The notes under the pieces were generated by a model. The model did not search any database and was not told where the DNA came from. It saw only the letters and a program-made list of their open reading frames with translations. Made by a program: the position numbers and the translations under genes. Of a stretch of DNA of 64,000 nucleotides, positions 1-64,000 are shown piece by piece. The stretch's first letter is position 1, and every line of letters begins with the position of its first letter. The stretch is from the NCBI RefSeq assembly GCF_965638725.1, contig NC_134975.1, positions 2,244,179-2,308,178 on the forward strand, in the 5' to 3' direction. The stretch is from Aptenodytes patagonicus. Its lineage: Eukaryota; Chordata; Aves; Sphenisciformes; Spheniscidae.

Positions 1-108
1 CATGGTGCCAGGACTCCCCACTTCTCTCCCTGGCCCCACGCCCAGGTTTTGCCCACGCGCCTGCCACTCTCAGCTGGTCTCACCGGCGTTGTCCCTAGCG
101 TGACTCAC

Positions 109-3100
109 CTTCTTGAGGACCACAAACTCGTTCTCCGCAGCCGTGCGCTTGTTGATCTCATCTTCATATCTGCAGGAGGAAAGGAGAGGGGTGGGCTGCT
201 GAGCCCTGGGGGTCCCGTCCCCACCACCCAAGCGGCCAATGCAGAACATGGGAAGCGTGATTAAAACCAGAGCCTCTCCCTGTTCCCTTTGTACCTCCTT
301 TTTGATTTTTGCTTTGTTGCTATTTCTTTCCTCCCCACCGGGCTTTGTTCAGCAGTTTTAAATAGTCCATGCCAGCAGTATCAGTGGCTGGAGTGAGATG
401 GCAGGACATCAGGCCAAACCACTAGAAGTGCAAAACCCTGTACCTCAACTGAAAGCTTGGATTGCTTCTTCTAGCCCTGCTGCTTTATGTGATGTTTTTT
501 TGAAGCATCCAGGACTCTGCTCTGAGTGTTTATGGGGAGACTGTGGCCAGAATGCCCCGAGGGAGGTCAGGAGCTTGAGCAATGTTTGAAACTCTCAGGT
601 GCAATGGGAAGGAAAGCCAGTGCATAATGACCAAGTAATTGGGACCTAGAAGAACTTTCACAAGATGATTCTATGAGTCTGACCTCCTTGGCGGTGGCTC
701 AGGGAGAAAAAACATCTGAGATGCTTGATGGTAAGATCTCTGGAGAAAGGATTACTCTTTTATCCTGTGCTGTATACCACCAACCACCAAGTGTCCTGGT
801 TCGTGGCTTAGCGGAGCACACGGAGCTATTAAGGAATATCTGCAGCTTAGATTAAAGAAACAATTCCCACGTTCCCTCTGAGAAGAGAGAATGAATCCCA
901 ATGGAGACGATGTGGATAAAGCGTGGGGTGGAGACAAACAGGTTGAGGGTTTTGTGGGAACGGATGGCACCAGGGACACGAGATTTGGGGGAGCCACAGG
1001 CATAGATGGTGTGGGAGATTTGATACAGCAAACCACGGTGGTGTGCAGGAGCATTAGGGAGAGGAAAAGCGGTTCCCTGTCTCTCTCCCTAAGGAAACAC
1101 TGTGGTTGAAGAGCTCTCCCAGTCCATCACCAGCATCTGAGGTGCAACAGTGGGACCCCAGTACAGAAACCAGCCCAGTACTGGTGTTCCCTGCCCTGCT
1201 CCCCTCCCTGGGCCCCAGTTTTTGGACCCATCCAGTGCAATTGCATTGGCTTCACGCTCAGAAACACCGCTCAGGCCAGCAAACACCCCGGTCTACGGCT
1301 TCTCTCTGCGTACAACTTACTTGCACTTGTACTCTTGAACCAGGTCCCTGAGGCACCGCTCCTCATTTTCCAGCCTCTCTCGCTCCCCCAGCACACACTC
1401 CAGCTGCTTCCTCAGGTTGCAGATGAAGTTCTCGAAAACGGGCTCCAGGTTTCTCCTGGAAGCTGGGAGGACATACTGCTGCAGCAGCTCCCACTTGGTG
1501 GTCAGCACTTTGTTCTGCTGTTCCAGCAGCCGGACCTGGGGAAGCAAGAGATGCGAGAGTCATGCAATCCCCTCTTGTCCCAGGCAAAGGCGCTTTGGGT
1601 TTCTCCACTTCCAAAAGGAAAAAGTAAAAATAAAATCAGAAATGCACATGGTTAAGTGCTGATTTCTCAGCAGCCTGAGACCGGCATCTTCTCAGAGCTA
1701 AACCTGGTCCCACCCAGGACTTGTATCACAGGCTGAACAACATTGGTGCGTTCGCTCTGTGTTGAGGCCAATCATCTGTTTGACCAAAGCTCAGTTCAAC
1801 CAAACTTCTGCCCCTGTGACAACTGGCTGATGGAGGATCCACTGCCTCCCCTGACGGGCTGAGTACAGTAATGAGTCTTTCGCAGCACTAAAAGCTCCAT
1901 CCAGGATCTCATTTGAATGTATCTGATGTAAATTCTAACCATGGATATTTATCATGCCTTTCACTTCTAGATTAAAGAGCTCTCTAGTACTTGAAAACCT
2001 TTATGGATCATGAATAAGTCATTTTTCAAATGGGAGGAAGCAGAGTTGCTCCTCTTACGTGGGTTTGGTTTTTCCAGCTGCGGAACAGCTCACAAGGAAA
2101 ATCAAGATCAGACAGAGCGAAGGTGTCTCTGCCATTTGAAAAAACATTTCCTATAACACATCTCTAAATAGTAATGAAAACCCTTAGGCTTAGCTAAGAA
2201 AACAACGATAAATTACATCTGTTTAGGAAATCACCAAATCATTTCATTCACAGAGTAGAGGGGCAGAGAAGTTAAAATTGTTCATCTCATTTTAGCTAGA
2301 CATCTGTCTTTCTACATCTCCTTGATGAAGCACACAAACTATTTTAAAAATGCAAAAGTCCTTTGGAGTTTATAGAGGTGTGATAGCAATGTCAGTTTAT
2401 ACATTTGTAATAAAACTTCCTATTTTGCCTTTTTACATTTCCGTGTCTCCATCCCTTCTCTCACAGGTTTTGATTTACTGTATCCCTGGAGCCGCTCCTG
2501 ATTTAGCTATTTAGCAGATTGGTGATCATCGAAAGGTAAAATACCGGTGCGGTTGCCTTGGTGCAAGGCTTAAATCCAAACATTCTCCAGGTCAGGACCA
2601 CCATGGTCTATCAGAAGGGTTTACAATGTCAGGGTGCCAGGAGAAATAGCTACCGACGTTGTCTCTCTAGAGACAATCCATCCATCAGAGCCTATAGACA
2701 TGAGACAAACAGCCTTCGCGGAGGGAAGCGGGGTCTCACCTTGTCGATGAAGCAGGCGAACTGGTTGTTGAGGTTCTTGATCTGCTCTTTCTCGTGGGTC
2801 CGCACTTGGCACTCCTCGGGGTCGACCCCCACGCAGAGGGGCTTGAGGAGCTCCGGGTGGATGCTGACGCCCCGAATCCCTTCAGATCTACCTCCGCCGA
2901 GGCCGATGCCAATGCTGCCACCGTAGCCTCCAATAGCCACGCCGTCCCCAAGACCTCTGTAGCTGCCCAGGCCCCCGTAGCTTCCGCAGTTACCAAACCC
3001 CACGACCGTGCCCACGCCAAAGCGGCCTCCGCCGTAAGCCACACCGCAACGTCCGACGCTGGCACCGCTGTAGACCCCACTGCGGCAGCTCCCGCCAAAG

Positions 3101-3291
3101 GAAATCCTTTGCCCTCTCCCCAGGTCGCAGACGCTCCGGCTGCTGAAGCCACCGATTCCACATCTCCGTCCCACTGGCTGGCAGACGGAGGCTGAGCTGC
3201 TGTTGCCCCTGCCGAGGCCGCAGACAGCAGACGCGGAGGAAAAGCCCCGTCTTCCCAGGAGAGAGCTGGAGGTGTAGCACTGTCGACTCAT
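109..3291 (-). CDS. Type II (basic) keratin, Cys-rich, 5' part only (gene A, exons 1-3)
   Basis: Subunit of keratin intermediate filaments, expected to pair with a type I keratin in the cytoplasm of epithelial cells. Exons on the minus strand are 2740-3291 (552 bp), 1321-1535 (215 bp) and 109-169 (61 bp), all with GT/AG borders. They give residues 1-276 in frame, and the gene continues past the window's left edge. The start at 3291 follows GCCACC, a good Kozak context, and begins MSRQ. The head (about 1-165) is Gly/Ser/Cys-rich with [13 protein letters not shown] and [12 protein letters not shown]. Next come the H1 segment ([11 protein letters not shown]) and the helix start [19 protein letters not shown]. 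Exon 2 opens with [11 protein letters not shown] and exon 3 has [16 protein letters not shown]. The head shares many blocks with gene B, so they are tandem paralogues. The 1.2-kb introns 1 and 2 show nothing else. The exact orthologue is uncertain; avian cochleal-like or K75-like type II keratins are candidates from memory. Confidence 0.9.
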
Positions 3292-3404
3292 GGTGGCTGG
3301 GGGAGACGGGAGGTGAAGCGGTAACGACAAAGCAGAAGAGCAAGAAAGAAGCAGGGAGTGAAAGAAGGAGATCTCCTTTAGCTTCTCTGAGGCAGAGCCC
3401 TTCT

Positions 3405-3640
3405 CCTTATATACATTTCAGGAGGTGCCTGAGATGCAAAAATTTAATTTATCCACTGGGTTTGGTCTGCCTGGCAGCAAGGAATGGCTTCCAACATTTT
3501 AAACCCACAGCAAACACTTCTATCTCATACGAAATAATGTGGAAATTAAAATAAACTGCTTTGCTTGCAAGCTTCAGTTTCAGGACTTATATTTTACTTA
3601 ATTAATCTGCTTCCTTATTGTGTAATTATAGTTTAGCAAA
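3405..3640 (-). promoter_or_regulatory. Promoter of keratin gene A
   Basis: The TATA box (TATATAAGG on the minus strand) is at 3405-3413, about 115 bp before the ATG. A block shared with the other three keratin promoters lies at 3458-3487, with core GCCTGGCAGCAA read on the plus strand. Next to it is GACCAAA, close to the CK-8-mer AARCCAAA known from epidermal keratin promoters. A second shared block, TAATTATAGTTTAGCAAA, is at 3623-3640. The functions of the shared blocks are inferred from conservation only. Confidence 0.75.
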
Positions 3641-6600
3641 ATAATTCAAGGGGTTTTTATTCATGGCTTGTTTACGGTTCGGTTTCACCACAGCGTGGTG
3701 AAAATAATTAAATGTTTCAGGACCTCCTGCAAAAATGTCGTGGCAATGCAACCTCTTCCAGGGTCTCGCGCCAGCTCAGGGCTGGCTCTTGAGCAATGAC
3801 CAGTGGCGACAGGGGAGAAGGAAGGCATATCTGCCAAAGCACAGCACTGACGTTGTCGGGAGCGTTCTTGTAAGCATTCATTTCTTCCTCTCGTGGGTAT
3901 GGCTACGGCTCTCATAGGCGATTCGGTTGCAGCCATGTTTGCCGGCTCGCGTGCTGATAAGCGGAGCAGGATGGGGTTGGCAGTTTCCTTATCGATGGAG
4001 TGTGAACTGCGCGAGATGGTGCCGAGGACGAATTCGATCATGGGGCAGATGCTCTGGCAAATTGGGGGTTCATGCACATGAGGTTGAGGCACTGGCCCAG
4101 CTGGGCTTCATGTGCCACTTAGAATGTATGGAATTGAAGATAAGGCATTTCTGGGAAATGCTTCGCTGCAGACAGAGATTTATTGCCAAATTATGTGCCT
4201 GGGGAAGGTGATAATGGTGTTTAGTATCTGGGTGTGATGTGACTGGTGCGCACGGTGAATTCACGCAAACGATAGCTGGAGGTGCAACAAAGAAGTGAAG
4301 CAAAGTGTTACAAACAGGTTGAGAAATGTTAGCTGGAGTGAACTTTTTTCCTCGTATTCCTGTGACACACCTATTTGACATTAAATTATTCTAGTAATAT
4401 CTGTTAATGAGAAGGTACCATACCTTAATTAAAATTCTTTAAAAGATTTTTGAATTTGCTTGGAAACAAATAAAGTGCCTTTTTTGCCTTAACAAAGGGG
4501 TCTAATCACAGAATCACAAGTGATGGCGTGGCTTGCCCTAAGAAGTCTTTGCATCTTTGCTGAGGCAAAATTAACTGGTTCTGGGAGGATTCCTAGTCAA
4601 TGCTATTGTAAACTTGAAATAGGTTGTCTTGAATTAAAAATAATGCAAAGGAATTATGATGATTTAGAATATTTGTGGAGTCTCTCTAGGTAAAGATCTT
4701 CCTTTTTTTTTTTACAGGTCTCATAGTGGGTTGAAATGAACTATAAAATACTATATGCAATTATAATCATGCAGTAGTTCCGTTGTAGCTCCATTGGTCT
4801 GAGTATGTTAGGATGCACGTCTTGCAATGAGATGTACTTTCATTTGTGAGATTAAGATAGTTGGAGAAAGCAGATGAGCTTTTGGGCACTGCGTCCTTCA
4901 TGACATTCTGCCCAAGGTAATCCAAGCACCAGGACCTCTTGCTAGTAAGTGAAAGGGAGAATTATTTCGGAAATGTATTTTATTTTGTGCTGAAGTGTTG
5001 GTGCAAGCAGTGTGGAGGACAATTGGGTCCATGGTCTGAAGCCGAATCTGGAGCACTGCCTAGGAATAGAGCATTCATGGATGGGCTAAAACATCACATA
5101 CAACATGACTTTCATGAACTCTTGTAGGTGGGCATAACCACGGGCAAGCTGAAAAACAGGGAGAAGCCAGGCCATCAGTAGCACAACTGGCTGTGGTCCT
5201 GCTTTTTGCATGACTGAGCCCTGCACACTGGCTTGATGCAGCTGCAGTGGGGCAGAGACGAGGCACCAGGGATGGTGACCAGAGATATTGGGACGCAGCC
5301 GCTGCTCCGAGCTCTCCCATCCAGCAGGAGCACAGAGAGAGACTCCAGCTGCTTTTCATGGCAAGAAGGACATGGCCCTTCCTCCTTGAGGGTAGTGACT
5401 TGCCGGTTTTTCCAGCTGTGAGAAACCTGGATCTGGTTCGTATCAGGTCCCTGCTTTCCTCCATGTCTCTGCTGGGCTGCCCACTGTAGAGTGCCTTGTG
5501 CCACATGGGTGATACAGGCACCATTTGAGGGCTGTAGACCCTCCAAGCCCCTGGTTTTGTTGGAAAGCAGGGAAAATGTCACTTGTGGGACAACCATCCA
5601 CGTTCATCCACCAGCTGCAAGCCCTGAGATCCCTTCTTACGTACGATGTGCTGCCAGGCTGTTTCCCCACAGATCGAAAGCCACAAACCTGTGCTTCAAC
5701 CTTCGGCTCCTCCTCGCAGCCCTAAGAAGTGGCTTCTTCCAGGTGCCCAGCCTTGCACATCAGAGGGAGACGGTTCAGGGCAGCGCTTGTGGTTTCCATC
5801 TGCTGAGCTTTCACAAAGCCGGTTCGCAGTCACGTGGTGGAAGCCCTGAGCACTGGTTACATCAACTTCAAAGGAGGAAGCACTCTGATGTGATTTGGTC
5901 TTCTGAAGAGAAGGGTTGCAATCGCTTTTATTTCGTCGGCCACACACATGCACAGCACTGGCTCAAGTCAGACGCAAATGCCTTCTTTGTAGAGACCTTC
6001 TTCATGTCTCCATGCTTTGTCCTGGTGATTACACGTCAGATAGTGTTTGAAGAGCTGTAGAAAGGGTCTAACCTTCCTCTTTATAAGGAAGAGATGAAAC
6101 TGCTGTTTTCAGGCTGATGGGATTCAGCAAAGCTTTAAAGCAGCAGCTTACACCCAGATTTACCGGGGAAACCCCTGAGGTCCTTGGCCCTAAATATGCC
6201 TTGAACTGTGGTGGCTTCCATGAGACATGCCTTTGAGATTTACATGTACCCAGATACATTAGGATAAATTAATTCTGCATAAGTACCTTACTAAACTGGG
6301 ACCTGTTAAGCCATCCATGCAGATAGGGAGAGCCTAGGGGTTTTTCCAACCTCCTGTTACGATTCCAGCTGTAACAACCCAGCCATCCAAGCCTGCTTTC
6401 TCCCAGAGAGAAAACCGCTTTTTAAGACCCTCCCCTGAAAAAACAGGGTTGTCAGGGCTGGCCATGCTGGTGCTCTCCCTCCCTCCCTGCAGGCTGGGCA
6501 GTTTTTGTGGCTCCTTGAGAAAGGGACCTCGAAGTCGCCATTAAAATGGCTAGTGAGGCCCCTGGGACATCTCCCTTTGGTTTCATGGGTCCAGCCCTCC

Positions 6601-7035
6601 AAAGGTGGCTGTTCCTGGTCTCTTAACTGCAACTTGATTCTGCTCCCACATCAAAGCAGATGGTGGATTTGTGGGGACTGGGGTAGAGATGATGGTCTGG
6701 GCTCCTTCCATCGCCACTGGGCACCTTGCTTTCCTCCCCGTAACCTTGCTCCACAGCAGCTGTTCACCCTCAGCCTGGCTTGTCCCTGGCCATTGCGTAG
6801 CTTTTATGCTGCTTTGGGGCAAAGAGATGGATAAGATAATTCCTGAGGTTCCCTCCAGGCCATTCCCAGAGCATCGGTGGTCACTGCCCATAGGCACCAT
6901 CTACATTTGCAGTGATTCCAGATAAGGCCTTGCCAAAACCTTTACCCTCCTTCTGCAGTCTCTCTGCTGGACAATAATAAACTGTGGGTGACCAATGTCA
7001 GTCACATCACCAGTATTGGTGAGAAGATGTTGGGG
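3641..7035. other. Intergenic spacer, no gene recognised
   Basis: Many short ORFs occur here, the longest 189 codons at 5491-6060 on plus. None shows a recognisable domain, splice context or keratin-like blocks on either strand. I see no RNA gene. Confidence 0.5.
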
Positions 7036-7158
7036 TATCTTGGACGGGGCTCTGAGCAACCTGATCCAGTTGAAGATGTTCCTGCCCACAGCAGGGGGGT
7101 TGGACTAGATGAGCTTTAGAGGTCCCTTCCAACCCAAACTATTCTAGGATTCTGTGAT
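7036..7158 (+). mobile_element. CR1 LINE 3'-end fragment
   Basis: The stretch contains GGGCTCTGAGCAACCTGATC, then GGGGTTGGACTAGATGA, GGTCCCTTCCAACCCAAAC, and ends at 7158 with a degenerate direct repeat (ATTCTAGGATTCTGTGAT). This is the standard 3' terminus of avian CR1 elements. Only the untranslated tail is present, so it is a 5'-truncated old insertion. Confidence 0.9.
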
Positions 7159-9974
7159 CATGGCAGTAACTAAGCAGCAGAGAGTATAGCTCCCAAAAGC
7201 AATGCCTCATGCAAGCAACATGGAGAGCTACCTACTAGCCAGAGCTGGATGTCTGCCCTGCCTGTGTCCACTGTGATGCACTGGGCATGCTTGGTGCCCT
7301 GACAGCAAATCCAGGGCAACTTTGTCATATTCTGGGCAGTTCTTTATTCGTCTGATGGAAAACCTGGGCGTTGGATGCAGAGCTACATGCATCTTTCAGA
7401 CAGAGCTTCTGTGACTTCTGGATGTTTGACTGCAGTAGGCAGGGTGCCAGCAGCAGCACAAGGCAACCTGTTTGGATTTTTAAAGTAGCCATTTCAATGG
7501 TGTTACCAGGTGACCTAAGTCGAGAAACACTCCTTCATAGTTCTTATTTACCATCTTATTTTGCAAGAGACAAATAGGTTTCGTACCAAACACAACAGGT
7601 GTCCACCCCCTTCCTTTGTAACGTTCCTCTTTTGCATAGAAATTTGTAAGGCACTTTTGCATCATCTGACCAACTTTGTGCTAACACTCGGGGCCCGATG
7701 GACTATTAGGGCTCTGAGTAATGGGGTGGAATTGGTATGGCAGTGTCATGATGAAAGCACAACAGCCAGGACTCAGCATTGGGAATTGCCGCTGTGGAGG
7801 CAGAGCAACTGCATGCCAAGGAAAGGGCACGAGGTTTGCACTGAAAGTGTTTTTCTGAGGAAAGGTGGGCAATCCTTGTAAAAAGCAGCCATGAGAACCA
7901 CGTCAGATTTTGAGATTGGAAATACTGCTGTACTGTTTCACAGGACAGTTGTCTCTTCTCTTCTATGATACAGACTTTTTTAACCGGAAAGCGTGTTCCT
8001 TCATGCACTAAGCCAACCAGGGACTCCAGAGATGCCCTCCAGCAGCTGAGTGAGAGGGGAGAGTGTGGGAGGAGGGAAATTCAGCCACTGAGTTTCAACT
8101 AGTTCCCATTGAGAGGTCTGTAAATCTGTCTGGTGTGCACATGAGTATATATAATAATGACCATAGAAGGTAGCTGTTCAGTGTATGTGTGGTTAATGTA
8201 ATAGAGTTAATTTTGCAAACTTATAAACAGGTTTCTTAAAAAGTGAAGTAGAGACGATGCACAAACATTGCGTGCAGCGGAGCAGAGAACACAGAGCTTT
8301 TATCAGCAATACGATCTCTGTGTGCCGTGTTGAATTAAAAAGCATCACTCTGCAGAGAGGGACAAGGAGAGATGTTCAGTAGAGATCAAACCCTTGTTAC
8401 TGGCCTTGTAAAAATTACTTGGCAGGTGAGATAACATGAAAGAATAAAAACACTTCTAGCGTGGGAGTCCTCTTACCTGAATTCAGCTACCTAAAAACTA
8501 GTCACCAAGTTGATGGTGGCTAGGCTTGGGCGCCATGAATAGTCAATGAGAGAGCTTGGTATCATCAAGCAAAAGATTGTTTTCTAAAGTCACCAGGGCA
8601 GGAGAACCTGGAGACAAGGAGTTACGCTTTGCAGGGCCACGGGCGCCTGATCCAAGAGCAGTGGTGGTATCTGTACACAGCTACCAGCCTCAGCAAAATA
8701 AAAGGACAAATAGAAACCAGGAGAAATAACAATGCTGTGTTTATGAGCACCTATTCATTAAGCTTTCCAGATGGACACTCAGATTAAGGAGATTATAGAA
8801 GGTACAGCTTCTGGAGGACATACCTATTATCTTAATGAATGGTTGGAGTCACTTTTGTGATTCATTTTGCCACCAACACACAAAAAACTCACAATGTGTC
8901 ACTCCAGAGGTGGTGGCTTGGTGCATAAGCTCAGTATTATGGTTGTCTCCACTGGGTTAACTAGAGATAAAGAGCAGTATTTGTCCTAGAGGAATTTGCA
9001 ACCAACTTCTATTCATCACAGCCCTAATACTCAGAAACACTTGCTCCAAAGTTACCTAAAGCCCCAGTGCTATCTGCCCTGGAGAGCAGCCAGCTGAAAC
9101 ATTGGGCACCACAGTCTTTATTTCCCCAGCTCAGCAAGCCTATAGGGTTGTAACCTCCATTTCCAGAGATTAACTCTCTGAATTGCTAGCAAACCACACA
9201 TTCAAGGAGATAAAGGCAAGCAACGGTAATGACTATTCCTCTGGACTGGTAATCCCTCTTCCCGAAGCTAAACGCTTCTCTGCCGCAGCTATGTCCTCCA
9301 GCATGCAAGATCACTATGCCTTCAGAGATGCAAAGTCATGCTTTGATTTCACCGTGTCTCTGAGGTGGATTCCTTCACTTCTTGACCTAAATCTCCTGTT
9401 TTAGGAAACTCTTTCTTCCATGGCCCATACTGAGTTTGAAATTCAACCTGGCCACCGTCACCATCCATTGCACCAGACTTGGGAACCTGTGCTGCAAGAA
9501 AACCCAGCACTCAGTAACTGGAAAAGAAAGCCAAAAACGGCACAGAGAAATGGAAAAGAGAAAATCTTCCTGTGAACCATACATTTTTCATAGCTGTGCC
9601 AACAGGACTTCCTGGCCATGCTCTCCTGGAGGATAAAAGGAAATTATTTATTAGGCAAATCTGCAACTTTCAGAAGAAACTGCACTGAGTGGGATCTTAG
9701 AAATTCACAGTTTCATTTAACAGCTACTCTTACGCCAGGTGATCCCGAGTGAATCAGGCACCCATCTTCCTCCTCTGCTCAGTGGGGATGCACACACTGA
9801 GGAGATTCAGTTGGGGAACTCCGGTGTAATTTCTTGAAGCAACATCCACACATCAGTGTGTTGCCTTGTTATTCTCTTTGTTCTTGTTATTATGTGGTTG
9901 CTTTTTCTTCTTGAATATCCTATGGGGTAATCCGCCTGCTGGGCACTGCATGTGATACCAGGGAGCGTTAAGCA
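7159..9974. other. Intergenic spacer, no gene recognised
   Basis: Nothing supportable was found. By position, exons 8-9 and the 3' UTR of the decayed keratin relic should lie near 9.0-9.95 kb, but I could not see a convincing match to exon 8 or a tail there. Confidence 0.45.
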
Positions 9975-12900
9975 CCTGCCTCTCTTGTTCTCCGTCCAGA
10001 AGTGGCTTGCATGTGGAAATCTCAATGACCAAAAACCACCTTGGTGTTCAAGACATCCTAATAATTGCACACCTGGCCTTCCAGCTCCTCCTTGGCTTAA
10101 CGCAGAGAGCATTTCGTGTTTTTTCTCCCAGGTGTTTTTGCGAACACTGTCACCACGCTGCTCAGCATCGCAAATATCCGTCTGCAGACAGGCTACCTGT
10201 CAAAGGACGAACGGGTGGCTTTACTTTCCCTGTAATTACTGAGCATGACAACTGTGGCTTCGTTGTCCTCATTTCAATTAAGGACTGACAAACACCCAAG
10301 GCACACTGTCCCCAGAGCGTCATACCCCCTTTGAGTGACTTCTTTCAAGTTACTCCAAGAGTATATGATAAAGAGAACCAGTTGCTTATGAGATTGCTAC
10401 TGGGTTTGGCATAATTGCCAGTTGTTCCGCAGAGGTTTAGCACCTCCTTCCCACCCAAACCCTTCATCACTGTCACAAGCAGAGCACTGTGGGGCAAGCT
10501 CATGGTCTCATCTCAAAGCCAGAGGTCTTGGATGCTGAGTGTTCAGACCCTGTTTCTCAGTTACGCTGAATCCTCTTTCCTTGACCCCAGAACTGAAACA
10601 GCACCTTAAAATGTAAAAGTTTTTTATGCTTTACCCTTCCACCTGCCTGCTTTCTTCACATAATAGCATTGTTAATTTAATTTCTGTTGTACAAAATGGC
10701 CCGTTTCAAGAAAGCTAGCAGACGTCCTGTTTAATACACTGTCCTAGGTCAACATCTGGGCTGCTCCAGAGCTGGGGGTTGCACTTGTGCAATGGTATTC
10801 AGTAGCTGACGTGTCCTTCATTTATGGCACAAAGCCTTGATGTCTGCTCTGAGCTCTGTTCAGTGCTGGGGTTTCTGATGGTGCCCATCTCCCATCGGTT
10901 GTCCATTTTCACAGTGACAGAGGTGTTGCAAAGCTTGTGCCTAAAGGTTGCAAAAAAGTTGCAGTCTGGAGCAATTCCCCCTCATTTGCATCACTTTTGG
11001 GGAAACGCAGAACTAATTGTATAATGGGAGTCTTCATCCTGCAGCTAAGATCTGACCTGGAGTGATTCATCACTGAGGAATATACCAAGCCTTCTTTAAT
11101 CCTGAAAAAGGATAAATCCACCTACTGACTGGACCATGGCCAACGAGCGTTAGGTATAGACAGAAGATTCCCCATGTAGGTAACACTTGATCCCTGAAGA
11201 ATATCAGTGGGATTTTTGTTCCCATATGCAACTAGAACGTAAGCCCTATTAGTGAGTATGTTGAATAAGTAGACGGTCCAGCTCTGAAACCTAATTCTGT
11301 CTACGCTAAACTGGGCTGTGCTGAAGTTGAGGGTGTTTCCAGGAAAAAAACGTAACCTGCATTTCGCTGCGGACAGAAAGGGAGGAATCGCCACCTCTTC
11401 AAACGCACATCTCGGCAATTCCAGCTCCTGCCTCAACAAATCCGCCCTGCCCCATGGCTCTGTCGTGGCACAGCGTGAACCATCCAGCTCCTCAGGAGCT
11501 GACACAGGACTGGCTGTATGCAGACACCGAGCAGTTCACACTCAACTAGCCAGTTGGTTTGCATGGCTGGTTTGGGTTTGGGTTCCCTTCGTTTATTCTA
11601 AGCAGACTTGTGGATCGTGTTGTCTGTGGTTAGGAGTTTCCTCGAGCCACCTCAATGACACAAGCCTATAAAAAGTGGAGAAGGAAAGTTAAATCTGCTG
11701 GCCGGTGTTTCGAGAAGAGTAGACCTCCTGAAAAGGTTTTATTGATGTAGAAGAGCAACCCTGAAATCCTGACCAAAGGCAGAAAAAAACTCTCAGGGGC
11801 AGCCAGGTCAGAATTTACCCACATGTTTGGTTTGGCCACCAAACAGAAAGGTCCAAAATTCACTTTGTTCTAGTGCAGCTGAGTTGAAGCATCCAAAGAA
11901 AACTGATGGTTTTCCATTAAAAGCACCTTAAAAAGAAAGCAGTTTTATTTAAGCAGAGGCGAGAAAGATCCAGCACCATCCTATATTGCTTGTACCCAAG
12001 GAGGTGGAGAATCCTCCACCCACACGCTGAGCCTGGACCACAAGCCCAGAATATCTTGCTCCTACCCTGATCCATCCCTTTTCAAGTGAGATCTCTGACT
12101 AAAAGCTTCCCTCTTCCTCCCGTTAGTAATATTGACCACATCACAAGAAACAACTTGCTTTTGAATATAATGTGGATTGTGGAGCCGTCTGGCTGCAAGG
12201 AATGAGTGTTCACAGGAGGAACTAATTACTGGCTAATTCCTTACCTGTATTTATCCACAGTCTGCTTTGTGGCAGGCTCTTTGGGTATCGTTTGTTCCCA
12301 CCTGCTGTGCAAAGTGTCTATCCGCTTCCTCGGGCTGCAGATGCAGGGCTAAAAATACAGCCTTGGATTTCCCATCTGTGCGGCCACAAGACACACCACT
12401 TGGCTGCCTACCCTGTGTGCTGGTAGTAATAATAGTATAGTAATGATTATAGAAAATGGTGTGTTCGTTAGAGAATAGAAAGCAACGTATCAGGAAGACA
12501 CCTAGGCCATCCCATTTGGTGCAGGGGTCAGAAAGGGGAAATAAAACCACTGTGCTTTCTGGGAGCTGGATACATAGCTTGAAAATTGGATATCTGAAGC
12601 AAAAAAAAAAGCAAATGCTCCCTGATAATGATTCCCTGAGTAATGGTAAAAAATGCAATAAATCTACATCCGCTTTGTCAGACCGCAAAAATGCAACTTC
12701 TGTCCTCCAGGAAATTCTGACCTAGTTAAACTTTTTTTTAACACCTAGGATAAAAAGCCGAAATTAAACAAGTTGGGGTTTTTTGGGTTTGTTTTGTTTT
12801 TTTTTTTAAAGTGAGATATTCCAAACCATATCTTTCTGATGTGGCTGGGGACTTCCCAGTTTGGCTCTGTAAGGAAATCACCACAGGATAAAGCAAAATT

Positions 12901-13430
12901 TCTTCTCCTACCTTATCAGCAAAGCAGGCAGATTTGCTCCTGAGATTTCCTTATCTATGTGTTTCATAGTCCCAGATGATTCAGCCGCAGAGCTGTACCA
13001 TTGCTGGGAGCTTTCACCTATGCTGATGCTTTGGCTGTTTTCACTGCTTGCAGAATGAGTGGGGCCAGGATCACCATCACCATGATTCATCCTGCAAGCT
13101 CCTCTGCTGCTATAAACTCCAAACCTTCTGCACTCACCGGGGTTCCTGCAATCTCTGCGATCTTTAAAGCCAAAACTATGGTACGTATTTCACATCTTGT
13201 GCCACCCTCGCTGCGTCCTGTGTGTGGTCCACCACCAAGGTCTCCATAGACTTGCAGAGAGACCAAAGGGGGTCCTTGTCCCAGCAAAGCCGTTCAGATT
13301 TCTTGCTGTTGCTGCTGATTCAAAGGCTGGGTGAGTTGGAAGCCTTTTTAGTTCACAAGCAGCAGAAAAGGCAAAAGCAAAGACCCATCGTCCAATGCTA
13401 GACTGCAGAGGTTGCATCTTTAGCTCATTC
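9975..13430 (-). pseudogene. Highly decayed type II keratin relic between genes A and B
   Basis: No long ORF marks this region, but keratin exon remnants occur in transcription order when compared with gene B on the plus strand. The exon 7 remnant is 9975-10195, still 221 bp, with CACGCTGCTCAGCATCGCAA matching the EQRG-coding block and a readable acceptor. The exon 5 remnant is about 10805-10968 (GGTTGTCCATTTTCACAG). The exon 4 remnant is about 11395-11490 and still reads LLRQELELPRCAFEE in one frame. The exon 2 remnant is 12245 to about 12345 and includes CTTTGTGGCA and CGCTTCCTCGGGCTGCAGATG. The exon 1 end is at 12912 (CTTATCAGCAAAGCAGGC), and the head continues to a possible start near 13430. 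Exons 3, 6, 8 and 9 were not found. Many indels and stops exclude a functional product. The exon 7 remnant is the most certain and the start position the least. Confidence 0.75.
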
Positions 13431-13506
13431 CAGGTAGGGAGAGAAGAAGGGAAGGGGCAGAGCAGGAAGGGAAAGAGCCCGTCTAGTGGCAGACTTTGAA
13501 AATATC

Positions 13507-13725
13507 CCTTATGTTGGGCATGGTAGGAGGAGATAAATGTCTTTGAGCCTGCATGGTTTTGTTTGGCTAGTGGTAATTGGTACCTGCTTTTGACATGAAA
13601 AAACATTATAGTAACTATCACACACAGAGAATAATGAGCAAGTGAAAACACTTAAATGACAATCTTGGCTCAGAGAACATTTCCTTGTTTAATGTGTTCC
13701 ACTTGGGTTAATTACCAGTTCAAAT
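13507..13725 (-). promoter_or_regulatory. Possible decayed promoter of the keratin relic
   Basis: About 13555-13583 (GTTTTGTTTGGCTAGTGGTAAT) resembles the shared keratin block around GTTTGCCTGGCAGCAAT. About 13700-13725 (GGTTAATTACCAGTTCA) resembles the second block in the same order and spacing as in genes A-D. A TATA-like CCCTTATG lies near 13507. The similarity is weak and position is the main support. Confidence 0.35.
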
Positions 13726-16700
13726 ATTTACTGCAAAGTGTGTTCTTTCAGTTGATTGCTGTGGTTGTGCCATCTCTTCTGCCTCGTACTGCAGGGACAC
13801 GCTGTGGAGGTGACTTTCTTGGATATTACTTTCTCTCTGTTCCTGTAAGAGTCCCACTTCTTCCTCCTCTTCCTGCGTTCTTGTCTTGGTATATTTAGTG
13901 CAGAGAGATGATTTAGGAGAAGGCGAGCCACCCTTTCTAGTCTATAAATTAAGTTCAGTGTGATAAGGCTGTCTTTTTTGAAGATGAATTTATGGCAGAA
14001 GCGTTCCATCCCGGACAGGATGGTTGAAATGGAAAATGCTGGTTATAAAGGGTGGTGACGTATTTGCAGGAGGTTGCCCGACGCAGGAATAGAGTCACCC
14101 CTGTCTTCATATTGCTCTTTTTTGCAACACACCCAGGACACGCTTGTTTTTGGAGGGGGCACCCTCCAAGTTGCCCATCTGTCCCCATGGACGATGGAGG
14201 AGACCTGGATCATGCACTTAGTCTAGATGGCTTTGCTTCTTCCCACTTTCTTCTTCATCTCCTTGACCATGGTAGGCTTTGGCTTGGAGTGCTTGTATTG
14301 GTCAGCCAAACCATCAAGACTAAAACATTTCATATAATAACATTACTGGAATGGTATTTTTAAATTATTAATATTTTTTACTAAAAGAACTGAATGGAAA
14401 CTTTTGTCAATTATTGAAAGGTTTTTCTCTGGTTATTTTTAGCTGGCAGAAAATACAGTTCCCCAACTTAAAACAACTGTTTGTTTAAGATAATTGTGAT
14501 TAGAAAGAAAAGCAAAAAGCAGTCAGAACAGTCCTCAAAATTTAAAAAAAAAAAATGTGGGAAGGAAAAATAGCAATCATTTACCAGGAAATGTTCCTGA
14601 GCCTGTAATACAAGCTTTAATGAATAGTTTGAAAACCATTTCACATGAACCTTTTCCTTTTGGTACTGTGACAAAATCTTAAAAGCTAGCCCATTCAGCT
14701 GTAGCCATAGAGAAAAAATAAATGCAGCCTTCATTTTCCTCTTTGGTTTGCTAAAATTATAGCTAAGAATATTTGGGTGTTGGCTCAAACATGAGGAGGA
14801 AAGGAGCTGCCCTTGTTTTGGAAGAGGTAGTATCATCTTCCTTGCTTCTCTCTATTATTCAGTCCAGTAAAAGATAATTATTCTCACACTGAAATTAGGC
14901 AGTCACCTATTGCTTCCTCGGTTGGGATGGGAGAAGTCACCCTTGCTAACATGAGGAAGCTATTTTAGACTCCTGTCAGCAGTTCACCCCTGAAGCAAGA
15001 GAATGAGGCACTGCGACCGACAGCCCGGGCTTGTGTCTTCTCTTATGTGGGGACACCTTGGTGTCCCAACTTTAATGGTCAGGAGGGGAAAGCTCTGGAA
15101 ACCCTAGGGCTTGCTGGGCATTCACCCCTTCGAGGCTGGGAACGTCATGCAAAGCCAGTTCCTGTTTTGCCGGACCATGGAGGGAGAGCAAGCAAGGGCA
15201 AGACCAAAAGGTCAAGTCAACCAGCAGCAGCTGGTGAGGACTAATCCCGGGTTTCAAAGCTGTGGCTTTCTCCACCTCTTCTCTCTCAAGCAACTGTCTT
15301 TTTCAGCAACAGCAAAACCCAACGAAAAGTGGCCTCTGAAACAAAGCCAAGCTGAGTCGTTCTGGCTATGGATTGTGAAGGGATGGCCATGCCTCCTCGT
15401 AGCCACAAGGAAGACCCAAACTTGGAGTCACGGTGGTTCCTGGACAGCTGTCCTGTACACGCCGCCTGGCTGTGGCTCAGAGTGATGTCTTGAAACCGCA
15501 CAGGGAATTGGTGACGTTCAGGCAATTAACTGGAGCTGCCTAATGGCTCAGCAGGGACTCTAGGCATTGGGCTTGCCTTCTTTCCAAATTACATTTGCAA
15601 GTGATGAATGCATTAAGCTCAGATGCAAAATTACCCACCTAGATGGGCTCCACCTCGTCTAATTGTAGCCACTTAAAAGTTAGATAAACTGCTGAACTGG
15701 GTTTCCTCGTTTGAGAGGGGCTCAGGTGGAGGACTGTCCACCTCACCTAACCGGGGCCTGACACGCAGATGGTCAAAGTTAGAGGAGACAGTTTCTACTC
15801 TTAGCATAGAAATGTCTTCGCATGCCCTCCCCCAAAGGTGCTTATCTTCTTCCTTGCATCAGTCTTTAATATTCACTTTTTTTAGGTTGCAATTAGAATT
15901 TTGCCCTGTGAGAGCAGGGAGATTAGTGGTGCCGTGTGGCCTGTAATTCTTCATGTGCTGGAGACAGGGAGAAATTCCCTGTGATAATAGCGTCTGCAAA
16001 TCCAGCGGATGACAGCGTCTGAGTACATGCAGGCGTCTTGCATGGTGATGTCTCCATTTGCACTAATACCCCGGCCCCGGGCTGCCTGCAGAGCCAGGAG
16101 AGATCTAATTGACGCAGTCAGTAGAGTCTAGAGCTTGATGCATTTTGTCCTAAATTAGGCGCCTGTGTTTGGTCAGATGAATCACCCCATGGAAATGTTG
16201 GTTTCTTTCCATGAAATGAGCCCCCAGCAACCAGCTCATATGTTGAGCTCTACGTGGGAGACTTCAAAACTAAGACAAAGTCGATCCCACCCCGTTATGG
16301 GGTGGGATCTCATAACTTATCCCTTTGCCTTTTAAGTCATACAGGGTAAATGTCACACTTTGTCAGCCCCAATGCCACCGAAGCAAAGGTTTTTATGTCT
16401 GAAATACATATGACTGGCAAAGCACAGCCCACATCACAAGCCTGTTGAGCTCAGAAGGTCAGCGTTGGCATCTGTCTTCATTCAACTGCTGTGACATGGA
16501 AGGATCAAACAAATAGGTTGTTCTGAGGTTGCAGCAATGAATGAAGCTACAGGCTGGCAAACTTGTCACAGAGGACATCTTACGGTGCTCAGAACTGTTT
16601 TGGGGGTTTCTGGCGATCTTTGACATCAGTTGCTACTGGGCTATAAAATATCTTACAGGTGATATAAGGAGGTAAATAAAACAGAATAAACACCATTGGA

Positions 16701-16876
16701 CTCTCCTGGCATCTGAGTCCCACCATGCTCCAAACTGTCTAAAGAGAATCAAAAGATCTGTTCGGTCCTCTCTTCCCCCCGTAGACTGTGAAAGAGCACT
16801 TCTTCACCCATTTTGAAATTTCTTTAAATACCGACTCTGGAAAAATTCAGAGACAAACCATGTACTTTCAATGCAG
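13726..16876. other. Intergenic spacer, no gene recognised
   Basis: No gene, RNA gene or clear mobile element was seen. Fragments near 15640-15800 and 16140-16165 resemble an old dispersed repeat (see findings). A perfect hairpin is listed separately. Confidence 0.5.
16283..16309. repeat. Perfect 11-bp hairpin
   Basis: GATCCCACCCC, a 5-base loop GTTAT, then GGGGTGGGATC. It lies about 570 bp beyond gene B's poly(A) signal. No function is implied. Confidence 0.8.
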
Positions 16877-16882
16877 TTTATT
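16877..16882 (-). terminator. Poly(A) signal AATAAA of keratin gene B
   Basis: AATAAA on the minus strand, about 820 bp after the gene B stop codon and followed by CTGCAT. The pseudogene C has the same signal in a similar context (AATAAAGTGCAT) at a similar distance. Confidence 0.75.
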
Positions 16883-17221
16883 GAAGGCGCAGTGAAAAGC
16901 TGGGAAGTTTGAGCAGTCAATGAAAGAAGCTCTGTTTATGTGAGTACAAGATGTCAACTCAGAAGATTTATGCACCAATAACTTCCCTTGGCATTTCAGG
17001 GGTGGGGATGGGGGGGTGAGCTCTTCTAAAAATCAGCACGCTTTGAACTAGCCACCCCTAACATGCAGAAGCAAATGAAAGTACTACGTATTCATCTGTA
17101 AGCAAATTCCACAAAAAGCCTATGGCTGCAGTGTAACTAGCAGGTGCTTTGAAAGTTGACATCGCCTTGTTTAAAATTTAAGCTGAAATTTGCAGCTCAG
17201 GGTTTCTTCTTTGACCAAAAG

Positions 17222-17245
17222 AAAAAAAAAAAAAAAAAAAAAAAA
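17222..17245. repeat. (A)24 homopolymer
   Basis: A run of 24 A on the plus strand inside the inferred 3' UTR of gene B, so U-rich in that transcript. Confidence 0.9.
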
Positions 17246-17699
17246 GGGAGCGTGCTCTTTGCAGTGCCTCCTGGGAAAGTTAAATCATCACTCTCTTTTC
17301 TGAAATGCTTTGGGAGGAGCTGGAAGAAAAAGAGGTGTCTTGTAAGGAAGAACATTGTTAATGAATCTGCTCATTATGGGAAAAGCCAGAGAGAGAAGGC
17401 AGCGCAACAAGCAAACCCTTAAAGCTGTGATAATGTAGACAGTATAAACTCAGAGAAATAATACTGTGTTGAGCACCTGCTGGAGAAGCTTGCTAGATGT
17501 GTCTTTAGGGTTGGGGACTCTGAAAACATAACTTGGTGGGGTACATACTTGATGCTAATAAATGTGGGAATGGGCTTGGTGACAAATGTTGCTACTAGTG
17601 GGCAGAGAAACTATCCTGCATCATCTCAGTGGTAGGAACTGCACGTCTAAGCGTTGTCCTCCAACGTTGCTGGCTGTGCCACCTCCCCAGCTGATGGCC

Positions 17700-20600
17700 C
17701 TATGGAACAACGCACGGGTCCCTGACAACCCCATAGTTCCCCACCACGCCGTTGTTGCACCCCACAACTTCAGGGCTGTTTGCAACAACGACGGGAGAGC
17801 CCCCCAGCTGCCTGATGACGCAGCCTTGGTTTCCGAAGCTGACCACCCCACCAGCTTGGCAAGCCCCCATCCTAGCATTCAAGCTCCCGTTTCCCGTGCT
17901 GATGACGGTGCGGGCTGGGTACCCCCCGCTCCGGGAGCTGAATCCCCCATTTTTGCAGTTGACCCCTCCGGCTTGGCAATACACCTCTGGGACACACTGC
18001 TTAGCCACCGAGCTAATGACTCTCTTGGGGTGGATCCCAGCGCTCCGGGAGCTGAATCCTCCATTCTGGGAGCTGTGTCGTCCGGACCGTCTCCCCAGGG
18101 AGCCATAGCCACATGCAGCCCCGTTTGCAGCCAGCATCCCGCAGTCATCGGGGATATTGTAGCCACTGCTGACCACAGCTGCAAGACAGCCCACAGGATT
18201 AATTATTTAGAGAGGAAAACTGGAAGACTCCCACAAGGCAAGTTGTTTCATGAGTGACAGAACCGACCAAACCTGATTTCCTCTAGATTTGTCCAATGTA
18301 TCTGAGCCTCTGCTCCTTCCAACTCCTCCCCCATGTCCCAACACACCCCCTCACAGATCCTCCCAGTTCCCACGTTGCTCATCTGGCCGGTGGCATATTC
18401 TTCCCCAGGTTGCCTGGCGGGTTTGCCAGGACAGCTCGCTCTTTCCTCCAAGAGCAGGAAAGGGTCATGAATTTGACCTCCCCCCCTCCATCCAAAAGCT
18501 GGGGTTGTGTTAAATTCAGAGGTATTTGAGATTTCTGGGACTAAACCTTCAACATCAGCCTGGGCCGAAATGGAAAAGGGAGGCAGAGGGAGCTGGGGCA
18601 GACAGATAATGCTACTCCATAAACTGCCTTCCCTAAAATGATGAGCCCTCATGGCTGAAAATCTTCAGGTTACTTACACACGCTCACCGGGTTCCCCACA
18701 CATATCCTGTTAGGGGAGAGAAGAGAAATGCATGTTATCCTATTAACCAGCAGCATGCACATCTAGAAACCTGACGTTTCTCATAACTTCCAGCCATACA
18801 TCCAGCCCACTTAATTCCTTGTTGTAACACGTCTGACTATCCCTAGGACAGGAACTGTTTTTGCTGGCACAAGGGTGGCCTGTATGGCCTCCAGCCATCT
18901 CTCCAGCCCCAGTTTCTGTGAGCCTGGGAGGATCCTGGAGCTGCAAAATTCACTTGGGAGCTGGAATCATTCTGGCCTCTGATATACAGGAGAAAAGGGA
19001 CAAGATCTCTGTCACCTACCTGCTCTCTTCACCCTCCAGTAGAGTCTTGTATGTTGCGATCTCAATATCCAGGGCCAGTTTGACATTCAGCAGCTCCTGG
19101 TAATCCCGCAGCATGCAAGCCAGCTCATCCTTGGCCTTCTGGAGGGCATTCTGCAGCTCAACGTGCTTCTCCCGGGCATCTTTCAGGGCACAATCCCCAC
19201 GCTGCTCAACATCACAAATGGAGGTTTGCAGGCAGGAGACCTGTCAGAGAGGAGGATAACAGTGCAGGTGTCTTCAAGGCTTCGTTTCCTAATTCCTGGA
19301 CAGTCTGGTTTTGGATTAATCCGCTCTTCCAATTGCAAAAAGAGAAAAAAACCACCAGTGTCCCTTCTCTCTATCCACTTTTCAACTATACACTTTCCAA
19401 CTGCAGCCTAGAGCAGGTCTTAAATCTACTAAAGGCCAATGCGTCATCTTCCCTCATATCTGAGCTGTCCTCCAAGACATTGCCCTTTCTGGAAACATCA
19501 CCTCTGGGCCTCTCCTACCTGCTTCTTCACGTTCTCCAGTTCACACTGCAGCTTCTGTATCATCCGGGTTAGCTCTGAAATCTCACACTTGTTGCTTTGC
19601 AGATCATCGCAATACTTGCCTCTCTTATCCTGGAGCTCCTGAAACTGGAACCAAGAAACAAGACAATCGTCGTTTTTGACCTGCAGCCTGTTAAGTTGGC
19701 AGGCAGACACCCAGGTTGCTTCTTACTCACCCTGGTTTGGTAGAAAGCATCAACTTCTTCTTTGCTCTTCTGAGCTATTTCTTGGTACCAGCATTCAACG
19801 TTCTTGATGATGCTTTCCATGTCCAGGTCTCGGTTGTTGTCCATTTTCACGATGACCGAAGTGTCGCATAGCTGGCGATCTACCTGAGCTCGTTCCTACA
19901 GGTTGGGGAATGGCTTAGTCAGCTGTTAGCACTTCTCAGACTTTGTAGTGAAGGAAGGGCTGGGACAAAGAGCCACACTGCTGATGGATATAACAAGTCA
20001 AGAAATGTCCCTCAGGTTGGCTCAGCAGAAAATCCTCCCTGCTGGACGAGTTGCCACATGTCAGCTGCTGACCTACATGCTGACCTGCAGCAATTCTGCC
20101 CACATCAATGGCAAGGAATTTGAGTGACTTAACCCTTGGTATCCTGTCATCTTCAGCTGCTTTACTGATGTTAATGACAGGATTAAGCTGGGAGTTTCTG
20201 TAGCTCTAATCAGACAACTGCAATCCGGAGTAACTAGACAGACGCATCTCTTTTCTCAGGGGTAGAGTTAGGACACAGCTAATTCATACCTGGAGCTGCT
20301 TTAAGAAAGGGGGAACCACCCTATTTCCAGCATAATCATGTTAATATTATATCAACCTTGTACTTCCATGCTTTCAGGTATTCAGGGATTGGGACGAGAC
20401 ACGTCCAAGAGGGGTTTCAAGCTGTAGAAATTTGGAGCACCTGAAGGATGAGACAGCAGCACCAAACTCCTGGGAGGGACCAGAGAAACTCACCTCCTCA
20501 AACACACATTTCAGCAACTCCAACTGCCTTCTCAACAGATCCACCTTCACCTCCAGCTCTTCCTTGTTCAAAAAGATACAGTCTGCATCCTGAAAGAGAG

Positions 20601-23185
20601 GAGACATGTTCCAGCCCAATCTCACTGAAAACATTGGAGAAACACACAGAAGACAGAGGCAGCGCCAATAAAACAGAAACATGTTTCAACAAGATTTCAA
20701 GAGCAGAAAGGTGTGAGTCAAGATGCCCTGGTGTCTCCTAAAGGAAAACAAAACCATTCCAACATGACTTACAGGGATTAGTTTACTAGTTTATTACTTA
20801 GGACCTAGCTACAAACTCAGAATTGACTAATGAGTATTTAAACATAATTTTTTAATATTGTTCAAATGAATTCTGCTTTTCTGATGTCCAAGAATAAAGG
20901 ATGTGAAGAGACTGTCAGAAAATAACCAGCATCTTAGACACCGGGTATTCCAGTGTGACCTCTCCCATTCTGTCCCCCTTCCGCAAATACACCCTCCCAT
21001 TACGCTTCAAGAATGTGCTTGGGGTAACAAAAGTATTGCTGTGGTGCTGATGATGTAAGCTTTGAGGATACATTATTTTTACTTTTTACTTGCATTTGCC
21101 TCTTTTTCTGACCCTGTGCCTCTTTACAGGCCTCCCTCCTGCTCATTATAACACTTTTGCCAGGCATTTGCTGACAATGCACTATTTCAGCCAAGCTTTA
21201 CACCAGATAAACCTATTACAGGTATAATGATTGATGTATTTTGAGCTTCTCACCTTTTTGAGTGCCACAAACTCATTCTCCACAGTTGTGCGCCTGTTGA
21301 TTTCCTCTTCATATCTGTTGGAAAAGGAGAAGAAAAGGGCTGAGCCAAGCAATGCTATCAGACACACAGACATTAGCCATCAGGTATAAATCACAACCTT
21401 CGCTTGCTCAGAGGCTGCCATCGGGCACTGTAAGATCAGTGTCTGGAGACCAAACTCTAATGACCATCCCAAGATCAGAAGCTTCTTCATGAACAGCAAC
21501 ATTAACAATGCAAAGAGTTTGCAAGTGGGACAGAAGAACGTGACATCCCCAAAGGGGATGCACCACATGTCTGGGAGATGTTGCCTGAGATGAACCAGAG
21601 GAGAAGTGAAATGCCAACAGCTAGAGGAGACCTGAAGGTCCTTACTTGCACTTGAACTCCTCCACCAGCTGGCTTGTGGCACACTCTTCGCTGCTCAGTT
21701 TTTGCTTTTCACATAGCAAGCAGTCCAGGCGCTTCCGCAGGTCACAGATGTAATTCTCAAAGTACAGTTCAAGGTTTTTCCCTTTCTTTGGTAGGACGTA
21801 TTGCTGGAGGAGGCCCCACTTGGTCTCCAGCACTTTGTTCTGCTGCTCCAGGAATCGGACCTGCAGGCCAAAAAATAGCAATTCTTCAAATAAAGAGATG
21901 AATGCAGTAACTCGACAACTGGTTTAACTGTCTGCTCTCACTGTGAAACTGCAGGTGTAAGAATAGGATTTTTTGAGAAGTGAGAGGTGATAAACCACAA
22001 TGATCATAAAACCTGCCTTTATTTAGAAATTTAAAAGTCACATGCCTAAATTATTTAGAAATCTACAAGTCACAGATGTGACTTTTAGATGTCTAAAGGC
22101 AGATGTCTAAATCTGCCTTTCTCACCAATGAAGAGAAATAAAGCTCCTCTGGATGGTGCCTCTGATGTATTTTAGGATGAGGTTGAGTACCCGGAGGGTG
22201 GAACCTGTTTGTCTCTGTTTTTTCTACAAAGGGGTCCTAAGGTGACAGCTCAGACTTAGATATCTGAAGTTTAGGTGCCTGAATCAAGATTAACCTCCTT
22301 TGCCCTCAGGAATGTTTTTGGAACAGTCGCTATATTTAAAGACAAAGAGGGAAAAAGGGTCTAATACAGGGCAGAAAGATGAGCCCGTCAGGGCTGTAAC
22401 TTCTAGCTGAGCTAGAACAAGGATGCAGTGAGAAATCCAGCCTTGAACTGAGGCCATCCAGAGAGGAGACACCTGCAAGGAAGTCCAGTGCTACCGTGGC
22501 CACAATACAAACACCATCAAATACGGGGACCGGTATGTGGCTGAAATGAGCCCTTCCCCAGTACTGAAGATCTCACTCTGAACCAACATGGCTCTGTGGG
22601 AATCTGGACCCTTGCATGGACCCAGGCCAGTGAATCATGCCACGAGGTGGACTGGGGGTTTAGAGGAGGTTGGCTGTGTTTTATTTTTCTCAAAGAAGTG
22701 CAAGTACAGAGCAGGTTTGCACTCACCTTGTCGATGAAGCAGGCGAATTGGGTGTTGAGGGTCTTGATCTGTTCCTTCTCCTGACAGCGTATTTCATGTT
22801 CCAGCGGGTCGACCCCAACACAGAGGGGCTTCAGAAGCCGTTCGTCAATGCAGATACCTTGGATGCCATCAGCCTTGCGATCGGGGTAACCTCTCACAAT
22901 ACTATATCCCCTGGGGCCACAAAGGCCAACCCTTCCTCCAACATTACCGTAGCCTACGCCGCCGAAGCCGAACTCTCCAAAACATCCAGTACCGCAGACC
23001 CCATTCACGTAGGAAATTCTCCTGTTTCCACCCAGGTTGCAGACGCTCCTGCTGCTATAGGCACCAGCTCCGCATCGGACAGGTTGGCAGGCAGAGGCGG
23101 CGTAGCTTCGACCACAAATCTCCGAAGCTGAACTGAAACCTCTTCGTCCCAGGACAGATCTCACTGTAGGCGCCTGTCTGCTCAT
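17700..23185 (-). CDS. Type II (basic) keratin, Cys-rich, complete, 616 residues (gene B)
   Basis: Filament-forming type II keratin. Nine exons on minus: 22727-23185, 21646-21860, 21254-21314, 20494-20589, 19731-19895, 19519-19644, 19020-19240, 18678-18706 and 17700-18178. They total 1,851 bp with all phases closing and GT/AG at every border. The start at 23185 begins MSRQ. Residues 1 to about 134 are a Gly/Ser/Cys head. The helix starts at [19 protein letters not shown], and the rod ends near residue 448 with the canonical [15 protein letters not shown]. The tail of about 168 residues is Gly/Val/Cys-rich and has an internal duplication of NGGFSSRS. Cysteines are frequent through the rod ([45 protein letters not shown]), as in hard, disulfide-linked keratins. 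Exon 8 is 29 bp, against 35 bp remembered for mammals. Intron 1 (21861-22726) holds only weak old-repeat traces. It is most likely expressed in hard cornified epithelium, by inference from Cys content. The exact orthologue is not assigned. Confidence 0.93.
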
Positions 23186-23280
23186 CGTGGCTTATTTGAA
23201 GGTGGAATATGAAAGTTTAGGGGAAGCGCTTCTGCAGGAGAGGAACGGAGATCCCGCTGAAGTGACACAGTGATGCTACC

Positions 23281-23514
23281 CCTTATATACATTTGGGAAG
23301 CTGGCCTTGATAGGATCAGGACATTAATTTGAAGTGCTTAAGGGTTTGGTTTGCCTGGCAGCAATAAATGCTCCTCAAAATGCAAAACAGCCCAGCAAAT
23401 ACTAACTACTGAGGAAATAAAAAGGAATCTAAAAGTGCTCTGTTTGCAAGTTGGCTTAGAATATATTACGGTTTGAAGTGTTCCCCTAACTTAGGCTAAT
23501 TATAGTTTAGCAAA
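23281..23514 (-). promoter_or_regulatory. Promoter of keratin gene B
   Basis: The TATA box (TATATAAGG on minus) is at 23281-23289, about 96 bp before the ATG. The shared block is at 23341-23370. On the minus strand it contains AAACCAAA, an exact fit to the CK-8-mer AARCCAAA, followed in the block by the GCCTGGCAGCAA core (plus reading). The second shared block TAATTATAGTTTAGCAAA is at 23497-23514, identical to that of gene A over 18 bases. Confidence 0.8.
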
Positions 23515-26500
23515 CATTTTTGAAGAAACTCTTTGTGATTTGTTTGCAGTTTGTCGTTTGGGGTTTTGTGTCTCATGGGTTTTTGTGTATGATGGCATGT
23601 TTTGCAGGCTTGCACTTTGTGGGGGTAATTTCACAATCTCTCCTTTTTTCTCTCACCAGGCTTGTTTTGGGTGCGGAAAAGTAACCAAAAAAAAAAGAAA
23701 AAAGAAAGTCAACCATGGAAAAACACCATGGAAGTCGTGTTGTGATGGATGGATCATTTCTGTGCCTGAAACACTAGCACATTCACTGAGTTACGGGTCT
23801 GGATTCACATGCAAGGACTCAAAATGCCCCCCCAAAACATTCCCATGCAGCATTTCATGCTGACCTTCTCTTACCACATGAAACACCACCAAAAGAGAGC
23901 AGGTTGCATCCAGGAACTGAGGCATATTTCAGTTTTCTTACTAGCTTTATGTTCTGTGCAGTCAGTGACATTTTCACTTGAGTAATGCTGCAAACTCTTA
24001 ACCTGAAGTCCATTTGGCACGGTTAAATCTTTGGCCCTCGCTATCTTGGAGCTTCTACCAAGCTGGATGTTGGAGACCTTTTTGATTCATCTTCTGGTAG
24101 TCTCTACAGGGAACAAAGAAGGAACAGTAGCGCATTTCAGCCTGGTGAGATCCACCTCATTCAAGAAACAACAGCTAAGAGTTGGGTGACTTTGCCAGAC
24201 ACGTCCTTGACACTCAATCGAGTTACACCTCCTAGAGAGAGGCAACAGCCCCTGGGTCCGTGCTTAGGGGAACTGGGGTGATTCACTCTCCGCAGGCGCT
24301 GGTCTTTCTCCATCAACGGAGGAAGTCTTAATGAGTAGATTAGGCTGGACACCAGAGATGGCTTTGACTCACATTGGCAAGATGAATCTCTCTCCTAATC
24401 ACCAGCCCAAGGAGGTGAGACAGTGAACCTATCTGCCAGCTATCTCAGGGCCTTCTCCAAACTGGCATTTGGAAAGTCAAAACAATAGGGCTCTTTCAGC
24501 TCTTTGAGAGTAAAGTGTTTGGGAGAAAAAGAGACATTATAGTGCAAACAACTAAATGCCCTCAGCTCTTCCTAACTGAAGGGGAGCAATGCTTGGAGAA
24601 GTCTGCATGTTATACATACAACCTGGCAGTATCTAGAGACACCCGGTAGCTGTCTTCCCCCATCCTCATTAACCCCCTCCAAAAACATTTTCCAAGAGGT
24701 AGGATCAGGTGGTGCAAATCATAAAAACAGTGCTAAACCGCCTTAAAACATTAAACCTTCTAATACCAAGTTCTTAAAAAGAAGACATGCACACCGAAAC
24801 CATAGGACGTGACTGCAGCACCGCGGTTCACAAGGCTATTAATTGAATGTGTAATTGCCACTTATGTGAGTTTGAGGGGCTGGTGGTATAAATTAGTTGC
24901 ATAAACTGATACTTTTGCCCTATACAAATGGGATAATTCAACATATTTACGGCATGACTCTCAGATTACACCTTTGTTTATAGTATTTTAGGCTCACAGT
25001 TTATACTGGGTTGCCAGCACATTTGCCAATATCAGTTAAAACAAATATTAGAGACTTCAAGCTAAAGCTTGTAGCTTCCCAGATCCTTTAAGTTCTAAAC
25101 AAAGATTTATCAGAAGCGAAATGCATGTTTGAATCCAAAAAAGAGTACAAAAGCCAATTGTTACGAGCTCTATATAGGAAGACTGCACCCTGGACCAGAA
25201 GTCAGACTGAAGGCTGGTGTGCCACTGCTCCCTTTCTGCACCCCATTATACACGTCGGCTGTGTGGGAGACACCTGGAACATACCATAGACTGCAATTAA
25301 ACGTCTGTGAACCAACTGTGCTGCAGCAGCCCCAGTTCCAAAATGCCTCACCAGAGCCACTGGCTTCCTGATAGGTAAGAGATTTTGGGCACAAGTTGCC
25401 CAGTATTGGGTAAAATTTCTGTGTTAGCCAAATCCCTGTTGTTGCTCCTGAATCCCGGTGAGAAGGCAGCTATGCAGAAGATTCACTTAATGTCTTTTAG
25501 GTCCTTCCAAGGAACAATGAGTGTTTTGCCTGTTGGTACCTAAGATCTCAGGAATCAACAATTTGTTATTGTGAGTATGGACATGGGAAATGGGAGAGTA
25601 CTCTGAAGCAAAAATTGCATCTTTTTGACTCAAAAAAAAAAAGGAGGGGAAGGACTGAAGAAGCAAAAAAGGAAAATATTTTGATGAGGGGTTGAATGAG
25701 TCATTCTGACAACTTGCAATCTCTCCCTTTGTCAGCATTCTTCTCCCTGAATGTGCTGCTGAAAGTGGAATTCATTATAAGAACATGTGAAGTTCACTAA
25801 TTTGTTTGTTGCCTCTGGAGAAGAATCCGAACTAGCTCTTAAAATATGTTTTATGCGATAGTCTCAAAGAGCCATGCTCCATCTCTGTAATTATCCACAG
25901 CCCTAGAAAACTCATTGCATTCAGATAAGACAATGGCAATAACCTACCTGTGCTAACAGCATTTGATAGATGTAAGATGGGGTCATAACATGTATTTTTA
26001 TACACACAGTTTCATGGACTGTATAGACTCTTGTCCACGTCATTCATGAGATGTTGAAGAATTGATTTGATTAGCGCAGCCTCATTCCCTTGTATCCTAA
26101 AGCCAAAGTTGTCCAAGGGAATTCAATCCAGTAATGTATTTTTTTTCCTCTCATTAGCCTACATCTGCCCTATGTTAGAAGTCGAGGCTGGGATTTTCAA
26201 AGGATGTTCCTCATAAAATTCATCAAACACTGGGCCTGGGTGCACCTTCCTCCCTACTTCAGCCATCAAACTAGCCATGTATTCTAATTTCATCTCTGAG
26301 ACTCCATCTATGGCTAATGGAAAGAGATAGGCATCTCCAGACGGTGATTCATCGCATCCTAAAATAGGCAGCTAAGACAGGTGGGAGGAATCCACCTCTG
26401 GAGGTACTTACCTCTCTTCTTATTGACTACCAGAGGCAGTCTAGACAACCAGACAACTAGACCAGGCGCCCCACTTCTGGATGGTTAAAGTTAGATGAAA

Positions 26501-28181
26501 TTAGTCCCACCCTTTGGGCGCCAAATTTCTTTAGCACTTTTGAAGTCTTAATGAGAACACACAACATCACATGCTCTCTAGATTTGCTCAGTTCCTGATG
26601 TATGCATATATCATATCTATGCGGTGATTAGCGCCTGTAAAGCTGAGGCTTGCAACAAAGCAAAGGATTGTTTTGATCTTTTTCATGTTGATGTCTTCCT
26701 CCCACAGAATTGCACGGTGGAAATGAATGTGGGATGTATGGGAATCCAGGCCGCTGAATGGGAAGGCATCACGCTGCCTGTTAAAGCAAAAAGATCAGGA
26801 AAGGGAAAAAAAAATATTGCAGCTGTTATTAGGTTACAGCAACTTCCCTATAAATCTAGAGGGGCTCTTATCCCTTCCAGTTGAAGCTGTTTTCTTGGCC
26901 AGAAGAGATTCTCTGAGCCATACAGAAGGAATTGCCCATGGAAGTTGGGTCAGGTCCTCCTGGGAAGCATATTCAGCCGGCAGGAGATAAGCTCTTCCTT
27001 TTATAATGCTAAAGCCCGAGTGCCCAGGCCCACGTTTGATTTGTGCAGCTTTGTGATGTACTGCTGAATGTCTGATGAAACGCCCAGCTGATTCATGAGG
27101 CGCTGATGCTCAGGGAGGCTGGTCACAGGTTTACAGTAAAGCACTTGCTAAATTAACTTACCAGATCTGGAAATGATGGCAGGTGGGAGTTTGGAGGTGA
27201 GAAAGCAACACTAATTCTCTGTCATTTCCCTGACTTATTCTTCTCTTGCATAAAAAGTGACAGGATCATCCATTTTCAACGGGAACACCATAACCTTTAT
27301 GACATACTTAAACCCCTCTTAATGAATATTTATGGCTGCTCAATTGTTCTTTTCCTGTCAAATCTTTCTTGTGGTTTTCTTCATTAAAGATTGTGACTGT
27401 TTTCTCTTGTGCTCCTCATATTTGATTGAGAAATAGCTTCCTATCACAGGAGAATTAGGGGGAAGAGAGAAAGCTCTTCCAGTTCTGAATCACGATAATT
27501 GCTTTGGATAGGAAAGACCTTCACTCTGGATCCCCCCTTTTGTAAAACATGTATCTGTCCGACTTGCCTCTATATGGTTCATTTCTTTGTTCTGCTCGTT
27601 GGCTTTCATCAGTTTAATCGCAAAACACTTCCGTCTTTGTGGTTGATTTATGTTCCTAATTTGTTGGCTTCTTCTTTTAATCTGCTCAAATGTACAATAA
27701 AATACCTCCGTTTGATCTGTTTTGAAATCCTAAACTGGTAGTTGTAGGATTTCTAAAATGATGCTGAAAAAAGCAACCAAGCACATTCCTGAGATTTTTT
27801 CCTGTAATGACCCTATTGCAGCAGATTTTGAGGAGGTATAAAATGTGTTTTATCATCACGCCTCTGTGGTAGACACGTTATAAAAATGCAAAGAGACTGA
27901 GATGACTTCTCTATGAATCTTAAAACACCCATTGAATAGCATTGGGTAGGAGCCAAATTTGGTGCAAATCAGCATAAATAAGCTGACTTTAAAAGGCTTC
28001 CATAATTTACACCAACCAAAGACTGGATCTATATGCCGCTCTCTGGGCAGCCCTGCCACCTCTGCTTAATTGTTAAGACTTCTAATCAGCAGACACGTCT
28101 TGTCCAATTTAGGAGCAGGGCATTTCTGTAGTCTTGGGAAATACTAAAAACCAAGTGGCGACACATTCGTTCTCCATGCAC
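23515..28181. other. Intergenic spacer, no gene recognised
   Basis: Only short, unsupported ORFs. About 26330-26520 resembles an old dispersed repeat also seen near 15.7 kb and 37.9 kb. No keratin exon remnants were noticed. Confidence 0.5.
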
Positions 28182-28187
28182 TTTATT
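28182..28187 (-). terminator. Poly(A) signal AATAAA of keratin pseudogene C
   Basis: AATAAA on minus, about 745 bp after the C stop codon and followed by GTGCAT. Its survival suggests that the pseudogene could still be transcribed and processed. Confidence 0.65.
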
Positions 28188-28930
28188 GGAAAAAGAGCAA
28201 AAAGCTTCAAGGTCTTGAGCCATCAAGATAGAAGTGAGGGTGCTGTAATTTATGCATATGTCAGGACACTAAGCAAGGAAGCTAATAGGAGTACAAGCGA
28301 CGTAATTACTCTTTGCTGACTACAGAAAGTGAAATGTGGTTTTTTGAATTGAGATTTCCTTTATGACTTGCCTGCCTGCATATAGATGACCAAACTGCTC
28401 CAAGACAGCGAACAAAGAACATCACTGGAGCCCTGCCCCTCCTCTCCGTGACCCTGTGTGTCTCACCACTACAACTCCGCTGACTTGCGTCAGATAGACT
28501 TTGATGAAATGGTGAGTCCTAGAGAGCTCATTTCCAGAAACGCTTCCCAGAGCACTCTAGGGAAAGGATTCTGATTTAAATATCACAACTTCTTTCATAG
28601 ATAGCAAAGGCTTAATCAGGAAAAAAAGAAGGCTGATGGGAAGCAGGAATTGAGTGATAATAAGATAAGTGCCCCAACACAACCACCAGCCCTTTAAAGA
28701 AAGAGCAGAAATCAAAAGGAGCATGTTTCAGTGCCCTTTTTTTGATGTGATCCCAGATGGAGTTTCTGTGATGTGGTTTGATGATGCTACAATGTGCTTG
28801 TACCCAATATGCCTCTTCCTCGTGTGTCAGGTGGAGTTGAGGCTGTTTTTACCACTGAAAGTGGAACAGGGCTTTCATTTTTCTACTTTAGGTCTTACGT
28901 CCTGGTTGTCCTGACTCCCACAGCTGAAGT

Positions 28931-31900
28931 TTAGATCCGGGTGTTCCGGGGGCATGGAGGTCCAGTTGAAATCCTCACCCCTGGCCAACACATCCCTTGT
29001 GGGTGAGCAGAGTTTCCCACACCCTTTGCAGCTCTGCAGCTCTCTCCACACCTCCCTGCAGTCCTACTGCAGAGTCCGCCAGTGCCCAGAGGGGCTGAGC
29101 TCTGGCACGAATGGCCCCCACCTCCAGCCCTAAATTCTTCACTCCTAGGGATGCAGTTGGGAGCACTAGGGATATACCGCCTGCCTACAGAGCTGGCAGC
29201 ACTTCTGGAGGTGAATCCTCTGTGGCAGGCACCAGCGTCTTTGGGTAGGGATGCTCTCCCAGCGCTACAGGAGGACCTGCATCTTCTGGACTGTCCAGCA
29301 GATCCACATCCCAGGTCGGCTTCGCAGCCAGAGATGGTGTTGCAAGGGGTGGTGATCACTGTCATGGGAAAACACAAGCTGAATCACCCATGGGGAGGAC
29401 GCAGCCTTCCTCCTCCCCATGCAAACCAGAACCAGATTGTTTAATGTTGTAAGGAAAATAGCTTACTTACACACTCTCACAGAGCTCCCAAGGCCTATCC
29501 TGAAGCAGAAGAAGGTCACAAGGTTATCCATCGTGTAACTAGCATTTCTAGCATTTTCCAGCCTCCTTGTCTCTGTTGAAGAGTCCCAAGGACTGAACAC
29601 TGCCCACACATGGTTGTAGTGGTACCCACCTGCTCTCTTCACCCTCCAGTAGAGTCTTGTATGTTGCAATCTCAATATCCAGGGCCAGTTTGACATTCAG
29701 CAGCTCCCGGTAATCCCGCAGCATGCAAGCCAGCTCATCCTTGGCCTTCTGGAGGGCATTCTGCAGCTCAACGTGCTTCTCCCGGACATCTTTCAGGGCA
29801 CAGTCCCCACGCTGCTCAACATCACAAGCTGATGTCTGCAGAGAGGACACCTGTCAGGGGAGACACAAGAAGTCCTTATTGTTCCTGTCCTCTTTCTTGC
29901 CGTACTCAAAGAGAAATTTTCACTTCTTTTGACAGTCCCAAATTGGGAAATATTGAGGTTGGTTTTAGGAAAGCCAAATGTTTCCAAAATCAAATATCAA
30001 TTCTGAAGTACTACAGAAAGGCTGGACATGTCCCTGTACTGCCAGACTGTGTTTAAGCCTTGTTTGGAGGATACCAATACTTTGTTCTAATTGGAACTGA
30101 TAATTAAGGTTTTCCATTACTTCCCGTTATAAACTATATAATGAATTAGATGGTGTGAAAATTATACCAGTTTCTATGGGTGCTGAATTACTGGTGAGTC
30201 ATAATTCTACTCTACTTCTTGGATCCTTTGAACCTGTGTCAGAAGCATTGTCTCCTGCCAGAATTCTTGCTGGAGCAATTGTAGCAATTTTCCAAGTGGC
30301 TGTAGCTAATCCAACGATCTAATTTGGCACAATTAGTTCTTTGCAGTAATCAAAATAATCCAGCAGAAAACAGGCCAGCAGATAATTCTTCTTCCCTGCT
30401 TGGCACTGGTAAGATCTTCTCTAGGCCAATGGAACCCGTGTGAGGCAATGCTCTTCGATAAAGACAAAAGAGATGTAGAAAACATGACTTGGAATCTCAC
30501 ATCTAGGAGATCCAGTGAGTAAATATGATCCATCATACCTGCTTCTTCGTATTTTCAAGGTCACACTGCCTTCTCTGGATCACAAAACTCAGCTTTTCAA
30601 TCTCTTGTTGGTGGGACTTCAGTTCATTGCGATGTCTCCCCTTTGCCTCCTCAAGCTCTTGATACTGATTGTAGGAAAAGAGAGAGGTGGCAATTAATAC
30701 AGGCAGTGTGTGTAACACAGGAGCTTTGCTTCTGTTCCCAAAGTGAATTAAACTAGCTTTTGAAAAGTCCTCCTGACTTTGCAGCTCCTGAGACTTTCGG
30801 CAGCAAATGGAGCTTTCCTCCTGTAGCTTTCACTGTTAAACTCACCTACAACCTCCCCCATTCCTAGCGTGACTGAGTCCTGCCCCACTGCACTGTATCT
30901 GTTTTGGGGATGTTCTCCTGACTTTGAGACCCCATCCAGTTTAGCAGAATGGAAAATTAGGTCCAGAAGTTACATAGCGGAGACAGCAAGAAAAAAATCA
31001 CTGCCTTTCCACTACTGCTTTTGACAGTGAGAGAATTAAGGATATGTCGCTGGATGCTACAACTTACCCCAGTTCTGTACAACGCATCCAGCTCTGCCTT
31101 GCTTTTCTGAGCTATGTCCTCATACCAGCACTCAATGCTCCTGAGGATGCCCTCCATGTCCAGGCCTCAGCTGTTGTCCATTTTCACGACAACAGAAGTG
31201 TCACAGGGACTTCTTTCCAGCGCAGTGATTTCCTAGAAGCCATGTGAAGTGGTAGTAAGCTGTCCCTGGATTTCTTATCTCACACTCCAGTGGAAGTAAC
31301 ACCACCACTGAGAGCTTGTCCTGAGCTACAGTCCAGGAGTTGAGACTAGATTCGGTCATGCATGCAGCTTGAGGGGTTTGTTTGGGGGTTTTTTGAGATC
31401 TCAAAGTCTTCCTTATCTGGGATTCCCATTGCCTCCCAAAGAGAGAGCTTGATGGATTGGTTTAATCAGGCCTAAATCAATGTAGACAAGGAGCGGCTGG
31501 TAGGAACAGCTGCCATCAAGCAAGGTTGGGACAGGAGCATCCACACCTGAGCAGAAACACATTTCAGGAAATCTCTCTCCTGCTTTAGGGTTTCCAGCTT
31601 TGCTTCCAGCTCTGTCTTGGTCAGATAGACACAGTCCACATCCTAAAAGAGTTCCCAAACATTTAGAAGTCAAAATAATACCTACACGGAGATCTAAGGC
31701 AATTCCATTATATTTTTAGAGTAAGAAATTTTGTTTAGGAAATATAATTGGGAAGTTCAGATATCCCCTGAACAGCAACAGCTGAGGGGTCCCAAAAGCA
31801 CATACAATATCGCTGAGTTCTTGCTTGAAAAACATCATGATTTGGGCATTAGGACTAGCAAGCTGTCAGTTTAGAATGAAATATATTTTCTGTGCTAAAG

Positions 31901-33681
31901 GGCAGAGCTTTAATGCTCTCTGGCAATACTCTGCGACATGTTTTTCTGCATCCATACTTGTCCAATGACTTTTAACATTCTCAAGACCTGACCCTCGCCT
32001 TGCAAAGAGCAGATCAGAGGAAACTCCTTGGATGTCTGCATCCAACCCTTCCATTCATCCAAATTCCTTACCTTCTTCAGTAACACAAACTCGGTCTCGG
32101 CAGCTGTGTGTCTGTTCGTTTCCTGCTCGTATCTGTTGGGGAAGAGAAGAGACTGGTTACTGGGTTGTTCTGAGAATGGAGACCTTGTTTGTCTGGGTAT
32201 TTAGGGGTCAGGGTGCTTTTGGACCTCAGCCTTTTGGGGCTCAGCTTTGTGGACCCCAGAGAGAAGTCTACTGATACGGACAAAAATAAAAGTCATGTTA
32301 GACAAGCTGTTTGAGCTCACGGCCCTGTGGATGGTTTCTGCTCAACTCACTTGCATCTGAACTCTTCAACAAGCTTCTCCGTGTCATTCAGCTCAGGCTC
32401 CATCTGCCCCCTCTCGTGCAGCAGTGAGTCCAGCTGCCTCTGCAGGATGCAAATGAAGTTGTCGAAGACATGCTGGATGTTCTTCTGGGATGGCAGGACC
32501 TGCTTTTGGAGTAAGGCCCATTTGGTGGCCAATACCCTGTTCTGCTGCTCCAGATGCTGTACCTGCATTCAGAAAGCAAAGCCACCTTCTTCAGGCACAT
32601 GCTTAGATGCATTGTATGGGGACCAGATGAATGTGGGGGGAACAAAGCATCTTCTCTTCTGAGTCAGTGCTCCAGGGGCTCATTGTGGTTTGAAGGGGAT
32701 GAGAGGACAAAAGGGAGGCATTACGATCTTCATAATCCTGCAATCCTAGAGCAAACTGGACATGGGCATGCTGCTCTCCCGTTCTCCAAGGAAGCCCTAG
32801 ACAGCACAGCCTTTGTGGCAGCTACAGAAACCATGGAATATTTAAATAGATCTGCATATCAATTGGCTGATAGTGGAAACCATCATTTATCGATAGGAGA
32901 CAATGCAACTTTACAAGGTCTAGCTGCACAGAGAGAAGTCAAGCAGTGCAGAAGCTCAGTAAGATAATTTGGAGGAACAGCTCCCTTCCACTATTAATAA
33001 TAAAAACAGATGCAGCTTATCAAAGCACATAAGCACATAAGCCAGATTAAAATAACTTTATCAGCTAGATCTGCACTTGCAGCTCATGGCACTGGAGTCA
33101 TGCATGCTAAAACCAGCACAACGCTCATGTAATAGGATGAGAGAAGGAGAGGAATCAAAGACCTGAGCACAAAAAGGTTTCCTTCACACTTAAGACTCAT
33201 CATTCCTTTAAGTCTTGTCTCAGCTCTCACCTTGTCAATCAAAGAGGCAAACTGATTATTGAGGCTCTTCATCTGCTCTCTCTCCTGCTTTCAGATGTGC
33301 TGGATTTCGGGGTCAATCTTCACATCAAGAGGCTGCAGCAGGCTCTCATTGACATGCACTGCACGAATACCTTCACTTTTGCAGCTCCTGCTGTGGAAGC
33401 CTAACCCATGACTCCCACCTTCACTGTTGGCATGGATGCCCCTGCACCCCCAGCCTCCACAGACCCCCCTGTGCGAGGCTTCGGCCAGAAGAAATCCATT
33501 TACACCCATCTGTGTTTTGGAGGCTTTGGCTGCTGTGGCTCCAGGCTCCGTAACCTCTGCCAAATAGCACAGCAGAGGGGAAGGTGCTGCTTCGGCAGCG
33601 GCTCATGCCACTCACAGCAGAAGATGATGAGGAGAACTTTCTCCCATGAAAAGAACTTCCAGCTGACAGCTGCTGGCTCAT
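28931..33681 (-). pseudogene. Type II keratin pseudogene with intact splice sites (gene C)
   Basis: Nine exons on minus: 33231-33681, 32351-32562, 32072-32132, 31547-31642, 31068-31232, 30539-30664, 29630-29850, 29471-29499 and 28931-29358. All have GT/AG borders and canonical sizes. Exon 1 starts MSQQLSAGSSF at 33681 but is 451 bp (one base off a multiple of three). Its Gly-rich half and H1 segment (SEGIRAVHVNESLLQPLDV) are in another frame, so an indel lies at roughly 33480-33560. A TGA at 33291-33293 replaces an Arg-like codon just before KQEREQMKSLNNQFASLIDKV. A second TGA at 31167-31169 interrupts KMDNS-GLDMEG in exon 5. Both fit CGA to TGA changes. Exons 2-4 and 6-9 remain open, and exon 7 is almost identical to that of gene B. 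No full-length keratin can be made, so inactivation seems fairly recent. Sequencing error could explain one lesion but hardly all three. Confidence 0.87.
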
Positions 33682-33768
33682 GCTGGCAGATGTGATGGAG
33701 GGGAGGATGCTGGAGGACAGCAGAGCATGCAACTCAAAAAGGGGCCCCTCCGACACCCCTGAGCGCCT

Positions 33769-34041
33769 CCTTTATACATATCTCAGAAGTGGGGCTTGGT
33801 TGATGCAGATGAATAATTTGGGATTTTCTTGGGGTTTGCCTTGCCTGGCAGCAATTCATAGGTTTAAATATGCAAAACAATGCGTAACACTGAACATTTG
33901 TGAAATCCTACTGAATTTTACTGTTTTAAAATCGCTTTGTTTGCATACTCAGCTTGGAGGATCCCATGGGCTGGGTTTTGTGAGGGTTCTTCTTTTGTTT
34001 TAGTTTGTCCTCCTTCCTTGCATTAACTACAGTTTAGCAAA
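33769..34041 (-). promoter_or_regulatory. Promoter of keratin pseudogene C
   Basis: TATAAAGG on minus at 33769-33776, about 88 bp before the ATG. The shared block with an intact GCCTGGCAGCAA core is at 33831-33858; its CK-8-mer-like part (AAGGCAAA) has one mismatch. The second shared block, ATTAACTACAGTTTAGCAAA, is at 34022-34041. The promoter is as well preserved as those of the intact genes. Confidence 0.7.
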
Positions 34042-37000
34042 TGTCCTTAAGAGTATCTTCCTCTGTCAAGGACAATCTGTAAAGGAATGTTCTGTTGAAC
34101 AGCAAATTAGAAGTGATTTTTTCAGTATCTGTTCTTTTCATAGTCACTCCCTTCACAAAGGACAGTATGAGCCCACGAGGCACAGCCGAAGGCAGCCCAG
34201 TGCTTGGAAGCTGGGAACCACAGCGTGGACTGGACACGCAACTTTCCTCGCTGTGCTACAAGAGTGCAAAATACTTCTTTTTTATAAATAGCCCTCCACA
34301 CACCATCCTCAGTTAAAGACCATAACTGACTGGGCAGGACTCATCTCCTCTAACTTTTGATGCTAGGTCTGTGCTGAGAGACTTACATGTCTGAGAGATT
34401 GCTCTCCAGAGAGCCTTCCTTGTCTTTCTTGAGTCCAAGAAAGTCTAAAGTGACCAGCTCAGACTCGGATGCCCAACTTTTAGAAGAATGAATTAGCGTA
34501 GCTGTATCTTCTCGTTAAGTTTTCAGCTCTGATTGTGTAGAACATCGAAAAATGAGACTCGCATGGAGAAGACGATAAATAGCCTAGAAAATAGGAAGCT
34601 CAGCCACAAGGCTGTTAACTGGATGCTTGTTAATCATTTAATTGGAAACAGTGGCAGGCTTGGCCTTGGTGGGCAGACTATGAATGCATCAGCAACCAGT
34701 ATCTTGCAAAAATACCTTAATAATACAGCTGCTGTATGGCTACTCTCTGTTACTATCCTTTGTATTTGAGTTTGTAATTAAAACCCTTGGGATACCTCAA
34801 GGCAAATAAAAAAGATCTATTAGAGTTGCTTGACAGACGGGGAAGAAAAGGCTGATAAGTTTAATATATTTGCTGGGAGCCTCACAATACCTCAGAGATG
34901 GAGCCAAGATTACACCTCTGTCCTTGTGGCTTCTTGCCAAAGTCTCTTTCAAAACAGAAAGGTGAAGAGTTTCATTTCAGACGATTTGAAAGAAATGGTT
35001 TTCCCCTGCTGTTATGCCATACTAATCCTCAACTTTTTCAATAGGCTCAAACCTTGGTCAGGTTTTTTTTTTGGCAATTTGGCAAATTCCCAAGAAATTT
35101 GATAGTATTTCACTGGCTCATTTCTTTCCTTGCTTTTGCAGGGATTTTTTTCTTTTTTCTTTCCGCTGGGCTCATTGGAGGGCTCTTTCACCACCTTTCG
35201 CAAGAAGGCTGACGAAAAACAAAACTGGCTACGAGAAACCTTGCTGGTATTCTGTCTCCAAGAGCGGCTGATGCCAAAGGTTTTCTTGTACCTCATTATT
35301 TGCAAATGTTCTACACTGGAACAGCCTGCCCTTAGCCAAGCAAGAGAGATAATTGATGGTATGAAGTAGCTGGAAAGACAACTAGCTTAATTGCAGGTTC
35401 TTGACAGCACTATCAATTACACCTACACACAGAAGAGCAGGAATGATTGAAGTCCTGGGTGTCTCACTTGGCTGCTTAAATACAGGCAGAGTCCGTGGCA
35501 ATCCCAGCTGGAAGAGCAGGATTGGAGCCCAGGAGGAGGGCACTTGGCCTGGAGCTGCTCTGACTCGGTCTTCATTTTGTGCTTCCAGTTTGTCTCTCCT
35601 TGGTCTCCCACTGAACCCCCCTGCTGCATCTGCATGGCCCCCGATGATGAGGTGCCATGATGCTTGATGGTCCTCCTGCACCTTCTGAGCAGGGGTGGGT
35701 GATTTCACGGCACTCTGCCTGGCCCTGCTGCTAACAAGGAGAGTTTGACTCCTTTCAAGCAAGAAAGAGTTAGCTCAGAGTTTCTGTTTCCTTGCTGTGG
35801 TTAGAGCCTACAGGGTCATGGATGGTTTCAAAAGTTTTCCTCCCATAGATACACTTTGATAAGCAAAACTTCTGAACTTGGGTTTTCACACTCCCAGACA
35901 TAGTGAAAGGTTCATCCATCCGGATCAGCCTCACCTCTGACTCTGAGTCTGGATGTTCCCTGATGACTCTGAATCCCCAAAAGGCAGATGATGCCACCTG
36001 ATGCAACCCTTGGGCTCTTCTCAACTGCCCAGCTCGGGCTGTAGTTTAGAGGACCACAAGGTCAGCTCTGCCTTCCTCTCCCAACTTCATTTCATCCCAC
36101 CCAACTTGCTGCAGGAGACAAAGTTTTTGTGTGTCGTTTGACAGCAGAGAGTGTCCAGGTTTAAAATACACGAGATCTTCTCCACTTGCTTCCATCCAGT
36201 TGATGGAACTCAGTGTATTCATGTCAGAGCAATTGTGTTTGCTGCAGCTTCCTTTCAGGAGAGGGAGGGGTGTATGTGTATGTGGGCACCACGGGAGTAG
36301 CTCCCAGGGTAATCACAGCTCATTAATTTACTTCTAATCACCAGGAATTTTGGAAAGAGGCCAAGCAATGAAGATAAGAGGCCCACAATTTTCATGGTGC
36401 TACAACGTAGCCCTGACTAATTTCACAGCTTTTTGCCAAAGTACATCAGGAGGGAACTTCTTGTTCTGGCCACATCTGTACAGCGAAGAGGGCTCAAGCC
36501 CAAAACTCCATCAGTCAGAGAGAGAGTGGGAGAGCCGGCGCGAAGACCAGTTCTACACCACTTTTTTCTCCCACTAGGTGGTGGTATCTAATGCATCTTG
36601 AGCCTCCCCGTCCACATGGCTTCTTGGTTGGGACCTTGGTGGTGACATGAGCCCGTTCACACATACCTCAACACTCAGAAACCTCTCAGGATACCACTAG
36701 CAAGAGCTAGCTCACAGCTGTAGAAGGCAATATTTAGAAGCCAGGACAGCATGGGACCAACAAGGTCCTCAGTCCTTGCGAGACGGTGAGGTGTCATATG
36801 GATTCGTACTCTGAGGCTGACTATGAGCCTGGGATGTTTTGTAAAATATGTGTGCATCCAGTAATGCACCTCTGGCAGAAAAACAACACTGAGAGGGTTA
36901 CCACCAGCTTTAAGGACAACTGACCTACTGTCATCTTCTTCACCACCTTGGTGTCCTCCCCTCGTACCTGAAATCTTGCTCATCATGTCAGTGAGCCTCT

Positions 37001-38278
37001 TGGAGGCTCAAGCTGCGCCTAGGCACAGGGTGTCAGTAGACACCTTCTTTCAGTGTAACATCCTGAGCATGTTTACAGTGTTGTGGTGACTGATAATACA
37101 TGCCCCAGGACATTAACTGACATTAATGGAAGGCCCCATCTTATGATCATCTTCTTCTTCTCATGACTTCAGCTCAGCCCCTGAACCTCAAAAATCAAAA
37201 TGTCTCTGGGCACAGCCTTACGCCATCTGTCTTGCAGCATTTTTGATCAAAAAGGCATGGGCAATATCTAATTGACATATGCAACTTAGCGTTGAGTCAA
37301 TGAAAAATCAGCAGTGGACATGTCCTGATACACATTGACATTGCACCTCTTTTAGCTACTTTCCACAATTTGCATGCGCTGTGGTGGTAGAAAGAAAATC
37401 ATCCCAGCTGAAATCTGTATGGTTCAAAGGCCTGAAACTCAGCCTTGGTCTTAACGGAACCAAATACACAAGCTCCTTACAGATACTGGCCGGAGTTGGA
37501 CCACATAGCTGCTGCAGGAAAGGAACCGCAATAATTAAGCATTTAAAAAATATTGTATTTGTAGACAACTGAAATCCTGGATGAGATTTTTCACTCCTAC
37601 TTAAACAGGGATAATTTTATATGGCAGGAGGTGCCAGAACACTCATCTCCAGAAACTGGAGATATCATTATAGCTTAGCTGACAAGCAGAACGGGTTTTG
37701 ATATACCCTTCCAAACCATTCCTTCACTAAATTAGCCCAGCACTTAAGGCTATGTACTAGCATTGTGTAAACAGTACTTAAACCAACTTAGTGGAAATGC
37801 TGATCAAGCCCCTTGTACGAGTTGGGGGTTAGCAATCTCTTTTCTAAGCTGGTCTCCCAGGCTCCTGTTATAGTCAACCGAAACAGATGGTTTGTCTGAT
37901 CTCCAGCGGGTGGTTCATCCCATACTAAGGTAGATGTACAAATTAGGTCTTTTGAATTGCCTCCAGAAGTGCCTGTTTCTCTCCGTCGTCTCTACCTCCT
38001 CCCTTTTCAACCTTTCACTCTACAAAACAGATCAGTAAAAAGCCCCCAGGCCTGACCACAGTGTTCATATTAATTCTTTATTTCTTCTGGTTAGAGATGA
38101 GAAGCTCTAGGCACCCTGTCTACATAATTTAACAGTGAAACTAAAGCCCAACAATAGTTGGTAGTGCGCAGCATTACCTTTCACAGCTTCCACTTTTTAT
38201 TGTAAGAGGGAAGGCTTTGTCTTGATTGAAAAGTCTTACCTCATCTCTTAGATAAAAAATGGGGTTGTGATGATGCAG
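34042..38278. other. Intergenic spacer, no gene recognised
   Basis: No supportable gene or RNA. Weak old-repeat similarity near 37890-37970. ORFs of 90-126 codons near 35.0-35.8 kb show no recognisable domain. Confidence 0.5.
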
Positions 38279-38284
38279 TTTATT
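38279..38284 (-). terminator. Candidate poly(A) signal of gene D
   Basis: AATAAACTGCAT on minus, identical over 12 bases to the gene B signal and its flank, about 1.66 kb after the gene D stop. A second AATAAA lies at 38077-38082. The long 3' UTR makes this tentative. Confidence 0.4.
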
Positions 38285-39943
38285 TATCACTTGGATCCTG
38301 AAGAACTGAACCGTTTCAGTGAATGATGTAGAAGCAGCCCTTAACAGAGCGAATGAACTGTCTCGGCCGTTGGAGGGGAGCTCTACATGGCATTTTGCAA
38401 GCCAGGGTAGACTCACACCACCCACACGCTGAACCTGTGGGATGCGAGCCAGTGGAGATGAACACACAGGCTTATCTCAGCGGGGTTTGCTAACACAATC
38501 TCCAGATTTCACTACCACAGCTGACTGCTTCACAGCTTCCGTAGGGGCTTCTGCAGTTGATGAGGGCAGCGATAACCTAGTTTTGACTGAAATACAGTGT
38601 CTAGACCTCCCCACATGCAGGGTACTCATAACTGCTTCCAGACTATGCTATAAAGGTTTGATTTAGCCCTTTGTGGCTCCCCATCAACCTTCTCTAGTTG
38701 TTTTCATGGCTCTACAGCCATTTGCAAATGGGTCTCCACAGTGGATTTCCCACCAAGCTGAGTATCTCGCTCCCCACTGGCCGCCATCCCCAGGAGTCTT
38801 CACAGTTGCATTTCTTTGAAAAATGGTTAAGAGGATCCTACCTTCCCTCCGACTGGGGAAGAGACATGAAATATTCTTGATGGGATTGTGACACTCTGGT
38901 TATCTAAGTGGAGTGTTGCTAAATTAAGGTGACACAGAAATTAAGGTGACACAGGCATTGAGCTTCTTGAACAAACTTTCCCGGTAATCTCAGCTGCTCT
39001 GCTCTTCATTAGAACTTATGATTGGACGTAAAGGAGGTTCTGTGAGAAATTCGGAAAACATCTTGCTGCTTCTGCATGGAAGTGACCATTGAATAAGATG
39101 TTGGCCAAAAAAGGATTACTTGGGTACCTACCATCCAACTTTGATTTGGGACCCCAGGGGGAAAAATGGGACTAGAAGCAAGATAAGGAGACATTGTTGT
39201 TCATAGACTTTCTGCTCCTTTCTTTATCTGCAACTGCAATGCTAACAAAATCTACATGGACGATTCAGTCTGCCCCCAGGTTATTTAACAAGTGACTCCT
39301 GGAGGGAATGATGGAACTGAGATGTACCCACGTGTCCTGGCTGACTGGCTAAATTAGGCCAACAGGACTTGTCCCCGAAACCCATTTTCACAGCAGATGT
39401 CCAGCACTGCTGTGCCCCCCCAACAGACATTCTTTTATAAACACCTTCTTCCACTTTTTCACTAATTTTTCTTGAAGTTGGATCAGATCTCTAGAAACTG
39501 GTTTATATATTTAAAGAGTTCTTTCAAAAATCTCATTGTACACGTCAGAGTCGTGCCCTCCCATAGACCAATACACACACAACAGACACACGGTTTCAAG
39601 CTTTTAGTTGCCAAAGACAGAGGTTCCAAACAGCCCGAGTTGAAGTGCTCAGAGAAAGCCTAAGGAAACAAGAGCAACCATCACAATATTGTCATAAAAC
39701 ACTGCGTGGTTGGACAATTCAGGAGATGGCTGTGCAGGGAGAAGACAGCTCGGGATTATGTGCGACCCGTTCAGACTAGCAGTGGACTCAGTGGTGGGCA
39801 GGAAAGCCCCCCCTTGCCTCCGATAGCGAAGGGAATACCTTCTTCCCATTCCACTGGCAGATTTTTGCATGCAAATATTACTTGTGGGAAGCATCTCCGG
39901 AGGAACCTGAGCCACCTCCATAGGCAGACCTGTAACCCTACCT

Positions 39944-42900
39944 TCAAAAAGACCACCCTCCCTCAGAGCTGCATTCTCCAGTCCCATCTCCAGGGCTGTA
40001 CCTCCCACCTCCACGGCCCCGTCCTACATAACCCTGATCCCCTCCAGAGCTAGCCCCACCTCCAGAGCCATACCCTCCACTGCCAGAACTGCAGATACCA
40101 CCAGAGCTCGAACCCCCACCTCCAGAGACAGGGCTTCCACCACCTCCAGAGATCGACCCTCTCCTACCAGAGCTGCTGCCACCGCCAGAGCTCAGCCCTC
40201 CGCTCAGAGGACTGCATCTGCCACTGCCAGAGCTGGATCCCCATCCTCCAGAGCTGTGGCCACCACCAGAGATGGAGCCTCCACTGCCTGAACTTCCTCC
40301 TCCTCCATACCCTGAGCCACCTCCTCCTCCTCCACAGATGGACCCACCATGGCCAGAGCTTGATCCTCCATAACCTGAGCTTCCTCCTCCTCCACCTCCC
40401 GAGATGGACCCTCTCCTGCCACAGCTGCTGCCACCGCCAGAGATGGAGCCTCCACTGCCTGAGCTTCCTCCTCCTCCTCCATACCCTGAGCCTCCTCCAC
40501 CACAGATGGAACCGCCACCGCCAGAGCTCGATCCTCCATGACCTGAGCTTCCTCCTCCTCCATACCCTGAGCCTCCTCCGCCACAGATGGAACCGCCGCC
40601 GCCAGAGCTCGATCCTCCATGACCTGAGCTTCCTCCTCCACCATACCCTGAGCCACCTCCTCCACAGATGGACCCACCATGGCCAGAGCTTGATCCTCCA
40701 TGACCTGAGCTTCCTCCTCCTCCATACCCTGAGCCTCCTCCACCACAGATGGACCCACCATGGCCAGAGCTCGATCCTCCATGACCTGAGCTTCCTCCTC
40801 CTCCACCTCCTGAGATGGACCCTCTCCTGCCACAGCTGCTGCCACCGCCAGAGATGGAGCCTCCATGACCTGAGCTTCCTCCTCCTCCTCCATACCCTGA
40901 GCCTCCTCCACCACAGATGGACCCACCATGGCCAGAGCTTGATCCTCCATGACCTGAGCTTCCTCCTCCTCCACCTCCCGAGATGGACCCTCTCCTGCCA
41001 CAGCTGCTGCCACCGCCAGAGATGGAGCCTCCACTGCCTGAGCTTCCTCCTCCTCCATACCCTGAGCCTCCTCCGCCGCAGATGGAACCACCACCGCCAG
41101 AGCTCGATCCTCCATGACCTGAGCTTCCTCCTCCTCCACCTCCCGAGATGGACCCTCTCCTGCCACAGCTGCTGCCACCGCCAGAGATGGAGCCTCCACT
41201 GCCTGAGCTTCCTCCTCCTCCTCCATACCCTGAGCCTCCTCCTCCTCCTCCACAGATGGACCCATAATGGCCAGAGCTTGATCCTCCATGGCCTGAGCTT
41301 CCTCCTCCTCCACCTCCCGAGATGGACCCTCTCCTGCCACAGCTGCTGCCACCGCCAGAGATGGAGCCTCCATGACCTGAGCTTCCTCCTCCTCCTCCAT
41401 ACCCTGAGCCTCCTCCACCACAGATGGACCCAACATGGCCAGAGCTCGATCCTCCATGACCTGAGCTTCCTCCTCCTCCACCTCCCGAGATGGACCCTCT
41501 CCTGCCACAGCTGCTGCCACCACCAGAGATGGAGCCTCCACTGCCTGAGCTTCCTCCTCCTCCATACCCTGAGCCTCCTCCACCACAGATGGACCCACCA
41601 TGGCCAGAGCTCGATCCTCCATGACCTGAGCTTCCTCCTCCTCCACCTCCCGAGATGGACCCTCTCCTGCCACAGCTGCTGCCACCGCCAGAGATGGAGC
41701 CTCCACTGCCTGAGCTTCCTCCTCCTCCTCCATACCCTGAGCCTCCTCCTCCTCCTCCACAGATGGACCCATAATGGCCAGAGCTTGATCCTCCATGACC
41801 TGAGCTTCCTCCTCCTCCACCTCCCGAGATGGACCCTCTCCTGCCACAGCTGCTGCCACCGCCAGAGATGGAGCCTCCATGACCTGAGCTTCCTCCTCCT
41901 CCTCCATACCCTGAGCCTCCTCCACCACAGATGGACCCACCATGGCCAGAGCTCGATCCTCCATGACCTGAGCTTCCTCCTCCTCCACCTCCCGAGATGG
42001 ACCCTCTCCTGCCACAGCTGCTGCCACCGCCAGAGATGGAGCCTCCACTGCCTGAGCTTCCTCCTCCTCCATACCCTGAGCCTCCTCCGCCACAGATGGA
42101 ACCGCCGCCGCCAGAGCTCGATCCTCCATGACCTGAGCTTCCTCCTCCACCATACCCTGAGCCACCTCCTCCACAGATGGACCCACCATGGCCAGAGCTT
42201 GATCCTCCATGACCTGAGCTTCCTCCTCCTCCACCTCCTGAGATGGACCCTCTCCTGCCACAGCTGCTGCCACCGCCAGAGATGGAGCCTCCACTGCCTG
42301 AGCTTCCTCCTCCTCCATACCCTGAGCCTCCTCCACCACAGATGGACCCACCATGGCCAGAGCTTGATCCCCCATGACCTGAGCTTCCTCCTCCTCCACC
42401 TCCCGAGATGGACCCTCTCCTGCCACAGCTGCTGCCACCGCCAGAGATGGAGCCTCCACTGCCTGAACTTCCTCCTCTTCCTCCATACCCTGAGCCACCT
42501 CCTCCACAGATGGAACCGCCGCCGCCAGAGCTCGATCCTCCATGACCTGAGGTTCCTCCACCTCCATGCCCTGAGCCTCCTCCACCACAGATGGACCCAC
42601 CATGTCCAGAGCTCGATCCTCCATGACCTGAGCTTCCTCCTCCTCCATACCCTGAGCCTCCTCCACCACAGATGGACCCACCATGGCCAGAGCTCGATCC
42701 TCCATGACCTGAGCTTCCTCCTCCTCCACCTCCCGAGATGGACCCTCTCCTGCCACAGCTGCTGCCACCGCCAGAGATGGAGCCTCCACTGCCTGAACTT
42801 CCTCCTCCTCCATAACCTGAGCCTCCTCCGCCGCAGATGGAACCGCCGCCGCCAGAGCTCATTTCTCCATGACCTGAGCTTCCTCCTCCTCCATACCCTG

Positions 42901-45900
42901 AGCCACCTCCTCCTCCTCCACAGATGGACCCACCATGGCCAGAGCTTGATCCTCCATGACCTGAGCTTCCTCCTCCTCCACCTCCCGAGATGGACCCTCT
43001 CCTGCCACAGCTGCTGCCACCGCCAGAGATGGAGCCTCCACTGCCTGAGCTTCCTCCTCCTCCATGCCCTGAGCCACCTCCACCACAGATGGCACCGCCG
43101 CCGCCAGAGCTCGATCCTCCATGACCTGAGCTTCCTCCTCCTCCACCTCCCGAGATGGACCCTCTCCTGCCACAGCTGCTGCCACTGCCAGAGATGGAGC
43201 CTCCACTGCCTGAGCTTCCTCCTCCTCCTCCATACCCTGAGCCACCTCCTCCACAGATGGACCTACCATGGCCAGAGCTCGATCCTCCATGACCTGAGCT
43301 TCCTCCTCCTCCACCTCCCGAGATGGACCCTCTCCTGCCACAGCTGCTGCCACCGCCAGAGATGGAGCCTCCACTGCCTGAGCTTCCTCCTCCTCCATAC
43401 CCTGAGCCTCCTCCGCCGCAGATAGAACCACCATGGCCAGAGCTCGATCCTCCATGACCTGAGCTTCCTCCTCCTCCACCTCCCGAGATGGACCCTCTCC
43501 TGCCACAGCTGCTGCCACCGCCAGAGATGGAGCCTCCACTGCCTGAACTTCCTCCTCCTCCATAACCTGAGCCTCCTCCGCCGCAGATGGACCCACCATG
43601 GCCAGAGCTCGATCCTCCATGGCCTGAGCTTCCTCCTCCTCCACCTCCCGAGATGGACCCTCTCCTGCCACAGCTGCTGCCACCGCCAGAGATGGAGCCT
43701 CCATGACCTGAGCTTCCTCCTCCTCCTCCATACCCTGAGCCTCCTCCACCACAGATGGACCCACCATGGCCAGAGCTCGATCCTCCATGACCTGAGCTTC
43801 CTCCTCCTCCACCTCCCGAGATGGACCCTCTCCTGCCACAGCTGCTGCCACCGCCAGAGATGGAGCCTCCACTGCCTGAGCTTCCTCCTCCTCCATACCC
43901 TGAGCCTCCTCCACCACAGATGGACCCACCATGGCCAGAGCTCGATCCTCCATGACCTGAGCTTCCTCCTCCTCCACCTCCCGAGATGGACCCTCTCCTG
44001 CCACAGCTGCTGCCACCGCCAGAGATGGAGCCTCCACTGCCTGAACTTCCTCCTCCTCCATAACCTGAGCCTCCTCCGCCGCAGATGGAACCGCCACCGC
44101 CAGAGCTCATTTCTCCATGACCTGAGCTTCCTCCTCCTCCATACCCTGAGCCACCTCCTCCTCCTCCACAGATGGACCCACCATGGCCAGAGCTTGATCC
44201 TCCATGACCTGAGCTTCCTCCTCCTCCACCTCCCGAGATGGACCCTCTCCTGCCACAGCTGCTGCCACCGCCAGAGATGGAGCCTCCACTGCCTGAGCTT
44301 CCTCCTCCTCCATACCCTGAGCCTCCTCCGCCGCAGATGGACCCACCATGGCCAGAGCTTGATCCTCCATGACCTGAGCTTCCTCCTCCTCCATACCCTG
44401 AGCCACCTCCTCCACAGATGGACCCACCATGGCCAGAGCTTGATCCTCCGTGACCTGAGCTTCCCCCTCCTCCTCCACCTCCCGAGATGGACCCTCTCCT
44501 GCCACAGCTGCTGCCACCGCCAGAGATGGAGCCTCCACTGCCTGAACTTCCTCCTCCTCCATAACCTGAGCCTCCTCCGCCGCAGATGGACCCACCATGG
44601 CCAGAGCTCGATCCTCCATGACCTGAGCTTCCTCCTCCTCCACCTCCCGAGATGGACCCTCTCCTGCCACAGCTGCTGCCACCGCCAGAGATGGAGCCTC
44701 CACTGCCTGAGCTTCCTCCTCCTCCTCCATACCCTGAGCCTCCTCCACCACAGATGGACCCACCATGGCCAGAGCTCGATCCTCCATGACCTGAGCTTCC
44801 TCCTCCTCCACCTCCCGAGATGGACCCTCTCCTGCCACAGCTGCTGCCACCGCCAGAGATGGAGCCTCCATGACCTGAGCTTCCTCCTCCTCCTCCATAC
44901 CCTGAGCCTCCTCCACCACAGATGGACCCACCATGGCCAGAGCTTGATCCTCCATGACCTGAGCTTCCTCCTCCTCCACCTCCCGAGATGGACCCTCTCC
45001 TGCCACAGCTGCTGCCACCACCAGAGATGGAGCCTCCACTGCCTGAGCTTCCTCCTCCTCCATACCCTGAGCCTCCTCCACCACAGATGGACCCACCATG
45101 GCCAGAGCTCGATCCTCCATGACCTGAGCTTCCTCCTCCTCCACCTCCCGAGATGGACCCTCTCCTGCCACAGCTGCTGCCACCGCCAGAGATGGAGCCT
45201 CCACTGCCTGAGCTTCCTCCTCCTCCATACCCTGAGCCTCCTCCACCACAGATGGACCCACCATGGCCAGAGCTCGATCCTCCATGACCTGAGCTTCCTC
45301 CTCCTCCACCTCCCGAGATGGACCCTCTCCTGCCACAGCTGCTGCCACCGCCAGAGATGGAGCCTCCACTGCCTGAACTTCCTCCTCCTCCATAACCTGA
45401 GCCTCCTCCGCCGCAGATGGAACCGCCGCCGCCAGAGCTCATTTCTCCATGACCTGAGCTTCCTCCTCCTCCATACCCTGAGCCACCTCCTCCTCCTCCA
45501 CAGATGGACCCACCATGGCCAGAGCTTGATCCTCCATGACCTGAGCTTCCTCTTCCTCCACCTCCCGAGATGGACCCTCTCCTGCCACAGCTGCTGCCAC
45601 CGCCAGAGATGGAGCCTCCACTGCCTGAGCTTCCTCCTCCTCCATACCCTGAGCCTCCTCCGCCGCAGATGGACCCACCATGGCCAGAGCTTGATCCTCC
45701 ATGACCTGAGCTTCCTCCTCCTCCATACCCTGAGCCACCTCCTCCACAGATGGGCCCACCGTGGCCAGAGCTCGATCCTCCGTGACCTGAGCTTCCCCCT
45801 CCTCCTCCACCTCCCGAGATGGACCCTCTCCTGCCACAGCTGCTGCCACCGCCAGAGATGGAGCCTCCACTGCCTGAACTTCCTCCTCCTCCATAACCTG

Positions 45901-48900
45901 AGCCTCCTCCGCCGCAGATGGACCCACCATGGCCAGAGCTCGATCCTCCATGACCTGAGCTTCCTCCTCCTCCACCTCCCGAGATGGACCCTCTCCTGCC
46001 ACAGCTGCTGCCACCGCCAGAGATGGAGCCTCCACTGCCTGAACTTCCTCCTCCTCCATAACCTGAGCCTCCTCCGCCGCAGATGGAACCGCCGCCGCCA
46101 GAGCTCATTTCTCCATGACCTGAGCTTCCTCCTCCTCCATACCCTGAGCCACCTCCTCCTCCTCCACAGATGGACCCACCATGGCCAGAGCTTGATCCTC
46201 CATGACCTGAGCTTCCTCCTCCTCCATACCCTGAGCCACCTCCTCCACAGATGGGCCCACCGTGGCCAGAGCTCGATCCTCCGTGACCTGAGCTTCCCCC
46301 TCCTCCTCCACCTCCCGAGATGGACCCTCTCCTGCCACAGCTGCTGCCACCGCCAGAGATGGAGCCTCCACTGCCTGAACTTCCTCCTCCTCCATAACCT
46401 GAGCCTCCTCCGCCGCAGATGGACCCACCATGGCCAGAGCTCGATCCTCCATGACCTGAGCTTCCTCCTCCTCCATACCCTGAGCCTCCTCCACCACAGA
46501 TGGACCCACCATGGCCAGAGCTCGATCCTCCATGACCTGAGCTTCCTCCTCCTCCACCTCCAGAGATGGACCCTCTCCTGCCACAGCTGCTGCCACCGCC
46601 AGAGATGGAGCCTCCACTGCCTGAACTTCCTCCTCCTCCATAACCTGAGCCTCCTCCGCCGCAGATGGAACCGCCGCCGCCAGAGCTCATTCCTCCATGA
46701 CCTGAGCTTCCTCCTCCTCCACCTCCAGAGATGGACCCTCTCCTGCCACAGCTGCTGCCACCGCCAGAGATGGAGCCTCCACTGCCTGAGATTCCTCCTC
46801 CTCCATACCCTGAGCCACCTCCACCACAGATGGACCCACCATGGCCAGAGCTCGATCCTCCATGACCTGAGCTTCCTCCTCCTCCACCTCCCGAGATGGA
46901 CCCTCTCCTGCCACAGCTGCTGCCACCGCCAGAGATGGAGCCTCCACTGCCTGAGCTTCCTCCTCCTCCTCCATACCCTGAGCCTCCTCCGCCACAGATG
47001 GAACCGCCACCGCCAGAGCTCGATCCTCCATGACCTGAGCTTCCTCCTCCTCCATACCCTGAGCCACCTCCTCCACAGATGGACCCACCGTGGCCAGAGC
47101 TCGATCCTCCGTGACCTGAGCTTCCCCCTCCTCCTCCACCTCCCGAGATGGACCCTCTCCTGCCACAGCTGCTGCCACCGCCAGAGATGGAGCCTCCACT
47201 GCCTGAGCTTCCTCCTCCTCCTCCATACCCTGAGCCACCTCCTCCACAGATGGACCCACCATGGCCAGAGCTCGATCCTCCATGACCTGAGCTTCCTCCT
47301 CCTCCACCTCCCGAGATGGACCCTCTCCTGCCACAGCTGCTGCCACCGCCAGAGATGGAGCCTCCACTGCCTGAACTTCCTCCTCCTCCATACCCTGAGC
47401 CTCCTCCACCACAGATGGACCCACCATGGCCAGAGCTCGATCCTCCATGACCTGAGCTTCCTCCTCCTCCATACCCTGAGCCACCTCCTCCACAGATGGA
47501 ACCGCCGCCGCCAGAGCTCGATCCTCCATGACCTGAGCTTCCTCCTCCTCCTCCATACCCTGAGCCTCCTCCACCACAGATGGACCCACCATGGCCAGAG
47601 CTTGATTCTCCATGACCTGAGCTTCCCCCTCCTCCACCTCCCGAGATGGACCCTCTCCTGCCACAGCTGCTGCCACCGCCAGAGATGGAGCCTCCACTGC
47701 CTGTACTTCCTCCTCCTCCTCCATACCCTGAGCCTCCTCCACCACAGATGGAACCACCACCACCAGAGCTTGATCCTCCATGACATGATCTTCCTCCTCC
47801 TCCACCTCTCTTGCCACAGCTGCTGCCACCGCCAGAGATGGAGCCTCCACTGCCTGAGCTTCCTCCTCCTCCATACCCTGAGCCTCCTCCACCACAGATG
47901 GACCCACCATGGCCAGAGCTCGATCCTCCATGACCTGAGCTTCCTCCTCCTCCACCTCCCGAGATGGACCCTCTCCTGCCACAGCTGCTGCCACCGCCAG
48001 AGATGGAGCCTCCACTGCCTGAACTTCCTCCTCCTCCATAACCTGAGCCTCCTCCGCCGCAGATGGAACCGCCGCCGCCAGAGCTCATTTCTCCATGACC
48101 TGAGCTTCCTCCTCCTCCATACCCTGAGCCACCTCCTCCTCCTCCACAGATGGACCCACCATGGCCAGAGCTTGATCCTCCATGACCTGAGCTTCCTCTT
48201 CCTCCACCTCCCGAGATGGACCCTCTCCTGCCACAGCTGCTGCCACCGCCAGAGATGGAGCCTCCACTGCCTGAGCTTCCTCCTCCTCCATACCCTGAGC
48301 CTCCTCCGCCGCAGATGGACCCACCATGGCCAGAGCTTGATCCTCCATGACCTGAGCTTCCTCCTCCTCCATACCCTGAGCCACCTCCTCCACAGATGGG
48401 CCCACCGTGGCCAGAGCTCGATCCTCCGTGACCTGAGCTTCCCCCTCCTCCTCCACCTCCCGAGATGGACCCTCTCCTGCCACAGCTGCTGCCACCGCCA
48501 GAGATGGAGCCTCCACTGCCTGAACTTCCTCCTCCTCCATAACCTGAGCCTCCTCCGCCGCAGATGGACCCACCATGGCCAGAGCTCGATCCTCCATGAC
48601 CTGAGCTTCCTCCTCCTCCACCTCCCGAGATGGACCCTCTCCTGCCACAGCTGCTGCCACCGCCAGAGATGGAGCCTCCACTGCCTGAACTTCCTCCTCC
48701 TCCATAACCTGAGCCTCCTCCGCCGCAGATGGAACCGCCGCCGCCAGAGCTCATTTCTCCATGACCTGAGCTTCCTCCTCCTCCATACCCTGAGCCACCT
48801 CCTCCTCCTCCACAGATGGACCCACCATGGCCAGAGCTTGATCCTCCATGACCTGAGCTTCCTCCTCCTCCATACCCTGAGCCACCTCCTCCACAGATGG

Positions 48901-51900
48901 GCCCACCGTGGCCAGAGCTCGATCCTCCGTGACCTGAGCTTCCCCCTCCTCCTCCACCTCCCGAGATGGACCCTCTCCTGCCACAGCTGCTGCCACCGCC
49001 AGAGATGGAGCCTCCACTGCCTGAACTTCCTCCTCCTCCATAACCTGAGCCTCCTCCGCCGCAGATGGACCCACCATGGCCAGAGCTCGATCCTCCATGA
49101 CCTGAGCTTCCTCCTCCTCCATACCCTGAGCCTCCTCCACCACAGATGGACCCACCATGGCCAGAGCTCGATCCTCCATGACCTGAGCTTCCTCCTCCTC
49201 CACCTCCAGAGATGGACCCTCTCCTGCCACAGCTGCTGCCACCGCCAGAGATGGAGCCTCCACTGCCTGAACTTCCTCCTCCTCCATAACCTGAGCCTCC
49301 TCCGCCGCAGATGGAACCGCCGCCGCCAGAGCTCATTCCTCCATGACCTGAGCTTCCTCCTCCTCCACCTCCAGAGATGGACCCTCTCCTGCCACAGCTG
49401 CTGCCACCGCCAGAGATGGAGCCTCCACTGCCTGAGATTCCTCCTCCTCCATACCCTGAGCCACCTCCACCACAGATGGACCCACCATGGCCAGAGCTCG
49501 ATCCTCCATGACCTGAGCTTCCTCCTCCTCCACCTCCCGAGATGGACCCTCTCCTGCCACAGCTGCTGCCACCGCCAGAGATGGAGCCTCCACTGCCTGA
49601 GCTTCCTCCTCCTCCTCCATACCCTGAGCCTCCTCCGCCACAGATGGAACCGCCACCGCCAGAGCTCGATCCTCCATGACCTGAGCTTCCTCCTCCTCCA
49701 TACCCTGAGCCACCTCCTCCACAGATGGACCCACCGTGGCCAGAGCTCGATCCTCCGTGACCTGAGCTTCCCCCTCCTCCTCCACCTCCCGAGATGGACC
49801 CTCTCCTGCCACAGCTGCTGCCACCGCCAGAGATGGAGCCTCCACTGCCTGAGCTTCCTCCTCCTCCTCCATACCCTGAGCCACCTCCTCCACAGATGGA
49901 CCCACCATGGCCAGAGCTCGATCCTCCATGACCTGAGCTTCCTCCTCCTCCACCTCCCGAGATGGACCCTCTCCTGCCACAGCTGCTGCCACCGCCAGAG
50001 ATGGAGCCTCCACTGCCTGAACTTCCTCCTCCTCCATACCCTGAGCCTCCTCCACCACAGATGGACCCACCATGGCCAGAGCTCGATCCTCCATGACCTG
50101 AGCTTCCTCCTCCTCCATACCCTGAGCCACCTCCTCCACAGATGGAACCGCCGCCGCCAGAGCTCGATCCTCCATGACCTGAGCTTCCTCCTCCTCCTCC
50201 ATACCCTGAGCCTCCTCCACCACAGATGGACCCACCATGGCCAGAGCTTGATTCTCCATGACCTGAGCTTCCCCCTCCTCCACCTCCCGAGATGGACCCT
50301 CTCCTGCCACAGCTGCTGCCACCGCCAGAGATGGAGCCTCCACTGCCTGTACTTCCTCCTCCTCCTCCATACCCTGAGCCTCCTCCGCCGCAGATGGAAC
50401 CACCACCGCCCGAGCTTGATCCTCCATGACATGAGCTTCCTCCTCCTCCACCTCTCCTGCCACAGCTGCTGCCACCGCCAGAGATGGAGCCTCCACTGCC
50501 TGAGCTTCCTCCTCCTCCATACCCTGAGCCTCCTCCGCCGCAGATGGAACCACCACCGCCCGAGCTTGATCCTCCATGACATGAGCTTCCTCCTCCTCCA
50601 CCTCTCTTGCCACAGCTGCTGCCACCGCCAGAGATGGAGCCTCCACTGCCTGAGCTTCCTCCTCCTCCGTACCCTGAGCCTCCTCCACCACAGATGGAAC
50701 CACCACCACCAGAGCTTGATCCTCCATGACATGGGCTTCCTCCTCCTCCACCTCTCTTGCCACAGCTGCTGCCACCGCCAGAGATGGAGCCTCCACTGCC
50801 TGAGCTTCCTCCTCCATACCCTGAGCCACCTCCTCCACAACTGGACCCACCACCACCCGAGCTTGATCCTCCATGACATGAGCTTCCTCCTCCTCCACCT
50901 CTCTTGCCACAGCTGCTGCCACCGCCAGAGATGGAGCCTCCACTGCCTGAGCTTCCTCCTCCTCCATATCCTGAGCCACCTCCTCCTCCTCCACATATGG
51001 ACCCACCGCCACCACCAGAGCTCGATCCTCCATGACCTGAGCTTCCTCCTCCTCCACCTCCCGAGATGGACCCTCTCCTGCCACAGCTGCTGCCACCGCC
51101 AGAGCTCAGCCCTCCGCTCTGGGGACTGCATCTGCCACTGCCAGTGCTGGATCCCCATCCTGCAGAGCTGTGGCCACCGCCAGAGAGGGAGCCTCCTTTG
51201 CCCGAGCTTCCTCCTCCTCCATACCCTGAGCCTCCTCCTCCTCCTCCACAAATGGAGCTGCCACTGCCAGAGCTGGATCCCCATCCTCCAGAACTTCCGC
51301 CTTTTCCTCCTCCGGAGATTGACCCTTTCCTTCTGTTCTTGCTGGCACTGCCAGAGCTCAGCCACCCCTTCCCGCTTTTCAAGCCTCCAGACCCTACTGC
51401 AAAGACTCCAGTTGCACTCGCATTGTGGTCAATGACACCTGCAAGAAATGGAAATTATGTGCAGCTTATTATTTTTACCCAAAACATTATAAGCACAGCT
51501 GACATAAGTACTTATGTATTGCCAGCATTGTACCTGTTCTAGTGGTCATAGCCATATCTTTGAAAAGGGGCAACAAGGATCTTCTTTAGTAGATGCACCT
51601 ATGAAATCTTGTCATGTTTTTCTGGCTTTATTAGCTTATCTTCAACATGACTTACAGATTACTCTGTACATGAACACTCAATGCAGCCCTTTCTTTAAGA
51701 AGGCCAAGAGTTCAGGTTTCCCTCTCCTTTAGCTGGCCTCCTATTTCCACAAATTTAGGACTATTTTTTTTTTTCCTTCAGTTCTGACATGCACCGCACA
51801 GACCTATAGAATAAGTGAGGTGTTTCCCACTTCCTACAAATTTGGTTGAAATTAGCCAATAAGTTCCAAAGTCAGTAGCTCAGTGTGGACATATTAATGC

Positions 51901-54900
51901 ATATACACATGTATTCACACACACACTCACAAGAGACTACCATTTGCTTCATTTCCCTAGGAAACGAAGATAGGAGCTAAGGTAGGTTGTTCTGATGGTA
52001 GCTGTTAAGTACCACAGACAACAAAATGGTAACAGTGCTCTTAAAAAAGCAGAGCAAAGCCTTGAGATACTTACAGATTGTGGCTGGTGAGCCTTCCTGT
52101 ATCCTGTGAAGGAAAAGTGACCTTGAGTTAATGCATCCGATAAAAGTAAAAGTCAGGCTAGGCTCTATCAGTAAGCCAATGAAAGAGATCACTCCTTCCA
52201 GGCAGCAATTCATCCTGGAGATCTAAGTGATAGATCGGAGAATGGGACACACTGCTTTGTACAGGTGCTTCTATCCAGGATGAATAGTTTGTACCTACCT
52301 GGTCTCCTCCTCCTCAAGGAGTGATCTATACATGGCAATTTCAATATCCAGGGCAAATTTCACGTTCAGGAGCTCCTGATAATCATGAAGAAGGCAAGCG
52401 AGATCATCTTTGGCCTGCTGCAGGGCGTTTTCCAACTCCTGAAGCTTTTGCTGGCCATCTTTGACGGCAGAGCTCCCACGCTGCTCAGCATCTTTAATGG
52501 TTTCTTGGAGGCTGGCATTCTGCAGAGGGCACAAACAGAATGTGTCCATTTCCCTTCTATGGGACTGGGATTTTCAAACCCTTCTGGCAGCCCTTGGAAA
52601 TTAAAAGACCCGCCTCAATGACAGAACTCGGAAGATACATTAGACTGGGTAAATTAACACAAATTGAATCCCAATGAAGACAGCCAAAATCTAAGTCTGC
52701 TTCATTTTGAAGAGAAAACATCATCTCTAGGTTTGCTTCCAAAGGGCAGGCTACGTTATACTGCACTGAGTCCCCATGTAAAAGTGACTTAAATAGTTTA
52801 GTCATGTTGGAAAGTACCAGCTTTACCTTTTTCCTTGCAATTTCAATTTCTGGTTGTAGTCTTTGGATCTGCCTGGTAAGTTCCTGGATTTCCTGATAAC
52901 TGTTCCTCAATTGCTCACGTTGATTTACCCACATGTTCTGAAGGTCCTGGTACTGAAGTGCAGAGAAGAGAACACACATTTTTGGTTTCTTTTCCATTGA
53001 GCAGACAGACTTGACTCCCTATCTTGTTGATGTCTACTCACCCTGCCCCGATACATGGCATCTACTTCAGCTTTGCTTCTCTGAGCAACTGTCTCATACT
53101 CCTGCCTGACTTCTTCAATGATGCTATCCATGTTCAGTTCTCTATGGTTGTCCATGGACAGAATGACATTGGTGTTGCCAACTACTGTTTGCAGCTGGGA
53201 CAGCTCCTGCAAGGAAAACAAGATTTTGGATTTTAACAGTCCATGTGAGTAGTCCAGGTCATGTTATGAGGAAAGAAATGGGACCCTCTGGCCGGTTACC
53301 CACTGGAATTTCCCTACCTGCATCCCCCACGTCCTGTTGTTCCACCACAAGTTTTAATTCTGAAGTGTCTCTTCCAGCCTTCGTGACACACCAGACCCCC
53401 TTTTCACTCACAGATTAAAGAGAACTTTATAAGATCAAAGGCCAAGTGTCATCCACTCTCCACACCAAAAAGTCCTGTTCAGGCAAAATTTCTAGGAGCC
53501 TCCAAAAGATACATGTCCTTCAAGAACTGAGGGTAAGTTTTTAATCTGAGAAGCATACTCACAGCTTCATGTAAGCATCTGAGGAACTCCAGCTCCTGCC
53601 TCAGTATTTCCACCCGAACATCAAACTCCATTTTTCCCATGTAGGCACTGTCCAGTTCCTGTAAAAAAAGCCATAGGCATATTTGTATTTCTTTGATCCA
53701 AATTCTCCACTGAAGTGCAATTCTTGCAAGACTTGGTACATTTCTTTAAAGCCTTCATTCCTTGAGTCAAATAATGGCCCACGAATCTCAGATTTCATTT
53801 GAAAAGCAATTGGAACAAAGGGAAAGATTTTGACTCTTAGAAGAAAAGAATGGCTTGGAAATAAGCAAAATAGCTGTGGCAATAAATGTGTTCCTGGAGA
53901 AAACACAAAATGTAGAAACATAGATTTCATTAATTCTTCTAATAAAAAGTTGTCTAAATTTTCTATTGTCCTATCTAAGCCACCTATAGACATTATTTAA
54001 CCCCTAATAACAATGTCTCACCTAATAACCTAGGTTGTGATTGAGTGAATAGAGAAAGACCAGCACTTTTTAGATATTCATCTTACAAAGGACCGATTCA
54101 GTCTCTAGAGGAAATTACTTCTCTCCAGTCTTGCAGTAAAAAGCTCAGGTTTTCAATGACTTCAGTTAGAGGAGAGTTAGACGATGTTAAGCAAAGACCT
54201 TGCTTTTGAAAACCTCAGCAACCATCCAGTTATTGCTTTATTTCTGAGGCTTTGATTTAGCTCAGTGTCTTGGATTACTTCACCTTTTTAAGCTCCACAA
54301 ATTCCTCTTCTTTAGACGCACGCTTGTTGATCTCGTCCTCGAACCTGTTGCAGCAGAGAAAAGAAACAGGTAGCTCATTGCCTGTCTTACTTTTTCAGTC
54401 AAGTGGGTCAGAAACCAAAGGGGATCATCCAAAAAGGGAATGTGTCAAGTTTTCATTTAACTGCAATTTCTGGCAACTGCAAAGGCAATTGCAAACCCTC
54501 TGCAAAACTGTATGCTAAATTAGCCAACAAAATGTGGTAGATACAGATCAGTTGTGACATCCCAGTAATTCTGAACTAAACTTCCCATTTTTCAGAGCTG
54601 TGGACATATATTATCTTTTGGGTGCAGCTAAGCCAGAAGACATGACGCCTCTTCTCAACTTGACCCCACTGCTCAGCTCTGTCCCTCCCCTCCCCGCTGT
54701 CCAGGTTGACCACAACTCCACAACTGCCAGCAGGAGTAAGGAGTCCTGGGTTACTCATTGCCTGGAGGAAGAAGGGCATGAAGGAGGACAGGAGGAGAGA
54801 AGAGTGGGATAGATCTACAGGGCCTTTGATTTTCCTCTTACTGTTCTGGGTTCTACCCTCACCAATCTGCTTTAGTCTTCCAGCGTCAAAGCCAAGTCCC

Positions 54901-57212
54901 ATAACGAACCTACTGCAGAGTAGTGCTATAATGGCTACAAAACTCTTGGAGCTAAGCTATGCCATCCCAGGGCATGATTAACATTGCCTTGGAAAATTCC
55001 AGTATGCTTTCTCCCAGACTTGTGATTATTCACCTCTTTTTATAATCTTCAACGAGCTGAAGCATATTATATGCTTCCGGATCCAGCTGCTCCTTCTGGT
55101 TCTGGAGCGTTTCTAGCTGCCTCTGCAGGTTGCTGATGTAAGATTGGAAGAAAGAGGCGATATTTCTGCTCTCTTCTGGTCGGGTACTTTGCTGCTGCAG
55201 AAGTTCCCATTTGGCCATCAGAGCCTGGTTCTGCCGCTCGAGACATTGAACCTGAAAGGCAAAGCAGAAGAGCATCTCAGCCACTGGAAAGCCCCGGGAG
55301 AAACACCATCAGCGTTAGTCCCTATAGCAAAACAAATCCTAATTAATATTTCCAACGCAGTAACACCTAGAGGTTTCGTCAGGTGGGACCAACTGTAGTA
55401 ACACTGGGACCAACGCACGAGACAGCTTAGCCTAAAAGGGGGGACACCTCTTTTTTCCCAATCTGTTGCGTAAGGGTATGATTTTATTCCTGCTTCTCAA
55501 AGCTGATTCTGAAATCTTTGCTGGCTTTTCATCTCTTAAATGTACAATATTTAGGGGGATGATAGGGGTGGAGGGAGACTTCAGCTGTTTCTGAAGTACC
55601 TTAGACACCCAAATACATGAGAAGAGTTAGCCCCCTCTCAGAAGACCACACGTGACCACTCTCTTCCTAGGTACACCTTGCCTTAGAGAAGAAGGTCAGA
55701 AAGACCTATAACATGCAGAGCTGGTATTTTTGGAAACCAGAGGGATAGAATCTCTTCAGCTGGGACACTAAACAGGTTATAACCTGGAAGCTGACATCCA
55801 GAAGGTTTAAAAAAAAAAAAAAAAAGTCAAAAGCACTCCTATTTTTCAGGACTAAGCATGCTTAAAACTTCTGGGTGTAACCAACACCTTTTCTGTAGCG
55901 TAATACAAGAAACTCTTAAGTCTTCACATGTAACAAATAATACAAGCTTCCACCCTATGCAGAGACACATGTCACCACCCAAACAAAGGCATGTGTCAGG
56001 TCCACCTCAGTAGAAGTGTTTTTGTGGCTGTTTTGTTCCCCTGTCTGTGAGTAGAAACAAAAGAGAAGGCAAGACTGCAGACAGAGGTGAAAGTATTGTA
56101 GGGTAAACTAAGAAAGAGATAAAGAAGAAAGATGTGGGGGACACTGGCCACCTGAAAGAGGCTAGGACCTCCAAGAAAAGAAGTAATTTGTTTTGTAATT
56201 CAGAGAAATGCAGCATTTTGCTTTGCTTGAGAAAGAAAAACAGAACACATCAAGGATGTCCAAGTCCATCACCCATTTTTCCTGCTAGCATCAACAATTC
56301 CCAGGCACCAGAATATTGTTAGCCATGCAGAAACCCTTTTCCTCAAAAGAAAAGTGTGTTAATGTGTCGGTGACATCCCAGTAGTTTGTTATTGTCCTGC
56401 CACAAAAGACTTATCCCAAGGCTAAATGTAAGTGATTCATGCAGCGGCGTTTATAGCAAGCTATTAAGAACTTCACCCCAGCACAAGGGAATCTAGCCAA
56501 CGCTGTGATTTTGGGGGGGAGTAGATGCAATGTAAAGGTCTCCCTGTGACTCACAGAGGCAGAGCAGCACCCCTTACATTTCCCCCTGCCCAGATAACAA
56601 GTCAAAAAGAGAACAGGGACTCACCTTATCAATGAATGATGCAAATTTGTTGTTGAGAGCCTTAATCTGCTCTTTCTCATCTGACCGCACTCTCTGGAAC
56701 TCGGGATCAACTTGTACTTGTATTGGCCTCAGCAAGTTGGTATTGACATGGACCTCCTCGATGCCTCTGCTAACACCAGCCTGCCCAAAACGCTGTCCAG
56801 CCCCTTGTTCACCAAAGGCACTTCTACCAAGGCCTCCTCCAAGCACCTCCCTGCCTGAACTTCTTCCACACGTGCTACCGAGCCCTGCTTCACCACCTTG
56901 AAAAGCTCCCACAAAATAGCCTCTTCTACCAAAGCCCCTATCAAGATGTCTCCTACCACCAAATCCCAGGCACCTCCCATATCCTCTTCCTTCTCCTCCG
57001 TAGCATCCACCAGCAGAAACATTCCTAAACCCACCAAGGTTGTGGAGACTCCTGCTGCCATAACCATACTCATAACCACTGTATCTTTCTTCTCCTCTAT
57101 TGTCTTCACAATGGCTTACAGTAGATGAACTTCTCCCACCACCCAGCGTGCCACAGTGAGCAGAAGAAGAACTGAAATTCCCATCCCCAAATCTGGAGAA
57201 ACGTTGGCTCAT
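39944..57212 (-). CDS. Giant type II keratin with a 3.8-kilo-residue Gly/Ser/Cys repeat tail (gene D)
   Basis: Nine exons on minus: 56625-57212, 55034-55251, 54284-54344, 53563-53658, 53042-53206, 52827-52952, 52299-52519, 52075-52103 and 39944-51438. They total 12,999 bp, about 4,332 residues, with all phases closing. The head (1 to about 177) starts [17 protein letters not shown]. The rod runs from [19 protein letters not shown] to [15 protein letters not shown] near residue 492, with ELSQLQ and NVILSMDN typical of epidermal K1/K78-type keratins. The last exon has a good acceptor (TTTCTTGCAG) and enters in frame as [19 protein letters not shown]. It then stays open for 11.5 kb of Gly/Ser repeats with Cys, Arg-Arg, His and Tyr, and ends GGWSF. 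Mouse K78 is a remembered precedent for a much enlarged Gly-rich tail, and exon 7 opens NASL as K78 does, so a K78-like identity is possible. The tail has almost no Gln or Lys, which argues for disulfide rather than transglutaminase linkage. Misassembly of the repeat length is the main caveat. Confidence 0.85.
40189..40264 (-). repeat. Border module, C-terminal end of the array
   Basis: Encodes the unit with [20 protein letters not shown]. It differs at only 4 of 76 bases from 51103-51178 at the other end of the array, and this unit does not occur inside the array. Confidence 0.85.
45170..47729 (-). repeat. Internal duplication, C-terminal-side copy
   Basis: About 2.56 kb that matches 47816-50375 at a constant offset of 2,646 bp (882 codons) at all points I compared. 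It includes rare variants such as GRG, GGPICGG and GEMSSG in the same order. It is in frame and about 12 SSCGRRG units long. Ends are estimated from where the two copies begin to differ. Confidence 0.85.
47816..50375 (-). repeat. Internal duplication, N-terminal-side copy
   Basis: Partner of 45170-47729. Identity breaks at the right end near 50376 (GCCGCAG against ACCACAG). At the left end it breaks near 47816, where a short-variant unit with TGACATGATC differs from the aligned position in the other copy. Confidence 0.85.
51103..51178 (-). repeat. Border module, N-terminal end of the array
   Basis: Encodes the unit with [20 protein letters not shown] and is the partner of 40189-40264. A third, shorter relative ([17 protein letters not shown]) lies just upstream in the protein near 51.25-51.30 kb. 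Confidence 0.8.
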
Positions 57213-57330
57213 AGCGTCGCTTTCAGAGCGTTAAGAGAAGACGAGAGAGCAGGTGGGGAAGGGTGTAAAACAGGAGGAGAAATGAGAATGAAGGATCCTC
57301 AGCTCCTCTGGTGGGGGTGACGAAAGTTCT

Positions 57331-57574
57331 CCTTTATACATTCTGGAGGAGTTCATCTCCATTCCATGGGGTAATTAGCAGGTCTGTTAATGTTGTTATC
57401 AGGTTTGGTTCATCAGGCAGCAATTAATGGCTGCCTGAAGAGAGGTCAGAGTAAACACCACGCACCAGTGGAGGAATTGTGAAATTCCCCAAATCCTGCT
57501 TGACTCATGAGCTTTGCTCAGACGAGATTTCTTTATCTCATTAGCCTGCCCTCCATCATTAATTACAGTTCACA
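57331..57574 (-). promoter_or_regulatory. Promoter of giant keratin gene D
   Basis: TATAAAGG on minus at 57331-57338, about 119 bp before the ATG. The shared block is at 57401-57430 (plus reading AGGTTTGGTTCATCAGGCAG then CAATTAATGG), with GAACCAAA on minus, one mismatch from the CK-8-mer. The second shared block is at about 57558-57574 (ATTAATTACAGTTCACA). It is the most diverged of the four promoters, as the coding region is. Confidence 0.65.
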
Positions 57575-60500
57575 CAGCTATCCGTGCAGATTACCATGGT
57601 TTGTTCTCTCTCAAATTTCCCCACCTCTTTTGGCGTTTCATTTCATGAGGCAGAAGGCCTTGATGTTGTCCTCATATTGACTTGGGGGTGGCTCACCTTG
57701 CTTCACTGCATCACCAGGAGTACCTACTACAGACAGCAAAGACTACAGCTCCCTTAACTTCCCATTCTCTCTTTTCTCTCATTCCCAGTATATCCACCCA
57801 TCAGTTAGTATTGCTTCTGCAGGGAGAGGGAAGGTGTTGCGATCTGGTCTTCTTGCTAATGGCATAAAAAAAAAAAATCTGCCTTTGGTTCATAAAGCTG
57901 AAATGGTGTCTATAAAACAGGAAAAAATGGAACCTCTGTAGCAATTTTAGCTTTAAATGAATGGATACAGAGTTTTAAATGGAAAAGAGAAAGCTCTGAG
58001 ATAAACTTTAATCAATTAAACCAATCTTTTAACTATTAAAGATTAAGATGAGGTCACCTTAGGGAACAGATGGCCCATCACTTCCACAGACTAGGACTCT
58101 TGGCCTTTCTGCTATGGTTGCTGCTGCTCTTCCATGTGGGAATAGTTAGATCATGAACTAAAACTGCCTGTTTGTGGGGTGGCTTTTTTTTTTTTTCCTT
58201 AAAGGCTGTGCTACTGGATAGCTGAAATATCAAATATAGAGCTGGGCTCCAAGCTTTTCTAACCAGATTCTCCCACTGAGCATCTGCCTGATCCATCCCT
58301 CTTTCCTCTTCTCACCCCTGTGCAAGACTCCACCTTTCCAGTCTGAGCACACTCCAGTGCAAGACTCAACGGCCATGGGCTCATCAAAAAGCATTTGGGA
58401 GCCAAGTCCTGATGCTGACAATGCCTCTGAGAGTCTTCAGCCTTGACTAATATCTCAAGAAGACAACTGAGATCTGGCACACTGTCTCCAAAAGCATTGG
58501 TGGAACAACTTCCACATGGCAAGCACCTTCCCTTTGTCCCCTACACAACATTAGGAGGAGCTGGGCTTCACCTGAATGGGATGCTCTTCCTTCCAAAGGT
58601 GCTGGATAAAGCCACACTGTGAACCCTTCAGTTACATAGAGGTTACGTGGTCAGGGCTTGTAATCCTTGCTCTGGCTCTATTTGGAAAGTGCCTTGTAAA
58701 TCCCCTAAATGAAAGGTTTGTAGGGAGAGGTTGTTAGACCAGCTGTTATTAGACCAGCTGAAATATCTTGAGGTGGACAAGATTTTGGATGCTTAGTGAC
58801 CAGATGAAGGGCTTTTCCCAGAAGTAGACACAGGTTTTCCAGACAACCAGATGAGAAGTACTGCTTTTCCCTATCAAACTTGGTCTCTTCTAGCCTTACA
58901 CCGGGAATGGCCAACTGGTAGCCCAGACCTTCCATTTGTGTTACTTTTTGTAATTAAACTTTACTAGTTATCTCTGTTTTAGTGAGAATTTCAACCAAAT
59001 TTCCCACTGAATTCCCCCTTTTTTATGCCTATATAAAAATGACTTGGATTGAGAATTCTGTGTCCTGCTGGAAAGAATAATTATGGTGAAAGAAAAAAAT
59101 GTGTAATGACCATGATGTTAAAAATCTAGCAACAGACCCATTTCAACGCATCTGGGTAAGGTTTGCCAAAGTATTAGGATATTACACAAAAATCTTTCTT
59201 CTTCTGTTTTAGTTGGGCTCAGTAGTTTCTAGATGCCGGTGCATCTCAAGAGAACCAAGGTAAATTGTCCTCCTTCACTCCCATATTTCGGTCAAGCTGA
59301 AAGATGCTTTCAGAACTGTATCTGCTCCCTGCAAACTCCTGTGTGACCTTGGAGCCATTATTAGGCTCAGGTAAAGATTAGGAGGACAATATATGACTTC
59401 ATGTCAGGAGGAGGTGAGACTCAGTGGACATGACCCATGATTTTCCTTGCGAAGTCTGAGCTAAAACATCCCTTTTGCTTGCCTTAACAAGTCCTCAGCA
59501 ACATGCACAAGAGTTTCTAAAGGGTTGCTGTTGTTCACCTGTCTGTTGAGTTTGTCAATGACTACTTTGGGTGCAATTCATCTTCATCCCTCCTCTTTCC
59601 ATTTTGAGAGTGGCTTATTCCAATGCGCACTGCATCAGGCAATACTTTAGATTATCCACATGGACCTTGGAAGGAAGTGTTATGACCTAGGGGAGGGAGC
59701 ACCCACAGACCAAACAAGCCAGCTCCATGTGGAACAGTTGTTAGATAGACGTCTATCCAAAATCATTGCCGTAAATACATACGTCAGCTCGCTGTGTGAA
59801 GCAAACCAGGTGGCAATTCATACAGAACCACCGCATTGGTCTCTGAGGCAGCCATGTCCTGCTTGAGAAGGCCTCCTGCAAACCCTGCATGAGAAGAGCA
59901 GCCATCCTACCCCACGTGCCACATAATCCAGAGCACGGTGTGTAGGCTGCTGTTGTGATCGTTGCTGGCACCAGGTCAGCCTTGGCACAACAGGCCAAGC
60001 CACACCTGAACCTGTTGAGCTGGCTCCAGAAACAGCGATGCATCCAGAGAGATGTTCACCCATCCTGCGGATGAAGGGGGAGCTTCCTGTGATACCTCCC
60101 TCTTCCCTGCAATGAGTTGGCATTGCTCTCGGATGTGCCTGGGTAGCTTCTGCTCTGATCCTTTCAAAGAAACAGCAAAACAGTTCCCAACATGCACGGA
60201 CCAAAAGGACCACGGGTTCAACCAACATCCTTACCACAGAGATGGGTTATCACAGAATCTACCAGGGAGTGGAAGTCTTCAGGGGCTATTCAAATAGCCA
60301 CATGGTCGACCTGGCTTTTTGTTGCTGGGGATTTTTAAGATAAATTTAAACTGCATCCCAAAAGTTATTCATGTAAAATTGGCTGCCTGGGCTTCTCGTA
60401 TAGCTGTTGGAGCGAGCACAGGACATCCACGTGCTATTCCTCCCATCCAGAGCAATCCGTGAAGCAGGTGATGATGTTCCTCCCATCTGGAGAAGCCTCT

Positions 60501-60918
60501 GAGACAGGTGACATGAGCCTGCCTTTCTGGATGGTCTCATTTCCCTCTATGGACCACAAGGGAACCTGGGGAGCTCGCTCAACTCCTGACTTTCAGGTGG
60601 TGAAAGCAACGCGAGTTGAGCCGTCCTCCATCAGACCCATGTCACAGAGACTGTGCCAAGGATTAACATTTTCAAACCATAAAGACAATTCACGACCAGA
60701 CCCCAGCTTAACTAATTGAGCACAACTGATGCAGGAACCTGCCAGCCTCCACAACCCACATCCGTCTCTGTCCAGCTCCAGTCAACCCAAATAGTAAATG
60801 GGAATAATAAATTCTAGTACCTAGGCTAACGCTCAAGGAAATGCCTCTACGTTCTTGCAGGACCGTTTTAATCAAAACGGCTTTTTAATTAAAGCCTAAA
60901 TGACTAAAATCCTGCAGA
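57575..60918. other. Intergenic spacer upstream of gene D, no gene recognised
   Basis: No gene, RNA or further keratin remnant was seen. Overlapping short ORFs at 59.7-60.2 kb show no recognisable domain. Confidence 0.5.
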
Positions 60919-61627
60919 TCATAGAATCATAGAATCATTGAGGTTGGAAAAGACCTCTAAGATCATCGAGTCCAACCATCGACCCAACACCACCACCCAC
61001 TAAACCATGTCCCTAAGTGCCTCATCTACACGTCTTTTAAATACCTCCAGGGATGGGGACTCCACCACTTCCCTGGGCAGCCTCTTCCAATGTTTCACCA
61101 CTCTTTCAGTAAAGACATTTTTCCTCACATCCAATCTAAACCTCCCCTGACACAACTTGAGGCCGTTTCCCCTCGTCCTGTCACTAGTTACTTGGGAGAA
61201 GAGACCGACCCCCCCCTCGCTACAACCTCCTTTCAGGGAGTTGTAGAGAGCGATGAGGTCTCCCCTCAGCCTCCTCTTCTCCAGGCTAAACAACCCCAGT
61301 TCCCTCAGCCGCTCCTCATCAGACTTGTTCTCCAGACCCCTCACCAGCCTCGTTGCCCTTCTCTGGACACGCTCCAGCACCTCGACGTCCTTCTTGGAGT
61401 GAGGGGCCCAAAACTGAACACAGTATTCGAGGTGCGGCCTCACCAGTGCCGAGTACAGGGGCACCATCACTTCCCTGCTCCTGCTGGCCACACCATTTCT
61501 GATACAAGCCAGGATGCCCTTGGCCTTCTTGGCCGCCTGGGCACACTGCCGGCTCATGTTCAGCCGGCTGTCGACCAACACCCCCAGGTCCTTTTCCTCC
61601 AGGCAGCTTTCCAGCCACTCTTCCCCA
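60919..61627 (-). mobile_element. CR1 LINE, 3' part with open ORF2 end
   Basis: A 5'-truncated CR1 in minus orientation. The 3' terminus (60919-60937) is the ATTCTATGATTCTATGAT repeat preceded by GGTCTTTTCCAACCT. From about 61627 to 61000 an open frame encodes the C-terminal end of the CR1 reverse-transcriptase protein. It has [24 protein letters not shown], here given as consecutive parts [10 protein letters not shown] and [10 protein letters not shown]. It continues with [45 protein letters not shown] and [19 protein letters not shown], ending RDMV. The unbroken frame indicates a comparatively young copy. It lies 3.6 kb upstream of gene D's promoter. Confidence 0.95.
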
Positions 61628-64000
61628 AGATGTCTCAGAAGAAAGATCTAGCTACTTTTCATCACTGCCAGACATAAACTAGTGATTGTTACAAGCCACA
61701 CTGGCAGAGCAGAGGGTAGATAAATAAGCATAGTAATGTACTTATTCCTATTAAATAACTACTGCAGACCAGTACAGTGGACACACAGCAGTGTGGTAGA
61801 GTAGTACGTTAATAAATACAGTACTTAGATTTAATAGCTGTCCAGAAAAAGTAGAGAGACATGCACACAGGATTGAAATAGATCTTGATCACTAGTTGCC
61901 TAAATACCTGCATAAGTAGGGCCCTAAGTCACTTCGAAAATGGGGCTGAGATCACATAGACACAGTAATAAAAATGCCTTTCATTCCACAGACTTTCATT
62001 TTCTCCCATCTTCCATCACAGGGACTAACAATAACCTTTTTCTGTGGCCAGCGAAGGCAGTAAGAGATTCTGAGGAGAGAACAAAAGGAGGAGAAGTGTC
62101 AAAAACCTTGTCATGGCAGAAAAGAAGTGAAATGCTGGTATTCTACCTAAGGTTTATGCTGCTTTAATTTTGAGGTTCCCCAGCTTGGAGAGCACCTTGC
62201 CTGCAAGAACGTATTGTACTAATTATACAGGCACTTCAAGGTGGGAGCAGGAATATGATCCCACACACGTGATCTATGGCACGCAGAGATCAGATGGAGT
62301 TTCCCTCACCCAGACCTACACCTGGGTGAACTGAAAGTTGCTGTGAGACCACAGAAAAAGCGCCCTATATCAGGGCATGTTCAGAATTACATGAGTTGTC
62401 AACCCTTCATAGTAAAACAGTGAAGCTTCCTGACGAGGGAACTATAATTAGAGGAGGTCTGGGAAGCCCCTAAGATGGGAGGGCTTTGTCCCGCACAGAC
62501 TGATATAAGTGGGTACTGAGTTCAACCAGTTGGGGATGGTTTTTGGGGGAAAATGTTCTTTTGTCTTTGGTAAACAGAAGCATTTTGTGGAAAGGCTGTG
62601 GTCGAATTGCACAGAACCAGGGTGGAGGCTAAGACCGAAGGTGAGGGGGCAGAGCTGGCCACTCCAAACAACGTGAGCTCAATGGATAGATAAGGAGGAA
62701 CTTGGCACAGTCCCTGTCACTGGCTTCTCCATCAGGAGCGGCTCCGTAATACGGACATATGGAAGCGACCAGTGGACCATGGCATTTCAGATGGTAAGAA
62801 GCAACAGTGCATCTCTGCTTGCAAGCAAGTGATTTCTTTTTGAGTGGAGGAAGGACAACAAGTAGCACAAGGTGGAGACCAAGAGGTCGGGGCAGCACAG
62901 ACCAACCTGTAAGAGGTTGGAACCAAGTGCTCAGTTCATAAGTACAATGACAGCAAGGCAAGCTAAGGAGACACGGTGTGGGAAATGGTGGAAAGCCTAC
63001 GAGGAGCGAGGAGAGCTGCCCCTGGAGCTACAAACCTCTCTCCTTGACTGTGCAGGGAGCCTGCGTGACGGCTTTAGATTAGACCTTTGACTTTGAGAAA
63101 GCCAGACGCAGGCAGGATGAATTCTACCTGGTGTGGGGTAGGTCCCCTACTTCTAGGGACAGTCTTGCCTCCTTGAGACACTTTGAATGGGGAGAGTGGT
63201 GGGCTGTGGTAAGGCTTGATTTTAGTCTCAGGTCTGGACCAGCAACTATTCTTCTAATACAAAACAAGGTATTACTTTACCTTACAATCCCGTTAACAAG
63301 TGACTAATGGCTATTTTAATAAATGGCTAATTATTCTGGGTTAACAGGAAGGTAAACAAGTTAATAACTTGCTTGTAACCACCTAGAATATTAAATTATC
63401 TACTCAGAAAATACTAATCATAATTATGATATCTGTTAATCTCTTATTTCCCCTACAAGAATGTGAAAGTATCAATTTAATATAATGTGTGAAAATAGTG
63501 ACGTAATTTTTCTATTGTTGTTATTAACAACTGCAGTGAGTGGATGAAGTAGAAGCTTATTACTTTTTTTACTTTATTGGCTAACCTAATGCAAAATATT
63601 ATGCTCTTTGATCCCCGAGATCTCTTAAAGGCTGAGCAAGTCCTGGTTCCTCCACACACAGCAAACTTGCAGCTGATGCCCTCGAGCTGGGGCGTGTGGT
63701 GCTGGAGCAAGGCAGAGATTAAATCTCCAAAGGGTTTCAGGAGGAGGAGAGATACAGCCTGCAGAGAGAAAGAAAAAAAAAAAAAAAGAAAAATGAGGAT
63801 GAAGAGGAAACTAAGTTGAACTCTAGGTTAAATGCACCAGCTGTCATGAGAAAACATGACTTTTTTCTATGTGCAGCTGCTTCCCGGCAGAAAAATAGTC
63901 AATGTACATGGCATCCGTGATATAAATAGAGGAAAAACATTAGGGCAGCTTCTGGATCAAGATCCACAGTGAGAATAAGTAAAGGGAACTTCGGTAATTG
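61628..64000. other. Right-hand flank, no gene recognised
   Basis: AT-rich non-coding DNA. There is no keratin exon, RNA gene or clear mobile element, only short A-rich tracts (for example near 63770-63786). The next cluster member, if any, lies beyond the window. Confidence 0.5.

Follow-up and report, generated by a model that had tools for sequence, protein, structure and literature searches.

A giant cysteine-rich tail on a type II keratin of Aptenodytes patagonicus, probably the product of a bird KRT78LT gene

Long-tailed keratins of sauropsids

The closest described relative of the gene reported here is KRT78LT (K78-like keratin with a long tail), introduced by Ehrlich et al. as an archosaur type II keratin flanking the HBS genes; according to the available text of that paper, the tail of the American alligator protein exceeds 1,700 residues and holds more than 50 cysteines, and the copies of chicken and Chinese alligator have premature stops (PMC7086170). 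A 2025 chicken proteome, in the part of its text that is available, reports a strong enrichment of the chicken protein in beak compared with egg tooth and calls its tissue distribution not yet determined (PMC12821399). Among the literature matches listed, these are the two papers that use the names KRT78LT or K78LT. Crosslinking of filaments by the long, repetitive tails of keratins in sauropsids is itself a published hypothesis, as described in the available text of a 2025 review that cites Parry and Winter 2021 (PMC11816140).

The gene and its exons

The window, by which we mean the whole stretch of 64,000 nucleotides that was analysed (C27:2244179-2308178), lies on a single contig of a 1.35-Gb genome and holds, at 57212..39944 of its minus strand, a type II keratin gene with nine exons. 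Exons were placed at the motif level, from splice sites and the type II keratin exon plan, and were then joined. In the resulting spliced model all eight introns are GT-AG with phases compatible throughout, and the exons join into 12,999 nt of coding sequence whose sole stop stands at the end; the predicted product has 4,332 residues, 150 cysteines and a calculated mass of about 360 kDa.

57333..57338, minus strand: TATAAA, a probable promoter element (motif scan), about 125 bp upstream of the start codon
56625..57212, minus strand: exon 1, head and start of the rod, 196 codons (gene model; Pfam Keratin_2_head, 1.9e-21)
55034..55251, minus strand: exon 2, 218 nt (gene model)
54284..54344, minus strand: exon 3, 61 nt (gene model)
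53563..53658, minus strand: exon 4, 96 nt (gene model)
53042..53206, minus strand: exon 5, 165 nt (gene model)
52827..52952, minus strand: exon 6, 126 nt (gene model)
52299..52519, minus strand: exon 7, end of the rod, 221 nt (gene model; Pfam Filament, 4.3e-93, residues 178-492 of the spliced protein)
52075..52103, minus strand: exon 8, 29 nt, the length of the nearest exon-8 candidate in three HBS-type neighbours (gene model)
39944..51438, minus strand: exon 9, the giant tail exon, 11,495 nt, made up of 2 nt of a codon split with exon 8, 3,830 full codons and TGA (gene model)
38077..38284, minus strand: three candidate polyadenylation signals, AATAAA, with first bases at 38284, 38201 and 38082, the first of them about 1.7 kb past the stop (motif scan)

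The lengths of exons 3 to 7 are those usual for the internal exons of type II keratin genes. The head is a complete type II head (PF16208, 1.9e-21, profile 1-161 of 161), and it is followed by a full intermediate-filament domain (PF00038, 4.3e-93, profile 1-313 of 313), whose best matches among the keratins of the PDB are chains of keratin 5 and keratin 1; the top PDB match overall is vimentin, of which a near full-length chain is present there. A preliminary description of this DNA had read the last exon as running from 51438 to a TGA at 39944, in phase after exon 8, and these coordinates proved to be exact: the acceptor TTTCTTGCAG stands directly before 51438, the exon is entered in phase 1, and its frame is open up to the TGA at 39946-39944. 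The same description had taken the gene for a real type II keratin with a Gly/Ser/Cys tail of about 3,830 residues, and with a recognisable head and rod and a counted tail of 3,831 residues that view is borne out.

A tail of repeated Gly/Ser units

More than half of the 3,831 tail residues are glycine (2,037, or 53%) and a further 1,051 (27%) are serine. The 142 cysteines come at one per 27 residues, with 29, 26 and 27 as the commonest spacings, close to the one in about 28 that had been estimated beforehand, and they sit largely in two contexts, SICGG (73 of the 142) and SSCGR (49 of the 142). Lysine and glutamine are scarce, at 10 and 2 residues, and six of the lysines and both glutamines lie outside the regular array. 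Splitting the tail at CGGGG yields 78 units, which comprise 29 distinct protein sequences and are most often 55, 56 or 27 residues long. The array has recognisable ends, each with diverged, Trp- and Pro-containing modules close by.

40337..50839, minus strand: span within which all 51 listed matches of the 55-residue array unit fall in the genome search (protein-query search and unit listing)

The array repeat was also considered as a member of a wider family, a candidate that was rejected: at least 51 matches were listed from 58 candidates scored, counts that are lower bounds, and all lay in exon 9.

No Pfam family was found in either of two pieces of the tail, one from the start and one from the end of exon 9, and a structure prediction for three array units stayed at very low confidence (mean pLDDT 35). 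The tail is probably a disordered chain, although single-sequence prediction of this kind is weak evidence of disorder and does not prove it. At 0.36 nm per residue, a fully extended tail would be about 1.4 micrometres long. Past the stop, the frame of exon 9 reads R, TAG, then GYRSAYGGGSGSSGDASHK and TAA. There is, then, a Gly/Ser-rich run after two stops beyond the present end of the gene, and this could mean that the end has been shortened.

Codon-level evidence that the tail is translated

The openness of so long an exon is weak evidence of coding, because the repeat unit is built of triplets and other frames of exon 9 are long too: a second sense frame stays open over 2,721 codons, and an antisense frame over 2,669. 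With such long rival frames the main argument passes from openness to the codon pattern, which is better evidence. Among the 25 units of 55 residues (14 of them distinct), of the 55 columns at each codon position 5 vary at the first, 4 at the second and 12 at the third, with minor-allele counts of 5, 4 and 37. Their pN/pS in the proposed frame is 0.129, and none of 200 nulls, in which the same changes were moved to other positions, was as low. The two other sense frames gave 2.57 and 3.86, and one antisense frame was also low, at 0.190.

The remaining unit classes were scored in the same manner. The 27-residue units (9 distinct) gave a pN/pS of 0.164, a value matched or undercut by 5 of the 200 nulls, against 0.258 in the best antisense frame. 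The 56-residue units (14 distinct), a weaker class in which an extra Gly occurs at varying places and which was compared without gaps, gave 0.468, with 4 of 200 nulls as low and one antisense frame slightly lower (0.435). Across 36 distinct units of 49-58 residues, in a protein-guided alignment that leans towards the proposed frame, the first, second and third codon positions showed 14, 8 and 24 variable columns, with minor counts of 32, 25 and 120. The candidate reading of exon 9 as an intron with a short alternative end was rejected on the codon-position pattern. Judged from these patterns, and from exact 120-mers that recur in the array at offsets divisible by three only, the frame of the tail looks translated, with codon-level constraint in the array.

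It could be objected that the array is a repeat expansion at the level of DNA, open because it is triplet-built, in a gene that is becoming a pseudogene or that rarely makes its long form. The two long rival frames would fit such an account, as would the Gly/Ser-rich run past two stops and the premature stops noted for the chicken and Chinese alligator copies in the available text of PMC7086170; the excess of changes at third positions and the pN/pS of 0.129 argue the other way, as do the intact exons 1-8 and, by the available text of PMC12821399, the presence of the chicken product in the beak proteome. On balance we regard this account as improbable.

Neighbouring genes and kinship

When the keratin cluster was surveyed over 280 kb, three adjoining Cys-rich genes were found, with exon 7 at C27:2241892, 2263415 and 2274025, the latter two within the window. 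These are putative HBS genes, and the names given to the outer genes of the cluster are likewise putative. In all three, the nearest exon-8 candidate, called by motif and not by transcript, is 29 nt, the length of exon 8 in the giant-tail gene, whereas that candidate measures 35 nt in most of the cluster's other genes. The last-exon ORFs of the three are Cys-rich (9, 10 and 14 Cys) at 137, 168 and 150 residues, and their compared rod exons hold 16, 19 and 9 cysteines versus 3 in the giant-tail gene; ten other cluster genes with a recognised Gly/Ser-rich last-exon ORF have 73 to 163 residues in it. A putative CR1-like ORF is also present and, with the genome size and the order of the keratin genes, is in keeping with a bird genome.

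A tree of 17 of the 19 rods was built on 320 columns, with exon 3 omitted and without mammalian K78, chicken or alligator sequences; one of its members, g2185, is a doubtful assignment on a weak exon-1 match. The three HBS-type genes came together at 100, with the giant-tail gene outside them as sister at 96, and these four joined three further genes at 100, so that among the 17 rods the giant-tail gene falls beside the HBS clade and not inside it. By plain identity of the rod, the HBS-type genes (0.543, 0.489 and 0.482) are not the nearest to the giant-tail gene, values of up to 0.549 being reached by g2200, g2328 and g2337; the grouping therefore rests on the tree model, and its long branches need care. 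Taking together the place of the gene, the kinship to its neighbours and the character of its tail, which at 3,831 residues and 142 cysteines lies beyond the more than 1,700 residues and more than 50 cysteines quoted for KRT78LT of the American alligator, it is probably the bird orthologue of that gene.

How long is the tail?

The assembled length of the array calls for caution on account of a single internal repeat.

45166..50386, minus strand: internal tandem duplication with a step of 2,646 bp, of which 2,575 bp are mismatch-free (50386-47812 against 47740-45166; self-comparison of the array)

The next longest mismatch-free run at another offset is 378 bp, and the 2,646-bp repeat is either a very recent duplication or a duplication made in assembly. 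In the second case the gene and its long tail would be real and the length inflated, with a true tail nearer 2,950 residues; removing one copy leaves exactly 2,949 residues and 109 tail cysteines. The perfection of the run, set against the 378 bp found elsewhere, speaks for an assembly fault, but the window has no undetermined bases (N), and when 49900-52600 served as a DNA query against the genome it comes from, no stray second copy stood among the listed matches, which were to three paralogous exon 7s. Such a search passes over simple repeats, and the window was itself missing from the list, which makes this a limited check. Recent in-frame duplication is, moreover, the usual behaviour of such arrays. 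We consider an inflated length unlikely.

If the duplication is genuine, it suggests a larger and more tentative idea, to which we would give somewhat less than even weight: that this is the largest keratin yet described, the product of an intact KRT78LT gene whose array continues to lengthen, one complete in-frame block of 2,646 bp at a time, and that the length of the tail may vary between individuals and lineages and so tune the crosslinking of horn. The repeat number of filaggrin varies, and variation in the length of this array, were it to exist, would be comparable. The preliminary description had known of no keratin of this length, and on length it is not contradicted: none appears among the open-access literature matches listed, or in passages of the papers cited above and of PMC4202321, PMC11704414 and PMC8072682. 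It is as a kind of gene that the keratin has a precedent, already described as KRT78LT in the available text of PMC7086170.

A proposed filament subunit with its own crosslinker

The explanation we favour, and hold to be quite probable, is that the gene is a KRT78LT orthologue whose product builds filaments and takes a disulfide crosslinker of its own into hard cornified tissue. Its rod would find a type I partner, as is usual for type II keratins, and the pair would assemble into 10-nm filaments; the tail, some 78 Gly/Ser units long and with a Cys at intervals of about 27 residues, would project from them. During cornification, disulfide bonds would lock this tail to neighbouring tails, to Cys-rich keratins and to other corneous proteins, and in this way the filament subunit itself would bring the crosslinker, most likely into the beak or a similar hard horn. 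Disulfides are favoured over transglutaminase bonds because of the contrast between 142 cysteines and so few lysines and glutamines, and a stretched length of about 1.4 micrometres means that tails could span the gaps between filaments. The beak or another hard horn is suggested as the tissue by the enrichment of the chicken protein in beak given in the available text of PMC12821399. A disulfide-linked extension in hard cornified tissue had been proposed from the start, and it remains a plausible role.

The preliminary description had also likened the tail to loricrin, a likeness that its composition bears out only in part: it is rich in Gly, Ser and Cys, but with 10 Lys and 2 Gln it offers transglutaminase little to act on. 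A loricrin-like component of the envelope, borne on a keratin and linked by transglutaminase, would account for the resemblance, but not easily for a tail of 3,831 residues in which most of those few lysines, and both glutamines, stand outside the regular array; we think it very improbable. Points also count against the disulfide-crosslinker explanation that we prefer, namely the ranking by plain identity and the antisense codon scores. To these may be added the premature stops of the chicken and Chinese alligator copies (available text of PMC7086170), the possible shortened end and the possible assembly fault.

An open copy of such size makes KRT78LT worth revisiting in long-read genomes of birds, and the sequence of the tail supplies peptides to seek in beak proteomes. 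The gene could also serve to test the idea that a crosslinking matrix, usually ascribed to separate corneous proteins, may be borne by a keratin on its own tail.

Comparison with known systems

Loricrin is a small protein of the envelope that lacks the rod of intermediate-filament proteins and serves as a substrate of transglutaminase. It shares with the tail described here a Gly/Ser-rich, Cys-bearing character and a place among the proteins of cornification, and differs from a protein with a full rod and scarce Lys and Gln. Of the HBS keratins (hard basic sauropsid-specific; KRT78LC), the three putative members in this cluster are neighbours that share a 29-nt nearest exon-8 candidate and form the sister group in the rod tree; they differ in having more cysteines in the compared rod exons and short last-exon ORFs. 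A wall-lizard keratin proposed as a filament crosslinker (Parry and Winter 2021) is alike in its long repetitive tail and in the proposed crosslinking, by the description in the available text of the review (PMC11816140). The nearest counterpart is KRT78LT as given in the available text of PMC7086170, likewise a type II keratin beside the HBS cluster with a very long, Cys-rich tail, and there described as K78-like; the alligator tail of more than 1,700 residues and more than 50 Cys stands against 3,831 residues and 142 tail Cys (150 in the protein) here, and the copies of chicken and Chinese alligator have premature stops whereas the copy here is open. The gene is thus not a new kind of keratin gene, but an unusually large and open copy of a described family, with more than twice the tail length quoted for it.

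Sequence of the tail exon and beyond its stop

Within the tail exon of the long-tailed keratin gene, a 2,575-bp repeat (window 50386-47812 against 47740-45166) recurs without mismatch, the second copy being offset by 2,646 bp from the first. When the frame is followed past the TGA, it reads Arg, TAG, GYRSAYGGGSGSSGDASHK and then TAA (window 39946-39880, minus strand), a stretch that may be the relic of a slightly longer C-terminus, or may have arisen by chance.

Neighbouring genes and a probable gene fragment

The long-tailed gene is adjoined by three Cys-rich keratin genes, probably of HBS type, the third being just partly within the window:

about 17.7-23.2 kb, minus strand, HBS-type keratin gene
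about 28.9-33.4 kb, minus strand, HBS-type keratin gene
exon 1 near 2.9 kb and exon 2 near 1.5 kb, minus strand, third HBS-type keratin gene

On the same contig, a lone keratin exon 7 (G000:C27:2314580-2314368), for which no exon 8 was recognised and which is directly followed by CR1-like sequence, is probably a gene fragment. Separately, an ORF on the minus strand at window 61000-61647 resembles the end of a CR1 reverse-transcriptase frame.
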